Below, piece after piece: positions 1-64,000 of a stretch of 64,000 nt of DNA. Numbering within the stretch: position 1 is the stretch's first letter; each line of letters opens with the position of its first letter. A model generated the notes under the pieces. It ran no database searches, was not told where the DNA came from, and saw only the letters and a list, made by a program, of their open reading frames with translations. The stretch is taken from NCBI RefSeq assembly GCF_001245615.1, contig NZ_CWKH01000003.1:186001-250000 (forward strand), given 5' to 3'. The translations under genes were made by a program, and so were the position numbers. Origin of the DNA: Mycolicibacterium neworleansense (lineage in GTDB: Bacteria > Actinomycetota > Actinomycetes > Mycobacteriales > Mycobacteriaceae).

Positions 1-187
1 TGGGAACAGACAATAGACATGCTGGTACTCCAAAGTGATGCGGGCAGCAGGGCACCGCGCGGAGGGACAGGAATGAATCGACTCTCGGGATCACCCGGAG
101 ATGTCGTCTCCCAGCATGTTTTCGGCCCACCTCGGTTGACAGCAGATGCGTTACCCATAGTACGCACCGGCGCAACCGATTTACGGT

Positions 188-553
188 TCAGAACGTTCCG
201 CGCAGCCGATCGAGTTGTCGCCGTTCACGTTTCGTGGGCCGTCCGGCTCCACGATCACGGACCGGAACCGCGGCCAGAATCTCCTTGGGCGGCGGTGGCG
301 GGCTGCGGTCGATCATGCATTCCGAAGCCACTGATGCACCCACACGTTTGGCGATCGGCCGGATGACCTCCACGATCCGTTCGCGTCCGTCGAGCCGGAC
401 CCGCACCTCGTCGCCGGGGCTCACGTGCTGCGCCGGTTTGGCGGGCACGTTGTTGACCCGGACATGGCCGCCGCGACAGGCGGCAGCGGCCGCCGACCGG
501 GTCTTGGTGATGCGCACGGCCCAGATCCAGCTGTCGACGCGGACGGTGCTCAT
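188..553 (-). CDS. RNA-binding S4 domain protein (Hsp15-like)
   Basis: A 121-residue protein whose N-terminal half (about residues 4-65) is an S4 RNA-binding fold: [20 protein letters not shown], then a GGHVRVNN loop and PGDEVRVRL. The C-terminal tail is basic ([13 protein letters not shown]), as in the Hsp15/YlmH-like S4 family, which binds structured RNA or stalled ribosomes. The ATG overlaps the dapE stop codon in an ATGA junction, so it is probably translationally coupled to dapE and is the distal gene of a two-gene unit. The exact RNA partner cannot be told from sequence. A longer same-frame reading upstream lies inside dapE and was discarded. Confidence 0.85.
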
Positions 554-1623
554 GTCAGATAACGCCGCAGCATGTCGGTGACGGCGGTGATCTGGGCGAC
601 CTCGACCCGTTCGTCGACCTTGTGGGCGAGGTTGGGGTCGCCCGGCCCGTAGTTGACCGCGGGGATTCCCAGTGCGGCGAAGCGGGACACGTCGGTCCAG
701 CCGTATTTGGCGCGGACCTGTCCTCCGGCCGCGGCCACCAGCGCGGCGGCGGCGGGTTTGGCCAGACCGGGCAGGGCGCCGGCAGCGGCGTCGGTCAGGT
801 CGATGGCGACGTCGAGCCCGTCGAACACTTCGTGCACGTGGGCGACGGCCGCCTCGATGCTGCGGTCGGGGGCGAAGCGGAAGTTGACCGTCACCGATGC
901 GGCGTCGGGGATGACGTTGCCGGCGATGCCGCCGTCGATCCGTACCGCCGAGAGTCCTTCGCGGTAGACGCAGCCGTCGATGTCGACGTTGCGGGGCTGA
1001 TAGGCGGTGAGCCGGTCGAGCACCGCGCCCAGTTTGTGAATGGCGTTGTCGCCCAGCCACGATCGGGCGGAATGGGCGCGGGTGCCGGTGGCGCTGACGA
1101 CGACGCGGATGGTGCCCTGGCAGCCGGCCTCGATGAAACCTCCGGACGGTTCGCCGAGAATCGCGACATCGGCTTGCAGCCAGTCGGGCAGCTCGCGTTC
1201 GATGCGCCCGAGCCCGTTGGCGCTGGACTCGATCTCCTCGCAGTCATACATCACCAGGGTGATGTCGTGGCTGGGCTCGGCGATCGTGGCGGCCAGGTGC
1301 AGGAAGACCGCGTCACCGGATTTCATGTCCGACGTGCCGCAGCCCCACAGCTCGCCGTTGGCGATGTGACTGGGCAGGTTGTCGGCGATGGGGACGGTGT
1401 CGATGTGCCCCGCCAGCATCACCCGCGACGGACGGCCCAGGTTCGTGCGGGCGAGCACTGCGTCGCCGTTGCGGATCACCTCGAACCACGGTGCCTGCGC
1501 ACGCAGGGCAGCTTCGATTTCGTCGGCGATGCGCTGTTCATGACGCGACTCGCTGGGGATGTCCACCAAGGCAGCGGTCAGCGCGATCGGATCGGCAGTC
1601 AAATCCAGGCCCACGATGCTCAA
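550..1623 (-). CDS. dapE: Succinyl-diaminopimelate desuccinylase
   Basis: M20-family zinc peptidase-like enzyme of about 357 residues. It hydrolyses N-succinyl-LL-DAP to LL-DAP in the succinylase branch of lysine/meso-DAP synthesis, in the cytosol. Visible metal-site elements are AGHIDTVP (H73, D75), GTSDMKSG (D99) and YDCEE (E129/E130), with the conserved N-terminal [11 protein letters not shown]. The first codon here is TTG; GTG three codons downstream (position 1614) fits actinobacterial DapE N-termini about equally well. It is divergent from dapD across a very short gap and overlaps the S4 gene at its 3' end. The dapE/dapD neighbourhood corresponds to Rv1202/Rv1201c. Confidence 0.95.
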
Positions 1624-1648
1624 CGGTAGTCCAGTAACCTAGGCCAAC
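1624..1648. promoter_or_regulatory. Very short dapE/dapD divergent promoter gap
   Basis: Only 25 bases separate the two start codons. On the plus strand TAACCT (1635-1640) is a reasonable mycobacterial -10, 8 bases before the dapD GTG, which would give a leaderless dapD mRNA. On the minus strand TAGGTT (1641-1636) overlaps it and points at dapE. The two -10 candidates share the palindromic CCTAGG core. The -35 regions would have to lie inside the opposite coding sequence. Promoter activity is inferred, not shown. Confidence 0.45.
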
Positions 1649-2593
1649 GTGACTGCAGCATCTGGCGTCGGCCTGGCCACCATCACCACCGACGGAACCG
1701 TCCTGGACACCTGGTTTCCCGCCCCTGAGCTGAGCGCCTCCGGCGAAGCCGGCACGGTGAAGCTGACGGGCGAGGATGTGCCCGCCGAGTTCGCGGACCT
1801 GACCGGCCCCGATGCCGACCGTGGTGTCGAGGTGGTCGCGGTGCGCACCACGATCGCCTCGCTGGACGACAAGCCGGCCGATGCGCATGATGCCTACCTG
1901 CGGTTGCACCTGCTCTCGCACCGGCTCGTGGCCCCGCACGGCGCCAACATGGACGGCATCTTCGGTGCGCTGGCCAACGTGGTGTGGACGAACTTCGGGC
2001 CGTGCGCGGTCGAGGGCTTCGAGACAGTGCGCGCCAAGCTGCGCCGCCGCGGCGCCGTCGCGGTCTACGGCGTCGACAAGTTCCCGCGGATGGTCGACTA
2101 CGTGTTGCCGTCGGGTGTACGTATCGCCGACGCCGACCGGGTCCGCCTGGGCGCGCACCTGGCCTCGGGCACGACGGTGATGCACGAGGGCTTCGTGAAC
2201 TTCAACGCCGGCACGCTGGGCACCTCGATGGTGGAGGGCCGCATCTCCGCGGGTGTCGTCGTCGACGACGGCTCTGACATCGGTGGCGGCGCGTCGATCA
2301 TGGGCACGCTGTCCGGCGGCGGCAAAGAGGTCATCTCGGTGGGCAAGCGCTGCCTGCTGGGCGCCAACGCGGGCCTTGGTATCTCGCTGGGCGATGACTG
2401 TGTGATCGAGGCCGGGCTGTATGTCACCGGCGGTACCAAGGTGACCACCGCCGATGGTCAGACGACCAAGGCCGTCGAGCTGTCCGGGGCCAACAACCTG
2501 CTGTTCCGCCGCAACTCACTTTCTGGCGCGGTCGAGGTGGTCAAGCGCGACGGCACCGGCATCACGCTCAACGAGGCGCTGCACGCCAACTAG
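1649..2593 (+). CDS. dapD: Tetrahydrodipicolinate N-succinyltransferase
   Basis: A 314-residue enzyme that transfers succinate from succinyl-CoA to tetrahydrodipicolinate, upstream of DapC and DapE in meso-DAP/lysine synthesis. It has the actinobacterial DapD pattern: an N-terminal domain with [11 protein letters not shown] and [20 protein letters not shown], then a left-handed beta-helix of hexapeptide repeats from about residue 150 ([59 protein letters not shown]). GTG is used as the start because it directly follows a -10-like TAACCT and gives the expected length of about 315 residues. A hairpin follows the gene. Confidence 0.96.
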
Positions 2594-2609
2594 TTTTCTT
2601 CCGCCGAAC

Positions 2610-2656
2610 GTCGGCTTGTGTGTCACACTTCGCGGAAATTTGACACACAAGCCAAC
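2610..2656. terminator. Long hairpin between convergent genes
   Basis: Two 16-base arms (2610-2625 and 2641-2656, one mismatch) flank a 15-base loop. The left arm reads GTCGGCTTGTGTGTCA. It sits between the dapD stop and the stop of the convergent small secreted gene, so it could end both transcripts. There is no clean T tract, so it may instead be a dispersed intergenic hairpin repeat. Confidence 0.5.
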
Positions 2657-2673
2657 TTTCGAGGACTGAACGC

Positions 2674-2931
2674 TCAGAAGCAGGGGAACGGGCCGTGCGG
2701 GCCGCCGATCTTATGACCAGGCGGAACGTTTCCGGGGCACCATTTCTTGACCTGTCCGGGCGGGCCCCAGTTGACCCCAGGATTCCAGTCAACCCAGCCA
2801 GGGTCCGGAATCCAGGGAATGTCGGGACCCCAACGCGGGTCAGCCTGGGCCGAACCCGCGCCAAGTGCAAGGGAGCCGATACCGAGCGCACCGGCAATGA
2901 GTGCTGTTCCGGCGGCTTTCTTGAGATTCAT
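2674..2931 (-). CDS. Small secreted Trp/Pro/Gly-rich protein
   Basis: An 85-residue predicted exported protein. A basic N-terminus (MNLKKAAG) is followed by a hydrophobic stretch and an AQA-like signal peptidase I site near residue 29. The mature part of about 55 residues is rich in Trp, Pro and Gly (PWIPDPGWVDWNPG, VNWGPPGQ) with two cysteines. Small secreted proteins with this composition are common in mycobacteria and have no known function. The ATG at 2931 is preferred over an upstream in-frame ATG because a GGAGG ribosome site lies just before it and it begins the signal peptide. Confidence 0.75.
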   Translation of the reverse strand: MNLKKAAGTALIAGALGIGSLALGAGSAQADPRWGPDIPWIPDPGWVDWNPGVNWGPPGQVKKWCPGNVPPGHKIGGPHGPFPCF

Positions 2932-2997
2932 GCTGGCCTCCAAACCGAGGCACGGCACTGACGTGCAGTTCATGCCCCGTCTTTACCCAAGGTACCC

Positions 2998-3345
2998 CTA
3001 CTCAGCGGCAAGCACGCAGAACTCGTTGCCCTCGGGGTCGGCCAGCACCACCCAGGTCTCGTCGCCCTGGCCGACATCGACGTGGCGGGCGCCGAGGCCG
3101 ATCAGCCGGTCCACCTCGGCCTGCTGATCATCGGGGGTGAAGTCCGGGTGCAGGCGGTTCTTGACCACCTTGTCCTCCGGCACGGGGGTGAAAAGCCAGG
3201 TGGGGCCGGCGCCGTCTGGCGGGGTGAGGATCACGTCGCCGTCGGAGTCGGTGTGGGCGGGCCAGCCGAGCACCTTCGACCACCAGGCCCCCAACGCTTC
3301 GGGGTCGTGCGCGTCGATGCAGATCTCGGAGAACCTCAGCCCCAT
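2998..3345 (-). CDS. VOC/glyoxalase-fold family protein
   Basis: A 115-residue single-domain protein of the vicinal oxygen chelate superfamily. It starts GLRFSEICIDAHDPEALGAW, contains LHPDFTPDDQQAEVDRLIGL and ends WVVLADPEGNEFCVL, the typical pattern of actinobacterial VOC (glyoxalase/bleomycin-resistance-like) proteins. Substrate and reaction cannot be assigned. It overlaps the 3' end of the upstream acyl-CoA synthetase gene by 10 bases, so the two are probably one transcript. Confidence 0.85.
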   Translation of the reverse strand: MGLRFSEICIDAHDPEALGAWWSKVLGWPAHTDSDGDVILTPPDGAGPTWLFTPVPEDKVVKNRLHPDFTPDDQQAEVDRLIGLGARHVDVGQGDETWVVLADPEGNEFCVLAAE

Positions 3346-4742
3346 TGCGCCAGTTCCTTTTTCATCACCTTGCCCATCGCATTGCGGGGCAGGTTGTCGA
3401 CCAGCCGGACTTCGCGGGGCCGTTTGTGTGCCGAAAGTTGTTGGGCGACAAACTCGATCAACGCCTCGGGTTCGGCGGTGCCGACGACGAAGGCGACGAT
3501 GCGCTGCCCCAGATCGTCGTCGGGCATCCCGACCACAGCGACCTCGTCGACCCCGTCATGGCCCAGCAGCACGGTCTCGATCTCGCCGGCACCGATGCGG
3601 TAGCCGCCGGACTTGATCAGGTCCACCGACTCGCGCCCGACGATGCGGTGCATGCCGTCGGCGTCGATGACGGCGACGTCGCCGGTGCGGTACCAACCCT
3701 CGGAGTCGAAAGCGTCGGCGGTCGCGTCGGGCCGGTTGAGGTAGCCGCTGAACACCATGGGGCCCTTGATCTGCAGCCGTCCGATGGTCTCGCCGTCGTG
3801 CGGCACCGGTGCGCCGTCGTCGTCGACCAGCCGGGTTTGCACTCCGGCCAGCGGCAGCCCGACCCAGCCGGGCCGGCGCTCACCGTCGACTCGGGTGCTG
3901 AGCGTGATCAGCGATTCGGTGCTGCCGTAGCGCTCCACCGGGGCGTGCCCGGTCAGTCGCACCAGCTCGTCGAACACCGGCACCGGCAGCGGCGCACTGC
4001 CGGAGACCAGCAGCCGCGCCGTGGAAAGGGCCAGCGCCGAGTCGAGGTCCTTGACCACGCGCGACCACACCGTTGGCACCCCGAAGTACAGCGTGCCCTG
4101 CGCCTGCGCGTACGCGGCCGGGGTCGGTTTCCCGGTGTGTATGAAGCGGTTTCCGATTCGCAGTGACCCGAGCAGCCCCAGCACCAGACCGTGCACGTGG
4201 AACAGCGGCAGACCGTGCACCAGGGTGTCGGCGGCGGTCCACTGCCACGCAGCGGCCAGCGCGTCGATGTCGTCGGCGATGGCCCGGCGGCTCATCGGCA
4301 CGCCCTTGGGGGCGCCGGTGGTGCCCGAGGTGTACATGATGATCGCGGTCGAGTCAGGTGCCGGCTCGGGATAGCGGTGCCAGGACCGCGCGTGCAGCCG
4401 TACCGGGATGTGCGGCAACCCCTCGGTCTCTTCTGGCCGCTCCCCCAGCCAGGCCTGGGCGCCGGAGTCGGTCAGGATGTGCCGGCGTTCGGCGGCACCG
4501 ACGTCGGCGGGTACCGGGACCACCGGGACGCCGGCGATCAGGCATCCGATGATGGCGAGGACGGTCGTCGGGGTGGGTGTCGCCAGGACTGCGACACGCT
4601 GCGCGACCGCCACCCGCTCGGCCACCGAGGTGGCGGCGCCGACGAGATCACTGCGGCTCAGCACGGCACCATCGATGGACACGGCGTCGGCCAGCTCGGC
4701 GCCTGCGGCGACAGCTGCGGGGTTCAAAGAGGCCAGCAACAC
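3336..4742 (-). CDS. fadD36: Acyl-CoA synthetase (FadD36-like)
   Basis: A 468-residue ANL-superfamily adenylate-forming enzyme that activates a carboxylic or fatty acid through an acyl-AMP to a CoA thioester. The P-loop-like motif is IIMYTSGTTGAPKGVPMS; other landmarks are YGSTESL, GWYRTGDVAVID, GYRIGAGEIE and the C-terminal lysine motif PRNAMGKVMKKEL. It is shorter than long-chain FadDs and agrees in length and local position with Rv1193. The next gene downstream (VOC protein) overlaps it. The specific acyl substrate is unknown. Confidence 0.88.
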   Translation of the reverse strand: MLLASLNPAAVAAGAELADAVSIDGAVLSRSDLVGAATSVAERVAVAQRVAVLATPTPTTVLAIIGCLIAGVPVVPVPADVGAAERRHILTDSGAQAWLGERPEETEGLPHIPVRLHARSWHRYPEPAPDSTAIIMYTSGTTGAPKGVPMSRRAIADDIDALAAAWQWTAADTLVHGLPLFHVHGLVLGLLGSLRIGNRFIHTGKPTPAAYAQAQGTLYFGVPTVWSRVVKDLDSALALSTARLLVSGSAPLPVPVFDELVRLTGHAPVERYGSTESLITLSTRVDGERRPGWVGLPLAGVQTRLVDDDGAPVPHDGETIGRLQIKGPMVFSGYLNRPDATADAFDSEGWYRTGDVAVIDADGMHRIVGRESVDLIKSGGYRIGAGEIETVLLGHDGVDEVAVVGMPDDDLGQRIVAFVVGTAEPEALIEFVAQQLSAHKRPREVRLVDNLPRNAMGKVMKKELAQWG

Positions 4743-4767
4743 CCTTGTGAGGCTACCGTCGGGTGGT

Positions 4768-5793
4768 ATGGGCCCAGCAGCTGGACGCGACCGCGACGAC
4801 TCGGGCCGGCCGCGCAGTACCCGTCCGCGCGACGCACTCGGCCGGCCGCTGCCCTACGGCAGTGACGGCGTCGCCCGGATCCCCGATGACCTGGAGCTCT
4901 CGCCGGCCGAGACTCTTGCCTATGCGCAGGAGTTGCTCGACCGCGGTCAGGCGTTCAGCGCGCACGAAGTGCTCGAAGCGGCATGGAAGAACGGCCCGGA
5001 ACAGGAGCGTGCCCTCTGGCAGGGGTTGGCCCAGCTGGCCGTCGGCATCACACATGTGCAGCGCGGCAATCTGATTGGCGCGGCCACCTTGCTGCGACGC
5101 GCCTCGGCACGGCTCTCCGGTGTGGCTCAACCGGCGCCCTACGGCGTCGACGTGGCCGGACTGGTCACCTACGCCGAGACCCTCGCCGATGACGTCGACG
5201 AGAACGACGTCATCACCGAGCGGCTACATATCCAGCTCACCGCCGCCATCCGGCAGACGGCGACGCGCGAGGTGTACCGCAACGACTGGTTGACGCTGCG
5301 CGAGGACGACATCGTCCGTCCCGACGGCAGCACCGGCGTCTACGCCGTGGTGGACAAACCGACCTATGCCCTGGTGATCCCGTATGACCCCGAGCAGGAT
5401 CGGTTTCACCTCGTCGAGCAGTTCCGCTATCCACTCGGGCTGCGGCGCTGGGAGTTTCCGCAGGGCACCGCACCCGAACAGCAGCACCTGGATCCGACCG
5501 CGCTCGCTCACCGCGAGCTTCGGGAGGAGACGGGCCTGCGCGCGGAGAGCATGCAACGGCTCGGCCAGCTCGACGTGGCTGCCGGCATGAGCAGCCAGCG
5601 GGGCTGGGTGTTCCTGGCGACCGGCCTCACCGAGGGTGAGCACGAACGTGAGCATGAGGAACAAGACATGCACAGCGCGTGGTTCTCCCGCTCCGAGCTG
5701 GACCGGATGATCCGCGACGGTGAGATCACCGACGCCCAGAGTCTCGCCGCGTTGACATTTCTGCTGTTGCGGGAGAGCCGGATTCAGCGTTGA
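4768..5793 (+). CDS. DUF309-NUDIX fusion protein
   Basis: A 341-residue reading frame joining two domains normally met as separate proteins. Residues about 1-150 are a DUF309 domain: RPRDALGRPLPYG, then QAFSAHEVLEAAWKNGPE and LAQLAVGITHVQRGN. Residues about 165-341 are a NUDIX hydrolase of the ADP-ribose/nucleotide-sugar type: RRWEFPQGTAPEQQ and a NUDIX helix RELREETGLRAE, followed by AAGMSSQRGWVFLA. The glycine-to-helix spacing of the NUDIX box is slightly unusual, but the catalytic REUxEExGU part is intact. No ATG lies at the junction and no stop interrupts it; a GTG near 5271 is the only plausible internal start. Function is unknown; the second half probably hydrolyses a nucleoside diphosphate derivative. 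Confidence 0.78.
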   Translation: MGPAAGRDRDDSGRPRSTRPRDALGRPLPYGSDGVARIPDDLELSPAETLAYAQELLDRGQAFSAHEVLEAAWKNGPEQERALWQGLAQLAVGITHVQRGNLIGAATLLRRASARLSGVAQPAPYGVDVAGLVTYAETLADDVDENDVITERLHIQLTAAIRQTATREVYRNDWLTLREDDIVRPDGSTGVYAVVDKPTYALVIPYDPEQDRFHLVEQFRYPLGLRRWEFPQGTAPEQQHLDPTALAHRELREETGLRAESMQRLGQLDVAAGMSSQRGWVFLATGLTEGEHEREHEEQDMHSAWFSRSELDRMIRDGEITDAQSLAALTFLLLRESRIQR

Positions 5794-5827
5794 CATCAAC
5801 TTAGGTTCAGGTTCTAGCGTCGAGCGC

Positions 5828-6859
5828 GTGAACCAACCAGAGGTGATAGTCGACCAAGTTGTCCTACGAGACGGCTTCGTGCCGTTGATCGATATCAGCA
5901 GCGCCCGAAACGGCGACCCGCGCCAGCGTCAGGCAGTGGCCGAGGCGATCGGCCGGTGCTGTGAGAGCAGCGGCTTCCTGCTGCTCGTCGGCCATGGCGT
6001 GCCCGAAGCGGTGATCGAGGACGTCAACCGCGCGCTGCGCGAGTTCTTCTCGCTGCCACGGGCAATCAAGGAACAAACCGGGGCGGATCCCGCTGATCCC
6101 CTGGCACGTGGGTTCAGCAGTGCCGGCAGCCTCGCGGCCACCAACGACGGAGCCGATCGCGCCGCCGAGCACGAATCACCGGATCACGTAGAGAAATTCG
6201 TGTACTTTCCGCTGGGCAATCCAGAGGGGTTCGACGGGCCGGGATGGACCGACGAACGCGTCTTCGTCGCCGAGCAATGGCCCGAGGTGCCGGGATTCCG
6301 CACGGCCTATCAACGCTATTACACCGAGATGGCGTCGCTTGCGACCGAGTTGTCGCGCCTGTTCGCTTTGGCCCTGGGCTTGCGCGAAGACTGGTTCGAC
6401 ACCTCGATCGACCGGCACAACTCCAACCTGATGGCCAATCACTACCCGGCCGATGATCAGCCGGCCGGCCACATCCGGTTGAGCCAGCACAGCGACTGGG
6501 GCAACCTCACGATCCTGCTGCAGGACGAATACCAGAGCGGACTGCAGGTTCGGGGCGATCGCGGCGAGTGGCTGGATGTACCGGTGGTGCCAGGCGCATT
6601 CGTCATCAACATCGGTGACCTGCTGGCCCGGTGGACCAATGACCGGTGGGTCAGCACGCTGCATCGGGTGGTGAGCACCGGAGCACCCACGGCCGAGCGG
6701 TTCACGCTGCCGTTCTTCCACCAGCCCAACTTCAACGCCGTGATCGAGTGCATTCCCACGTGCGCCTCAGCGGACAACCCACCGCGGTATGAGCCAGTGG
6801 TGTCGGGACCGTATCTGCTCAACAAGTTCAAGGTCGCGTATGACCTGAGTCCGCACTGA
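5828..6859 (+). CDS. 2-oxoglutarate/Fe(II)-dependent oxygenase (IPNS-like)
   Basis: A 343-residue soluble oxygenase of the isopenicillin-N-synthase-like family. It has an N-terminal DIOX_N domain (VPLIDISSARNGDPRQRQ, FLLLVGHGVPE) and a C-terminal jelly-roll. The metal triad is HSD (H221, D223) and H279 in TLHRVV; R291 in RFTLPFF would bind 2-oxoglutarate. It is related to 2OG oxygenases acting on small molecules; the substrate is unknown. It starts with GTG and follows the DUF309-NUDIX gene by 34 bases. A TTGACA at 5790-5795 spanning the previous stop may be part of its own promoter. Confidence 0.85.
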   Translation: MNQPEVIVDQVVLRDGFVPLIDISSARNGDPRQRQAVAEAIGRCCESSGFLLLVGHGVPEAVIEDVNRALREFFSLPRAIKEQTGADPADPLARGFSSAGSLAATNDGADRAAEHESPDHVEKFVYFPLGNPEGFDGPGWTDERVFVAEQWPEVPGFRTAYQRYYTEMASLATELSRLFALALGLREDWFDTSIDRHNSNLMANHYPADDQPAGHIRLSQHSDWGNLTILLQDEYQSGLQVRGDRGEWLDVPVVPGAFVINIGDLLARWTNDRWVSTLHRVVSTGAPTAERFTLPFFHQPNFNAVIECIPTCASADNPPRYEPVVSGPYLLNKFKVAYDLSPH

Positions 6860-6868
6860 GGTTGTGGC

Positions 6869-7828
6869 TCAGTGCCGTTCGGCCAGAGCACGCAGGAAGA
6901 ACGCCAGGTTGGCCGGGCGCTCGGCCAACCGTCGCACGAAGTAGCCGTACCACTCGTTGCCGAAGGGGACGTACACCCGGACATGGTTGCCTTCATCGGC
7001 CAGCCGGCGTTGTTCGGCGTCGCGGATGTTGTAGAGCATCTGGTATTCGAAACTGTCCACGTCCCGGCTGAATTCAGCGGTCAGTGCCGGCACGGCGTCG
7101 ATGAGCACCGGGTCGTGTGAGGCCACCATCGGGTAACCCGATCCGGCCATCAGCACCCGCAAGCACCGCAGGTAGGAGTTGGTGACCTCCTCGGCGTCGC
7201 GGTAGGCCACCGAAGCCGGTTCGTCGTAGGCGCCCTTGCACAGTCTGATCCGGGCTCCGGCGGCGGCGAACTCGCGGCAGTCGGCTTCGGTTCGGCGCAG
7301 ATAGGCCTGCAGAACCGTTCCGAGCCAGTCGAATTCGGTGCGCAGATCACGCACGATCGACAGAGTCGAGTCGGTGGTGGTGTGGTCTTCGGCATCGACG
7401 GTCACCCAGGCTCCCACCTCGCGGGCCTTGGCACAGATGGTGTGCGCGTTCTCGTAGGCGATCTTGTCGCCGTCACGGGGCAGGGCCTGGCCGAGGGCCG
7501 AGAGCTTGAGCGACACTTCCAGCGGCCGCACACCGCTGTCGGTGTCGTCGCGGCGGGCCAAGCCGTCGAGCAGGGTGAGGTAGGCCTGCACCGTGCGTTC
7601 GGCGTCGTCGTTGCTCGTGGTGTCCTCACCGAGGTAATCGACGGTGACGAAGCGCCCCGAATCCCGCAGTGCACCAACGGTGTCGAGCGCATCGGGCACC
7701 GTCTCCCCCGCGACGAACCGGTCGACCACCTTGCGGGTGATCGGGAGGCGTTCGGCGGTGTGGCGGAGCCGCGGCGAGTGTGATGCGGCCAGGATGGCCG
7801 GGCGGGCAACCCGCTGGAACACGCCCAT
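6869..7828 (-). CDS. pruB: Proline dehydrogenase
   Basis: A 319-residue monofunctional FAD-dependent proline dehydrogenase that oxidises proline to 1-pyrroline-5-carboxylate and feeds electrons to the respiratory chain. Diagnostic parts of the TIM barrel are TVDYLGEDTTS, VSLKLSALGQALP, VTVDAEDHTTTD, RIRLCKGAYDEP, YPMVASHDP, FEYQMLYNIRDAEQ, RVYVPFGNEWYGYFVRRLAE and the terminal ANLAFFLRAL. It lies one base after the pruA stop, in the order pruA-pruB, and is separately encoded as in other actinobacteria rather than fused as in enterobacterial PutA. It matches Rv1188 by position. Confidence 0.95.
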   Translation of the reverse strand: MGVFQRVARPAILAASHSPRLRHTAERLPITRKVVDRFVAGETVPDALDTVGALRDSGRFVTVDYLGEDTTSNDDAERTVQAYLTLLDGLARRDDTDSGVRPLEVSLKLSALGQALPRDGDKIAYENAHTICAKAREVGAWVTVDAEDHTTTDSTLSIVRDLRTEFDWLGTVLQAYLRRTEADCREFAAAGARIRLCKGAYDEPASVAYRDAEEVTNSYLRCLRVLMAGSGYPMVASHDPVLIDAVPALTAEFSRDVDSFEYQMLYNIRDAEQRRLADEGNHVRVYVPFGNEWYGYFVRRLAERPANLAFFLRALAERH

Positions 7829-7829
7829 G

Positions 7830-9458
<1,629 letters not shown>

Positions 9459-9541
9459 ACGTCAAGAATCCCCGACGTGACCCACGCAACATTTGTCCAT
9501 ATACACAAGCCTCACCGGCAGTATCAGTAGAATCGGACAAC
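9459..9541. promoter_or_regulatory. pruA/pruC divergent regulatory region
   Basis: This 83-base gap carries TTGTCC (9493-9498), a facing ACACAA (9503-9508) and a distal GGACAA (9535-9540), i.e. an inverted TTGTCC/GGACAA pair suggestive of a regulator site. TAGAAT (9528-9533) is a good -10 for pruC and lies 8 bases before its ATG, implying a leaderless or near-leaderless pruC mRNA. Binding by PruC is an inference. Confidence 0.4.
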
Positions 9542-11113
9542 ATGCGCACCACCGGCGTCAGCCTGGGACAACTGCTGCTGGCGCTGGACGCCACGCTGGT
9601 CCGGCTGGTGCAGGCACCGCGCGGCCTGGATCTGCCGGTGGCCTCGGCCGCGCTGATCGATTCCGACGACGTGCGGCTGGGCCTGGCGCCGTCGGCGGGC
9701 GCTGCCGATGTGTTCTTCCTGCTGGGCGTCTCCGAAACCGAGGCGCTGCGCTGGGTCGAACACCAGAATGTGCGCCGGGCCCCCGCGGCCATCTTCATCA
9801 AAGAACCGTCGAGTGCCGTCGTCGAGCGTGCGGTGGCCGGCGGCACCGCAGTCGTCGCCGTCGACCCGCGGGCCCGCTGGGAGCGGCTCTACCGGTTGGT
9901 CAACCACGTCTTCGAGCACCACGGCGACGGCGCGCTGCACGATTCGGACACCGACCTGTTCGGCCTGGCGCAGTCCGTGGCCGAGCGCACGCACGGCATG
10001 GTCAGCATCGAGGACGCCCAATCCCACGTGTTGGCCTATTCGGCCTCCAGCGACGAGGCCGACGAGTTGCGGCGGCTGTCGATTCTCGGCCGGGCCGGGC
10101 CACCGGAGCATCTGGCCTGGATCGCGCAATGGGGCATCTTCGATGCGCTGCGGTCCCGGCCGGAGGCGGTGTGGGTGGCCGAACGCCCGGAACTCGGGCT
10201 GCGGCCCAGGCTGGCGATCGGCATCTTCGCCCCCGCCGTCGACGAGCGTCGGGCCGCAGCCTTCGTCGGCACGATCTGGGTGCAGCAGGGCAGTCGCCCG
10301 TTCGCCGACGACGCCGAGGATGTGCTGCGCGGAGCCGCGGTACTGGCCGCGCGCATCATGGCGCGGCTGGCGGCGGCCCCGTCGACGCATGCCGTGCGGG
10401 TCCAGGAACTGCTTGGGCTGGGCGAGGCGGATGCGCCGGTCGAGGTGGAACTCATCGCCAGGGAACTGGGTGTGGCGGCCGACGGCCGGGCCGCGGTGAT
10501 CGGTTTCGACGGCGGCGCCCCCGGTACTCGCCTGGCCGATGTCCTGGCATTGAGCGCCAGCGCTTTTCGCCACGACGCGCAGATGGCATCGGCGGGGTTC
10601 CGCGTCTACGTGTTGTTCCCCAGCACCGGCAAGGCCGTGACGTCGTGGGTGCGGGGCACCGTGGCCGCCCTGCGGGCCGAGTTGGGTCTGCAGTTGCATG
10701 CGGTGGTCGCCGGCCCGGTGGCCGGGTTGTCCGGTGCCGCCGCTGCCCGCGCCGATGTGGACCGGGTGCTCGACACCGCCGAACGTCATCCGGGAACGCT
10801 GGCGGCGGTCACCTCCCTTGCCGAGGCGCGCACCACGGTGCTGCTCGACGAAATCGTCACCGCGATCGCGGCCGACGAGCGGTTGATCGATCCGCGGGTG
10901 CGCACACTGCGCGCCGACGAGCCGGTGCTCGCCGAAACCCTGGGCGTGTACCTGGACTGCTTCGGTGACGTGGCTGCGGCCGCGCTGCACCTACATGTCC
11001 ACCCCAACACCGTGCGCTACCGGATCCGCCGGGTCGAGCGGCTGTTGGGCGCCTCACTCAACGATGCCGATGTGCGGCTGCTGCTGTCGTTGAGCCTGCG
11101 TGCCACCATGTGA
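9542..11113 (+). CDS. pruC: PucR-family transcriptional activator of proline catabolism
   Basis: A 523-residue regulator. About residues 15-120 resemble a PucR N-terminal sensory domain, followed by a GGDEF-like/CdaR middle region. The last 60 residues are the PucR C-terminal helix-turn-helix (AAALHLHVHPNTVRYRIRRV). It is transcribed away from pruA-pruB. The mycobacterial protein in this position (PruC; Rv1186c) is reported to activate pruAB in response to proline, which fits the arrangement here. The ATG follows a -10-like TAGAAT, with little room for a ribosome site. Confidence 0.88.
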   Translation: MRTTGVSLGQLLLALDATLVRLVQAPRGLDLPVASAALIDSDDVRLGLAPSAGAADVFFLLGVSETEALRWVEHQNVRRAPAAIFIKEPSSAVVERAVAGGTAVVAVDPRARWERLYRLVNHVFEHHGDGALHDSDTDLFGLAQSVAERTHGMVSIEDAQSHVLAYSASSDEADELRRLSILGRAGPPEHLAWIAQWGIFDALRSRPEAVWVAERPELGLRPRLAIGIFAPAVDERRAAAFVGTIWVQQGSRPFADDAEDVLRGAAVLAARIMARLAAAPSTHAVRVQELLGLGEADAPVEVELIARELGVAADGRAAVIGFDGGAPGTRLADVLALSASAFRHDAQMASAGFRVYVLFPSTGKAVTSWVRGTVAALRAELGLQLHAVVAGPVAGLSGAAAARADVDRVLDTAERHPGTLAAVTSLAEARTTVLLDEIVTAIAADERLIDPRVRTLRADEPVLAETLGVYLDCFGDVAAAALHLHVHPNTVRYRIRRVERLLGASLNDADVRLLLSLSLRATM

Positions 11114-11192
11114 GCCTGTCCATCGTTCGGTTGACAGACGAATCAGCCGTGAAGTCGTCGCGGGCAGGCGCCCAGAGGGGCACCGTAGGGGT

Positions 11193-12689
11193 ATGACTAC
11201 CGAAGCGGTTCAGCAGGAATCCGAGCATCCGTATCTCAGCGGGAACTTCGCACCGGTGCATGACGAGGTCACGGTCACCGACCTCAAGGTCACCGGGACG
11301 ATCCCGGACTATCTCGACGGGCGCTATCTGCGCACCGGACCCAATCCGCTGCGGGCTCCCGATCCGCAGCGCCATCACTGGTTCCTCGGCGACGGCATGG
11401 CGCACGGGATCCGGCTGCGTGACGGCGCGGCGACCTGGTACCGCAACCGCTGGGTGCGCTCGAGCTCGGTGTCGCGGCTGCTCGGTGAGAAGTGGGCCGG
11501 CGGCGCGCACACTGCAGGATTCGATTTCCCGGCCAACACCAACATCATCGGCCATGCCGGCAAGACGTTGGTGATCACCGAGGCTGGGGCGCGGCCCTAC
11601 GAGCTCACCGAGGAACTCGACACGGTGGGCCCGTCTGACTTCTGCGGCACGCTGTTCGGGGGATTCACCGCACACCCCAAGCACGATCCGAAAACCGGTG
11701 AGCTGCATGCGGTCACGTATAACCCGCTGCGCGGCAACCTGGTGAGCTATTCCGTCACCGGGGTGGACGGTAGGGTGCGGCGCACCGTCGACATCGCCTT
11801 GCCCGCGCACACGATGATGCACGATTTCACGCTGACCGAGAAGTATGTGGTGATCTATGACCTGCCGGTGGTGCTGGACCTGACGACCATGGTCAAGAGT
11901 GCACCGGCGCGGGCCGCGGCGCGGTTGCTCACCGGGTTCGCCGCCCGGCACGCGGCACCGGACTTCGTGTTGCGCGCGGCGATGCGCGGATCGGAACGGG
12001 CCGCATTGCCGACGACATCGATGCCCTATCGGTGGGCGCCGGAGCACGGTGCCCGCGTCGGTGTACTGCCGCGCGAGGGCTCGGCGGCCGACATCCGGTG
12101 GTTCGACGTGGCACCGTGCTACGTGTTCCACGCCCTCAACGGTTACGACCAGACCGGGCCGGACGGCGAGCAGGTGGTGCTCGATGTGGTGCGGCACCCG
12201 GCGGTGTTCACCACCGGCGACCGGCTGTTCACCGATTCGATCACGTTGGCGCGCTGGACCATTGATCTTGGCTCCGACCGTGTGCACGAGCAGCAACTCG
12301 ACGACTCGGTCCAGGAGTTTCCCCGCATCGATGACCGGCTCACCGGCCGCCGGCACCGGTACGGCTACACCGTCAGCCTGCCGTCGGACCCCGATGCGGC
12401 ACCGGCCGCGATCCTGCGTCATGACCTGCGTGACGGCGATGTGGAGCGGATCGATTTCGGGCCCGGACGTGAGCCCGGGGAGTTCGTCTTCGTCCCGTCC
12501 GGACCGGACGCCGACGAGAACGACGGCGTGGTGATGGGATTCGTCTACGACCGTGCCGAGAATCGCAGTGATCTCGTGCTGCTCGACGGGCAGAGCCTGG
12601 CACCCGTTGCCACCGTGCACATTCCGGTCCGGGTTCCGCACGGCTTCCACGGCAATTGGGTGGCATCCGAAAGCCCGTCCGCCCGTTAG
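11193..12689 (+). CDS. Carotenoid cleavage oxygenase family protein
   Basis: A 498-residue seven-bladed propeller non-haem iron oxygenase that cleaves carotenoid or stilbene-type double bonds. All four iron-binding histidine contexts are present: FTAHPKHDPKTGE, THMMHDF-type HTMMHDFTLTEKYVV, CYVFHALNGYD and the terminal VPHGFHGNWV. The N-terminal LRTGPNPL and HWFLGDGMAHGIRL are also typical. The ATG at 11193 gives the standard N-terminus; an in-frame upstream ATG inside the pruC 3' end is ignored. The gene is not part of the recalled M. tuberculosis order here and may be accessory. The substrate is unknown. Confidence 0.92.
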   Translation: MTTEAVQQESEHPYLSGNFAPVHDEVTVTDLKVTGTIPDYLDGRYLRTGPNPLRAPDPQRHHWFLGDGMAHGIRLRDGAATWYRNRWVRSSSVSRLLGEKWAGGAHTAGFDFPANTNIIGHAGKTLVITEAGARPYELTEELDTVGPSDFCGTLFGGFTAHPKHDPKTGELHAVTYNPLRGNLVSYSVTGVDGRVRRTVDIALPAHTMMHDFTLTEKYVVIYDLPVVLDLTTMVKSAPARAAARLLTGFAARHAAPDFVLRAAMRGSERAALPTTSMPYRWAPEHGARVGVLPREGSAADIRWFDVAPCYVFHALNGYDQTGPDGEQVVLDVVRHPAVFTTGDRLFTDSITLARWTIDLGSDRVHEQQLDDSVQEFPRIDDRLTGRRHRYGYTVSLPSDPDAAPAAILRHDLRDGDVERIDFGPGREPGEFVFVPSGPDADENDGVVMGFVYDRAENRSDLVLLDGQSLAPVATVHIPVRVPHGFHGNWVASESPSAR

Positions 12690-12698
12690 CATCGGCAG

Positions 12699-13919
12699 AT
12701 GACCGAAACCGGTCCGGCCACGCCCCCGGATTCGAGGCCCACCGTCGGTGCACCGTCGGACTGGCACTGGATGTGGGAGACCTACGTCTGCGGGCTGTGC
12801 ATCGCGGCGATCGTCGCTGTCGTGCTGTTGCGGCACACGCTCGGCGGCAACGTACCGCTGGCCTGCGGTGCACTCATCACGATGGTCGTGATCGTTCTGA
12901 TGTTCGGCCGCAATGTGATTCACGATGCGGATCCCATCGTCGGCCCGGTGCGGGCGCGCACCGCGATGTTCGTGGCGGTGATGATCGGCCTGTGGCTCGT
13001 CGCGCTGTTGGCGGCGGCGCCTGCGGTTGCGGCAATCCCGGCGCTGTATCCGCTGATCTTCGCCACGTTGCCGCTGGCGGCGGCGTTGACGCTGACGTTC
13101 CTGGTCACCCTGGCACCGTTGGGTCTGGCCGTGGCCAGCCATGGGCTGGGGTGGCCTAGCCTGCCGGCCGTGGCGGCGGTGACGCTGGTGGGCGCGGTGG
13201 CGGCACCGATCATCGGCACCACGATCATGACCACGATGCGCCAGCGGCAGCAGTTGGCCGAGACGGTCGCCGAGCTGGCGGCCAGCCGGGCCCAGGCCGC
13301 CGAGTTGTCCCGCAAGGCCGGGGTGGCGGCCGAGCGCGAGCGGCTGGCCCGGGAAATCCACGACACCCTGGCTCAGGGGTTCACCAGCATCGTGGCGCTC
13401 GCACAGGCGGTGCAGGCCGAGAACGAGACCGATCCGGCCGCCGCCGCCCGCCACGTCGAGCTGATCCGCAGCACCGCGCGGGACAACCTGGCGGAGGCCC
13501 GGACGATGGTGACCCGGCTGACCCCCGCCGCGCTGGAAGAAGGTTCGCTGCCCGCCGCGCTGCGCCGCCAGGCCGAGGGCTTGGCCGCCGAGACCGGCAT
13601 CGTCGTCGACGTGCGGATCGACGACGACCTGCCGCAACTGGGCATGGCCACCGACGTCGTGCTGCTGCGCAGCGCGCAGGAGGCGATGGCGAACGTGCGC
13701 AGGCATGCCCACGCCAGTGAGCTGAGGGTGCGGTTGGAGCCGGCCGCCAACGGGGTACGACTTTCCCTGTCCGACAACGGTATCGGCTTGCGGCCCGATC
13801 ACGCCGACGGATTCGGACTGCGCGGCATGCGGGCCCGGCTGGATCAGGTCGGCGGAACGTTGACGCTGTCCACAGCCGAAGGCGGCGGCGTGCGGGTCGA
13901 CGTGGCGGTGCCGGCATGA
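12699..13919 (+). CDS. NarL-family sensor histidine kinase
   Basis: A 406-residue membrane kinase. Residues about 25-190 hold several hydrophobic segments and no large extracellular domain. Residues about 195-270 form a HisKA_3 dimerisation domain with the phospho-acceptor H221 in [13 protein letters not shown]. The C-terminal ATPase domain shows DNGIGLRP and [12 protein letters not shown]. It overlaps the downstream response regulator by an ATGA junction, so the pair is one unit. TAGCAT (12687-12692) overlaps the previous stop and lies 6 bases before the ATG, suggesting a leaderless transcript. The signal is unknown; a link to the preceding carotenoid oxygenase is only positional. Confidence 0.9.
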
Positions 13920-14533
13920 CCACCGTGCTGCTGGTCGATGACCATCCGGTGGTCCGGGAGGGGCTGCGCGGCATGATCGAGGCCGAGGAGGACCTGACCG
14001 TGGTCGGTGAGGCCGGCTCCGGAACTGAGGCGATCGGACTGGCCCGGACGCTGCGCCCCGATGTCATCCTGATGGATCTGCGGATGCCCGGGATCGACGG
14101 CGTCGCTGCCACCGCCCGGATTCTGGCCGACAATCCGTCGACGCACATCGTCGTGGTCACCACCTACGAGAGCGACACCGACATCCTTCGTGCCGTCGAG
14201 GCCGGGGCGACGGGCTATCTGCTCAAGGACGCGTCCCGCGCCGAGTTGGCCCGGGCGGTGCGCGACGCCGCGCTGGGCAAGACGGTGCTCGCCCCGGGGC
14301 TCGCCGACCGCTTGGTGAACGCGGTCCGGGCACCGTCGGTGACGCTGTCGGCGCGCGAGGCGGAGGTCCTGGCGTTGGTGGCGAAGGGCGCCACCAACGC
14401 CGATGTCGGCCTGGCCCTGCACATCAGCGAGGCCACGGTGAAGACGCACCTGCTACGCGCGTTCCAGAAGCTCGGGGTGTCCGACCGCACGGCGGCGGTC
14501 ACCACAGCGATGTCGCTGGGTTTACTGGGCTGA
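13916..14533 (+). CDS. NarL/LuxR-type response regulator
   Basis: A 205-residue response regulator. The receiver domain (1-120) has [14 protein letters not shown], the phospho-acceptor D54 in ILMDLRMPG and the LLKDAS lysine loop. The LuxR helix-turn-helix (about 140-203) has [20 protein letters not shown] and [18 protein letters not shown]. It partners the overlapping kinase gene. Its last 12 bases overlap the end of the convergent aminotransferase gene. Regulated genes are not evident. Confidence 0.93.
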
Positions 14534-15628
14534 CAGACGCTGGACGGCGGCGGCGATGCGCTCGTCCGTCGCCGTCAGCGCGATCCGCACGTACTGGGCT
14601 CCGGCCGGGCCGTAGAACTCGCCCGGTGCGGCGAGGATCCCGCGTCCGGCCAGCCATTTGACGGTGTCGCGGCAAGGCTCGCCGCGGGTGGCCCACAGGT
14701 ACAGGCCCGCCTCGGAGTGCTCGACGGTGAACCCGGCTACCTGCAGGGCGGGCAGCAGCACCGCGCGGCGCTTCGCGTACCGCTCGCGTTGGACGGCCTC
14801 GTGCTCGTCGTCGTCGAGAGCGGCCACCATCGCGGCCTGCACCGGCGTCGGCACGATCATTCCGGCGTGCTTGCGCACCGCGAGCAGTTCTGCCACCACG
14901 GCGGGGTCTCCGGCGACGAATCCGGCGCGGTAGCCGGCCAGCGAGGAGGTCTTGGACAGCGAGTGCACGGCCAGCAGCCCGGTGTGGTCACCGTCGCTGA
15001 CCGATGGGTGCAGCACGCTGAGCGGCTCGGCGTCCCAGCTCAGGCCGAGGTAGCACTCGTCCGAGGCGATCAGCACGTCACGTTCGCGGGCCCAGGACAC
15101 CACCTTGCGCAGGTGGTCGACGCCGAGGACACGGCCGGTCGGGTTGCTCGGCGAGTTCAGGTAGATCAGCGCGGGACGCTGCGGACCCAGCTGGGTCAGC
15201 GAATCGGCGCGCAGCACCTGGGCCCCGGCCAGCAGGGCGCCCACCTCATAGGTGGGGTAGGCCAGCTCGGGGACGACGACGGTATCGCCGGCGCCGATCG
15301 CCAGCAGCGTGGGCAGCCAGGCGATCAGCTCCTTGGTGCCGATGACCGGCAGCACTGCATCCGGCGCCAGCCCGGTGATGCCGTACCGGCGTCGTAGTGC
15401 CGCCTCGGCGGAGGCACGCAGTGCCGGCGTACCGGCGGTCGTCGGATAGCCCGGGGCGGAGCTGGCGGCGGCCAGCGCATCCCGGATCACCGGCGCCACC
15501 GGGTCTACCGGAGTGCCTACCGAAAGGTCGACGATTCCGTCGGGGTGCGAGCGGGCCAGAGCCGTGACGTCGGCCAGGGTGTCCCAGGGGAACTCTGGCA
15601 GTACCGCCGAACGACGCTGTCGCACCAC
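14522..15628 (-). CDS. dapC: PLP aminotransferase, probable N-succinyldiaminopimelate aminotransferase
   Basis: A 368-residue class I/II fold-type I aminotransferase. Typical elements are GTPVDPVAPVIRDAL, YPTTAGTPALRASAEAAL, YLNSPSNPTGRVL, SDECYLGLSWDAEP and the PLP-lysine motif SLSKTSSLAGYRAGF. Proteins of this family next to fdxC (Rv1178 in M. tuberculosis) are annotated as succinyl-DAP transaminase. That would place it between DapD and DapE in lysine/DAP synthesis, although the distance from dapE/dapD is 13 kb. It follows fdxC by 29 bases in the same direction, a conserved pairing. Substrate assignment is by family, not proven. Confidence 0.85.
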   Translation of the reverse strand: MVRQRRSAVLPEFPWDTLADVTALARSHPDGIVDLSVGTPVDPVAPVIRDALAAASSAPGYPTTAGTPALRASAEAALRRRYGITGLAPDAVLPVIGTKELIAWLPTLLAIGAGDTVVVPELAYPTYEVGALLAGAQVLRADSLTQLGPQRPALIYLNSPSNPTGRVLGVDHLRKVVSWARERDVLIASDECYLGLSWDAEPLSVLHPSVSDGDHTGLLAVHSLSKTSSLAGYRAGFVAGDPAVVAELLAVRKHAGMIVPTPVQAAMVAALDDDEHEAVQRERYAKRRAVLLPALQVAGFTVEHSEAGLYLWATRGEPCRDTVKWLAGRGILAAPGEFYGPAGAQYVRIALTATDERIAAAVQRLSAQ

Positions 15629-15657
15629 GTCAGTCTCGAAGCCGGTTTCGACCGTGC

Positions 15658-15981
15658 TCAGTCCTCGGCCTTGGCCGGCAGGTCCTTGATGACCTGCGGG
15701 TCATTGTCGGTCTGGCCGACCTTGGAGGCGCCGCCGGGCGAGCCCAGTTCGGAGAAGAAATCAGCGTTGGCCTGCGCGTAGCTGCTCCACTGGTCCGGGA
15801 CGTCATCTTCGTAGTAGATGGCCTCGACCGGGCAGACGGGTTCGCATGCGCCGCAGTCCACACACTCATCGGGGTGGATGTACAGCATGCGTGCACCCTC
15901 GTAGATGCAATCGACCGGGCACTCCTCGATACATGCCTTGTCTTTGACGTCGACGCAGGGTTCGGCAATGACGTACGTCAC
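15658..15981 (-). CDS. fdxC: 7Fe/4Fe ferredoxin
   Basis: A 107-residue seven-iron-type ferredoxin and small electron carrier. Cluster cysteines are in CVDVKDKACIEECPVDCIYE and CVDCGACEPVCPVEAI, with a C-terminal extension of about 50 residues typical of mycobacterial FdxC. The GTG start at 15981 gives the conserved TYVIAEPCVD N-terminus and is preceded by AGGAGAG; a longer reading upstream is not supported. It is probably co-transcribed with the following aminotransferase and matches Rv1177. Confidence 0.95.
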   Translation of the reverse strand: MTYVIAEPCVDVKDKACIEECPVDCIYEGARMLYIHPDECVDCGACEPVCPVEAIYYEDDVPDQWSSYAQANADFFSELGSPGGASKVGQTDNDPQVIKDLPAKAED

Positions 15982-16206
15982 TGATGTCTCTCCTGTCCAG
16001 TGGGCTGCTGGGCTCGGTGTTCGGGACTCTGATGAGTCGACGTCACAGTATGCGTTGCCCATACTTGGACGTTCGTCTCAGTGTGCCCTAACTTCACGCA
16101 CCACACATTTAAGGGTGGCGCGTAGTAACAGATACTAAACGTCGCAGATACCCCTCGCCTAGTCGCCACGACCTACAACTTCACTGCGGCAATGTCATAC
16201 AACTAG

Positions 16207-18258
<2,052 letters not shown>

Positions 18259-18263
18259 GTCCG

Positions 18264-18947
18264 CTAGGCGCGGGTGTCGATGACCTGCTGGGCGACGTCG
18301 ATGAGCTTGGTGTTGCTTTCCTGCGACAGGCGTCTGAGCAACTCGAAGGCTTGGATGTCGTCGATCTGGTAGCGCTCCATGATGATGCCCTTGGCCTGGC
18401 CGATGCGATCGCGGGTCGACAGTGCCGATGTCAGCTGCTCGGTATGCCTTCCGGCCAGCAGCGCGGCGGCGGCGTGCGCGGCGAGCACCGTCCCGATGGT
18501 CTCGGCCTCGGAGTCCCACGCCCTGGGCTGGAATCCGAACAGGTTGAGCGCGCCGGCCGTGCGGTCAGCGGTGTAGAGCTTGAGGGACAGGCCGCTCAGA
18601 ACGCCGATCTCGATAGCGACTTTCGAGTAGCTCGGCCAGCGTGTCTCCTCACGGAAGTCGTCCGTGCGTACCACCACGTCGTCGAGTGCGGCCTGCATAC
18701 ACGGCCCCTCTTGAAACGTCATCTGCAGCTCATCGAGGATATGTGGCAGATCACTGGTCCCCGCCAACGATTCGAACTTGCCGCCAGCTGCGACCAGCAG
18801 CACCCCGGCCGTGTCCACACCCGCGATCAGCTCAGTGGCCGTGGCAGTGACGTCGGCCAAAATCTCGTCGACCGTGCGTGGAGTGGCAACCGTGCGGGCG
18901 AGGTCCGCCATGCGCACAGCCAAGTCGTGCCTCGATAACTCGGCCAT
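18264..18947 (-). CDS. GAF-ANTAR domain protein
   Basis: A 227-residue cytosolic regulator. Residues about 10-150 form a GAF-like sensor domain (VDTAGVLLVAAGGKFESLAG, FQEGPCMQAALDD). The C-terminal 55 residues form an ANTAR RNA-binding domain (IGQAKGIIMERYQID, AFELLRRLSQESNTKL). ANTAR proteins bind paired hexanucleotide hairpins in nascent RNA to prevent termination, and GAF-ANTAR forms are numerous in mycobacteria. The ATG at 18947 is chosen; a GTG 12 codons upstream (18983) is possible. Its RNA targets are not evident in the window. Confidence 0.9.
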   Translation of the reverse strand: MAELSRHDLAVRMADLARTVATPRTVDEILADVTATATELIAGVDTAGVLLVAAGGKFESLAGTSDLPHILDELQMTFQEGPCMQAALDDVVVRTDDFREETRWPSYSKVAIEIGVLSGLSLKLYTADRTAGALNLFGFQPRAWDSEAETIGTVLAAHAAAALLAGRHTEQLTSALSTRDRIGQAKGIIMERYQIDDIQAFELLRRLSQESNTKLIDVAQQVIDTRA

Positions 18948-19104
18948 GCGGTCAAGGATTCCCACGCGGGCGTCAATACACACGTGTTTATCGCGTCAGC
19001 CTGGGGGCAACCTCGTTGACTAGGTGAGAGCCATGGTCGACCATCGCCCTCGCCGAGGTCTCGTCGGTTCAGACATCGTGCCGGCGGGGCCGCCTGATCG
19101 GGCA

Positions 19105-19154
19105 TTGTCACGCTGGAGCAGCGACGGAGCTTGAGCGCCACTCCAGCGTGACAA
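19105..19154. repeat. Hairpin repeat with 14-base perfect arms
   Basis: Arms TTGTCACGCTGGAG (19105-19118) and its exact complement (19141-19154) flank a 22-base loop. The 16-mer GCCACTCCAGCGTGAC at 19137-19152 recurs as an exact reverse complement at 55842-55857. It lies just downstream of the YceI gene stop codon region, so it could act in 3'-end formation or on mRNA stability. Confidence 0.75.
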
Positions 19155-19172
19155 GGGCAGTCCAGGTAAGCG

Positions 19173-19721
19173 TCAGGCCTGCTTGAGCGCCTCGATCTCG
19201 AGGGTGATGGTGACCTTGTCGCCGACGACGGTGCCGCCGGTCTCCAGCGGCATGTCGATGTCGATGCCGAAGTCCTTGCGGTTCAACACAACCGAGGCCT
19301 CGAAGCCTGCGACTGCGCCCTGCCCCATACCGGGGTTCACGCCGTTGAACTCAAGCTTGAGCGCCACCGGCTTGGTCACGCCCTTGAGGGTGAAGTCGCC
19401 GTCGACGATGTAGTCGTCGCCATCGGGACGCACGCCGGTGGAAACGAAGGTGGCGGTCGGGTAGTTCTCGGCGTCGAAGAAGTCCGCGGAGCGCACATGC
19501 GCGTCGCGCTGCTCGTTGCGGGTGTCGATGGAATTGACGTCGATGGTGGCGCTGACCGACGGGGTGCCGTCCTCGGCCACGGTGATCGCGCCGCTGAACG
19601 TCTGGAAGCTGCCACGAACCTTGCTCACCATGAGGTGGCGGACCGAAAAGTTGATCGATGAATGCACGGGGTCGATGGCCCAGGTGCCTGCGGTCAGGTC
19701 GGTGGCTACTGCGACGGTCAT
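19173..19721 (-). CDS. YceI family protein
   Basis: A 182-residue lipocalin-like YceI domain protein. It starts AGTWAIDPVHSSINFSVRHL and contains GSFQTFSGAITVAEDGTPSV, SADFFDAENYPTATFVSTGV and DFTLKGVTKPVALKLEFNGV, covering the whole domain. YceI proteins bind isoprenoid or other hydrophobic chains in a beta-barrel. This copy has no signal peptide, as is usual for mycobacterial cytosolic members. The role is unknown. An inverted-repeat hairpin lies 18 bases past its stop. It is divergent from the Excalibur-domain gene. Confidence 0.93.
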   Translation of the reverse strand: MTVAVATDLTAGTWAIDPVHSSINFSVRHLMVSKVRGSFQTFSGAITVAEDGTPSVSATIDVNSIDTRNEQRDAHVRSADFFDAENYPTATFVSTGVRPDGDDYIVDGDFTLKGVTKPVALKLEFNGVNPGMGQGAVAGFEASVVLNRKDFGIDIDMPLETGGTVVGDKVTITLEIEALKQA

Positions 19722-19900
19722 GGTGTCTCCTTGTTGGTTCGAGAGCCGGTCGCTCCGGCACCTTCACCGAGGATAACCGGACCGTAGTCCGATTCAATTC
19801 CCGATTTTCCGGATTTTTTCCTCAGTCCTGAGGACAGCAGTGCATCATGCACAGGTCAGCAATTTGCACATCTGTCAATTTTAAGATCGGAACTACTGGT

Positions 19901-20476
19901 ATGCGCCTACTCAGCCTGACGCTGGCCTGTGTCGCAGCAACAACCGGCCTCATCACAGCACCCATGGCCGGCGCCTATCCGAGTTGCGCCGCGGCCCGCG
20001 CAGCCGGCGCCGCTCCCCTTTATGCAGGCCAACCCGGGTACAGCTCAAAGCTGGACCGCGACGGCGACGGCGTCGCTTGCGAGACGGGCGGCGGTTCTGC
20101 ATCCGGCGGTGGAAGCCTTCCGCTGTATGGCGGATACGGCAGCGCTCCGGCCGCAGCCGGGCCGGCCACACAAGCGCCGGCGGCTCCCGCCACCACCGGC
20201 GGCTACACCACCGTCGTCACCTGGACGGGCGCGAATTGCATCGACATCACGGCGCCATCCGGTGCCGCGGGCACGCTACAGACCGCCTCGCACTGCGGCG
20301 GCCGGGCCCAGTTGTTCAGTAACGGCGTCGGCGACCAGATGGTCGGTGCCGATCCGGTCATCGGCGAGGCCGGCAGTCTCTCCTGCGAGATCCTCGACGG
20401 GCTGCTGGTGGACTCGGGAACCGCGGGCGACGGACACGACGTGACCTGCTTGACCCGCGCGAGCGCACTGTCGTAG
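19901..20476 (+). CDS. Secreted Excalibur calcium-binding domain protein
   Basis: A 191-residue predicted secreted protein. The signal peptide is residues 1-26 (LLSLTLACVAATTGLITAPM, cut after AGA). It is followed by an Excalibur domain (YPSCAAARAAGAAPLYAGQP, DRDGDGVACE) with the EF-hand-like DxDxDG loop that binds calcium. After an Ala/Pro/Gly linker the C-terminal about 85 residues (TWTGANCIDITAPSG through GHDVTCLTRAS) contain four cysteines and are not recognised. The ATG at 19901 is chosen because it starts the signal peptide; the 18 upstream in-frame residues do not look exported. Extracellular function is unknown. Confidence 0.85.
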   Translation: MRLLSLTLACVAATTGLITAPMAGAYPSCAAARAAGAAPLYAGQPGYSSKLDRDGDGVACETGGGSASGGGSLPLYGGYGSAPAAAGPATQAPAAPATTGGYTTVVTWTGANCIDITAPSGAAGTLQTASHCGGRAQLFSNGVGDQMVGADPVIGEAGSLSCEILDGLLVDSGTAGDGHDVTCLTRASALS

Positions 20477-20478
20477 CT

Positions 20479-20541
20479 CGCGAGCGTGCGCGGAATGCCC
20501 ACATTTGGCGGCGTGTGCACCGGCAAACACGCACGCTCGCG
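20479..20541. repeat. Hairpin with 12-base perfect arms between convergent genes
   Basis: CGCGAGCGTGCG (20479-20490) and its exact complement (20530-20541) flank a 39-base loop that itself has a weaker inner inverted pair (TTTGGCGG/CCGGCAAA). It fills most of the space between the Excalibur gene stop and the fbiC stop, so it may end both transcripts or be a dispersed hairpin repeat. Confidence 0.6.
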
Positions 20542-20569
20542 GTGCAGGGGTGGTCGCCGTGCAGGGGGC

Positions 20570-23161
20570 TTATGCCGCGAGAGGTGAGTAATCCGTGGTG
20601 CGTTGACGGGCGGGGCGGCCGATGCCCTCGGCGATCGCGACGAGCTCGGCCACCGTCTTGGCCGAGCCGTTCTCCGAGCCGGCCATCCGGGAGATGGTCT
20701 CCTCCATCAACGTGCCGCCCAGGTCGTTGGCACCACCGCGCAGCATCACCTGTGTGCGCTCGATGCCGAGCTTGACCCAACTGGTCTGGATGTGAGAGAT
20801 CCTGCCGTGCAACATGATCCGGGCCAACGCGTGCACCGCCCGGTTATCGCGGTGGGTGGGCCCGGGCCGCGCCCCGCCGGCCAGATACAGCGGCGAGGAC
20901 TGATGGACGAACGGCAGCGGCACGAACTCGGTGAACCCACCGGTGCGGTCCTGGATCGACCGCAGCACGTTGAGGTGGCCCACCCAGTGTTTCGGCGTGT
21001 CCACGTGGCCGTACATCATCGTCGACGACGAGCGCAGCCCCACCTCGTGCGCGGTCGTCACCACGTTGATCCACTCCGACGTCGGCAGCTTGCCCTTGGT
21101 CAGCACCCAGCGCACCTCGTCATCGAGGATCTCGGCGGCGGTGCCGGGAATCGACCCCAGCCCGGCCTCACGCAATGACGTCAGCCATTCCCGGACTGAC
21201 AGCCCGCTGCGGGTCACGCCGTTGGCGATCTCCATGGGGCTGAACGCATGTACGTGCATCGATGGCACCCGCGCCTTGACCGCGCGCACCAGATCGGCGT
21301 ACCCGGTGACAGGCAGTTCCGGATCGATGCCGCCCTGCATGCAGACCTCGGTGGCCCCGGCGACGTGGGCCTCCCAGGCGCGGTCGGCCACCTCGTCGGT
21401 GGACAGCGAGTACGCGTCGGCGTCGCCCTTGCGTTGGGCGAACGCGCAGAACCGGCAGCCGGTATAGCAGATGTTGGTGAAGTTGATGTTGCGGTTGACG
21501 ACGAAGGTGACGTCGTCTCCGACGGCATCGCGGCGCAGCGAATCAGCCAGTGCGGTAACGGCTTCCAACGCCGGACCGTCCGCGGTGGCCAGCGCCAGAT
21601 ACTCGTCGTCGCTGCAGCCGCCCGGATTGCGTTCCGCCGAACGCAGCGCGGCCAGCACATCGGTATCGATGCGTTCAGGCGCCCGGGCGGCCAGCTCGTT
21701 CACCTTGGCCCGGATCGACTCCCAGTCCCCGAACGCACTATCGAGGTCGCTTCGGGTCTCGGTCAGCCGGCCTTCGGAGTCGATCGCCGAATGCAAATCG
21801 ATACGGCCCAACGATTCCGACGCCTCATCGGGCTCCTGCCACGGCCGGCCCACCGGATTGACGTCGAGGGCGAACCCGGTGTCGGCATCGGCCAGCGCGT
21901 CGACATGTCCACGCACCCGAGGATCGATCCAGGCCGCTCCGGCCTGCACGTACTGCGGTTGCGCGGTCAGCCGCTGCACCAGGTCATAGCCTGCCTGCGC
22001 GGTGACATCGGCCAGATCATCCAGCGCCGGCCAGGGCCGTTCCGGGTTGACGTGGTCAGGAGTCAGCGGTGATACGCCGCCCCAGTCGTCGACACCGGCC
22101 CCGATCAGCGCCAGGCATTCCTCACGTGACACCAGATTGGGCGGGGCCTGGATACGCATCTTGGGCCCGAGCACCAGGCGCGTCACCGCGATGGTCGCCA
22201 GGAAGTCGTCGATCCCGGCATCGGGTGTTGACGCCATCGCGGTGTGGTCCTTGGCCCGGAAGTTCTGCACGATCACTTCCTGGACGTGACCGAACTCCTT
22301 GTGCGACTTGCGGATGGCATGCATAGTCTCGGCACGTTCGGTCAGCGTCTCACCGATCCCCACCAGCAGGCCGGTGGTGAACGGGATCGACAGCCGACCG
22401 GCATCGTCGAGCGTGCGCAGCCGCACCGCCGGGTCCTTGTCAGGGCTGCCGTAGTGGGCTTCGCCCTTGGTCTCGAACAGGCGCCGGGAGGTGGTCTCCA
22501 GCATCATGCCCATCGACGGCGCGACCGGCTTCAGGCGCGACAGTTCCGACCAGCTCATCACGCCGGGGTTCAGGTGCGGCAGCAGTCCGGTCTCTTCGAG
22601 GACCCGGATGGCCATGGCCCGCACGTAGTCCAGTGTGGAGTCGTAGCCGCGCTCGTCGAGCCACTGCCGGGCCTCGTCCCAGCGATCCTCGGGACGGTCA
22701 CCGAGGGTGAACAGTGCTTCCTTGCAGCCCAGCTCGGCGCCTTGGCGGGCCACGTCGAGAATCTCGTCGGGCTCCATGTACATGCCCATGCCCTGCGCGC
22801 GCAGCTTTCCGGGCACGGTGACAAACGTGCAGTAATGGCAGGTGTCGCGGCACAGATGCGTCACCGGGATGAACACCTTGCGCGAGTAGCTGACCGGAAG
22901 CCGTCCGTTGACTCCAAGCCGGCCCGCCGATTCCAGTCCGGCGTCACGCACCCGGGCGGCGCTGGCGCACAGATCGGCCAGATCCTCACCGCGGGCGGTC
23001 ATCGCAATGGCAGCCTCATCGACATTGAGGGCCACACCGTCACGAGCCCGGCGCAACACACGCCGCAGGGCCGCCGAGGTGGTCGCTGCGCTGGGCGCAG
23101 CAGGCTTCGGTGGGACGGCCGGGATGGGCAGATCGGCGCCGTGCTGAGGGTTCAGAGCCAC
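20570..23161 (-). CDS. fbiC: Bifunctional F420 synthase FbiC (FO synthase)
   Basis: An 863-residue fusion of CofG- and CofH-like radical SAM enzymes that makes the deazaflavin FO from tyrosine and a flavin precursor, the committed step of coenzyme F420 synthesis. The N-terminal half carries the SAM cluster motif CRDTCHYC; the C-terminal half carries CYTGCRFC. Both halves have the long conserved blocks [14 protein letters not shown] and [20 protein letters not shown]. The GTG at 23161 gives the expected length of about 860; the long same-frame extension upstream is low-complexity antisense of the neighbouring gene and is rejected. It matches Rv1173. Confidence 0.96.
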
Positions 23162-23363
23162 TTCCGTGTAACCCCGTCGTTGTGCACGATCATCCACGCG
23201 TCTCACATTCTGAAACCAATGCGCCCGGCATACCGGCCACAGTAGACCCAGCATGTTGCCGCAGTGCGCCGCCCTTACTGGACACGGAGCGTAAAGATGC
23301 GGCAATCGAGTTGTCGACCGCGTAAGTTCATTGCGTCGGGAAGGGGATACCGAAGGAGTCGTG

Positions 23364-24707
23364 ATGTCCACAAGTGTTCGTTCGTATCTGGTGGCGGGTG
23401 CCGCCGCAGCCACTGCCACAGCCATCGCGCTCACCCCGGTACAAGCAGCTCCCGCCGACATCGCCGTCCCCGCGCAACCGACCTCCGCCCAGCCGCAGCT
23501 GACGCAGGCCATGATCGATCTGCTCGCCGCGGCCAGCCGGATGACGGCCGCGGTGGCGCCAAACCTTTCCGGTACCGCTGATGCCCCCACGCTGGGACTA
23601 GCCCCGGCCGCCGCCACGACCCCCGAGGTGGGTGTCCAGAACGCGGCGGGCAACTTCGTGGAGTCCGCATACCTCGGCATCCAGGAATGGGTCGACTGGG
23701 CTGTCGACTACGGCACCGATCTGGCCTACTGGGTCGGGCAATGGGTTCCGTTCGTCAGCCCCATCACCACTCAGGTCGACATCTTCTACTGGGAACTGAT
23801 CAGACCGATCGCCAATGCCGTCGCTCTCACCTTCCTGGTCCCGGTGATCAACGACCCGCTGAATCTCGGCGTGTGGATCAACTCGGCGGGTGCGGCCATC
23901 ACGCAGTCGTTGCAGGCCGCGGTCAACTTCGGTGTCGCTGAGTTCAACCAGTTCTTCGGCTGGATCATCCCGCCGCTGCCGCCACCATTCCCCACGGTCG
24001 CATCCGTCGCGACGACCGAGACACTGGCCACGCCCTTGGCATCCGGCCTGCGAGACCTGGTCGGCGATCTGGTGGTGCGGCCGTCGGCGGATTTCATGAC
24101 CAGCCTTGCGGCACCCACGGCGATCTCCGAGGGGATCACGCAGCGCCCGCTGGAGTCCGTCACCGCCGCACTCACCAAGGTCGGCGAGAACTTGGCGACG
24201 ACGCTCGAGAAACTCGCCGAGGGAACGGGAATCGAGTCCCTCGCGGACCGGCTGAACGCACAGGTTGCGGGTGCCGAGCAGACCCTGGTCACCGAAGTCA
24301 CCGACGGCGTGAATGACACCGTCGAGGCAGATTCGAACGACGCCGAACAGCAGTTGAATCCGGCCACAGCCGAGATCAGCGCGGTCCCCAAATCGGTTCG
24401 GCAGTCACTGCGCAGTACTGCCGGCGATACGACGACAATCACCGACAGTGAGGACACGGCACAAGCCGACGAGGCACCGGCCCGCTCCGTCCGGTCGGTG
24501 CGGCAGGGCCTGCGCGACGCAGTTGGCAAGTCCACCGCGGACGCGGCGAAGAAGGCCGGCGACGACGCTCGCGACGCGGTCAAGGCCGCCGTCAAGCACG
24601 TGGCGCCGAAGCCAAAGCTGAAGAAGGAAAAGGCCGTGTCGTCCAAGGATTCCCAGGGGACCAAGGATTCCAGCGACAACGGCAAGCCTGCCAAGGACAA
24701 GAAGTAG
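23364..24707 (+). CDS. Secreted Ala-rich protein with Lys-rich tail
   Basis: A 447-residue predicted exported protein. The signal peptide is about residues 1-31 ([20 protein letters not shown], ending VQAAPA). The middle is amphipathic and aromatic-rich ([34 protein letters not shown]). The last 60 residues are Lys/Ala/Asp-rich ([19 protein letters not shown]) and end in a hydrophilic Ser/Asp/Lys segment. The signal peptide and tail resemble the paralog family at 27.9-37.1 kb, but the middle lacks that family's NPxPILRQ landmark, so it is at most a distant relative. A GGAG ribosome site precedes the ATG at 23364. In M. tuberculosis this slot beside fbiC holds PE12. Function is unknown. Confidence 0.75.
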
Positions 24708-24708
24708 G

Positions 24709-25131
24709 TCAGCGGCGGTAACGCCGCCGCAGCATCGCCACCGGTGGTAACGCACCGGTGGCGATGAATATCAACGAGCTGTAAGCCAGCAGGCCCTGGC
24801 CGGCGAAGATGATGTCCGAACCCGGACCGCCGAAAGTCATCGCCACGACCGTGGCCAGCCAGGTCCACAACGGCAGTGCCGCAATCCGCATGGAATCGGC
24901 CCAATACGTGGCGGCCCAGACGAGCGCGGTGTTGACGGCTCCGGCCAGCAGTGCGCTCACCGGGAATGGGATCGACCCGACATATGAGGGCAGCAGTAGT
25001 GCGCCTACGACGGCCGAGATGACGCCGTCAACCGCGAGCAGTGCCAGGACTACGCGACCCAGCACTGGGTCGGAGGGCGGGGTCAGGTCGGGATGCTGTC
25101 GAGCAGACCGACGAGCGAACCCACCACCCAC
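24709..25131 (-). CDS. Integral membrane protein (Rv1171-like)
   Basis: A 140-residue small membrane protein with four hydrophobic segments (GRVVLALLAVDGVISAVVGA; SALLAGAVNTALVWAATYWA; LWTWLATVVAMTFGG; GLLAYSSLIFIATGALPP) and an Arg-rich C-terminus. It sits between mshB and the fbiC neighbourhood exactly as Rv1171 does, and is probably co-transcribed with mshB. The start is uncertain: the ATG at 25131 matches the homologue's length, while a GTG at 25065 would give 118 residues and avoid overlap with the tiny gene upstream. Function is unknown. Confidence 0.7.
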   Translation of the reverse strand: MGGGFARRSARQHPDLTPPSDPVLGRVVLALLAVDGVISAVVGALLLPSYVGSIPFPVSALLAGAVNTALVWAATYWADSMRIAALPLWTWLATVVAMTFGGPGSDIIFAGQGLLAYSSLIFIATGALPPVAMLRRRYRR

Positions 25132-25190
25132 TGGAAGTTGTCCGCACGGTCCTGCCAGTGCTGCAGGTTCGGATCCAGATCGGGGTCCAT
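25083..25190 (-). CDS. Possible 35-residue small protein
   Basis: A short frame encoding MDPDLDPNLQHWQDRADNFQ and a hydrophobic VVGSLVGLLDSIPT end. It has a good AAGGGAC ribosome site 5 bases before its ATG and lies between mshB and the Rv1171-like gene in the same direction. Its 3' end overlaps the longest reading of the Rv1171-like gene by 49 bases but not the shorter GTG-started one, so it could be a small gene or translational leader. No family was recognised. Confidence 0.4.
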   Translation of the reverse strand: MDPDLDPNLQHWQDRADNFQWVVGSLVGLLDSIPT

Positions 25191-25243
25191 GAATGTCCCT
25201 TCGACGCCTCTGATTGACCGGAGCTTACCGCGTCCAGTTTTGG

Positions 25244-26101
25244 CTATTGCAGATTCAGTCCGTGCAGCAGGTCGGTTTCCCACCCGCGCTCGTCGCGCTC
25301 CCCGGCCTCGCCGGACACGAGGACATAATGCTCCTCACCGAGAATCGGCAGGGCGAGGTTGTTGGACAGCGCGAATGCGCCGCCGTCGGAGGCGACGGTG
25401 ACCTGGGTGGCGTGCGCGCGCATCGCGGCGATCTTGGCGGGCAGCTGCGCGGTGGCGTCGACGACGGCATCGATCTGGTCGTCGCTGTAGCCGAACGGAA
25501 CATCGCCGACGTCGATCCGGATCCAGTCATCAGGAACGTCCTGCAGGCCCTGGAGTCCGGCACGCATCGCGGTGCTGGCCATGACCGTCCAGTAGAACTT
25601 GGGGACCTTCCAGGCGGCGGCCTCGACCGCGGCGGTGGTGACGCGGTGGGCCTGCTTGTGGTCTGGGTGCCCGTAGCCGCCGTCGGGGTCGTAGGTGACG
25701 ACGACGTGTGGCCGCAGGTCGTCGATGATCCGCACCAGTTCGCCGACGGCCTCGTCGAAGTCGGCGTCGATGAAGCGCTGCTGCTTGCGCGCCGGCGATC
25801 CGTCCATACCCGAGTCGCGCCAACGACCCGGGCCGCCCAGGTAGTGGGGCGCACCGATGCCGAGCGCGCTCAGCGCCTTGGTCAGTTCACTGATCCGGTA
25901 TCCGCCGAGTTGGTCGGCGTGGTCGACGGCCAACCGGGCGTACTGATCACCGATCACCTCACCTTCCTCGCCGAGGGTGCACGTCACGACACGCACGTCG
26001 GCACCGAGCGCGGCGTAATGCGCGATCGTGGCACCGGTGGTGAGGGTTTCGTCGTCCGGATGGGCATGGACGAACAGCAGGCGGGGCGTTTCGCTGGGCA
26101 T
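25244..26101 (-). CDS. mshB: Mycothiol synthesis GlcNAc-Ins deacetylase MshB
   Basis: A 285-residue zinc-dependent LmbE/PIG-L family deacetylase that removes acetyl from GlcNAc-inositol in mycothiol biosynthesis. The N-terminal zinc motif is [17 protein letters not shown]; the third ligand region is [15 protein letters not shown]. Further mycobacterial landmarks are [12 protein letters not shown] and [20 protein letters not shown]. It matches Rv1170 and is adjacent to the Rv1171-like gene. It is divergent from the ClC gene. Confidence 0.96.
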
Positions 26102-26205
26102 CGTGACCGACGATAGCCGTGCGGCCCCGGCCGCGGGGGACGACCCACGTCAACGGCTTTCCGCGGCACGCTGACGAATCCGCATATCCCGCATACATTC
26201 ACGGA

Positions 26206-27441
26206 GTGACCCGGCGAGAGCTTGCGTTCGGCTGCAGCGTCATCGTGGTCGGGCTGCTTGCGGGGCTGGCCGGCATGGCGACGACGGTCCTGCTGCACTT
26301 CGTCGAACATCTCACCTACGCCTACACGTTCGGTTCGTTGCTCGACGGTGTCACCGGCAGCAGTCCGGTGCGCCGCGCAGTCGGTCCGATGATCGGCGGG
26401 GCACTGGCCGGGTTCGGTTGGTGGCTTCTGCGGCGGCACTACGCGGTGCCCGGGCTGGCCTCGACCATCGCCGATCACCGGCCCATCCCCCGAGTTCCGA
26501 TGACGATCGATGCCGCATTGCAGATCGTGGTGGTGGGTTCCGGCGCGTCCCTGGGCCGTGAAGGCGCACCCCGTCAGGTTGCCGCGGTGCTCGGCGACGC
26601 CGGCACCTCCCAGTGGGCGCTGACACCTCGTGACCGCGAGATTCTGCTTGCCTGCGCCGCGGGCGCCGGGCTCGGAGCGGTGTACAGCGTGCCGGTCGGT
26701 GGAGCCCTGTTCGCGATCCGGATCATGATGCACACGTGGCACCCGCGGGCCGTCGGCGCAGCGTTGATCACCTCGGCGCTCGCCGTTGCGGTCGCGGCAC
26801 CGGTGACACATGTTCGGGCGCCGCTGGATTGGCCGGATCCGAGCCTGTCCTACCTGCTGACCGGTTTCGCCTTGGTCCTGGCGCCGCTGGCGCTGGCGGT
26901 GGGCATGGCATTCAACCGGATCATGGCGAGGGCGCGGGCCTCGGCACCAGTCACCTCGTGGACGATCATCCCGGGCATTGCCGCGGCGGGCCTGCTGGTC
27001 GGACTCGGCTCCGTGTGGTGGCCGGAACTACCGGGTAACGGCAAGAGCATCCTGACGGTCAGTCTCGACAGCGGAATGACACTCGGATCCGCGGCGGCGA
27101 TCCTGCTTCTGAAGCCCGTTCTCACGGCGGTCTTCCTGCGTGCCGGCGCGGTGGGCGGCATGCTGACGCCCGCGCTGGCGACCGGAGCCGCGCTCGGTTC
27201 AGTCGTCGCCCTGGCGATCAACACCCTCGACCTTCACCCCGTCAGCGTCGCCGCAGTGTCGTTGACGTGTGCTGCCGGAGTACTCGCGGTGACACAGCGC
27301 GCGCCGATCTGGGCAGCGCTGTTCGTATGGGAGTTGGCGCGGCCACCACTGTGGGTGCTGTTGCCGTTTCTGGCCGCTGCGCTGGCCGCTCACTGGCTGC
27401 AAGCGCTCGTCGAGCGGCGCACCGAAGTGATGGTCGACTGA
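26206..27441 (+). CDS. ClC-family chloride channel/antiporter
   Basis: A 411-residue integral membrane protein of the voltage-gated chloride channel family with about 10-11 hydrophobic segments. The filter and gating motif GSGASLGREGAPRQ contains the conserved gating glutamate, and GGMLTPALATGAALG corresponds to the GxFxP-type motif, here with Leu/Thr. No CBS domains follow, as in bacterial transport-only forms. It may exchange Cl- for H+ or conduct anions. The GTG at 26206 is chosen because the preceding in-frame residues are not membrane-like. It is not in the recalled M. tuberculosis order and marks the left edge of the accessory island. Confidence 0.88.
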   Translation: MTRRELAFGCSVIVVGLLAGLAGMATTVLLHFVEHLTYAYTFGSLLDGVTGSSPVRRAVGPMIGGALAGFGWWLLRRHYAVPGLASTIADHRPIPRVPMTIDAALQIVVVGSGASLGREGAPRQVAAVLGDAGTSQWALTPRDREILLACAAGAGLGAVYSVPVGGALFAIRIMMHTWHPRAVGAALITSALAVAVAAPVTHVRAPLDWPDPSLSYLLTGFALVLAPLALAVGMAFNRIMARARASAPVTSWTIIPGIAAAGLLVGLGSVWWPELPGNGKSILTVSLDSGMTLGSAAAILLLKPVLTAVFLRAGAVGGMLTPALATGAALGSVVALAINTLDLHPVSVAAVSLTCAAGVLAVTQRAPIWAALFVWELARPPLWVLLPFLAAALAAHWLQALVERRTEVMVD

Positions 27442-27961
27442 CCAACCGCGGGCAAACTCCAGACAACGGAATCCGTAGTTTTTCAAACTGACCGAGCCTG
27501 CCACTTAGTTGCCAACGCAAGCACAGGCGAATACCGAGACCAACAGTCCCATTAGTGCGCCGGGCCTCATCGACGCGGGGTCTGTTTTACAGATCACACC
27601 GCTATGTCCACTGTGTGCGCGCTAACTCGGCAACCCGGATCACGGACGCATTACCGCTGGGTAACGTAACCACACTTATCGTCCAGGCCTTCGCTGGCAA
27701 ATAACTGTCTGTGCCTGTCACTAGTTTGCCACGACCAGCCTTGCATCTGCCCAAATATCGCTACACGCAGTATCGCAACGAGATGGCACGACCTCGGGAA
27801 ATGCGCACTACCAGCCATATTTCGGATACTCGGAGTTTATTTGCCAAGCGACAGGAAGGCTCCGACTGGCTGAAAAATAGTTAAGAAAATTTGCAGACAA
27901 CGAAACTTACTTTGGGGTAACTTCTGCGCCGACCTTAGTTACGCTCCCGTAAGGAGATTCA
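27442..27961 (+). other. 520-base intergenic region, locally AT-rich
   Basis: No coding frame, RNA gene or mobile element was recognised. The last 150 bases before the next gene are clearly richer in A and T than the flanking genes (e.g. AAAATAGTTAAGAAAATTTG near 27873-27892). The region probably carries promoter and 5' leader sequences for the first paralog of the island. A degraded insertion cannot be excluded. Confidence 0.5.
27905..27924 (+). promoter_or_regulatory. Upstream box shared with the gene at 31290
   Basis: ACTTACTTTGGGGTAACTTC here and AGTTACTCTCAGGTAGCTTC at 31232-31251 agree at 15 of 20 positions. Their 3' ends lie 38 and 39 bases before the respective start codons. Conserved sequence and spacing suggest a shared promoter or operator element; the regulator is unknown. 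Confidence 0.35.
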
Positions 27962-29278
27962 ATGCAACTCGCTGCCCGGTCGTATCTGGCCGCAGGAGTG
28001 GCACTCGTGGGTGCCAGCGCCATCGCCGTCAGCCCAGTGGCGCCATCCACCCCCGAGGTGTACACGCCAGTCGCACTGACGGCGGCAATCGACAATCCGG
28101 TGACGGTTTTTGCACCGGTGGCCACCGCGACTCAGGAACTGATCGCCAGCGTCATCGAACGCCAGACCAGCAACCCGGCCCCGATCCTGCGGCAACTCGG
28201 CGCCAATGCGGTGGCCGGCTACCAGTCGTTCATGTCCACTCCCCCGGCGTACCTCATCGCATACGCACTCACGAACGTCGTCATCGGCGCCCAGGAGTTC
28301 GGCCCCAACCTGAACAACTTCGGGACCGTCACGTCGGAGTCGTTGACCGCACTCGCCACCATCCTGGGCGACATGGGCGAGGGATTACCCGCCCTGCTGC
28401 AGGCGGCCGGTGCGCAGCTCGCCGCCGGCAATCCCAACGGCGCGATCGACGCGATCATGCTTGCCGGTCTGCAGCCGGGCGTCGACCTCCTGATGAACGT
28501 GCTGACGCCCGAGATGAATGCGATCGGTCAGCTGCTCGGCGTTCCGCAGCCGCTCACCGACGCCGCGGCCAATGCCGTCATCGGTGTCGCACTCGGAGCG
28601 ATCATCTCCACGGTCGGCATCGGGTTCGACCTCGGAGATCCGCAGCCGGTGGTCAAGGGGTTCATCTCCGGTGTGCAAACCGTGCTGGCCGGTGCAGCGT
28701 CCGGTGATCCGGCCACCTTCGTGAACTCCGTCCAGCACGGAGTGGCGAAGTTCGCCCTCGACGTCATCGGCCAGGCCGGCCAGATGAATGATTCGATCAA
28801 CTTCGCGGTCGACGGTTTCGTCGATGCGCTCAAGCAGATCGCTCCCAAGCCGTTCACCCCTCCGGACATCACCATCCCGACCGCCAAGGCCCTGGCCGCC
28901 CCGGCCCCGGCGACCCTGGTGGCCGCCTCCGTGGCGGACGAAGTGTCCGCACCGGCTCCGATTGCCAAGGCCGACACCGCTTCTGATGCCGAAGCCACCG
29001 AGACCGGAACCGAGACCGAGACTGCAGCCGAGGCACCCAAGGCCGATGGTGACGACACCGGCACGGCCGCCGGCACCGTCACCAAGGTGTCCACCAAGGC
29101 TGCAGTGAAGGCCTCGCCCAAGGCGCAGGTCAAGGCGGACAGCCCCGCCAAGACCGTTCGGGAACAGGTGAAGTCCGCCGTCAAGAAGGTGACCGGCGGT
29201 CTGAAGAAGGAGAAGGCCGGCACCGAGAAGAAGGCGGAATCCTCCAACGACTCCGCCAAGGGCTCCGACGCCGAGTAG
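27962..29278 (+). CDS. Island paralog 1: secreted Ala-rich, Lys-tailed protein (GjpA-like)
   Basis: A 438-residue predicted exported protein and first member of the five-gene family. The signal-type N-terminus is AARSYLAAGVALVGASAIAV followed by SPVAP. Family landmarks are NPAPILRQ near residue 70, AAGNPNGAIDAI in the middle and AASGDPATFVNSVQHG later. After an Ala/Thr/Glu-rich linker, the C-terminus is Lys-rich (REQVKSAVKKVTGGLKKEK) and ends in a Ser/Asp/Glu tip. Comparable mycobacterial proteins are, to my recollection, annotated as GjpA-like outer membrane porins, but no beta-barrel is obvious, so function is open. AAGGAGA precedes the ATG; a strong hairpin terminator follows. Confidence 0.8.
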   Translation: MQLAARSYLAAGVALVGASAIAVSPVAPSTPEVYTPVALTAAIDNPVTVFAPVATATQELIASVIERQTSNPAPILRQLGANAVAGYQSFMSTPPAYLIAYALTNVVIGAQEFGPNLNNFGTVTSESLTALATILGDMGEGLPALLQAAGAQLAAGNPNGAIDAIMLAGLQPGVDLLMNVLTPEMNAIGQLLGVPQPLTDAAANAVIGVALGAIISTVGIGFDLGDPQPVVKGFISGVQTVLAGAASGDPATFVNSVQHGVAKFALDVIGQAGQMNDSINFAVDGFVDALKQIAPKPFTPPDITIPTAKALAAPAPATLVAASVADEVSAPAPIAKADTASDAEATETGTETETAAEAPKADGDDTGTAAGTVTKVSTKAAVKASPKAQVKADSPAKTVREQVKSAVKKVTGGLKKEKAGTEKKAESSNDSAKGSDAE

Positions 29279-29293
29279 ACCAACCGCACCACC

Positions 29294-29330
29294 CGGGCAG
29301 GCACCCTCCACCCCCGAGGGTGCCTGCCCG
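29294..29330 (+). terminator. Strong hairpin after island paralog 1
   Basis: A perfect 15-bp stem, CGGGCAGGCACCCTC (29294-29308) with its complement at 29316-29330 and a 7-base loop, starts 16 bases after the stop. It is GC-rich without a long T tract, as is common for mycobacterial intrinsic terminators. Confidence 0.8.
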
Positions 29331-29382
29331 CCTTCCTCGAGGGCACCTCAGTCCCAAATATCCACTCCCGTAAGGAGATCTC

Positions 29383-30858
29383 ATGCAACTCGCTGCCCGG
29401 TCGTATCTGACCGCAGGTGTGGCACTCGTCGGTGCCGGCGCCATCGCAGTCAGCCCCCTGGCGCCGCCCATGCCCGATGTCCAGGTACCGGCGATCGACG
29501 CATCGTCCGCTGCAGTGAATCTGACCGCCGCCGCCAATCCCCTGCAACTGTGGGCCGACGTCATCGGTGCCACCGTCGAGAACCTGGGCGGCCTGGGCGA
29601 ACAGTTCTCGGCGGATCCCGCCCCGATCCTGCGCCAGATCATCGCCAACCAGTTGCACAGCGCGAATGTCCTCGGAGGGGCGACGCAGCGGCTCATCGAG
29701 GGCATGTCCGCCGCCCTCGATCCCGACAATTTTCTGAGTTTTCAGGCAGCCGTCAAGAGTGCCGTCGACCTGATCGCAGCCGGCGACCTCCAAATGGGCT
29801 TCGCCGGCCTGGTCACCAGCGGTCTCATGCTCGGACTGCCGCTGCTCGACTTCGTGGGGAATCAATGGGTTCCCGGTGCCTGGTCCGTGATCGCTCAACC
29901 GTTCGCGAACCTGGCCAACCTCGTCGAGAACCTTCCGGAGGGCGCACCGGCACTGCTGTTGAACGGAATCATCTCCCCGCTCACGGCAACCGCGGCGGCC
30001 AGTGGATACGTCCTGGAGAACCTGGCCGCCGCCACCACCGCCGGCGACGTGACCGAATTCGTTGGCACGTTGGTGAATTCGCCCGCGACCATCACTGGCG
30101 CGTTGCTGAACGGATTCGAGATCGACAACGGCGCAGGCTTGCCACCGACCTTCATGGCCGGCCTGCTGACCCCCGAGAACGGTTTCGTCCCAGGCGGAGC
30201 CGTCTCGACAGTGCTGAGTGTGATCTCCCAGATCGCCGACTCGCTGGCCACTCCCGGCGTAGACCGGGACAACCTCTTCGGCACTCCACCCAGCCTGACG
30301 GGGACCTCCGCTACCGCAGAGGCGGTCGCGGTGAGCTCCGCGCTCGCTCCGACGGCCAAGACCGTGACGCTGGATGTCGCGCAGACCGTCGCGCGGACCG
30401 AAGTCATCACCGCACCGGCTGCCGCTGCGTCGGACACCGCACCGGCCGTCGACATCGACGAGGCGTCCCCCGAGGGTGGCGACGCCGGCGCGGCGACGCC
30501 GTCCAAGGTGCCCACCAAGGTTTCGGTGAAGGCTTCGCCCAAGGCGCCGGCCAAGGCAGTCAGTCCCGCCAAGTCCGTTCGGGATCAGGTGAAATCGGCC
30601 GTCTCGAAGGTGACCGGCGGCCTGAAGAAGGACAAGGCCGGCCCCGCGAAGGCCGGCCCCGAGAAGAAAGCGGACTCGTCCTCCGGCTCCGCGAAGGACA
30701 GCGAGTACCCCCGCCACTCAGTCCGGCAGGCCCCCTCCACACCTCGGTGGAGGGGGCCTCCCACATTCTTGGGAAAGTCTCAGCCTGCGCTCAGGCGGAC
30801 CCCTTCCCGACGGTCGCGCGACGCGGCTTCGGCAAAATTGGCTGATTCCGACATTTGA
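29383..30858 (+). CDS. Island paralog 2, stop codon lost, reads through its terminator
   Basis: A 491-residue frame; the family part is residues 1-441. The first codons are nearly identical to paralog 1 (AARSYLTAGVALVGAGAIAV). The landmarks are DPAPILRQIIANQL and AGDVTEFVGTLVNSPATIT, then the Lys-rich tail (RDQVKSAVSKVTGGLKKDK) and SSSGSAKDSE. At the point where siblings end, the codon is TAC (30706-30708) instead of a stop. Translation would run 50 more codons through the terminator hairpin, giving an Arg/Pro-rich extension (YPRHSVRQAPSTPRW) unlike the family. A TAG-to-TAC change is the simplest explanation. Whether it is a sequencing error or real is not decidable here. Confidence 0.75.
   Translation: MQLAARSYLTAGVALVGAGAIAVSPLAPPMPDVQVPAIDASSAAVNLTAAANPLQLWADVIGATVENLGGLGEQFSADPAPILRQIIANQLHSANVLGGATQRLIEGMSAALDPDNFLSFQAAVKSAVDLIAAGDLQMGFAGLVTSGLMLGLPLLDFVGNQWVPGAWSVIAQPFANLANLVENLPEGAPALLLNGIISPLTATAAASGYVLENLAAATTAGDVTEFVGTLVNSPATITGALLNGFEIDNGAGLPPTFMAGLLTPENGFVPGGAVSTVLSVISQIADSLATPGVDRDNLFGTPPSLTGTSATAEAVAVSSALAPTAKTVTLDVAQTVARTEVITAPAAAASDTAPAVDIDEASPEGGDAGAATPSKVPTKVSVKASPKAPAKAVSPAKSVRDQVKSAVSKVTGGLKKDKAGPAKAGPEKKADSSSGSAKDSEYPRHSVRQAPSTPRWRGPPTFLGKSQPALRRTPSRRSRDAASAKLADSDI
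30728..30759 (+). terminator. Hairpin lying inside the extended frame of paralog 2
   Basis: A perfect 13-bp stem, AGGCCCCCTCCAC (30728-30740), with its complement at 30747-30759 and a 6-base loop. Its position 20 bases after the expected stop matches the terminators of the sibling genes, which supports the view that the ancestral gene ended at 30706-30708. Confidence 0.75.
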
Positions 30859-31289
30859 TTGCCAGAACAACATGTGGGCAAACCTCTCCTGGCGCGGCTG
30901 CCCGCGCGGTCGGCACCACAATTCGAGGCGGCGCCGACTCCACCCCGGGGTCATCGCACAGCGCCGCACGACGCACCACCCAGCGCAATCGTCGAGTGGG
31001 TCAGCCCCGCATTTTCACTGGCATTTCCGCTCCGGGTCCGTGTCGGCAGCTAAGCGAAATCACTCCACGGCCCGTGCGTGCGGCGACTCTGGCGGGCCAT
31101 CGTCACTGCCGCCACCATGACTTATTCGTCATGCTAATGACCAGTGATTTACAGCTAGTTCATGTTCCTCACGACCCAATTAACCGTCGATTCGACATTG
31201 GATTCAACTCTTCAAAAACGCAAATTTGTAAAGTTACTCTCAGGTAGCTTCAGCCTCGTCGGGGGATTGCATCGATCAGAGGAGAAGCA
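30859..31289 (+). other. 431-base intergenic region before paralog 3
   Basis: No gene was recognised. The first half has normal base composition; from about 31110 it becomes AT-rich. It includes a short inverted pair CATGAC/GTCATG (31116-31121, 31128-31133) and the box shared with paralog 1 (31232-31251). It probably holds the promoter and leader of the next gene. Confidence 0.5.
31232..31251 (+). promoter_or_regulatory. Upstream box shared with the gene at 27962
   Basis: Partner of the element at 27905-27924: 15 of 20 positions agree, and it ends 39 bases before the start codon of paralog 3. It contains GTTACT and GGTAGCTTC. The function is inferred only from conservation and spacing. Confidence 0.35.
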
Positions 31290-32498
31290 ATGCAAGTCGC
31301 AGCCCGTCCCTATCTCACCGCCGGCGTCGCGTTCCTCGGGGCCGGCGCCATCGCGATAAGCCCGGTCGCGCCGCCGATGCCCGACATCACCGTTCCGGCC
31401 ATTGCCTCAGCCCATGTCGAGCTTTCTGCAGCAACCAGCGCCTTCGAGGCCTACGTCGCCCTCATCACCAACACCGTCACCAACCTGCAAACCACCATTG
31501 CCGCCGAACTCGACAATCCGGTACCCATCCTGCGGCAGGTGATCGCCAACCAGATCAGCACCGCCACGAATCTCGGGGAAGGCCTGCAGGGCGCCGCCGA
31601 GGGCCTCGCCAACATCCTCGACCCGGCCAATCCCTTCGGGATTCCGGCTCAGCTGCAGCAGGCCCTCACAGACCTGCTCGCCGGAAACATCACCGGCGCG
31701 GTGAACAATGCCTGGGGTGCGTTGCTGAGCCCCGTGCTGAACGCCGGACTTCCGCTGTTGGAGCCGATCACCGCCGCAATCCGGCAGCCGATCCAGAACC
31801 TGCTCAACGTCGTGGACACCCAACTCGCCGTCGTGCTGCCGCTCCTGGGGGCGCTCAACGTCGGCTATGTGACGGTCACTACCGCAGCACAGGTCGGCCA
31901 GGACATCGTCGACTCGATCAGGGCCGGTGATCCGCTCGGTGTAGCCAACGCCATGCTCGGCGGACCTGCCGTGATCACCGATGCATTCCTCAACGGTGGC
32001 GACCTCGGCGGCGGCGTCTTCGGTCAGAGCCTGGGCCTGCTCTCCACGCTGCGGCAAGCCCGCGAAATGATCGCTGCCGCAATCACTCCGCCCGCACCCG
32101 AGGAGGCACGCTCGGCTGCGGACGCGACGCTGGCCGCGGCGAAGGTGGTGACGCTGGACGTCAGCCCGAAGGTGGCGACCTCGACTCCGGTTGAAGCAGC
32201 ACCTGTCGAAGCGGCACCGGCCGCCGAAGCACCGACGACGGAAACGGCGGAGGCACCGGCCGGTGCCGCCACCCCGGTGGTCAAGGACAGCCTGAAAGCC
32301 GAGCCCGGCAAAACCCTGTCGACCAAACGATCCACCTCGGCCAAACAGGTCCGCGAGGGCGTTCAGGGCGCCGTCAAGAACGTCACCGACGGAATCAAGA
32401 AAGCCGCAGAGGGACTGAGCGGCAAGAGCGCCAAGGCCGGCAAGGACGCCAAGTCCGGCGGGGAGTCAGCATCGTCAGGCTCGAGCAACGCAGCCTGA
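31290..32498 (+). CDS. Island paralog 3: secreted Ala-rich, Lys-tailed protein (GjpA-like)
   Basis: A 402-residue family member. The N-terminus is AARPYLTAGVAFLGAGAIAI with SPVAPPMPDI. The landmarks are NPVPILRQVIANQI, AGNITGAVNNAWG and RAGDPLGVANAMLGGPAVIT, then LRQAREMIAAAI before the Ala/Glu/Thr linker. The tail has repeated Lys-rich helices (REGVQGAVKNVTDGIKKAAE, then GKSAKAGKDAKSGG) and ends SSGSSNAA. GGAGAAG precedes the ATG. A terminator hairpin follows and is shared with lpqW on the other strand. Confidence 0.8.
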   Translation: MQVAARPYLTAGVAFLGAGAIAISPVAPPMPDITVPAIASAHVELSAATSAFEAYVALITNTVTNLQTTIAAELDNPVPILRQVIANQISTATNLGEGLQGAAEGLANILDPANPFGIPAQLQQALTDLLAGNITGAVNNAWGALLSPVLNAGLPLLEPITAAIRQPIQNLLNVVDTQLAVVLPLLGALNVGYVTVTTAAQVGQDIVDSIRAGDPLGVANAMLGGPAVITDAFLNGGDLGGGVFGQSLGLLSTLRQAREMIAAAITPPAPEEARSAADATLAAAKVVTLDVSPKVATSTPVEAAPVEAAPAAEAPTTETAEAPAGAATPVVKDSLKAEPGKTLSTKRSTSAKQVREGVQGAVKNVTDGIKKAAEGLSGKSAKAGKDAKSGGESASSGSSNAA

Positions 32499-32511
32499 TT
32501 CACCATCAAAG

Positions 32512-32543
32512 CAGTGGGCCTCCTCGGATGAGGGGGCCCACTG
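32512..32543. terminator. Bidirectional hairpin between paralog 3 and lpqW
   Basis: The stem is CAGTGGGCC plus an inner TCCTC (32512-32525) pairing with 32530-32543, about 14 bp with one G-T pair and a GGAT loop, followed by TGTTTGTG. The two flanking genes converge on it, so it can serve both. Confidence 0.8.
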
Positions 32544-32551
32544 TTTGTGTT

Positions 32552-34420
32552 CTACCGGGCCTTTGCCCAGTTGCCCGCATCGCCGACGATGCCGACGGGC
32601 ACGGCCCCGGTCAGGCTGACGTTCTGCACGCTGGGCCCGGCCGCGACGATCGTGGTGTCCTGCAGGATCGGAAGAACGGTCGACATGTTCCACAACCGTG
32701 GCTCGACGGCCTGGATGACCTCGGCGATGTTCTGCGAACCATCCAGTGCCGCATCAATTCTCGGCTGGATGCTGTGGTCGCAGATGCCGGTGATATTGCT
32801 GGGCGCCTGCACCAGCTCACCCGAGTCCGGCGCCGGAATCGGCTGAGTCGGTGTCGGTGTGGTGGTCGGCGCGGGCGCAGCACTGGTCGTCGGCTTCGGT
32901 GACGACGACGGCGCGACACCGGGCACCGAGGTCGAGACGGCGGTCGCTTCCAGTGCGCGGCAGCCGTAGCGCGAGGCCAGGCTGGTGGCCAGGTCCCCCC
33001 CGGCCTGATGCCAGCCGACAACGGCGTCGACCCGGTTGTTGGTCAGCGCATCGCCATAGAGCGCAACCGGATCCAGGGCCAGCACCGAAGCATCGATGCC
33101 GACATTGCGGAGCTGGTCGGCCGCGGTATTGGCCACGGCGACCGAGGTCGGATCGTTGGACGCCACACCGAGCACCAACGCCAACGGGGCACCGTCCTTG
33201 GTGATCCGCTGCCTGCCGTTGTTCGGCGCCGGCGGCTCACCGGGCTCGGGGGGCTCGGCCACCGGTTCGATCTGATATCCCGCGCCGCGCAACAGGTCCA
33301 GCGCGGCTTCCCGCGACATTGCCGGCGGCGCGGTCGGTACATAGCCGGGATCCGACGGGGAGCGCACCTGCGCCTGCGCCAGCGTCACGGTGTTGTCGTC
33401 GCCCGCACCCACCGACGCCAGCAGGTCGACGTCGATCAGGCCCAGGATCGCCTTGCGCACCTGGGCCTCCGCCAACGTGGGCTGCCCGCCGCGCAGGGTC
33501 AACTGCATCACCCGCGGCGTGACGATGCGGGCCGTGCGGACATCCGGGATGGCACTCAACTGCGCGAAAGTGGCTGCGCCACCATGCACCTGGGCGACCT
33601 GGGTGTCACCGTTGCGGATGGAGTCGGCCAGCGCTGCCGGCGCGCCACCCCGGCGGAACAGCACCAGGTCGGGCTTGGCCGGCTGACTCCAATACCGGTC
33701 GTTGCGGGCGAGCAGGATCTCGTCACGTTGCGGGTCGATGCTCTCCACCCGGAACTGTCCGCCGGTGACCGGCATCGCGCGGGCCAGGCCGGCACCGAAA
33801 CCGCCGGGAATGTCTTTGACGATGTGGGCCGGCAGGATGTCGTTGAACAGCTCCCGCCATGCCGGATAGGGCTGGGAGAAGGTCACCACTGCCTGCTTGC
33901 CGCCCTCCACCGATTGCACACCGGTGATCAGGTCGTAGCCGGCCGGGTCGACAACGCCTGGCTGACTGACCATTTGGCGCCACAGGTACCAGTAGTCGTC
34001 GGCGGCGATGGGAGCGTTGTCGGTCCATTGCGCTTCCGGCCGGATCTTGTAGGTGACCGTGAACGGGCTCTGGTTGGTCACCTCGGCCGATTCGAGCAGC
34101 GTCGGGTCGAGCTCCCAGCGTGACCCCGTCGGAGACTTGGGGTCGGGCACCGGGCGGAACGAACTCGGCAGCACCATCGAAGCAACTGCCGCATTCACCG
34201 GAGACTGGTCCGACAGGAGGTGCGGGTTGAACCCCGGGCCGATCGAGTCGATGGCCATGATGATCTGCGTCGCCTTCATCGGAGGCGGCGGCGTGGTCTC
34301 CGTGGTCTCGGTGCTCTGCGGGGCCGGCGGTGGGCTGACCGTGCAGCCGCTGAACAGAAGCGCCGGCACCGAAACGAACGCGCCGATCGTCAGGCGGGCG
34401 CGGCGGAGGGGTGTCGGCAC
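32552..34420 (-). CDS. lpqW: Lipoprotein LpqW, PIM/LAM branch-point regulator
   Basis: A 622-residue lipoprotein related to family 5 extracellular solute-binding proteins. The signal peptide ends in the lipobox LLFSGC with lipidated C26, then a Pro/Thr-rich linker and an SBP_bac_5 body ([60 protein letters not shown]). A Pro/Ala/Thr-rich insertion is seen around residues 500-540. LpqW acts with PimE at the AcPIM4 branch point to favour lipoarabinomannan synthesis; pimE is also in this window. It matches Rv1166 and here lies inside the paralog island on the opposite strand. Confidence 0.93.
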
Positions 34421-34702
34421 GCCACTCAGCGTATCGACCCTTCCGGGCTGCCACAGCCGCGCACCGGCACTGCGCCGCCAGCTATCAGATCCGGTTCGAT
34501 GTATCCAAGTCTTTCAAGGTGCAATAAATCGGCGCTGCCCAGCTGTTTAGGCGTTGAGCTGCACAGATTCCGCCCCGAAATCAGGCCGCTGACAGCGAAC
34601 TTGGCCGCGTTACCCGCTTTTTGCATCCATCTCAGAGCATTCTCATATACCGTCTGCCGTCAGCCGGAGTGACCGGCATCACACTCAAGGAAGGAGTCAC
34701 CG

Positions 34703-35866
34703 TTGGCACAAGCACTGCGGCCCTACGTAACGGCCGGCATCGCGATCGCGGGCGCCGGCGTCATCGCCGTCACCCCGGTATCAACTCCCCCACCGCAGCC
34801 TTCGGTCCAATATTCGTCCGTCCACCTCTCGGGGTCTGTCCAGAGCCTCGACAGTCAGCTCACCGCCGAGGCGGCGGCCAATGCCATACCGCCAGAGCTG
34901 ACCCCGGCCGAGGCCTACCAGTACTTCGCGATGTTGACCGCGGCCTACGTGATGGACGCCATCGCGCCGATCGTCAGCAATCCGACACCGATCCTCAGCC
35001 AGATCCTGGCCAATCAGTTCTGGTACGCGAATATCCTCACCATGGGCACCGTGACCGGGGCGACGAACCTGCTGTGGACCTTGGAGCAGGTGCCCGAGTA
35101 TCTGAGCACGGCAGCCGCGCAACTGATGGCCGGCGATCCCGCCGCAGCGATCACGACGCTGTGGAACAACGTGGTGGTGGGTTCTGTGATGGCCGTTGGC
35201 TTGCCACTCGTACCGGCCCTCCAGATCCCGGTGGCGATCAGTCAGAATATCGCCAATGTCGTTGCCGCCACCCCAATGATGGTCATGGGCCTCGGTTTTG
35301 ACGCTCTTGCGACAGCCAACAGCACCGTCGGAGCGGTGACCGCATCCATCCGAAGCATCGTCGATTCGGCGAGCTCCGGCGACCCGACCGCAGTGCTGAA
35401 CGCGGTGCTCACCGCGCCGGCCAAGATCGCGAGCGGATTCCTCATCGGCGGCTACCCGGAGGGAAACACCGGCCTGATCAACGGCGTCATCAAGCACCTG
35501 GTGCTGGCACGCGAGACCATCGCCGAAGCCCTCGGTGCGCCGCCCCGAGAGATTCCCGAAGGCGCGACTGCTTCCGCAAAGGCACCCGCCCGCATCGCCA
35601 GTATCGCGGACGAAACCACAACGGAAACAGCAGCTTCCGATGGAGCGGAGAAGCCGGCCGCGCCGGAACCGGAGGCGAAGCCAACGCTCGTCCGTACCAG
35701 TGCGAAGGCGGTGCCGGGAAAGGTCGGGTTGACCGGCAAGCACCGCAGCGAGGCACCCAAGCTCGCCAAGTCGATCAGCGATCACATTTCTACGGCCGTC
35801 AAGAAAGCGTTCACCAAGCCCGACAAGAAGGATTCGGGTTCAGGTAGCACCAGCCCCGCGGAGTAG
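34703..35866 (+). CDS. Island paralog 4: secreted Ala-rich, Lys-tailed protein (GjpA-like)
   Basis: A 387-residue family member divergent from lpqW. It starts with TTG after AAGGAG; the N-terminus is AQALRPYVTAGIAIAGAGVI with AVTPVSTPPPQP. The landmarks are NPTPILSQILANQF, AGDPAAAITTLWNN and SSGDPTAVLNAVLTAPAKIA, with HLVLARETIAEALG before the linker. The tail is shorter and differs (SISDHISTAVKKAFTKPDKK) and ends SGSTSPAE. It differs from paralogs 1-3 more than they differ among themselves. Confidence 0.8.
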   Translation: MAQALRPYVTAGIAIAGAGVIAVTPVSTPPPQPSVQYSSVHLSGSVQSLDSQLTAEAAANAIPPELTPAEAYQYFAMLTAAYVMDAIAPIVSNPTPILSQILANQFWYANILTMGTVTGATNLLWTLEQVPEYLSTAAAQLMAGDPAAAITTLWNNVVVGSVMAVGLPLVPALQIPVAISQNIANVVAATPMMVMGLGFDALATANSTVGAVTASIRSIVDSASSGDPTAVLNAVLTAPAKIASGFLIGGYPEGNTGLINGVIKHLVLARETIAEALGAPPREIPEGATASAKAPARIASIADETTTETAASDGAEKPAAPEPEAKPTLVRTSAKAVPGKVGLTGKHRSEAPKLAKSISDHISTAVKKAFTKPDKKDSGSGSTSPAE

Positions 35867-35983
35867 CCGCCCGTTCCCGCCGTGGATCAACAATTCGAAG
35901 GTTGCCCACAAGAATCTGAATGTTATTTTCTGGCATTCCTTGTACGTTCGCGCCGGTCGGACAATGAATGCAAGGAGAACACA

Positions 35984-37051
35984 GTGCACCTAGCCCTACG
36001 ACCCTATGCCGCTGCCGGGGTGGCGCTGGCCACCGCCGGCGTCATCGCGGCTACCCCGGCAATCCTGCCCCCAACCGAAATCCAAACCCGCGCAGTCCAG
36101 ATGGTGGCGCTGGACAACCCGATCGAAGTCTTCACCCCGGTCTTCGATCAGGCCAGCGCTTTGGTCCAGCTCATGATCGCGAACGAGACCGCCAATCCCG
36201 CACCACTTCTGAACGCGATCATCGCGCGGGCCAGCGCGGACGGCCAAACGCTCGGAGAGATCGGCAACGGCTTGGCTGCCGCAGCGACAGCGGTGGCAAC
36301 CAATCTGCCCCCGGCACTTGCCAATGCTGTCGAGCGTTACGCGGCGGGCGATCTCGTCGGCGGGTACGACGCCGTCGTCCCTGCGTTCATCGGCCCGTTC
36401 CTCGGATTGTTCAACCAGGTCGTGAAACTGCAGAACATGCTCACCGCCGACGCCGGGGTGATGCAGGCGCTGGTCCGCCCGCTCATCTACCAGGTGGCGT
36501 GGAGTTTCGTGACGGTCCCGGCGCTCTCGTTCGCGGGATTCGCCCGTACCACCCTGGGGGCCATCCAGACTGTCGGCACGGCAATCGCCAGCGGCAATCC
36601 CGAGGCCGCCGCCAATGCCGTTCAGCATGGCCTGGCGGACATCGCCTCGGTGATGGTGGGCACCGCCAAAACGGTCTATACGTCCGTCCAGTCCGCGCGC
36701 ACCCGTCTTGCCGCGCCGTTCCGACCCGGCCTGCCCACCACCACGGCAGCCGTCGAGACCGCAACGACGCCGGCGCTGACCGCGGCGCCGGAAGAATCAA
36801 CGCCGCAGGCCGACGAAACTGCTTCTGCTGCAAAGGAACAGACAGCACCTGTGGCCGTCAGGACCAAAGCAGCTCCGGCGGTCAAGGCACCTCGTGCCAA
36901 CGTACGCATCAACAACAGCGCGCGTGAATCGGCCAAGAACCTCAGCGCCGGAATCAAGAAGGCCGCCGACGGGATCAAGAAAGCCGCCCAAGGCCTGAGT
37001 GGCAAGAAGGCCGAGAAGCCCAGCTCTGATTCAGGGAGCGCCGCCGAGTAA
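35984..37051 (+). CDS. Island paralog 5: secreted Ala-rich, Lys-tailed protein (GjpA-like)
   Basis: A 355-residue family member. The GTG start at 35984 follows AAGGAGA and gives the family N-terminus (HLALRPYAAAGVALATAGVI with AATPAI); an upstream in-frame ATG is not used. The landmarks are NPAPLLNAIIARAS, AAGDLVGGYDAVVPAF and ASGNPEAAANAVQHGLADIA. The third block reads VQHG as in paralog 1. The tail has IKKAADGIKKAAQGLSGKKA and ends DSGSAAE, closest to paralog 3. It lies 117 bases after paralog 4 with no clear terminator between, so the two may share a transcript. Confidence 0.8.
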   Translation: MHLALRPYAAAGVALATAGVIAATPAILPPTEIQTRAVQMVALDNPIEVFTPVFDQASALVQLMIANETANPAPLLNAIIARASADGQTLGEIGNGLAAAATAVATNLPPALANAVERYAAGDLVGGYDAVVPAFIGPFLGLFNQVVKLQNMLTADAGVMQALVRPLIYQVAWSFVTVPALSFAGFARTTLGAIQTVGTAIASGNPEAAANAVQHGLADIASVMVGTAKTVYTSVQSARTRLAAPFRPGLPTTTAAVETATTPALTAAPEESTPQADETASAAKEQTAPVAVRTKAAPAVKAPRANVRINNSARESAKNLSAGIKKAADGIKKAAQGLSGKKAEKPSSDSGSAAE

Positions 37052-37062
37052 CCCGCAGACCC

Positions 37063-37105
37063 CAGTAGGCCTCCTCATCCGACTGAGAGGGGGCCTACTG
37101 CTTTT
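37063..37105. terminator. Hairpin terminator after island paralog 5
   Basis: CAGTAGGCC (37063-37071) pairs with GGCCTACTG (37092-37100), with further partial pairing inside (CCTC with GAGG), and is followed by CTTTT. It resembles the hairpin after paralog 3 (CAGTGGGCC). The typA gene converges from the other side. Confidence 0.75.
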
Positions 37106-37188
37106 CAGCGGCATCGACACTGCGTTGAGGGCGCTGATCACTCGCACTTTTGCGCCCTGGACGCAGAGTCAGCGCCCACGCCCAGAAG

Positions 37189-39090
37189 CTATCCGCGCGC
37201 CTTGGCCCGGGCTTTGGCCCGCGCCCGCAGCGAGGCGGTCAGCTCGACCTTGCGCACCCGGACGACCTCGGGGGTCACCTCGACGCACTCGTCCTCGGCG
37301 CAGAACTCCATGGCCTGCTCGAGGCCGAGTTCCAGTGGCCGCGCAAGTGTTTCCATGACGTCGGCGGTCGACGACCGCATGTTCGTCAGCTTCTTCTCGC
37401 GGGTGATGTTGATGTCGAGATCCTCGGCGCGCGGGTTGATCCCGACAACCTGACCCTCATAGGTGTCCTGGCCCGGCTCGACGAAGAACTGGCCGCGGTC
37501 GGACAGCTGGATCATCGCGAACGGGGTGATGGAACCGGACCGGTCCGAAACCAGCGAGCCGGTGTGGCGGGCCCGGATCTCCCCGGCCCACGGCCGGTAG
37601 CCCTCGAACACCGCGTTGGCGATACCGGTGCCACGGGTCTCGGTCAGGAAGTCGGTGCGGAAGCCGATCAGCCCGCGGCTGGGCACCACGAAGTCCATGC
37701 GCACCCAGCCGGCGGCATGGTTGGTCATCTGCTCCATGCGGCCCTTGCGGTTGGCCATCAGCTGGGTGATGGAGCCGACGAACTCCTCGGGACAGTCGAT
37801 GGTCAGCTCTTCGAACGGCTCGTGCAGCTTGCCGTCGATGTTCTTGGTGACCACCTGCGGCTTGCCGACAGTCAGCTCGAAGCCCTCGCGGCGCATCTGC
37901 TCGACGAGGATGGCCAGCGCCAGCTCACCGCGGCCCTGCACCTCCCAGGCGTCGGGGCGGCCGATGTCGACGATCCGGATCGACACGTTGCCGACGAGTT
38001 CGGCGTCGAGGCGGTTCTTGACCATGCGGGCGGTCAGCTTGTGCCCGGACACCCGGCCGGCCAGCGGCGAGGTGTTGGTGCCGATGGTGACCGAGATGGC
38101 GGGCTCGTCGACCGTGATGCGCGGCAGGGCGTGCGCGTGCTCGGGGTCGGCCAGGGTGTCGCCGATCATGATGTCGGGAATGCCCGCGACGGCGACGATG
38201 TCCCCGGCGACGGCTTCCTCGGTGGGATTGCGGTCGACGCCCTCGGTGGCCAGCAGCTCGGTGATCTTGGCGTTGGTGATCACCGGCGCCCCGTCGACCT
38301 CGCGCATCCAGGCCACCTGCTGGCCTTTCTTGATCCGGCCGTTATAGATGCGGATCAGCGCGAGACGGCCGAGGAAGGCCGACGCGTCGAGGTTGGTGAC
38401 GAGCGCCTGCAGCGGGGCCTCGGGATCACCCGAAGGCGGCGGGATGTGCTCCATCAGCACATCGAACAGCGGGTCGAGGTTCTCCCCGTCGGGATTCTCC
38501 CCGTTGGCGGGCTGCGTGGTCGATGCGATCCCGGCCCGGCCCGATGCGTACAGCGTGGGCAGGTCCAGCGCCTTCTCGGCGGCCGCCTGGGCTTCCTCGT
38601 CGAGGTCGGAGGCGACGTCGAGCAGCAGGTCGTGGCTTTCCTCGACCACCTCGGCGATACGGGCGTCGGGACGGTCGGTCTTGTTGACCACCAGGATCAC
38701 GGGGAGGTGCGCGGCCAGGGCCTTGCGCAGCACGAACCGGGTCTGCGGCAGCGGGCCTTCGGAGGCGTCGACCAGCAGAACCACACCGTCGACCATGGAC
38801 AGGCCGCGCTCCACCTCGCCACCGAAATCGGCGTGACCAGGGGTGTCGATGACGTTGATCACCGTCATGGTGCCGTCCGCATGGTGCCGGTGCACCGCGG
38901 TGTTCTTGGCCAGGATGGTGATGCCCTTTTCTTTCTCAAGGTCACCGGAGTCCATCAAGCGCTCGACCGCGTCGTCGCCGCGGTGCGTCAAGGCACCGGA
39001 CTGCCGCAGCATCGCGTCGACTAGGGTCGTCTTGCCGTGGTCGACGTGGGCGACGATGGCGACATTGCGAAAGCTCGGGCGTGAATCCAC
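37189..39090 (-). CDS. typA: Ribosome-associated translational GTPase TypA/BipA
   Basis: A 633-residue translation factor-type GTPase acting on the ribosome in stress and assembly. G1 is [13 protein letters not shown]2 region [12 protein letters not shown]3 [14 protein letters not shown] and G4 VVNKTDRP. Domain II and the BipA-specific C-terminal part ([20 protein letters not shown]) follow. The GTG at 39090 is chosen with a GCGAGAA ribosome site; an in-frame ATG 11 codons upstream is possible. It matches Rv1165 beside lpqW, though here the paralog island separates the two. Confidence 0.95.
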
Positions 39091-39146
39091 CCGGACATTC
39101 TCGCAGGCTGGCCGGTCGATCACGAAAACGAGAGAGCCCCGTCACG

Positions 39147-39314
39147 TTGAAGTCCACCAAGATCGCCGGCCTGAAGGCCAAGAAAAAGTGCTGCAGGAGC
39201 AAGCCGCGCTGCAAACGCTGCCCCCTGGTGCTGCACAAGGTCCGCAAGGCCCAGCACCACGGAGTGAGCGGCAAAGAACTGGACAAGGTCTTCAAACGGG
39301 CCAGGAAATCCTGA
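39147..39314 (+). CDS. Small basic Cys-rich protein
   Basis: A 55-residue protein, very basic, with a cysteine cluster in KAKKKCCRSKPRCKRCPLVL and a charged helix GKELDKVFKRARKS. The Cys spacing (CC-x5-C-x2-C) suggests a small metal site; similar unnamed proteins occur in many actinobacteria. The TTG start at 39147 is inferred from the N-terminus LKSTKIAGLK; an ATG 22 codons upstream would overlap typA divergently and looks unconserved. Function is unknown. Confidence 0.7.
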   Translation: MKSTKIAGLKAKKKCCRSKPRCKRCPLVLHKVRKAQHHGVSGKELDKVFKRARKS

Positions 39315-39377
39315 CGTTCGGGCGTACCGTTTTAGGTATCCGTCACGTGTGCGATGAGCGTGCTTGGAGGTGCCGAC

Positions 39378-39644
39378 ATGACGGTTTACGAAGCGCTCAC
39401 GGTCGCTCTGATCATGGTCCTCGCCGCGGGGACCACGGTGGCGATCTATGTGGGCATGGCCAACTGGATCGGGGCCTGCTACATGGTCCGGTGCAGTGAG
39501 TGCCACCACCTCACGTTCGCGTCGGCGAACCAGCCGCAGGCTTCCTGCGCGCACTGCCGCCACCCGATGCTGCTGCACCCGCTGTACGCGACGCAGCATC
39601 CGGGCCACGCCGTGCGGGTGGTCAACGACCGGTTGCGGTACTGA
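39378..39644 (+). CDS. Small membrane protein with zinc-ribbon-like Cys pairs
   Basis: An 88-residue protein. Residues about 4-28 form one transmembrane helix (ALTVALIMVLAAGTTVAIYV). The rest carries two cysteine pairs (VRCSECHHL and ASCAHCRHP), typical of a small zinc ribbon. GGAGGTG precedes the ATG at 39378. It is downstream of the Cys-rich small gene and ends just before the convergent GSDH gene. No family name was recognised. Confidence 0.7.
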   Translation: MTVYEALTVALIMVLAAGTTVAIYVGMANWIGACYMVRCSECHHLTFASANQPQASCAHCRHPMLLHPLYATQHPGHAVRVVNDRLRY

Positions 39645-39650
39645 GGACGC

Positions 39651-42563
39651 TCACAGCACCGACGGAACCTTGTTGAAGGTCACGACGTAGTTGGTGTCCG
39701 TGCCCGGGGTGACGATCGTGTGGGTTTGCGCTCCGCCATCGGACCAGCTGACGAAGACCAGCTGACCGTCGTCGACGAATTGCGGCGACGAGACTCCCAG
39801 CACCCGCTGCACACCCACCACCGACGTCTCGGTGTAGGACCCTGTGTACGGCTTGCCGTCGATCGTGAAGACCGCGTCCGGGTCGCTCGCGGTGAACGTC
39901 TGCGTGACGGTGTTGGGGTAGACGTTGGCCGAGGAGGTCGTCGACAGGCCGCTGCTGTCGGTGACGGTCAGCCTAACCTCGTACCAGGTGTCCGCGGAGT
40001 TGTGCGGGTCGGTCGGAACGGTGATGCTGCCCGTCTTGCCGACGATGTTGCTGGTGACCGGGTGGATGTGATCGGCATGATGGAACACCACGGTCCAGTT
40101 GTAGGCGCTGTCGGGAAGTGTCTCGTCCTGATCCAGAGCCGAGCCGGTGAACGAAATGGTGTCGCCGGCATTGTATTTCGAGTTGTCCAGCGGTGCGCCC
40201 TGCGGTGTCGTGATCGTCAGGTCGTGCGGCGCGGTACTGCCGACGGTGACCGACTGCGTGTCCTGGCCCGTCTTCTCCCCGTCACTCACGGTCAGCGTCA
40301 CGTTGTAGGTGCCGTTGGTGCCGTAGGTCTTGGTCGGGTTGGCCTCCGTCGACGTCGTGCCGTCACCGAAATCCCAGTGATATGTGAGGGTGGAGTTCGG
40401 ATCGGGGTCGGCCGAACCCTGTGATGAGAAGTTCACCACCAGAGGCGAATACCCGTTGGTCGGCGTCGCCGTCACGACGGCTGTCGGCGCCCGGTTGCCG
40501 CCCGACGGCGCGATCATCGACAGCTCGCCGGGATAGATGTTCAGTTGATAGATGTTGCCGTCCGGACCCTGGATGAGCCGCACCGGTGTCCCCGCCTGGC
40601 CGTCGAAGGGCTGCTCGCTGACGTAGCTGTCGTAGTCCTCATCGAGGGTCAGCACCTTGATCCAGCCGAGCGTGTAGTCGGCGACAAAGACCTTGCCGCG
40701 GTACTCCTCGGGGAAGGTGTCACCGGTGTACACCAGGACAGATGTGATCGAGGCGGTTCCGGCCGGCGTGTTGTGGTCGTAGGAGTAGATCGGATTGACG
40801 TAGCCGCAGCCGACGCACACGCCTTCCGCCCCGGGCCAACCGTAGTTGGCACCCTTCGTCACGACGTTGAGCTCTTCCCAAGAGGTGTCGCCCACATCAC
40901 CCACGAGCAGCTGGCCATTCGGCGCAACGTCGAACCGGAACGGGTTGCGCAGCCCGTAAGCCCAGATCTCCTTGCGGGCACCGGGTGTGTTGTAGAAGGG
41001 ATTGTCCGTCGGGATCGTTCCGTCGGGGTGGATCCGCATGATCTTGCCGTGGACGTTGGTGAGGTCCTGCGCGTTGGTGCTGACCGAGTTGTCGCCCTTG
41101 GCCCAGTAGATGTAGTCGGCAGCGTCGCCGGGATTGTCCTCGTAATAGATTTCGCCGCCATGGTGGATCGGCCCGGCCTTCTCGTCCGACGCGATCAGCA
41201 CCTGCTCGGAGGCCAGGATGGCGGCCTCATCACCGGAGAGGGTGAAGCGCGACAGCACATCGGTGTCGTTGCCGTTGGTGTATGACACGTAGACGTAGTG
41301 GTTTTCGGCGAAGTTCGGGTCGACCTCGATGCCGCCGATCCCACTCTCGAAGTCGGTCTGCGTCTGCAGTTCCACCAGCGTGGTCGTCCCCTGGCCCTCC
41401 TTGTAGAGCTTGATCGCCCCGCCCTTCTCGGCGATCAGGATCCCGCCGTCGTCCGGGTTGTCCGGATCGTCCGGCAGGAACCGGAAATCCACCGGTTCGG
41501 ACAGCCCCGACACGATCACGGTGCGTTCGAGCTCCTCCGGCAGCCCCGCAGTGGGCTCCCCGCAGGACTGCGTCACCTGCTGAAGCGTCAATGCGCCCCA
41601 CGCCGTGACCGCTTCCGTGAAGTCCGAAATCGGAGGGGCGGAGAGTATTTGGTCGGCCTGTCGGCGCACCCAGCCGAGCACGGCCCACAGCACCGGCGAG
41701 TCCGGAGTCTCGCCAGGGGCGGGAGTAGCCAGAACCGGAAGGATGTACTCGTTGATCAGGCCGCCGATCTTCTGGGCGATCGGAGCCACCGTGGTGAAGA
41801 CGTTGCAGAAGCAACCCCAGGCCTTCTTGACCGGCTCCGGTGAGTCCGGCCCCGGAAGTGGCAGCGGCGGGATGGTGATGGTTGCCCGCTCCTGCGTCTG
41901 GGTCTGTGTCTGGGTCTGCAGTGTCGGCGATGGCGATGCCGTGGCGAACGCTTCGACCTTGGCTCGCACGGCGCCGAGCAACGTCGCCCGGTCGGCAACA
42001 TCCGCCTGCTTCGATTCAGGGTCGAGTTTGCGGTTCTTCGAATACAGCTCGCCGGTAGGCCGATTCGGCGAATCCACCGCGCCGGTGTCGTTTGCTACAG
42101 CCTCTTCGACCGGCGCCACGTCCTGGGGCTCCGGGTCGACGACATCTACCGCTTGATCGACCACTACAGGCAATTCGGGCTCGTCGGCACCCGCCGTGTG
42201 CGCCCCACCCGAACTCCGGATGACCACACCGTCGTCGAGGGTGACAACGGTTTGCTTCGACTTAGATCGCTTCCCCTTCAACAACTCTGAGACAAGCTCT
42301 TTGCCCGGTCGCCCGAATCTGCCGGGGGGCGAACCGGCCGGACCCGTCGGTGTGGGCGCAGCGGATGCAGGTGGTTGCGGATCCGGCGCGGCGGCGCTAT
42401 TCGCTTCCGAGGACGGCGATTCCGATGACACCGAAGTACCCGTGTCATCGGCCGTGGCCACCCCTACGGGAGAGGCGATGGCGGCGCCCAGTCCGAGAGC
42501 GAGTGCCACGGCGCCAACGCGGACAACATGATTGATCCCGGCGCCAACAGGCTGTTTGAACAT
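39651..42563 (-). CDS. Secreted sugar-dehydrogenase-like/PKD mosaic protein
   Basis: A 970-residue predicted exported protein. Signal peptide 1-38 (RVGAVALALGLGAAIASPVG), then a disordered Ser/Pro/Ala/Glu-rich region (40-240) with a (QT)n run near 216-224, and an Ala-rich helical part (245-335). Residues about 347-686 form a glucose/sorbosone dehydrogenase-like beta-propeller (VSGLSEPVDFRFLPDD, IHPDGTIPTDNPFYNT, YGLRNPFRFDVAP, GANYGWPGAEGVC). A PKD domain (about 692-775; TYHWDFGDGTTSTEANPTKT), a second Ig-like module (780-882) and a C-terminal beta module (885-970) follow. It probably acts at the cell surface on sugars or glycans; PQQ dependence is known for the family but not shown here. Confidence 0.85.
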   Translation of the reverse strand: MFKQPVGAGINHVVRVGAVALALGLGAAIASPVGVATADDTGTSVSSESPSSEANSAAAPDPQPPASAAPTPTGPAGSPPGRFGRPGKELVSELLKGKRSKSKQTVVTLDDGVVIRSSGGAHTAGADEPELPVVVDQAVDVVDPEPQDVAPVEEAVANDTGAVDSPNRPTGELYSKNRKLDPESKQADVADRATLLGAVRAKVEAFATASPSPTLQTQTQTQTQERATITIPPLPLPGPDSPEPVKKAWGCFCNVFTTVAPIAQKIGGLINEYILPVLATPAPGETPDSPVLWAVLGWVRRQADQILSAPPISDFTEAVTAWGALTLQQVTQSCGEPTAGLPEELERTVIVSGLSEPVDFRFLPDDPDNPDDGGILIAEKGGAIKLYKEGQGTTTLVELQTQTDFESGIGGIEVDPNFAENHYVYVSYTNGNDTDVLSRFTLSGDEAAILASEQVLIASDEKAGPIHHGGEIYYEDNPGDAADYIYWAKGDNSVSTNAQDLTNVHGKIMRIHPDGTIPTDNPFYNTPGARKEIWAYGLRNPFRFDVAPNGQLLVGDVGDTSWEELNVVTKGANYGWPGAEGVCVGCGYVNPIYSYDHNTPAGTASITSVLVYTGDTFPEEYRGKVFVADYTLGWIKVLTLDEDYDSYVSEQPFDGQAGTPVRLIQGPDGNIYQLNIYPGELSMIAPSGGNRAPTAVVTATPTNGYSPLVVNFSSQGSADPDPNSTLTYHWDFGDGTTSTEANPTKTYGTNGTYNVTLTVSDGEKTGQDTQSVTVGSTAPHDLTITTPQGAPLDNSKYNAGDTISFTGSALDQDETLPDSAYNWTVVFHHADHIHPVTSNIVGKTGSITVPTDPHNSADTWYEVRLTVTDSSGLSTTSSANVYPNTVTQTFTASDPDAVFTIDGKPYTGSYTETSVVGVQRVLGVSSPQFVDDGQLVFVSWSDGGAQTHTIVTPGTDTNYVVTFNKVPSVL

Positions 42564-42632
42564 GGGCCCCCCACGGATCCGTCTCCCGTTCTCGAGCGGT
42601 GGAGCGGGACGATCCTGCCCAAACTCTATGAC

Positions 42633-43106
42633 TTACCTGTGAACTTGGCCTGCCGAATTCTGAAATTCACCATTTGCGTTGTTGCCCTGGTAGTGCGGCA
42701 TCGCGTGGTCCCGGAGCTCACGCCCGGTGACCTTCTCGGCCCGGATCCGCACGAAGTGGTCGCGCCGCCCCTCGGCCCACGGCTGTACGAACGTCCCGGC
42801 GACTTCCACCTGCTCATCCACGTCGGTGATCGGCTCGGCATGCCCGACGATCGTCACGCTCCACCCCGTCCGTAGATCGGCGTCGAGCTCATCGGCTTGA
42901 AAGGCGACCACTTGATGCTCGATGGCGGCGCTCAGCTTGGCCCCGCCGGCAACGCGGATCACCACATCGTCATGCCACACGCGGAAGTTGACCGGCTGCA
43001 CGGCCGGCAGCGCATCCTCGGTGAACACCAATCGGCCCACCCGCACCCGCTCCAACAGATCCAGGCATTGCCTGCGGGTGAGAACGCCGAGTTCCTGTCC
43101 CTTCAT
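42633..43106 (-). CDS. PNPOx-like FMN-binding split-barrel protein
   Basis: A 157-residue protein of the pyridoxamine 5'-phosphate oxidase-like split-barrel class. It has LTRRQCLDLLERVRVGRLVF, ALPAVQPVNFRVWHDDVVI, LSAAIEHQVVAFQADELD and WSVTIVGHAEPI. Such proteins bind FMN, haem or F420. It begins 3 bases after the WS/DGAT stop, so the two are almost certainly one operon. PNPOx-like proteins accompany lipid synthesis genes in dormancy regulons, which fits the candidate DosR-like box upstream. The substrate is unknown. Confidence 0.85.
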   Translation of the reverse strand: MKGQELGVLTRRQCLDLLERVRVGRLVFTEDALPAVQPVNFRVWHDDVVIRVAGGAKLSAAIEHQVVAFQADELDADLRTGWSVTIVGHAEPITDVDEQVEVAGTFVQPWAEGRRDHFVRIRAEKVTGRELRDHAMPHYQGNNANGEFQNSAGQVHR

Positions 43107-43109
43107 CGA

Positions 43110-44495
43110 TCAACCTCCCTGTACGAGTTGCAGAGTTCCCACCGGGGTGGAGCGCCAGTGCCCGGCGCTGATATCGACCAGACGGGCAACGGCACGCTCG
43201 ATGCCGCGGGCGAGTTCGTCCACATCGGGAGCCGTGTCGTAATCGCCGATGACACCGAAGACCAGCCGGTCGGCATAACTCATGATGGCGACACCGGTGC
43301 GCAGTTGTATCGCGATCGGCGGAATCGGCAGCAACCGCACGATGTCGCGGCCCATCACGCGCAACCGCTTCGGCGGGCCGGGCACATTCGTGGCGACGGT
43401 GACGACGCCGCGTTGCGGCAACCGGGTCAGTGCCCGCACCGTCCACGCGGTGAGCGCGAACGGGATCACGTTTGCCGCCGAGACCAGGATGTTGCCCGCT
43501 TCACGTTGTCCACTGGATTTGGCCCTGGACAGCCGTGAATGCACGGTGCGCAGCTGGTGCACGGGGTCTGCCTTGTCGACCGGAAGGTACGGCAGCATCA
43601 CCGATACCCGATTGTCAGCGCGGTCACGCGCGTCGTCGGACCGCACCGAAACCGGCACCAGGGTACGCAGCGCGTCCCGCCTCGGCTTCTCGCCGCGGCG
43701 AATGAGTATGTTGCGGAAGCTGTCGGTGATCGCCGCCAGCGCAACATCATTGACCGTCACACCGAATTCCCGGCACACCGAGTCGACCTCATCCAGCGAC
43801 ACCTCGCCGGCCGCGTAGCGCCGCATGCTCGTCACCGGCCCGGTCAACGAGCTGGCGGCCGCCGGGCGCAGCAGCCCGGTGACGATGCCGAGGGCTCCGC
43901 GGACCGCCTGCACGGCGGCGACGGGGAGCCCGGTCGAGATACGCCATGCCTCACCGAGCCAATCGGCCGGGCTGAACGCACCGGTGCCTCTCGCCGCTCG
44001 ACGCACCACACCTTTGCCGGGCGTGCCGCCGTCGTCACAGAGCCGGCTGAACAGCCGTGCCGCAGCGATGCCGTCGGCGATGCAGTGGTGAACCTTGAGC
44101 AGGATCGCCCAGCGATTGTATTCGAGGCCGTCGACGACCCAGCACTCCCACAGCGGACGGTCCCGGTCGAGGCGCCGCTCCATGATGTCGGCGGCCCATC
44201 GGTACAGCGCCGCATCATCACCTGGCTGCGGCAGCGCGGCATACCGAATGTGGTGGGATGCATCGAAGTTGGTGTCCTCCACCCATTGTGGCGCCCCGAG
44301 GTCGAGCGGCTGGGTGCGCAGCAGTTGATGCAGGCGGGGCACCGTCAGCGCCCGTTCGGCCAGGCCGGCCATGATGGTGTCGGGGCGGGGCATCGGCCCG
44401 TCCAGCACGGCGATCGCCCCGATCGCCAAGCTCGCGTGGCGATCGGAGTCCTCGGCTTCGAGGAACCCCGCGTCCAGGGCGGTCAACTGCTCCAT
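43110..44495 (-). CDS. WS/DGAT wax ester/triacylglycerol synthase
   Basis: A 461-residue acyl-CoA:diacylglycerol/alcohol acyltransferase making storage triacylglycerol or wax ester. The active-site motif is KVHHCIADGIAAARLF (HHxxxDG). Other landmarks are LTALDAGFLEAED at the N-terminus, GVTVNDVALAAITDSFR and TNVPGPPKRLRVMG. The ATG at 44495 starts the canonical MEQLTALDAGFL sequence; an earlier in-frame start is ignored. It lies between narI and the PNPOx gene, all in one direction. M. tuberculosis has about 15 paralogs, including the hypoxia-induced tgs1. Confidence 0.93.
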   Translation of the reverse strand: MEQLTALDAGFLEAEDSDRHASLAIGAIAVLDGPMPRPDTIMAGLAERALTVPRLHQLLRTQPLDLGAPQWVEDTNFDASHHIRYAALPQPGDDAALYRWAADIMERRLDRDRPLWECWVVDGLEYNRWAILLKVHHCIADGIAAARLFSRLCDDGGTPGKGVVRRAARGTGAFSPADWLGEAWRISTGLPVAAVQAVRGALGIVTGLLRPAAASSLTGPVTSMRRYAAGEVSLDEVDSVCREFGVTVNDVALAAITDSFRNILIRRGEKPRRDALRTLVPVSVRSDDARDRADNRVSVMLPYLPVDKADPVHQLRTVHSRLSRAKSSGQREAGNILVSAANVIPFALTAWTVRALTRLPQRGVVTVATNVPGPPKRLRVMGRDIVRLLPIPPIAIQLRTGVAIMSYADRLVFGVIGDYDTAPDVDELARGIERAVARLVDISAGHWRSTPVGTLQLVQGG

Positions 44496-44527
44496 AGAAC
44501 GATGGTCCGCCTGACGTGCCTGGTCGG

Positions 44528-44547
44528 GGAGGGCCAAAGGTCCCCAA
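44528..44547 (-). promoter_or_regulatory. Candidate DosR-like box upstream of the WS/DGAT gene
   Basis: Read on the minus strand, TTGGGGACCTTTGGCCCTCC matches the published DosR consensus (TTSGGGACTWWAGTCCCSAA) at 14 of 20 positions. The first half-site is perfect and the second weaker. It ends 33 bases before the ATG, so a promoter placed as in known DosR genes would start transcription near the ATG. There is no good -10. Binding is hypothetical. Confidence 0.35.
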
Positions 44548-44583
44548 TGTCTGACCCCGGCGAGATCGGTATTGGCGGCGCGC

Positions 44584-45312
44584 TCACCAGCCCCGGCGCT
44601 GCGGCCGCGATCCGACCAGCTCACTGCGCTCGGCGACATCGCGGCCCCGGTAGACGATGTAGGGACGGAACAGGTAACCGATCGGGGCGCTGAACACGTG
44701 CACGAGCCGGGTGAACGGCCACAGGCAGAACAGCACCAGCGCGATGATGACGTGGATGTGGAAGTAGAGCGGCGCCTGGACCATCAGGTCGCCGCGGGGC
44801 TGCAGGATCCAGATCGAGCGGAACCAGGGTGACACGGTTTCGCGGTAATCATGCTCGGCGCCTTCGGGTGTGGCCCCGATCGCCGTACAGGCGAAGCCGG
44901 CCACCATCGCGGCCACCAGCACCAGGTACATCGTCTTGTCATTGACGGTGGTGGCCATGAACACCGGGCCGGTGGCACGGCGCCGGTAGATGAGCAGCGC
45001 GATGCCGACGAGCGCGGCGATGCCGGCGATACCACCCAGGATCACCGCCTGCAGGTGATAGACGTGGTCGCTCATCACCAGATCCATCCACGATTCCGGG
45101 ATGAACAGGCCGATGACGTGACCGATGAACACCACGAGCATGCCGAAGTGGAACATCGGGCTGGCGATACGTAGCAGCCGCGACTCGTAGAGCTGTGACG
45201 ATCGTGTCGTCCAACCGAACTTGTCGTAGCGATAGCGCCACCAGGTTCCGACGGCCACCACCGCCAGCGTCACGTACGGCACCACGTCCCAGAAGATCTC
45301 CCAGCCCGACAT
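44584..45312 (-). CDS. narI: Respiratory nitrate reductase gamma subunit
   Basis: A 242-residue cytochrome b subunit that anchors NarGH in the membrane and passes electrons from menaquinol. Five hydrophobic segments carry haem-ligand histidines (SPMFHFGMLVVFIGHVIGLF, LYFHIHVIIALVLF, HLQAVILGG). The ATG at 45312 shares one base with the narJ stop; longer upstream readings lie in narJ and are ignored. It is the distal subunit gene of the operon and matches Rv1164. Confidence 0.95.
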   Translation of the reverse strand: MSGWEIFWDVVPYVTLAVVAVGTWWRYRYDKFGWTTRSSQLYESRLLRIASPMFHFGMLVVFIGHVIGLFIPESWMDLVMSDHVYHLQAVILGGIAGIAALVGIALLIYRRRATGPVFMATTVNDKTMYLVLVAAMVAGFACTAIGATPEGAEHDYRETVSPWFRSIWILQPRGDLMVQAPLYFHIHVIIALVLFCLWPFTRLVHVFSAPIGYLFRPYIVYRGRDVAERSELVGSRPQRRGW

Positions 45313-45962
45313 CAGCGCACCTCCTGTACCCGGCGGGGCGGAACGGTCAGCTGAAAGGGCTGCAACCCGACAGATTCCGCGGGCGGCCCGCACCGCATCA
45401 AACGCGATACGTCGTCGACGGAGGACAGGGACGGCAGGGTGGCGTCCACCGCCGCGACCACGGGCGCATACGGCGATCTCGCCTCGGCCAACGCGCGGGC
45501 CACCACACCGATCGGCACGCGGTATTTGGCGAGCAGCCGCCGCCCCGCTTCCGGGTCGACGGTGGCGGCGAATTCCAGCACCACCGGAAGGTGATCGGGG
45601 GCTTCACCTTTCGGAATCTCCACGCCGGCGGCCCGGTAGGTCTGGGTGAACTCGACCATGTCCGCGCCGCGGTTCCGGGTGTCCCCCGACGTCCAGTAGG
45701 TCAGTAGCATGGTGCACCGCTTGTGCAGGTCGAAGGTCTCCACGTACTCCTGCGCCAGCTCCATGGTGGACCGAAGACTCAACCCGACAACGGTTTCGCC
45801 GAGCAGTGCCCGTCGCTCACCGGTGACGTGGTCCAGCAGGCGCGCGGCGGTCTGCAGCCGATCGGCATGGCCGTCGTCTGGGTAGGCGAGCATCAGCGAG
45901 GCCGCCTGCCACACCAGGCGATCCTGCAGGCTGTCATCGGATCGGTTCCTACGCTTCCTCAC
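45312..45962 (-). CDS. narJ: Nitrate reductase assembly chaperone NarJ
   Basis: A 216-residue TorD-family chaperone that holds NarGH in the cytosol while the molybdenum cofactor and haems are inserted; it is not part of the final enzyme. Landmarks are LVWQAASLMLAYPDD, LAQEYVETFDLHKRCTMLLT, GEAPDHLPVVLEFAAT and SPYAPVVAAVDATLP. The GTG at 45962 follows AGGGAGAA and comes 13 bases after the narH stop. It matches Rv1163. Confidence 0.93.
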   Translation of the reverse strand: MRKRRNRSDDSLQDRLVWQAASLMLAYPDDGHADRLQTAARLLDHVTGERRALLGETVVGLSLRSTMELAQEYVETFDLHKRCTMLLTYWTSGDTRNRGADMVEFTQTYRAAGVEIPKGEAPDHLPVVLEFAATVDPEAGRRLLAKYRVPIGVVARALAEARSPYAPVVAAVDATLPSLSSVDDVSRLMRCGPPAESVGLQPFQLTVPPRRVQEVR

Positions 45963-45975
45963 TGGTTCTCCCTGG

Positions 45976-47619
45976 CTAGTCCTGCGGGAACATGCCCGAC
46001 GGAACGCCCCTGCCGTCCCAGTTGAGCAGGTTGACCCTCGATGGGCGCTCGGCGTTGGCGGCCATCCCGCCGGTGGTCTGCCGGTGCTGCAGCGCATGGA
46101 AGGTCTCCACCGCCACCGGCACCGGCCCACCGCTGGCCTCGCCGAACGGACCCGACTCGTACATTCCGGGCCCGCCCTCGAACGACAATGAACACCCGGG
46201 CTCCTCCGCCCCGGGTATGCCCTCCGAGCTGTAGGCAGTCGGAATGACGTAGCGCTCCTCATATTTCGCGAGCGCCAGCAGCCGGTACATCTCGTAGGTC
46301 TGTTCCTCGGTCATGCCGACCGCGGCGGGAATGTGCGGTTGGGTCTGCCGGCCGAGGTTGATGTCGCGCATGTAGGACCGCATCGCGGCGAGACGGCGCA
46401 GCACCCCCTCGACGACGGCGGTGTCCCCGGCGGTGAACAACCCGGCCAGGTACTCGATCGGGATTCGCAGCGCCTCCAGCGCGCCGAACAGATTGCCGAT
46501 GTCCTCGCCGTCGTGTCCGTCGCGGCTGACCGCGTCGACCACCGGGGACAGCGGCGGGATGTACCAGACCATCGGCACAGTGCGGAACTCCGGATGCAGT
46601 GGCAGCGCAACACCAAACGTGTGGATGAGCTTGTATATCGGAGAGCGTTGGGCCGCCTCGATCCATTCGTCGGAGATGCCCTCGGCACGGGCCCCGGCGA
46701 TCACTTCCGGATCAGTCGGGTCCAGCAGGATCTGCCGCTGCGCCTCGTAGAGATCCTTGTCGTCGGGCACCGAGGCGGCCTCCAGCACCTTGTCGACGTC
46801 GTAGAGCACCAGCCCGAGGTAACGCAGCCGGCCCACACAGGTCTCCGAGCACACCGTGGGCAGCCCGACCTCGATGCGCGGGTAGCACAGCGTGCACTTC
46901 TCGGCCTTGCCGGTCTTGTGGTTGAAATACACCTTCTTGTAAGGGCATCCGGACACGCACATCCGCCAGCCGCGGCAGCGGTCCTGATCGACCAGCACGA
47001 TGCCATCCTCGGACCGCTTGTACATTGCGCCCGACGGGCAGGACGCCACACACGCCGGGTTCAGGCAGTGCTCGCAGATCCGGGGCAGGTAGAACATGAA
47101 GGTCTGCTCGAGCTCGAGCTTGATCTGCTCGCTGACCTGCTTGAGGATCGGATCCCCCGGCACGATCTCCGGCGAGCCGGCCAGGTCGTCGTCCCAGTTC
47201 GCCGACCACGACACCTTCATGGGCTTGCCGGTGATCAGGCTTCGCGGCGGCGCGGTCGGGATGTGTTCGCCCAGGGGTGCCGAGGTCAGGTTCTCGTAGT
47301 CATACGTCCACGGCTCGTAGTAGTCCTCGATGGACGGCAGCTTCGGATTCGCGAATATCCGGGCCAGCTTGGCCAGCCGGCCGCCGTCACGCAGGCGCAG
47401 CCGGCCGCGCCGGTCCAGCTTCCACCCGCCACGCCAGCGCTCCTGATCCTGATAGGTGCGCGGGTAACCCTGCCCCGGACGAGTTTCGACGTTGTTGAAC
47501 CAGACGTACTCGGTTCCGGCCCGGTTGGTCCACGCCTGTTTACAGGTGACCGAACAGGTTTGACACCCGATGCACTTGTCGAGGTTCATCACCATCGCCA
47601 TCTGGGCCATGACCTTCAC
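45976..47619 (-). CDS. narH: Respiratory nitrate reductase beta (Fe-S) subunit
   Basis: A 547-residue electron-transfer subunit. Cysteine groups for three 4Fe-4S and one 3Fe-4S cluster are visible: NLDKCIGCQTCSVTCKQAW near the N-terminus, ICEHCLNPACVASCPSGAMY, DQDRCRGWRMCVSGCPYKKV (the Trp in the third group marks the 3Fe-4S site) and KCTLCYPRIEVGLPTVCSET. The GTG start overlaps the narG stop (GTGA), pointing to coupled translation. It matches Rv1162. Confidence 0.96.
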   Translation of the reverse strand: MKVMAQMAMVMNLDKCIGCQTCSVTCKQAWTNRAGTEYVWFNNVETRPGQGYPRTYQDQERWRGGWKLDRRGRLRLRDGGRLAKLARIFANPKLPSIEDYYEPWTYDYENLTSAPLGEHIPTAPPRSLITGKPMKVSWSANWDDDLAGSPEIVPGDPILKQVSEQIKLELEQTFMFYLPRICEHCLNPACVASCPSGAMYKRSEDGIVLVDQDRCRGWRMCVSGCPYKKVYFNHKTGKAEKCTLCYPRIEVGLPTVCSETCVGRLRYLGLVLYDVDKVLEAASVPDDKDLYEAQRQILLDPTDPEVIAGARAEGISDEWIEAAQRSPIYKLIHTFGVALPLHPEFRTVPMVWYIPPLSPVVDAVSRDGHDGEDIGNLFGALEALRIPIEYLAGLFTAGDTAVVEGVLRRLAAMRSYMRDINLGRQTQPHIPAAVGMTEEQTYEMYRLLALAKYEERYVIPTAYSSEGIPGAEEPGCSLSFEGGPGMYESGPFGEASGGPVPVAVETFHALQHRQTTGGMAANAERPSRVNLLNWDGRGVPSGMFPQD

Positions 47620-50600
47620 TGGTACTTCACCTCCTGCGAACGGCGGCGGACCACCGTCACCTCGTCGCGCTGATTTCCGGTGGGGCCGAGATAGTTGAAG
47701 GCGAACGAGTGCTGGGCATACCCGCCGGCCAGGTGGCTGGGCTTGACCAACAGCCGGGTCAGCGAATTGTGGATCCCGCCACGGGTCCCCGTGGTTTCGC
47801 TCAGTGGCACGTCGATGGTGCGTTCCTGGGCGTGGTAGACGTACACCACCCCCTCGGGCATCCGGTGGCTGACCACCGCCCGGCACACCAGCACCCCGTT
47901 GCGGTTCACCGCCTCGATCCAGTCGTTGTCGTTCACCTCGATCTTCGCGGCGTCGGCCGGGCTCATCCACATGGTCGGACCGCCCCGCGACAGCGACAGC
48001 ATGAACAGGTTGTCCTGATACTCCGAGTGGATCGACCACTTGGAGTGCGGGGTCAGATACCGCACGGTCAGGCCGATTCCGTCGCGCCCCAGCTTGGATT
48101 CGCCGAACAATCTGGCCATGTCCAACGGTGGGCGGTAGATCGGCAACTGCTCGCCCAGTTCCTCCAACCAATCGTGGTCGACGTAGAAGTGCATGCGGCC
48201 GGTGAGCGTGTGGAAGGGCTTGAGCTCCTCGATGTTCACCGTGAACGGTGCGTAGCGGCGACCGCCGGTCTCACTGCCCGACCACTCCGGGCTGGTGATC
48301 ACCGGCACCGGCCTGGCCTGGGTGTCGGCGTAGGTGATCCGGCGTTCCTCGTTACCGATGGCCAGATGGATGAGCTTGCGGCCGGTGCGCCGTTCGAGTT
48401 CGCGGAATCCCTCCACGGCCAGCCGGCCGTTGGAGGTGCCCGAGAGCGCCAGGATCACGTCGGCCATCCGCTCGGCGGTGGTGATCGCCGGGCGGCCCTG
48501 GCCGGCACCGGAATCCATCACTCCGAACTTCGCGGCGAGTTCGGCGACCTCCTGCTCCGGATGCGTGGTGACGCCCTTTGTGGTCAGCCCCAGGGTGTTG
48601 ACCAGCGGGCCCAGGGTGGACCACTTGTCGGCGATCGCGGTGTAGTCGCGTTCCACCACCACCAGTGGGCCCATCGTCTTGCCCGGCACCGGCGTCTCAC
48701 CGGTGGTCCGCCAATCGTGTTCGGTCCCACCGGGATAGGCCATCGCCCCCGGGGTGTCGTGTTGCAGCGTGCCCATCACCACGTCGGTGCGGGTGCCCAG
48801 ATGCCGGGCGGCCAACGCACTGAAGGTGCGGGCGATCGCCCCGAAAGCCTCGAAATCCGAACGAGTTTCCCACGGCGGGTCGACAGCCGGGCTGAAGGCG
48901 TGGATGTACGGATGCATATCGGTGCTGGACAGATCGGCCTTCTCGTACCAGGTGGCCGCGGGCAGCACCACGTCAGAGAGCAGCGTCGTCGACGTCATCC
49001 GGAAGTCGATCGACATCAGCAGATCGAGCTTGCCTTCAGGGATGTCGTCGGTCCAGGCCACGTCGTTCGGCCGCAACTCCTCGACGGTGGGCTCGGCCTG
49101 TACGTTGGATGTCGTACCCAGCAGATGCCGTAAGAAGTACTCGTTGCCCTTGCTGGAGGAGCCCAGCAGATTGGCTCGCCAGATGTTGAGCACCCGCGGC
49201 CAGTTGGCCGGATTGTCCGGGTCGGTGACCGCGAGTTTCAGCCCGCCACTGGCCAATTGACCGGCCACATAGTCCGGAACCTCCTGGCCGGCGGCCTTGG
49301 CCTCGTCGGTCACATCCAGGCTGGACCGGTCGAACTGCGGGTAGAACGGCGTCCATCCCATGGCCACCGCCGAAGCCATCACATCCATCGTGTGCTTGTC
49401 GCGGAACCGTCCGCGGCCCACCGGACTGGACAGCGCGTCGGCACGGTACCCGTCGTAGCGCCACTGGTCGGTGTGGGCGTACCAGTACGACGTACCGGCC
49501 ATCTGCCGCGGCGGTCGCGACCAGTCGGTGCCCATCGCCATGGCGGCCCATCCGGTGACAGGCCGGCACTTCTCCTGGCCCACGTAGTGGGCCCAGCCGC
49601 CGCCGTTGCGCCCCATCGAACCAGTGAGCAGCAGCAGCGCCAGCACGGCCCGGTAGGTGGCGTCGCCGTGGAACCACTGGCAGATGCCTGCGCCCATGAT
49701 GATCATCGACCGGCCACCGGATTCCTCGGCGTTGCGGGCGAATTCGCGTGCCACCCGGATCGCCTGAGCGGCGGACACCCCGGTGATCTGCTCCTGCCAG
49801 GCCGGGGTGTAGGGCCGGGTGGCGTCGTCGTATCCTTCTGGCCAGTCACCCGGCAGGCCCGGCCGGCGCACGCCGTACTGGGCCAGCATCAGGTCGAACA
49901 CCGTGCACACCAGGTGTTGCCCGACGCGCCGCACCGGCACACCACGCTGCAGCGTCGCGCCGCTACCGTCGACGGTGTCGAAGCGCGGCAGCGTGATCTC
50001 GGCGGTCTCGAAGCTGTCTCCCAACACGGTCAGCGCGGGGACCAGGTCTTCCAGGTCGAGGTTCCACTTTCCGAGACCGTCGTTGCCGTATCGGAATCCC
50101 AGCGAGCCCTGCGGGACCGCGACACTGTTGCTGGCCCCGTCGAGCAGAACGGGCTTGAACGCCGCGTTCTCCTGTTCTGCGATTACCCCGCCGAGGTCGG
50201 CGGCGGTGAGGTTCTTACGGGGCACCAGCACACCGCCACGCTCTTCGAGCTTCACCAGGAACGGCAGATCCGTGAACTTGCGGACGTAGTCGACGAAGTA
50301 CGGAACCCGGTTCTGCACGAAGCACTGGTCGAGGATGACGTGGCCCATCGCCATGGCCAGCGCGCCGTCCGTGCCCGCCGCGCACGGCATCCACTCATCG
50401 GCGAACTTGGTGTTGTCGGCGTAATCCGGGCTGACCGTGACCACTTTGGTGCCCCGGTAACGCACCTCGGCCATCCAGTGCGCATCGGGGGTGCGTGTCA
50501 CCGGGACATTGGAACCCCACATCATCAGATACGACGCGTCCCACCAGTCGCCCGATTCCGGGACGTCGGTCTGGTCCCCGAACACCTGCGGAGAGGCCAC

Positions 50601-51302
50601 CGGAAGGTCGGCATACCAGTCGTAGAACGACGTCATCACGCCACCGAGGAGTTCGACGAACCGCGAACCGGCGGCGAACGACACCATCGACATCGCCGGG
50701 ATCGGCGAGAATCCGGCCACCCGGTCCGGCCCGTAGGTCTTGATGGTGTGCACGTGCGCGGCCGCGATCATCTCGGTGGCCTCGGCCCAGCCCACGCGGA
50801 CCAGACCACCCTTGCCCCGGGCCTGGTGATAGCGCCTGCGGCGCTCCGGATCGCCCTGAATGTCGGCCCACGCCAACACCGGATCCTTCAGGCGTGCCTT
50901 GGCCTCCCGGTACATCTCGACAAGCACGCCGCGCGCGTACGGGTAGCGCACCCGTGTCGGCGAGTAGGTGTACCACGAGAACGCCGCACCGCGCGGGCAT
51001 CCGCGGGGCTCGTACTCGGGCCGGTCGGGCCCGACCGACGGATAATCGGTCTCCTGGGTTTCCCAGGTGATGATCCCGTCTTTGACGTAGATCTTCCAGG
51101 AACATGACCCGGTGCAGTTCACCCCGTGGGTCGAACGCACCACCTTGTCGTGACTCCACCGGTCGCGGTAGAAGACGTCGCCCTGACGGCCGCCCTGCCG
51201 AGTGACCGTCCTGAGGTCCTCGGAGAACTCACCGGCGGTGAAGAACCTGCCACTGCGCTCGAGCAACTCCTCGATCGACCCGCCGATGTGGGGCTTGGTC
51301 AT
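47616..51302 (-). CDS. narG: Respiratory nitrate reductase alpha subunit
   Basis: A 1228-residue membrane-bound-type nitrate reductase catalytic subunit with bis-MGD molybdenum and the FS0 cluster. The N-terminal motif HGVNCTGSCSWKIYVKDG carries the FS0 ligands (His and Cys). NarG signatures include DYPSVGPDRPEYEPRGCPRG, SFYDWYADLPVASPQVFGDQ, EWMPCAAGTDGALAMAMGHV and the C-terminal MDB domain MSPADAAKIEVNDNDWIEAV. No Tat-type leader is evident, as is usual for cytosol-facing NarG. The ATG overlaps the narK stop (ATGA). It matches Rv1161 in length. Confidence 0.97.
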   Translation of the reverse strand: MTKPHIGGSIEELLERSGRFFTAGEFSEDLRTVTRQGGRQGDVFYRDRWSHDKVVRSTHGVNCTGSCSWKIYVKDGIITWETQETDYPSVGPDRPEYEPRGCPRGAAFSWYTYSPTRVRYPYARGVLVEMYREAKARLKDPVLAWADIQGDPERRRRYHQARGKGGLVRVGWAEATEMIAAAHVHTIKTYGPDRVAGFSPIPAMSMVSFAAGSRFVELLGGVMTSFYDWYADLPVASPQVFGDQTDVPESGDWWDASYLMMWGSNVPVTRTPDAHWMAEVRYRGTKVVTVSPDYADNTKFADEWMPCAAGTDGALAMAMGHVILDQCFVQNRVPYFVDYVRKFTDLPFLVKLEERGGVLVPRKNLTAADLGGVIAEQENAAFKPVLLDGASNSVAVPQGSLGFRYGNDGLGKWNLDLEDLVPALTVLGDSFETAEITLPRFDTVDGSGATLQRGVPVRRVGQHLVCTVFDLMLAQYGVRRPGLPGDWPEGYDDATRPYTPAWQEQITGVSAAQAIRVAREFARNAEESGGRSMIIMGAGICQWFHGDATYRAVLALLLLTGSMGRNGGGWAHYVGQEKCRPVTGWAAMAMGTDWSRPPRQMAGTSYWYAHTDQWRYDGYRADALSSPVGRGRFRDKHTMDVMASAVAMGWTPFYPQFDRSSLDVTDEAKAAGQEVPDYVAGQLASGGLKLAVTDPDNPANWPRVLNIWRANLLGSSSKGNEYFLRHLLGTTSNVQAEPTVEELRPNDVAWTDDIPEGKLDLLMSIDFRMTSTTLLSDVVLPAATWYEKADLSSTDMHPYIHAFSPAVDPPWETRSDFEAFGAIARTFSALAARHLGTRTDVVMGTLQHDTPGAMAYPGGTEHDWRTTGETPVPGKTMGPLVVVERDYTAIADKWSTLGPLVNTLGLTTKGVTTHPEQEVAELAAKFGVMDSGAGQGRPAITTAERMADVILALSGTSNGRLAVEGFRELERRTGRKLIHLAIGNEERRITYADTQARPVPVITSPEWSGSETGGRRYAPFTVNIEELKPFHTLTGRMHFYVDHDWLEELGEQLPIYRPPLDMARLFGESKLGRDGIGLTVRYLTPHSKWSIHSEYQDNLFMLSLSRGGPTMWMSPADAAKIEVNDNDWIEAVNRNGVLVCRAVVSHRMPEGVVYVYHAQERTIDVPLSETTGTRGGIHNSLTRLLVKPSHLAGGYAQHSFAFNYLGPTGNQRDEVTVVRRRSQEVKYQ

Positions 51303-52561
51303 TGACGCGCCTCCTTGGCCTGCTCGGGCTCATGAGCGTGGAGTCGGAGTGCGGTGTACCCGAACGCCAGCAGCGCCGTCGCCACGAGCAACAGCAACCC
51401 GACCGTGTAGTCGTGATCCACCGCGTCGTACGTCGCACCCATCACCAACGGCGGGAAGTAGCCGCCCAAACCGCCTGCGGCGGCGACGATGCCGGTGACC
51501 GAACCGACCTCCTTGGCCGGTGACCGGCGCGCGACCCAGGCGAAGACGCCGCCGGTGCCGATGCCCAGAAAGACGGCCAGGCCGATGAACGTCGCCGCCG
51601 ACCACACGTCCGGCGGCGGCTGGAACACCGCGATGAATGCCAGCACGGCGGTCCCCGCGAATGATGTCAGCACCACGTACTTGGGCGGGATCCGGTCCGA
51701 CAGCGCGCCGCCGATCGGCCGGGCCAGCACCGCGGCCAACGCGAATCCCGCTGTACGGCTACCGGCTTGGACGGCGGAGAATTCATACACATTCTTGATG
51801 TAGGTGGGCAGATAATTGCTGAACGCCACGAATCCGCCGAATACCACCGCGTACAGGAACGACATCTCCCATGTGACGGGAAGTTTCAGGGCCGACTTGA
51901 GTTTCGGCAGCACCGGATCGGTATTCGGCTGGAACACCGGTGAATTACGCATCACCACCAGACACAACACCGCGGTCAGCGCCAGGGCGACCGCGATGAT
52001 GAGATGGGTGGGGAACAAGCCGAACCAGCGGACGAATCTCGGTGTGAAGAATGCCGACAACGCCGTGCCGACCATGCCCATACCGAACACACCGGTGGCA
52101 TAGCCGCGGCGGGAGGGCTCATACCAGTTGTTCGCGAACGGGATTCCGACCGCGAAGATGGTGCCGGCGATGCCCAGGAAGAACCCGCACACCAACAACA
52201 TCGGATACGACCTGGCCTCCCCCGCCGCCCCGACCGCCAACACCGGAACGATCGAGGCCAGTGTCACCGCCAGGAACATCGTGCGACCGCCGTACCTGTC
52301 GGTCAGCGCGCCGACTGCTACCCGGCCGAGCGAGCCGACCAGGATCGGAGTGGCGACAAGCATCGAAGCCTGCGTGCTGCTCAGCTTCATGTCGCCGGCG
52401 TAAGTAGTGGACAGCGGGCCGATCATGTTCCAGGCCCAGAAGTTGATGGCCGAGACCCAGGTGGCCAGCAAGAGATTGATTCTCTGCCCTTGGCCCAGGT
52501 ACGGCGCAGTTGCCGTGGTCACCACAACAGCAAAACACCATGTTCGGCGCGGTCGCGTCAT
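51299..52561 (-). CDS. narK: NarK-type nitrate/nitrite transporter
   Basis: A 420-residue MFS transporter with 12 predicted membrane helices. It has the nitrate/nitrite porter pattern: RINLLLATWVSAINFWAWNM in helix 1, the loop GRVAVGALTDRYGGRTMF (MFS motif A-like), GIAGTIFAVGIPFANNWYEP (nitrate signature) and FAWVARRSPAKEVGSVTGIV. It is the promoter-proximal gene of narK-GHJI and overlaps narG by ATGA. The N-terminal 20 residues before the first helix are uncertain; a later start (GTG around codon 12-14) is possible. It probably imports nitrate and/or exports nitrite. Confidence 0.93.
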   Translation of the reverse strand: MTRPRRTWCFAVVVTTATAPYLGQGQRINLLLATWVSAINFWAWNMIGPLSTTYAGDMKLSSTQASMLVATPILVGSLGRVAVGALTDRYGGRTMFLAVTLASIVPVLAVGAAGEARSYPMLLVCGFFLGIAGTIFAVGIPFANNWYEPSRRGYATGVFGMGMVGTALSAFFTPRFVRWFGLFPTHLIIAVALALTAVLCLVVMRNSPVFQPNTDPVLPKLKSALKLPVTWEMSFLYAVVFGGFVAFSNYLPTYIKNVYEFSAVQAGSRTAGFALAAVLARPIGGALSDRIPPKYVVLTSFAGTAVLAFIAVFQPPPDVWSAATFIGLAVFLGIGTGGVFAWVARRSPAKEVGSVTGIVAAAGGLGGYFPPLVMGATYDAVDHDYTVGLLLLVATALLAFGYTALRLHAHEPEQAKEARQ

Positions 52562-52675
52562 TTTGCCGGAAACGTTGCAGGCAGTTTCACGGAAATGTAA
52601 TCCGCAACATGAGTATGCCGAAATTAATGTCGTTGCGGCTCCACCGATTAACTCGCGGGACCGACAGCAACGGCA
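52562..52675 (-). promoter_or_regulatory. Upstream region of the narK operon
   Basis: A 114-base AT-richer gap. It holds a 7-base inverted pair CCGCAAC (52602-52608) and GTTGCGG (52631-52637) and, on the minus strand, ATTAC and GAAAC groups reminiscent of GlnR half-sites but with wrong spacing. No DosR-type palindrome is seen. It probably contains the operon promoter. Confidence 0.35.
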
Positions 52676-53749
52676 TCACGGATAGGACAGCAGGACCATT
52701 ACCCGCCCCTCGGCCGGGGCCGCGGGAAAGGCATTCTCGTCCAAGCCGTAGTAGGTGAGCTGATCCTCGGTGAGATGATCGACCACCTTTCCCTGCGCCG
52801 CCAGGTGACCGTCGTCGACCCGCTTGAGCGCCCCGACGAAGTCGGGCACCGACAACGACTCGGCCAGCAACAGCGCCTGTCCGCCCGAGGGCAACTCGAC
52901 CAACACTCCGGCACCCGAATAGTTGTTGCCGCCGCGGCCCGTCCCACGCGGGGCCCAGTACACCGGTTCGCCGATCACGCTGCCCCGCACCCGGCGGTAC
53001 TGGCCTGCGGCGTCGACGCCGTCGGCCACCGTCACCTCCGGCAGCCCGGCGATCGTGCGCTTCTCCTGCCACCACATCCAGCCCAGCGGGATACCGACGA
53101 TGGCGTACATCAACACCATGAGCATCAAAACCGGCTTCCAGGCGATCTCCCAGCTAAGCCGGCGCGACGACATCCCCTCGACCTCCGTGGCGAGTGCGCT
53201 CCGGCCGAAACGGAAGACGTACCAAGCCAATACGCGGGCCAGCGCCATCAACGCCAGGATCACCAGTCCGGCGATCCCGGCCACGCGCCAATAGAACGTC
53301 GCATCTCCGTGATTGACGGTGGCCAGCACCATCACCGCCGGGACCGGCGCGGTGAGTGTGAGCAGCAGGGCGTACGACGGGTGACTGGTGAGGTACCGGT
53401 AGTCGACCTTCCACGCCCGATTCCCCGCCATCACGGTGTAGTCGCCGACATCGGCATGCACCATGGGCGTCCACGAGCCGGACACCAGGCGCGGGCGGAT
53501 CAGGTTGCGCACGAAGAAGAACCCACAGACCAGTGACACCGCCAACCCGCCCCAGAACACCCCGGGCACCGATCCGCCCGTGCCGGGAACCCCGAACCCG
53601 CCGCGGATGTCGACGACCTTCGCGACGAAGAAGGCCAACGGCAGTGCGAAGAAGAACTCCACCAGCCAGATCTGGATCAATTGCGGGATTCGCGAGCCTA
53701 TCCGGTCGAACGCCAGCACACCTCGCCAGATGAACTGCAGCACCCGCAT
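52676..53749 (-). CDS. Integral membrane protein of unknown function
   Basis: A 357-residue protein. The N-terminal two-thirds contains about four to five membrane helices (IWLVEFFFALPLAFFVAKVV, VFWGGLAVSLVCGFFFVRNL, YALLLTLTAPVPAVMVLATV, WRVAGIAGLVILALMALARV, VLMLMVLMYAIVGIPLGWMW). The C-terminal about 110 residues is soluble (RGSVIGEPVYWAPRGTGRG, LPSGGQALLLAESLSV). The ATG at 53749 is preferred; upstream in-frame starts run towards mutT2, 39 bases away. No domain was recognised. It lies between mutT2 and narK, all in one direction. Confidence 0.7.
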   Translation of the reverse strand: MRVLQFIWRGVLAFDRIGSRIPQLIQIWLVEFFFALPLAFFVAKVVDIRGGFGVPGTGGSVPGVFWGGLAVSLVCGFFFVRNLIRPRLVSGSWTPMVHADVGDYTVMAGNRAWKVDYRYLTSHPSYALLLTLTAPVPAVMVLATVNHGDATFYWRVAGIAGLVILALMALARVLAWYVFRFGRSALATEVEGMSSRRLSWEIAWKPVLMLMVLMYAIVGIPLGWMWWQEKRTIAGLPEVTVADGVDAAGQYRRVRGSVIGEPVYWAPRGTGRGGNNYSGAGVLVELPSGGQALLLAESLSVPDFVGALKRVDDGHLAAQGKVVDHLTEDQLTYYGLDENAFPAAPAEGRVMVLLSYP

Positions 53750-53787
53750 GTGCCCGAACAGTAATGTCCGCACCCGCCGCAGTGCGG

Positions 53788-54192
53788 CTATTCCAGTGCG
53801 GCACCCGAACGCAGCGTCGCGGCCAGGTCGGCCAGCCAGGCCCGATCGGCGGGCACCCACGGCAGGTCATCGAGCTCGTCGACCGTGACCCAGCGCAAGG
53901 CCCGGTGATCGTGCGGTTGTGGACTGCCCGAGGTGAGGGCCACCCGGTAGGCGCGCAGCGTCATACCCGCCTTCAGCGCGACGTCCACCCCGAGGCGGGC
54001 ACCGACGGCCACCTCGACACCGAGCTCCTCGTATAGCTCGCGGGCCAGCGCGTCGGCGTCGGTCTCGCCGGCACCCACCTTGCCGCCGGGGAGTTCCCAC
54101 AGACCGGCCAGCTCCGGGGGCCGCTGCCGTTGAGCGACCAACAGCCGAGCCGCCGAGAACAGTGCACCGGCCACCACGATCTGCGCATCCAT
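53788..54192 (-). CDS. mutT2: NUDIX hydrolase MutT2 (nucleotide pool sanitation)
   Basis: A 134-residue NUDIX enzyme with a perfect NUDIX box, [20 protein letters not shown] then LGV (Gx5Ex7REUxEExGU). The N-terminus [20 protein letters not shown] and [20 protein letters not shown] are typical of mycobacterial MutT2, which hydrolyses oxidised or methylated nucleotides such as 8-oxo-dGTP and 5-methyl-dCTP. It is divergent from phhB across a gap almost filled by a palindrome. It matches Rv1160. Confidence 0.93.
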
Positions 54193-54196
54193 CGCG

Positions 54197-54216
54197 CCCG
54201 ACGGTATACCGTCGGG
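54197..54216. promoter_or_regulatory. Perfect 20-bp palindrome between mutT2 and phhB
   Basis: CCCGACGGTA at 54197-54206 is followed directly by its exact complement at 54207-54216, with no loop. The divergent start codons are only 25 bases apart, so the palindrome fills the whole gap. The centre GGTATACC gives a TATACC -10-like hexamer on each strand, so it could be a symmetric bidirectional promoter with leaderless transcripts, an operator, or both. Confidence 0.5.
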
Positions 54217-54217
54217 T

Positions 54218-54511
54218 ATGGCCGTGTTATCGAACGATCAGGTCGACGCCGCACTGCCCGATCTGCCGGGCTGGGAACGCGCGGCGGGCGCCCTGCGCAG
54301 ATCCACCAAATTTCCGACGTTCCTCGACGGCATCGACGCGGTGCGCCGCGTGGCCGAGTTCGCCGAGGAAAAAGACCATCATCCCGACATCGACATCCGC
54401 TGGCGCACAGTCACGTTCGCGCTGGTGACGCATTCTGCCGGCGGCATCACCGAAAAGGACGTCCAGATGGCCGAGGAGATCAACCGGATTCTGTCCGACC
54501 AGTCCGCGTAG
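54218..54511 (+). CDS. phhB: Pterin-4a-carbinolamine dehydratase
   Basis: A 97-residue DCoH/PCD-fold enzyme. Conserved blocks are [40 protein letters not shown] (with the EKDHHPDI catalytic histidines) and [18 protein letters not shown]. It recycles tetrahydropterin; the substrate source in mycobacteria is not clear. The ATG at 54218 abuts the palindrome. Its last 32 bases overlap the convergent pimE gene. It matches Rv1159A. Confidence 0.9.
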
Positions 54512-55742
54512 GCCCGCTCGTCGGGGTTGCCGCGATCCAGGCCAGTGTCACCAGCGTCGCGACGATGTAGACCAGCCCGGCCCAGGCCAGGTACCACGGC
54601 CTGCCGATCACCCAGATCGTCGGCTGGGCGAAACTGAGCAGCCACGGCACGCCGACCAGCGTCAGCGCCAGCCAGCCCCAGCCCAGGATCCGCGCCCCCA
54701 ACCGGTCGGCCAGCGGGCCGTGCAGCAACCAGATCATCAGCGGGATCAGCCAGACCCAGTGGTGCGTCCACGAAATCGGTGAAAGCAGCAACCCGAACAG
54801 GCTCACGATCACGATCGCTCCGAGTCGGTCGGCACTGCCGCCGACAGCCCGCCACGCCAGCACGGCAAGGACCGCGGTGACGGCGATGCCCAGCAGCACC
54901 GCCGGACCGTATCCGGCGTCATGGCCCAGGATTCGCGAGATCCCGCCGCGCCACGATTGATTGAACGACGTTCCGATCGGCCCGATCCGGCCGGCGTCAC
55001 CGAGCAGTTCGGTGAAGTACCGGCGCGCCTCATCCCCGATCACCAACACCGAGAACGCGACCGTGCCGAAAAACACCACCGCCGAGAACACCGCGGTGCC
55101 CCACCGGCGCGCGCCGACGAAGTAGAGCCCCGACACCGCAGGCGTGAGCTTCACCCCCGCGGCCAGGCCGACCAGCAACCCCGACAGCCACCAGCGGTTG
55201 CTGTAGACGGCGTAGAGCACCGCGAGCACCAGGACCACGTTGATCTGTCCGTAGTCGAACGTGCTGCGCAGCGGCTCGGTCCAGATGCCGACGGCGGTCC
55301 ACAGCATCGCGACACGCCGGGGCGCCGGCCCGCCGAGCAACAGCTGGCTGATCCGGACCACGCCGTACAGCGCCGCGACGATGCCGACCTGCCAACAGAA
55401 CGCGACCAGCCCGAAGGGCAGCAGATGCAGCGGATAGAACACCACCGCGGCGAACGGCGGATAGGTGAAAGGCAGTGGGAAATCCGGCGTCTGGTCCGCG
55501 TAGACGTAGTCATAGAGCGCGCCCGCGTGGCCGTCCAGCGTGGCTGCGCCGCCGACATAGACGTGCAGGTCGACGAAATTGGCGCCGTTCGGGACGAGGT
55601 AGGTCCAGGCCAGTCGTGCCGCAATGCTGAGGACCAGCAACACAGGCGCCAGGCGGTAGAGCCGCGCGGTTGCTGAGACGTGGGTGGCCGGTTCGGTGTT
55701 AACGGACACGACTTTAGCGACCCGGCTCATCCGGTTCGGCAT
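54480..55742 (-). CDS. pimE: PIM mannosyltransferase PimE
   Basis: A 420-residue GT-C fold, GT87-type integral membrane enzyme that adds an alpha-1,2-mannose from polyprenol-phosphate-mannose to make higher PIMs (PIM5/6). About 10 hydrophobic segments are seen. The loop after the first helix, [15 protein letters not shown], carries D58, matching the aspartate reported essential in PimE. The luminal [20 protein letters not shown] and [20 protein letters not shown] are typical. A shorter start (ATG at codon 5) is possible. LpqW, also in this window, acts at the same branch point. It matches Rv1159. Confidence 0.94.
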
Positions 55743-56079
55743 CCCAGGGGTTGGTCCCGCCGGCCGTATGTCACGTCAGAGTGGCTCCCGAGGGCGAGCG
55801 TCACGCTGGAGTGCCGAGACACCGCCACACTCGCCCACATCGTCACGCTGGAGTGGCTGCTGAGGTCGAGGGCCACTCCAGCGTGGCATTCGGGGTGACG
55901 CCTTCGCCTTGACGACGCTGGGCGGTGACGCCGGGCCCGCGCATCACGCCCGAGGCACTGCGCGATAACGAATTCGCCCGGTGCAGTAACGGTTGAATAA
56001 CCGCCACACGTGTCACTTGAGTAACACCAGTAACTCGATAGTTTCGCCTTCAGACCACAAGCAACCGATTGGGAGAACC
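55743..56079. other. 337-base intergenic region with dispersed repeat copies
   Basis: Upstream of pimE (minus strand) and of the first Ala/Pro-rich secreted gene (plus strand). The first half holds several copies of the repeat described separately. The remainder (about 55890-56079) shows no gene; it presumably holds the promoter of the secreted gene. No RNA gene was recognised. Confidence 0.5.
55770..55887. repeat. Cluster of GTCACGCTGGAGTGGC repeats
   Basis: Three direct copies (55770-55785 diverged, 55800-55815 near-exact, 55842-55857 exact) and one inverted near-copy (55872-55887, one difference from the exact complement) of the 16-mer. The last direct and the inverted copy form a hairpin with a 14-base loop. 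The exact complement also occurs at 19137-19152. Confidence 0.75.
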
Positions 56080-56532
56080 ATGATCTTCACCTGGAAAGCA
56101 CTTTCCACCAGCATGATCGCGGCCGCCGGCGCAGTCCCGGTCGCGTTGGCCCTCAGTGCCACAGCGAACGCCGAACCGGTGGCACCGGCCCCGGCGATCC
56201 CCGGCGCGCCGAACCTGCCGATCGTCAACCAACTCGCCAACGTGCCGGCAGCCGCGCCCCAGCTGCTGCAGGGCGTGAGCTCCGCACTGACCGGCGCCCC
56301 CGCCGCCGCACCGGCGCCGGCCCCGTCGGCCACTGCATCGGTGACCCTCCCGCAGGCGCCCACTGCCGTGACGCCGGCGGCGGCCAACGCGCCCCTGGGA
56401 TCGTTGGTTCCGGGCCGCAGCTCCGGCAGTGGCGGCTCCCGCGGCCGCGGCCCCCGGAATGAGCAACCCGGGTGTCGCAGCGCTGGCTCCGCTGCTGACC
56501 GCCGGCCTGCCCTGATCCCCGAACTGGTCTGA
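56080..56532 (+). CDS. Secreted Ala/Pro-rich protein, apparently frameshifted
   Basis: A 150-residue frame. The signal peptide is 1-31 (STSMIAAAGAVPVALALSAT, cut after ANA), then an Ala/Pro-rich body with PNLPIVNQLANVPAAAPQLL. From residue about 112 the reading becomes Arg/Ser/Gly-rich (GRSSGSGGSRGRGPRNEQPG), out of character. Dropping one G from the GGG at 56412-56414 restores an Ala/Pro-rich end (GMSNPGVAALAPLLTAGLP) closing at 56513-56515, giving 144 residues. A one-base insertion (real or a sequencing error) is the simplest reading. GGGAGAA precedes the ATG. By position it resembles Rv1158c. Function is unknown. Confidence 0.7.
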   Translation: MIFTWKALSTSMIAAAGAVPVALALSATANAEPVAPAPAIPGAPNLPIVNQLANVPAAAPQLLQGVSSALTGAPAAAPAPAPSATASVTLPQAPTAVTPAAANAPLGSLVPGRSSGSGGSRGRGPRNEQPGCRSAGSAADRRPALIPELV

Positions 56533-56556
56533 CCGCCCGAAACGATTGGGAAAGCC

Positions 56557-57549
56557 ATGTCACCGCGTAAGTCCCTGAAACTGATGTTCGGCACCGCCGC
56601 CGCAATCGGGTCCACCACCCTGTTGCTGTTCAGCAGCGCCGTCGCCAATGCCGACCCGGCACCGCTGCCGATCGACAACCTGCAGGCCCCCGGCCTGCCG
56701 GCGATGGAGAACCTGAGCCCGATCATCCAGCAGGCTGCGGCCGACCCGGGTGGCGCGGTGCAGCTGCTGATGGCAGCCGCGCAGGCCTTCGCGGCCAACA
56801 AGTCGGAAACGGCGGAATCCCGCAACGTCGCGACGGCGGTCAACCACTTCGCAGCACAGCCCGTCGCCGCACCCGAGCATGTTCCCGCTCTGGGTGCCGG
56901 CAACGACGCTCACCTGCCGATGGGTGTCGACCCGGCCCATGCGGCCGGGCCGGCCCCTGAGGCACTGCCCGCTCCGGCGCCCGCCCCGGCTCCGGAAGCT
57001 GCTCCGGCTCCCGCACCCGCACCGGCTCCCGAAGCGGCGCCCGCGCCCGGGGCTGTTCCGGCGGCGGCCACCATCCCGGCACCTGCTCCTGAAGCTCTGC
57101 CGGCCCCGGCCCCCACGCCTCCTCCTGGCTTCGGACCCGATGCCCCGACGACGCAGGACTTCATGTACCCGTCGATCAGCAACGGATGCCTCAAGGACGG
57201 CGGAAACGTTCTGGCGACGGCGATTTCAGTGGCCGGCCCGGCCACGATTCCGCTGCCCGGCCCGAAAGCCGGCCAGACCGCGTACGTGTTCACCGCGATC
57301 GGCACGCCCGGCCCGGCCGCCGAGCAAAAGCTGCCGCTGAACGTCACGTGGGTGAACCTGACCACCGGCAAGTCCGGCAGCGCGACGCTTCAGCCGCGCT
57401 CGGACATCAACCCCGAAGGGCCGACCACGCTGACCGCCATCGCCGACACCGGCTCCGGCAGCATCATGTCGACGATCTTCGGCCAGGTCACCACGACCGA
57501 GAAGCAGTGCCAGTTCATGCCCACCATCGGATCCACGGTGGTGCCCTGA
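56557..57549 (+). CDS. Secreted Ala/Pro-rich protein (Rv1157c/Rv1158c-like)
   Basis: A 330-residue predicted exported protein. The signal peptide is about 1-33 (SLKLMFGTAAAIGSTTLLLF, cut after ANA), followed by LPIDNLQAPGLPAMENLSPI. A Pro/Ala repeat region (about 130-190; PAPAPAPEAAPAPAPAPAPE) then leads to a folded C-terminal domain of about 140 residues with FMYPSISNGCLKDGGNVLAT, LNVTWVNLTTGKSG and a second Cys in TEKQCQFMPTIGS. Its leader CGATTGGGAAAGCCATG closely matches the leader of the preceding gene, so the two are probably related and co-expressed. A strong terminator follows. Function is unknown. Confidence 0.85.
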   Translation: MSPRKSLKLMFGTAAAIGSTTLLLFSSAVANADPAPLPIDNLQAPGLPAMENLSPIIQQAAADPGGAVQLLMAAAQAFAANKSETAESRNVATAVNHFAAQPVAAPEHVPALGAGNDAHLPMGVDPAHAAGPAPEALPAPAPAPAPEAAPAPAPAPAPEAAPAPGAVPAAATIPAPAPEALPAPAPTPPPGFGPDAPTTQDFMYPSISNGCLKDGGNVLATAISVAGPATIPLPGPKAGQTAYVFTAIGTPGPAAEQKLPLNVTWVNLTTGKSGSATLQPRSDINPEGPTTLTAIADTGSGSIMSTIFGQVTTTEKQCQFMPTIGSTVVP

Positions 57550-57573
57550 CCACACCATATGAATGGGGAAACG

Positions 57574-57615
57574 AAATTCCCGGTCGCTGGCCTGATGGCC
57601 GGCGACCGGGAATTT
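57574..57615 (+). terminator. Strong intrinsic terminator
   Basis: AAATTCCCGGTCGC (57574-57587) pairs exactly with 57602-57615 and continues inward (one G-T pair, then GGCC with GGCC) to a TGAT loop, about 19 bp in all, followed by TTTTGTGT. It ends the Ala/Pro-rich gene pair and could also serve the convergent small gene. Confidence 0.9.
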
Positions 57616-57637
57616 TGTGTAGGGCTGAAAGCTGGGC

Positions 57638-57787
57638 CTAGTAGGCCATGAAGAGGATCATTTCGCGGTCGTACTCACGCCCGGGGTGCTGCTGGGCCAG
57701 ATGGGCCTGTGCCTTCTCCACCAGGTCGTCCTCGTCGGTCCCGCTGATCGCTTCGCCACAAGGGCAGTTCAGATGTGTCTTCGCCAT
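57638..57787 (-). CDS. 49-residue small protein (DUF1059-like)
   Basis: A complete 50-codon frame with ATG at 57787 and TAG at 57638-57640. It encodes AKTHLNCPCGEAISGTDEDD, then LVEKAQAHLAQQHPGREYD and REMILFMAY. The CPCGE motif, the acidic stretch and the helix with two histidines (AHLAQQHPG) resemble the small DUF1059 family, in which Cys/His could bind a metal. It is easily missed because of its length. It lies between the terminator and the convergent-facing HhH gene and is transcribed the same way as the latter. Confidence 0.75.
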   Translation of the reverse strand: MAKTHLNCPCGEAISGTDEDDLVEKAQAHLAQQHPGREYDREMILFMAY

Positions 57788-57832
57788 ATGTTCACCATTG
57801 CATAGGTAGCCCAGCTTTCAAGCCCGAGTCGC

Positions 57833-58420
57833 TCAAGACTTGGCGGCCTTGGCTTCTTTCGCGGCGGCCTTCATCTGCTTCTTGTACGTGCGGACCTTCT
57901 GCAACGACCCGGGATCCACCACGTCGGCCACCGACATGAAACTGCCCGCCGCGCCGTAATCCCCTGCCGCCTCACGCCAGCCCTTCGGTGTCACACCGTA
58001 CTGCTTGCCCAACAGCGCCAAGAAGATCCGGGCCTTCTGATCACCGAACCCGGGCAGCCGTTTGAGCCGGCGCAGCACCTCTTTGCCGTCCGGATCGCCG
58101 CCGGTCCACAGCGCCGTCACGTCACCGTCGTACTCGTCGACGATGGCCCGCGCGAGGTCCTGCACCCGCTTGCCCATCGACCCCGGAAACCGGTGGATGG
58201 CAGGGGTTTGCGACACCAGCTCGATGAATGCGTCCGGGTTGTAGTCGGCGATCTCGCGCGCATCGACGCCACCGAGACGGTCGGCGATCTTCTTGGGCCC
58301 GGCGAACGCCGTCTCCATCGGGATCTGCTGGTCCAACAACATCCCGACCAAGAGCGCGAACGGGTTGGACTCCAGCAGAGCGTCGGCCTCCGGATCTTGG
58401 ACTAGCTGCAGTTTTCCCAC
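57833..58420 (-). CDS. HhH-GPD-type base excision repair family protein
   Basis: A 195-residue protein of the actinobacterial HhH-GPD repair-like group. It starts GKLQLVQDPEADALLESNPF and LVGMLLDQQIPMETAFAGPK, has the helix-hairpin-helix RRLKRLPGFGDQKARIFLAL, and ends in a basic Lys/Ala tail (KKQMKAAAKEAKAAKS). The usual catalytic Lys/Asp pair of active glycosylases is not clear, so it may bind DNA without being a classical glycosylase. Its length and position match Rv1156. The small DUF1059-like gene lies 45 bases downstream. Confidence 0.85.
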   Translation of the reverse strand: MGKLQLVQDPEADALLESNPFALLVGMLLDQQIPMETAFAGPKKIADRLGGVDAREIADYNPDAFIELVSQTPAIHRFPGSMGKRVQDLARAIVDEYDGDVTALWTGGDPDGKEVLRRLKRLPGFGDQKARIFLALLGKQYGVTPKGWREAAGDYGAAGSFMSVADVVDPGSLQKVRTYKKQMKAAAKEAKAAKS

Positions 58421-58453
58421 GTCGCCAGTTTAGGGCTCCGCGCTGCCGACGGG

Positions 58454-58810
58454 TCAGCCGTGCGCGCCCGGGTCGTAGTAGTCACGCCACCCCGTGATCT
58501 TGCCGTCCGCCACCTCGAACGCACCCATGACGGGCAACTCGATCTTCTTGCCGTCGGTGAAGGTGAAGGCGTCGACCCGCTCGGTCAGCACGACGTCGCC
58601 GTTGGTCGCGATGTTGACCAGCCGAAGCTCGGCGAACGTTATCCGGGCAACCCAGTCGGTCACCGCCACCCGGATCTCTTCGATGCCGCGCAAGGTCACC
58701 GTGCTCTGGGCAACCCAGACGGCGTCCGGCGCAAACGGTGCCACGATCTGCTCGACGTCCAGGGTCGACCATGCTTCGAGTTCGGCACGCACCGACTGTT
58801 CTGGGGTCAC
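58454..58810 (-). CDS. NTF2-like/SnoaL-fold protein
   Basis: A 118-residue small alpha+beta barrel protein of the nuclear transport factor 2/limonene epoxide hydrolase/ketosteroid isomerase superfamily. Typical elements are VRAELEAWSTLDVEQIVAPF, APDAVWVAQSTVTLRGIEE, VDAFTFTDGKKIELPVMGAF and KITGWRDYYDPG. No substrate can be assigned. It lies 33 bases upstream of the HhH gene in the same direction, so the two may be co-transcribed. Confidence 0.85.
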   Translation of the reverse strand: MTPEQSVRAELEAWSTLDVEQIVAPFAPDAVWVAQSTVTLRGIEEIRVAVTDWVARITFAELRLVNIATNGDVVLTERVDAFTFTDGKKIELPVMGAFEVADGKITGWRDYYDPGAHG

Positions 58811-58940
58811 GCGCCCAGTACAACATCGCTTTCGGCGAGATTCTCGCGAATGCCCGGGTCATGGGGATTTTGACGCCTGTGTCGGCACGGTGTGCGAATG
58901 TGTACGCGATAACCGGTGGATATGCCCATAGGAGATGGAC

Positions 58941-59237
58941 ATGAGACGCGTCGTTGCACTTCTATTTGCAGCGGTGGCTACCGCGATTGCCTTGGCGGCC
59001 CCGGCCGGCGCCATTCCCGATCAGGGCACGCCGGAGTTCGACAACTACATGCAGGGCCTGGAACGCAACGGCTTCCACCTGAATCCCGACACTGCATGGC
59101 GCGTCGCGCACCAGGCCTGCATGGGCGGCATCCCGGGATACATCAGTTGGGAGCTGGCTGCCCAGGGCGTTCTCGGTCCGGGTTCGGAGCAGCGTGTGTA
59201 CGACGTGGCCAGAAAGTACGCCTGCCCCGTTCAATAG
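58941..59237 (+). CDS. Secreted DUF732 protein
   Basis: A 98-residue predicted secreted protein. The signal peptide is 1-24 (RRVVALLFAAVATAIALAAP, cut after AGA), then a DUF732 domain (FDNYMQGLERNGFHLNPDTA, VAHQACMGGIPGYIS, VYDVARKYACPVQ) with its usual Cys pair. DUF732 proteins are small exported mycobacterial proteins of unknown function. The ATG at 58941 is chosen because AGGAG sits 6 bases before it; the ATG two codons upstream would be too close to the same site. Confidence 0.85.
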   Translation: MRRVVALLFAAVATAIALAAPAGAIPDQGTPEFDNYMQGLERNGFHLNPDTAWRVAHQACMGGIPGYISWELAAQGVLGPGSEQRVYDVARKYACPVQ

Positions 59238-59286
59238 GTGACCTAGCTGCGGTTTCGCCGGATGGCCATCTAAGGTTGGCCGCACG

Positions 59287-60486
59287 ATGTCCGGCGAAGT
59301 TGCAGTCGCGCTGGCCCTGGCGCTGATCCTGGCGGCGGTCGCCGCCGTCGTCGTGGTGCGCACCCGAAGAGTGGTCGCCACCCCCACCGAACGCGCCGTG
59401 CACGCCGCGCTGCACACCGCCGCCCAGGCCGCACGCGCGCTGCGGCAGGGCCTGGACACCGAATCCGCCCAGACCGCCGCGCCCTACCTGCGCGAGCTCA
59501 CCGGCACCGCCGGCCTGGCCCTGTTCGATGACGACGCGGCGCTGCTTGCCCGCGATCATGACGACGAGTCGATCTGGCAGTCCGGGACCGTCGACGTCTG
59601 CGCCGACACCGCACGGGAGTCGATAAGCGCCGGGCGCCGGGTCCTGCACACGGCACGTTCGACGGCGGTCGTGGCCCAGCCGCTGCTGACCGAGGGTGGT
59701 GAGGTGCTCGGCGCCCTGGTCGTGCTGACACCGGCCGGCCCCGGCCCGGGCATGCTCGGCGCGGTCGGCGAGGTGGCCCGCTACGCGGCCAGCCAGCTCG
59801 AGCTCGCCGAGCTCGACGCGTCGCGCGCCCGTTTGGATCGGGCTGAGGTGCTGGCACTGCGCGCCCAGATCAGTCCGCACTTCATCTACAACGCGCTCAA
59901 CACGATTGCGTCGTTTGTCCGCACCGACCCCGACCGGGCCCGCGAACTGATCCTCGAATTCGCCGACTTCACCCGCTACTCGTTCCGCGCGGCCGGGCAG
60001 TACACCACGCTGGCCGACGAGCTGCGCAACATCGACCGCTACCTCACCCTGGAGCGCGCACGATTCGGCCCCAACCTGAAGGTGCGGCTGCAGGTGGCAC
60101 CCGAGGTCCTCAACGTCGTGGTGCCGTTTCTGGCGCTACAACCCTTGGTGGAGAACGCGGTACGGCACGGGCTGGCCGGGACCGGCGGCGGATCGGTGGA
60201 GATCGTCGCGCGCGACGCCGGCACCGAATGCGTGATCACCGTCGAAGACGACGGCGCAGGCATGGACCCGGAGCGGCTGCGCGCCGGGCCCGGCGACGCG
60301 TTGGCCGACCGCACCGGCGAATCGGCCCATGTCGGGCTGACCAATGTGGACCATCGGCTGCGCGCGGCATTCGGCAACGACTACGGTCTGGTGGTCGAGA
60401 CAGCGGTCGGTGCCGGCACCAAAGTGGTGATGCGCGTGCCGAAGTTCCGCTCGGGAGTGCGAGCCAGCGGAGGTGCGTTCGGATGA
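59287..60486 (+). CDS. LytS-type sensor histidine kinase
   Basis: A 399-residue kinase. It has one N-terminal membrane helix (VAVALALALILAAVAAVVVV) and a GAF-like region (about 40-190). The His_kinase domain has the acceptor H198 in QISPHFIYNALNTIASFVRT, followed by RYSFRAAGQYTTLADELRNI and an ATPase domain (PLVENAVRHG, VEDDGAGMDPERL, GLTNVDHRL). It overlaps the LytTR regulator by ATGA and leads a tight gene run towards the symporter. The related BtsS/YpdA-type systems respond to pyruvate or other nutrients; the signal here is unknown. Confidence 0.92.
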   Translation: MSGEVAVALALALILAAVAAVVVVRTRRVVATPTERAVHAALHTAAQAARALRQGLDTESAQTAAPYLRELTGTAGLALFDDDAALLARDHDDESIWQSGTVDVCADTARESISAGRRVLHTARSTAVVAQPLLTEGGEVLGALVVLTPAGPGPGMLGAVGEVARYAASQLELAELDASRARLDRAEVLALRAQISPHFIYNALNTIASFVRTDPDRARELILEFADFTRYSFRAAGQYTTLADELRNIDRYLTLERARFGPNLKVRLQVAPEVLNVVVPFLALQPLVENAVRHGLAGTGGGSVEIVARDAGTECVITVEDDGAGMDPERLRAGPGDALADRTGESAHVGLTNVDHRLRAAFGNDYGLVVETAVGAGTKVVMRVPKFRSGVRASGGAFG

Positions 60487-61280
60487 GTTCTGGCCTGACC
60501 GTGCTCGCCGTCGACGACGAGGCACCCGCACTCGACGAGCTGGCCTACCTGCTGGGCCGGCATCCCGACATCGGCGAGGTCCACACCGCATCCGACGCCA
60601 CCTCGGCGCTGCGCGAACTCAACCAGCACGCCATCGACGCGGTGTTCCTCGACATCAACATGCCCGGCCTGTCGGGCATCGAATTGGCCGGTGTGCTGGC
60701 CAATTACACGAACCGGCCCGCCGTGGTGTTCGTGACCGCCCACGAGGACAAGGCCGTGGCCGCCTTCGACGTCGGCGCCGTCGACTACCTGCTCAAGCCG
60801 ATCCGGCAGAACCGCCTCGACGAGGCCGTGCGCCGGGTCGCCTCCGCGGCGCCGAAAGCCGCCGCCGAACCGGCCGGACCGGCACAGTCCGAGGACCGGG
60901 ACTGGAATGTGGTCCCCGCCGAGCTGGGCGGTATCACCCACCTGGTGCCCCGCGACAGCATCGGCTGGGTCGAGGCCGAGGGCGACTATGCCCGGCTGCA
61001 CTCGGCCACCGGCGCCCATCTGGTCCGAATCCCGTTGAGCACCTTGGAAACCCGTTGGCGCGACCACGGATTCCAGCGAATCCACCGGTCCTACCTGGTG
61101 TCACTGCGACAGGTCACCGGACTCCGCACCGCCGACGGCGCGGTGCTGGTCCGGCTGCGCGCCAACGGATCCTCCCCCGCCGTGGAACTGCCGGTGAGCC
61201 GACGTCAGGCCCGCGAACTGCGCGACCGGTTGGTCCGCGACCCGATGCGCAATCTCAAGCCGGCGGGCACCGATGAGTGA
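60483..61280 (+). CDS. LytTR-type response regulator
   Basis: A 265-residue regulator. The receiver domain (about 1-120) has TVLAVDDEAPALDELAYLLG, the acceptor D57 in AVFLDINMPGLSG and the VDYLLKPIRQNRL loop. A linker leads to a LytTR DNA-binding domain (about 145-250; IGWVEAEGDYARLHSATGAH, FQRIHRSYLVSLRQVTGLRT). The ATG at 60483 overlaps the kinase stop; longer in-frame readings inside the kinase are ignored. LytTR regulators bind paired short direct repeats; obvious targets are the overlapping transporter genes. Confidence 0.93.
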   Translation: MSSGLTVLAVDDEAPALDELAYLLGRHPDIGEVHTASDATSALRELNQHAIDAVFLDINMPGLSGIELAGVLANYTNRPAVVFVTAHEDKAVAAFDVGAVDYLLKPIRQNRLDEAVRRVASAAPKAAAEPAGPAQSEDRDWNVVPAELGGITHLVPRDSIGWVEAEGDYARLHSATGAHLVRIPLSTLETRWRDHGFQRIHRSYLVSLRQVTGLRTADGAVLVRLRANGSSPAVELPVSRRQARELRDRLVRDPMRNLKPAGTDE

Positions 61281-61647
61281 CCGGCCCACTCCGCAACGGC
61301 AGCGGGTCGTGCTCGCCCACCGCCGCGGCACCCGCATGGTCCGCACCCGCGTCGAGGTTCAGGAGCAGACGCAGGTGGGCGACGCCCTGGTGCGGGGCCT
61401 GGTGCGGACGCAACTCGGGCTCGCGCTGCGGTTGGCGGCAGTGGTGGTGACGATCGTCGTCGCCCTCGTACTGCTCAATGCCGCCGTCCCCGATCTGGCC
61501 GCGCTCACCGTGTTCGGGATCCGGCTCAACTGGCTGATCCTGGCCGGGCTGCTGTACCCGCTGCTGTACGGGGTGGGGCGGCTGTATGTGCGGCTGGCCG
61601 AACAGGGCGAGCGCGACTTCGTCCGCGTCGTCGACAGCGAACCATGA
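61273..61647 (+). CDS. Small membrane partner of SSS transporter
   Basis: A 124-residue protein with an N-terminal basic region (TPQRQRVVLAHRRGTRMVR) and two membrane helices (LALRLAAVVVTIVVALVLLN; LNWLILAGLLYPLLYGVGRL). Its arrangement just before an acetate-type symporter and its two-helix plan match the small partners (DUF485-like) that accompany such transporters; the sequence is only weakly DUF485-like. It overlaps the regulator stop and the symporter start by a few bases each, so all are coupled. Confidence 0.75.
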   Translation: MSDRPTPQRQRVVLAHRRGTRMVRTRVEVQEQTQVGDALVRGLVRTQLGLALRLAAVVVTIVVALVLLNAAVPDLAALTVFGIRLNWLILAGLLYPLLYGVGRLYVRLAEQGERDFVRVVDSEP

Positions 61648-63374
61648 CCGGCGCACCGCTGACGGCCGCCGCCCTGCTGGCCTCCGTGGTGGCCACCATC
61701 GCCATCGGCGCGTACGGAGTCCGGTTGTCGCGCACCACCTCCGACTTCCTGGTGGCCTCCCGCAGCGTCGGGCCGCAGTGGAATGCCGCTGCGATCTCCG
61801 GCGAATACCTCTCGGCCGCTTCATTTCTGGGGGTAGCCGGGCTGATCGCGAAATACGGCGCAGACGCGCTGTGGTACCCGGTCGGTTTCACCGCAGGATA
61901 TCTGGGTGTGCTGTTGTTCGTGGCCGCGCCTCTGCGCCGCTCCGGGGCCTATACCGTGCCCGATTTCGCCGAGTTCCGGCTCGGATCGGCCCGGCTGCGC
62001 AAGGTGGCGATGCTCGTCGTCGTGGTGATCTGCCTGTTCTATCTCGCCCCGCAGTATCAGGGCGCCGGTCTGGCCCTGAAAACGCTTCTGGGCGTTCCGG
62101 TCTGGGTCGGCCCGCTGCTGGTCGCCGCGATCGTCATCACCAACGTGGTGGCCGGCGGCATGCGGTCGATCACGTTCGTGCAGGCGTTCCAATACTGGCT
62201 CAAGCTCACCGCCGTCGCGGTCCCGGCGCTGGCGCTGCTCGGGCTGTTCATCAACGATCGCGGCGAATTGGGTGGACCGCTGCCGCCGACGGTGCAGCAA
62301 CAGACCACCGTGCAGATCGAAAACGATGTCATGGTCCAGGTGATCGACCCGGCAGGCATCACCGTGTCCGGCGATCTCGACGGCCGCCACGTCGAATCCG
62401 CCACGATCACCGTGCCGGGGCAACACACCCTCGGCGCGGGCACCACGCTGACGCTGGCGGCCGGCGCCGCCACACCCGTGGTAGCCGGCACCCCGGGCAC
62501 CGGCAGCGAGTGGATCGCCTCGGGCGGCGGCCTGGGCGGCGGTCATCCGCTGTACCAGGTGTTGTCGATCATCGTCGCGACATTCCTGGGCACAATGGGT
62601 CTGCCGCATGTGCTGGTCCGCTTCTACACCAACCCCGACGGGCGGGCGGCCCGGCGCACCGCACTCGCGGTGGTGGCGCTGCTGTCGGCGTTCTACTTCT
62701 TCCCGATTCTGCTCGGCGTGTTCTCCCGGTTGTACGTCCCGCAGCTGCTGATCACCGGAACCGCCGATGCCGCAGTGCTATTGGCACCGGGCGCCGCCGT
62801 CGGCGGGATCGGCGGCCAACTGCTCGCCGCACTGGTGGCCGCCGGTGCGATCGCGGCGTTTCTGGCCACCTCGTCGGGGCTGCTGATCAGTATCGCCGGC
62901 GCATTGGCCACCGATGTGCTGCGCGGCCGGGTGCGCGATTTCCGGATCGCCGCGGTGGTCGGCGGCCTGATCCCGATTCCGTTGTCGCTGATGGTGTCCG
63001 GGCTGGAGCTGTCGCGCAGTGTCGGTCTGGCCTTCGCCGTCGCGGCCTCGACGCTGTGCCCGCTGTTGGTACTCGGGATCTGGTGGCGCGGCCTGACCGT
63101 CGTCGGCGCGGCCTGCGGGCTCGTGGTGGGGGGATGCGTGTGCGGCGGCGCGGTGCTCGTCGCGATCACCGGCGGCGTCGACGACGCGGTGCTCGGCGGG
63201 TGGCCCGCGGTGATGGTCGGTTACCCCGCGGCGGTCAGCGTGCCGATCGCCTTCCTCACCATGATCGTCGTCAGCCTGTTCACCCACCCGACTCCCGGCG
63301 TCGCGCAGATCTTCGCGCGCATGCACGTGCCGGAGCGCCTCGGCCTGGGCGTCGAGCGGGTCCCGGCGGGCTGA
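61644..63374 (+). CDS. Sodium:solute symporter (ActP/MctP-like), paralog A
   Basis: A 576-residue SSS-family transporter with about 13 membrane helices, probably importing acetate or another short monocarboxylate with Na+ or H+. Family elements are TSDFLVASRSVGPQWNAAAI, SGEYLSAASFLGVAGLIAKY, YTVPDFAEFRLGSARLRK and MGLPHVLVRFYTNPDGRAAR. Residues about 210-300 form a long hydrophilic loop (VQIENDVMVQVIDPAGITVS) characteristic of actinobacterial members. It overlaps the small partner gene (ATGA) in the four-gene kinase-regulator-partner-symporter run. Confidence 0.9.
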   Translation: MTGAPLTAAALLASVVATIAIGAYGVRLSRTTSDFLVASRSVGPQWNAAAISGEYLSAASFLGVAGLIAKYGADALWYPVGFTAGYLGVLLFVAAPLRRSGAYTVPDFAEFRLGSARLRKVAMLVVVVICLFYLAPQYQGAGLALKTLLGVPVWVGPLLVAAIVITNVVAGGMRSITFVQAFQYWLKLTAVAVPALALLGLFINDRGELGGPLPPTVQQQTTVQIENDVMVQVIDPAGITVSGDLDGRHVESATITVPGQHTLGAGTTLTLAAGAATPVVAGTPGTGSEWIASGGGLGGGHPLYQVLSIIVATFLGTMGLPHVLVRFYTNPDGRAARRTALAVVALLSAFYFFPILLGVFSRLYVPQLLITGTADAAVLLAPGAAVGGIGGQLLAALVAAGAIAAFLATSSGLLISIAGALATDVLRGRVRDFRIAAVVGGLIPIPLSLMVSGLELSRSVGLAFAVAASTLCPLLVLGIWWRGLTVVGAACGLVVGGCVCGGAVLVAITGGVDDAVLGGWPAVMVGYPAAVSVPIAFLTMIVVSLFTHPTPGVAQIFARMHVPERLGLGVERVPAG

Positions 63375-63523
63375 CCGCCTGCCGCTCAGCCCCGACGACC
63401 GACCGTTCAACGCAACGATGGCCGAATTCGGCGTATCGACGGCGATACCACTCCTGTGTGACCCACCTCTCAATTAGGTTCAGTGCCCATCCGCTTTGCA
63501 CAGCCAACTGTCAGGAGCCCTCG
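63375..63523 (+). other. 149-base gap between the two transporter modules
   Basis: No gene was recognised. CTCAATTAGGTT around 63471-63482 could contain a -10 for the following pair. It separates the LytS/LytTR-symporter run from a second DUF485-symporter pair, so the second pair probably has its own promoter. Confidence 0.4.
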
Positions 63524-63865
63524 GTGCCCGAAACCGACCTTTCCGAGAGGATTGCCCCCACTGGCGAGCAGTTCCTCGCCATGCAGGCAAGTCCCGAATT
63601 CCAGGAACTACGTACCAGACTGCGCCGCTTCGTCTTTCCCATGACCGCGTTCTTCCTGGTCTGGTATGGCCTCTACGTCGCCCTCGGCGCTTTCGCCCAC
63701 GACTTCATGGCCATCCGGGTTTTCGGCAACATCAACGTCGGCTTGTTGATCGGGTTGGGCCAGTTCCTGACCACATTCGTGATCACCGGGCTCTACGTGC
63801 GCTTCGCCAACAGGGAGTTCGACCCGCGGGCCACGGCTATCCGTGAAGAACTGGAAGGCGCCTGA
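63524..63865 (+). CDS. DUF485 membrane protein
   Basis: A 113-residue two-helix membrane protein of the DUF485 family (SPEFQELRTRLRRFVFPMTA, FLVWYGLYVALGAFAHDFM, GLGQFLTTFVITGLYVRFAN). DUF485 proteins accompany acetate/monocarboxylate symporters of the SSS family. The GTG at 63524 follows AGGAG. The ATG of the next gene overlaps its stop (TGATG). Confidence 0.92.
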   Translation: MPETDLSERIAPTGEQFLAMQASPEFQELRTRLRRFVFPMTAFFLVWYGLYVALGAFAHDFMAIRVFGNINVGLLIGLGQFLTTFVITGLYVRFANREFDPRATAIREELEGA

Positions 63866-64000
63866 TGACCATCACGACCCTCGCCGCCGAAACCGTCGGC
63901 AACCCGGCCGCCAACATCGGCATCTTCAGCCTGTTCGTCGTCGTCACGATGATCGTGGTGATCAAGGCCAGCAAGCGCAACGCCACCGCCGACGAATTCT
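63865..64000 (+). CDS. Sodium:solute symporter (ActP-like), paralog B, partial
   Basis: The first 45 codons of a second SSS symporter; it runs off the window. The visible part has a short N-terminus (TITTLAAETVGNPAANIG), helix 1 (IFSLFVVVTMIVVIKAS) and the start of the conserved KRNATADEF block. It directly follows the DUF485 gene, the standard ActP arrangement. Whether it completes normally cannot be seen. Confidence 0.8.
   Translation, partial: MTITTLAAETVGNPAANIGIFSLFVVVTMIVVIKASKRNATADEF

What the first reader, a model, noticed from the sequence alone, without database searches (positions are those of the whole stretch)
27442..37105. Tandem island of five paralogous exported Ala-rich proteins with Lys-rich tails, split by lpqW
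Five genes (27962, 29383, 31290, 34703, 35984) share a signal-type N-terminus (ARPYxxAGVALxGAGxIA), an NPxPILRQ-like block near residue 70, two later AGDP/SGDP blocks, an Ala/Glu/Thr linker, a Lys-rich amphipathic tail and a Ser/acidic tip. The order of landmarks is the same in all five, so they are true paralogs rather than convergent low-complexity proteins. Separate terminators and long AT-rich leaders suggest individual regulation. Similar proteins are, as I recall, called GjpA-like porins in mycobacteria, but no beta-barrel pattern is evident. The basic tails recall heparin-binding haemagglutinin in composition only. This could be an under-described envelope or surface protein family undergoing local expansion.
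Basis: partly seen in the sequence, partly recalled or inferred. Interest (0 to 1): 0.75.

Follow-up and report, generated by a model that had tools for sequence, protein, structure and literature searches.

The report
Exported mycobacterial proteins with swappable ends
Five neighbouring genes of a mycobacterium make exported proteins assembled from exchangeable pieces, and their helical middle part is the same domain that many relatives attach to PE proteins, which use a different export machine; this offers a lead on which proteins let nutrients through the mycobacterial outer membrane.

Summary
The five paralogues are real: signal-type N-terminus, all-helical core, acidic linker, amphipathic Lys-rich tail, Ser-rich tip. 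They are distant relatives of the 'GjpA porin' family (all below its cut-off; the genome holds a separate true GjpA) and match no Pfam family.

Genes 1 and 2 share signal and Lys tail with low synonymous divergence, yet their cores differ as much as any pair; the core tree joins gene 1 with gene 5, the ends tree mixes 1 and 2, and one species has a gene-2 core with gene-3-like ends. None of 141 ORFs has both N-termini. (3) Lys-rich tails occur in 51 of 76 Sec-type and 0 of 49 PE-type ORFs.

So the core looks like a cargo with interchangeable delivery ends: Sec plus basic tail here, PE in PE-rich genomes. I infer an envelope permeability (channel-type) protein; no function was shown. Sec/PE swapping has precedents (LipY, PE-PPE domain), so this is a new variant of a known kind.

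The parts
27890..27961 (+). Conserved A-type leader of gene 1, with TTACTTTGGGGTAACTTC at 27907-27924
   Evidence: Nearly the same in 11 of 11 A-group genes and before 3 B-group genes (L055, L057, L121); pattern TTACTHTNRGGTARCTTC has 2 exact sites in the genome, here and before gene 3, and 2 more with 2 mismatches; reversed-pattern control 0
27962..29278 (+). Gene 1 (group A): N-terminus 27962-28051, core 28076-28831, last 85 codons 29021-29275
29383..30858 (+). Gene 2 (group B): N-terminus 29383-29472, core 29521-30246, tail to 30711; ORF runs on 48 codons
31220..31289 (+). Conserved C-type leader of gene 3, with TTACTCTCAGGTAGCTTC at 31234-31251
   Evidence: Shared by 11 C-group and 3 C2-group genes with variation
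31290..32498 (+). Gene 3 (group C): N-terminus 31290-31379, core 31422-32084, tail helix 32337-32417
34703..35866 (+). Gene 4 (group D): N-terminus 34703-34792, core 34886-35533, last 85 codons 35609-35863
35984..37051 (+). Gene 5 (group E): N-terminus 35984-36073, core 36101-36721, tail helix 36917-36991
23364..24707 (+). Sixth gene beyond mshB: same kind of N-terminus and Lys-rich tail, no detectable core
   Evidence: N-terminal profile 3.5e-13, but the gene is one of that profile's 20 rows; five-gene profile only 0.127; no core match listed
32552..34420 (-). Neighbour, not part of the family: SBP_bac_5 protein taken as LpqW

Best explanation
SHOWN BY SEQUENCE: the island is a set of mosaic genes. 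Delivery ends (a conserved ~30-residue signal-type N-terminus and a Lys-rich amphipathic tail with a Ser-rich tip) are joined to a ~220-residue core predicted to be all-helical. Genes 1 and 2, and C/C2 in other species, share ends but not cores. The same core is joined to PE or PE+PGRS in PE-rich genomes, without the Lys tail. INFERRED: the core is an envelope (mycomembrane or wall) permeability module of channel type; Sec plus the basic tail deliver and retain it here, and a type VII route, probably ESX-5, does so in slow growers; several cores in one genome would give different solute or surface properties. My odds: modularity and homology of the core about 0.9, envelope location about 0.75, channel function about 0.35.
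For: Mosaic. Core behind PE: core-only profile hits at 7e-32 to 8e-14, with 229 shuffled and 229 reversed ORFs giving no E below 0.62; PF00934 in 8 of 8; hhalign E 6.6e-30, probability 99.8, reversed control 0.7; 36 of 40 picked loci PE-type. Tail follows route: 51 of 76 against 0 of 49. Link to GjpA: core profile hits the genome's true GjpA at 8.4e-13; NCBIfam names GjpA an outer membrane porin; PMC4559739 says that its authors isolated a pore-forming protein from Gordonia jacobaea, without naming GjpA (whole text). Context: PMC4418733 (passages) ties ESX-5, stated to be only in slow growers, to outer membrane permeability and nutrient uptake with no single substrate identified; helical mycomembrane pores exist (PMC12632848, passages).
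Against: No functional data. Models are moderate (pLDDT 62-63, pTM 0.42-0.44) and without fold match. Few helices are strongly hydrophobic: one core stretch or none over Kyte-Doolittle 1.6 per protein. AU tests on the ends do not reject A alone (0.21), B alone (0.12) or A+E (0.09). Pooled over all paralogue pairs, within-genome ends are no more alike than between-genome ones. If the PE_PGRS30 C-terminal domain is this core (untested), then print says that it is not exposed on the surface (abstract) and is dispensable for the phagosome phenotype (passages).
Confidence: 0.5

Rival explanations
1. Structural or adhesive wall proteins without a channel: the helical core packs as a bundle in the periplasm or wall, the basic tail binds acidic polymers or lipids, and several copies tune surface charge, aggregation or attachment.
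For: Tail is amphipathic and basic, more amphipathic than shuffled tails in 38 of 40 proteins; few strongly hydrophobic core helices; no fold match to channels.
Against: The core, not the tail, is what PE-rich genomes keep; relation to GjpA, which is named a porin.
Confidence: 0.35
2. Recombining surface antigens or receptors: exchange of cores under shared delivery ends serves variation against phages or other attackers.
For: Mosaic genes; copy number differs between species; gene conversion is described for PE_PGRS genes (titles and abstracts in a search listing).
Against: Cores are conserved between species (dN/dS 0.06-0.25 in the core region of the compared orthologue pairs), which does not look like diversifying selection; no within-species data.
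Confidence: 0.12
3. Sec-type and PE-type cores are alike only by composition (Ala-rich helical sequence), not by descent.
For: Both are Ala-rich; 26 of 30 shared conserved columns were counted on an alignment made with a Sec-built profile, which leans towards agreement.
Confidence: 0.03

Closest known systems
GjpA, 'outer membrane porin GjpA' (NCBIfam NF033942)
   Same: N-terminal motif and core are related: model hits all five island genes in the whole-genome search (22.2 to 58.8 bits) and 43 of 53 members
   Different: All five are below the 100-bit cut-off; the genome's true GjpA is elsewhere (C1:2602939, 397.7 bits)
PE and PE_PGRS proteins with a large C-terminal domain
   Same: The C-terminal domain is this core in the loci read
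   Different: Window proteins have no PE domain; PE-type ORFs have no Lys-rich tail (0 of 49)
LipY and the PE-PPE domain (PF08237)
   Same: One cargo behind PE, PPE or a signal peptide depending on species (passages of PMC7550000 and PMC3037379)
   Different: Those cargos are hydrolases; this one is an all-helical domain with no enzyme signature found
PorA/PorH helical mycomembrane porins of Corynebacterium
   Same: Helical proteins said to form mycomembrane pores (passages of PMC12632848)
   Different: Those are 45 and 57 residues; no sequence relation was found or searched for beyond the family scans
YSIRK/GXXS signal peptides of staphylococci
   Same: A conserved signal peptide shared by different surface proteins
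   Different: Other motif; no evidence of septal targeting here; known to me from abstracts in a listing

Membership tests
GjpA subfamily (NF033942) | Score at or over the curated cut-off of 100 bits | tested here: not met
   0 of 5: no hit, 56.9, 38.7, 15.4, 29.0 bits
GjpA subfamily (NF033942) | Homology to the model | tested here: met
   5 of 5 in the whole-genome search, 22.2-58.8 bits; core profile hits true GjpA at 8.4e-13
GjpA subfamily (NF033942) | Channel-forming activity | not testable with these tools
   needs purified protein
PE proteins (PF00934) | N-terminal PE domain | tested here: not met
   No PE hit in the five
C-terminal domain of PE/PE_PGRS proteins found here | Homology of the core over its length | tested here: met
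MspA-type beta-barrel porins | Beta-barrel fold | tested here: not met
   No Pfam hit; models all-helical, moderate confidence
Heparin-binding haemagglutinin | HBHA coiled coil plus Lys-Ala-Pro repeats | not tested
   No direct comparison made; only that no Pfam family matched

The most novel reading that the evidence does not exclude
The core is a family of helical mycomembrane channel modules that fast growers export through Sec with a basic-tail anchor and that slow growers carry on PE proteins for ESX-5, so that this family is one of the missing ESX-5 permeability substrates; within an island, recombination mixes delivery ends and channel cores.
Probability: 0.25. Interest if true: 0.85.

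Novelty: new variant of a known kind. Interest (0 to 1): 0.62.

Why it matters
ESX-5 is reported to give slow growers outer membrane permeability, but the substrates responsible were not identified in that work (PMC4418733, passages). A cargo shared by Sec proteins, GjpA and a defined subset of PE/PE_PGRS proteins names candidates that can first be tested in harmless species. The mosaic genes also suggest that signal and basic tail form a delivery cassette that moves between cargos.

Tried and rejected

Caveats: orthologue groups and AU-test groups were named after seeing trees and divergences. The 21 genomes were chosen because earlier hits there looked PE-like, and the 40 loci from the upper part of its list, so 36 of 40 is no rate for the genus. 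Loci from PE-poor genomes came mostly from searches with profiles that hold the signal region, so they lean to Sec type. Rows are not independent (some loci repeat one genome). Tool lists were cut. Left out of the tree and later: L046 and fragments in L063 (no usable start), L060 copies with masked bases, members under 100 bits.

Full report
OBSERVATION. The five ORFs are at the stated places and align with shared landmarks in one order. Gene 1 as single query finds genes 2, 3 and 5 in the genome, not gene 4; profiles join gene 4 (35% identity to gene 3). Flanks: mshB (TIGR03445, 451 bits), a ClC channel (PF00654), the SBP_bac_5 gene taken as lpqW, and a gene that I recognise from its sequence as typA (not searched). 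The genome has 6.29 Mb; the best LpqW matches are Mycolicibacterium species such as M. peregrinum and M. porcinum, so the window is probably from the M. fortuitum group (inference).

FAMILY. Of 53 members, one has one chance-level Pfam hit, the rest none. NCBIfam GjpA hits 43 of 53 weakly and the five window proteins at no hit, 56.9, 38.7, 15.4 and 29.0 bits against a cut-off of 100. The genome's true GjpA lies elsewhere (397.7 bits). A profile of the five finds 16 places at E < 0.01 in this genome, the five included; the core profile finds 12 at E <= 1e-8. In the genus 85 of 118 genomes match at E <= 1e-5; at family level 29 of 201, in 5 of 30 genera.

LOCUS. Among 80 lpqW loci, 73 show typA, lpqW and mshB; 49 of these have no family gene between typA and mshB at 75 bits or more, and 24 have 1 to 5 (11, 7, 1, 4 and 1 loci with 1, 2, 3, 4 and 5 genes); 48 of those 49 genes run opposite to lpqW. 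So the site gains or loses copies.

STRUCTURE. AlphaFold for gene 3 (53 rows, pLDDT 62.8, pTM 0.42) and gene 5 (37 rows, 61.6, 0.44) gives helices at residues 51-283 and 46-246 with NPxP and (A/S)G(D/N) at turns, a disordered linker, and one tail helix (350-376; 312-336); only two isolated bridge residues in gene 3. No PDB match at E <= 0.001. The N-terminal 30 residues are the most conserved (mean entropy 0.7-1.1 bits per ten positions; most blocks of the core 1.7-2.6). A22 (52 of 53) with A or V at position 20 (52 of 53) would suit a signal peptidase site (inference). The tail is more amphipathic than shuffled tails in 38 of 40 proteins.

MOSAIC GENES. Groups A (gene 1) to E (gene 5), and C2, were named from the tree of 56 proteins; 40 rows follow. 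Orthologue pairs give dN/dS 0.14-0.29 overall; LpqW, as comparison, 0.07. Between genes 1 and 2, dS is 0.24 in codons 1-30, 0.36 in the last 85 codons, 1.26 in the core and 0.95 in the linker; protein identity is 83, 64, 28 and 29%. In five genomes holding both, pS averages 0.30 (N), 0.32 (tail) and 0.61 (core); A-C pairs give 0.73, 0.58 and 0.58. Third-position identity, ends against core: p from 5.5e-10 to 1.2e-6 in 5 of 5 genomes. A-B pairs from different genomes also have alike ends (0.35, 0.39), so much of the sharing is older than these species; and over all paralogue pairs pooled, within-genome and between-genome values are the same: the effect belongs to A-B and C-C2. In L048 the tails of C and C2 are 93-100% identical in four successive 20-codon windows, the cores 43-85%; in L049 the tails are less alike. 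Core tree: A with E (98), B with C and C2 (90). Ends tree: A and B mixed in one group (99), the L055 B-core gene with C. AU tests: A+B rejected in the core (p 0.0005); in the ends A+E not rejected (0.09) but rejected in the tail alone (0.018); A alone (0.21) and B alone (0.12) not rejected in the ends; B with L055 rejected (3e-5). The A-type leader stands before B genes in L055, L057 and L121, where no A gene was seen in the stretch, while the five B genes behind an A gene keep only its last bases. Conversion of ends or replacement of cores both fit.

SAME CORE BEHIND PE. In some genomes hits began after the signal. The ORFs there are PE proteins (PF00934 in 8 of 8). The core-only profile (residues 45-265) hits these 8 and one more (L176) at 7e-32 to 8e-14; among 229 shuffled and 229 reversed ORFs the best E is 0.62. 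The independent GjpA model touches 3 of the 8 (best 7.7e-7). The core matches in 83 of 118 genus genomes at E <= 1e-8. From 21 picked genomes I read 40 loci in 18 genomes: 36 with a PE N-terminus, 3 Gly-rich with the 5' end outside the ORF, 1 Sec type (G081). Over all loci (core E <= 1e-6): 49 PE, 76 Sec, 12 other, 4 Gly-rich ORFs, none with both. hhalign: probability 99.8, E 6.6e-30, 216 columns; reversed control probability 0.7. Of 30 columns conserved in half or more of both groups, 26 carry the same residue, on an alignment made with the Sec-built profile. In the core tree 41 PE rows and 5 Gly-rich or partial rows form one group (99); L176 falls elsewhere, but all 47 together are not rejected (p 0.67). 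One move of the core suffices; direction is not shown.

ROUTE. A PE-core ORF was seen in each of the 19 of them from which loci were fetched; G096 and G098 were not fetched. In 13 fetched genus genomes with 15 or fewer PE hits, no core ORF was of PE type, though most of these loci were found with profiles holding the signal. The window's genome has 3 PE hits. Eight or more K+R in the last 80 residues after the core: 51 of 76 Sec-type, 0 of 49 PE-type ORFs.

ENDS WITHOUT CORE. The N-terminal motif also heads proteins without a listed core match: L038, L040, L041, L042 and the sixth gene. So signal and cargo are separable both ways.

MECHANISM. Inferred: the signal exports, the basic tail and Ser-rich tip retain the protein in wall or mycomembrane, and the core does the work, most likely permeability. 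Helical mycomembrane pores exist (PMC12632848, passages), so lack of a barrel is no objection; the Ser-rich tip might carry mycoloyl groups (speculation). Against: no measurement, moderate models, few strongly hydrophobic helices.

KNOWN AND NEW. Cargo swapping between PE, PPE and signal peptide is known for LipY and the PE-PPE domain (PMC7550000, PMC3037379; passages). PMC7550000 says that PE_PGRS30 and Rv3812 share a C-terminal domain of about 300 residues; I suspect this core (several PE+PGRS+core ORFs here have 909-1159 residues) but did not test it. No paper linking GjpA, these Sec proteins and PE C-termini was found (open-access library only). Hence a new variant of a known kind.

Noticed in passing
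30712-30858: Gene 2 has no stop where 7 compared orthologues end; the frame runs 48 codons on through a terminator-like inverted repeat.
   Followed up: partly
27890-27961 and 31220-31289: Leaders of genes 1 and 3 are strongly conserved between species; the 18-base element TTACTHTNRGGTARCTTC occurs exactly only there in the genome. Regulator unknown.
   Followed up: partly
23364-24707: Sixth gene with the same kind of N-terminus and Lys-rich tail but no detectable core.
   Followed up: partly
L170 (G051) and L171 (G014): Four PE-core genes in a row in each stretch, so the PE form also occurs as tandem arrays.
   Followed up: partly
L045 439-1872 (+), own genome C3:1087259: An exported protein that looks like a phosphoglycerate mutase relative ends in a similar amphipathic Lys tail (weak match, E 0.41; seen). 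PMC7550000 reports a mutase domain behind PE_PGRS11: perhaps another cargo with two routes.
   Followed up: no
L063 4179-7220: Family gene pieces in several short frames in M. hubeiense, looking like decayed copies.
   Followed up: no
L036 (own genome C2:390495): Sec-type family member with the core and a long Gly-rich, PGRS-like tail, in a genome with 3 PE hits.
   Followed up: no
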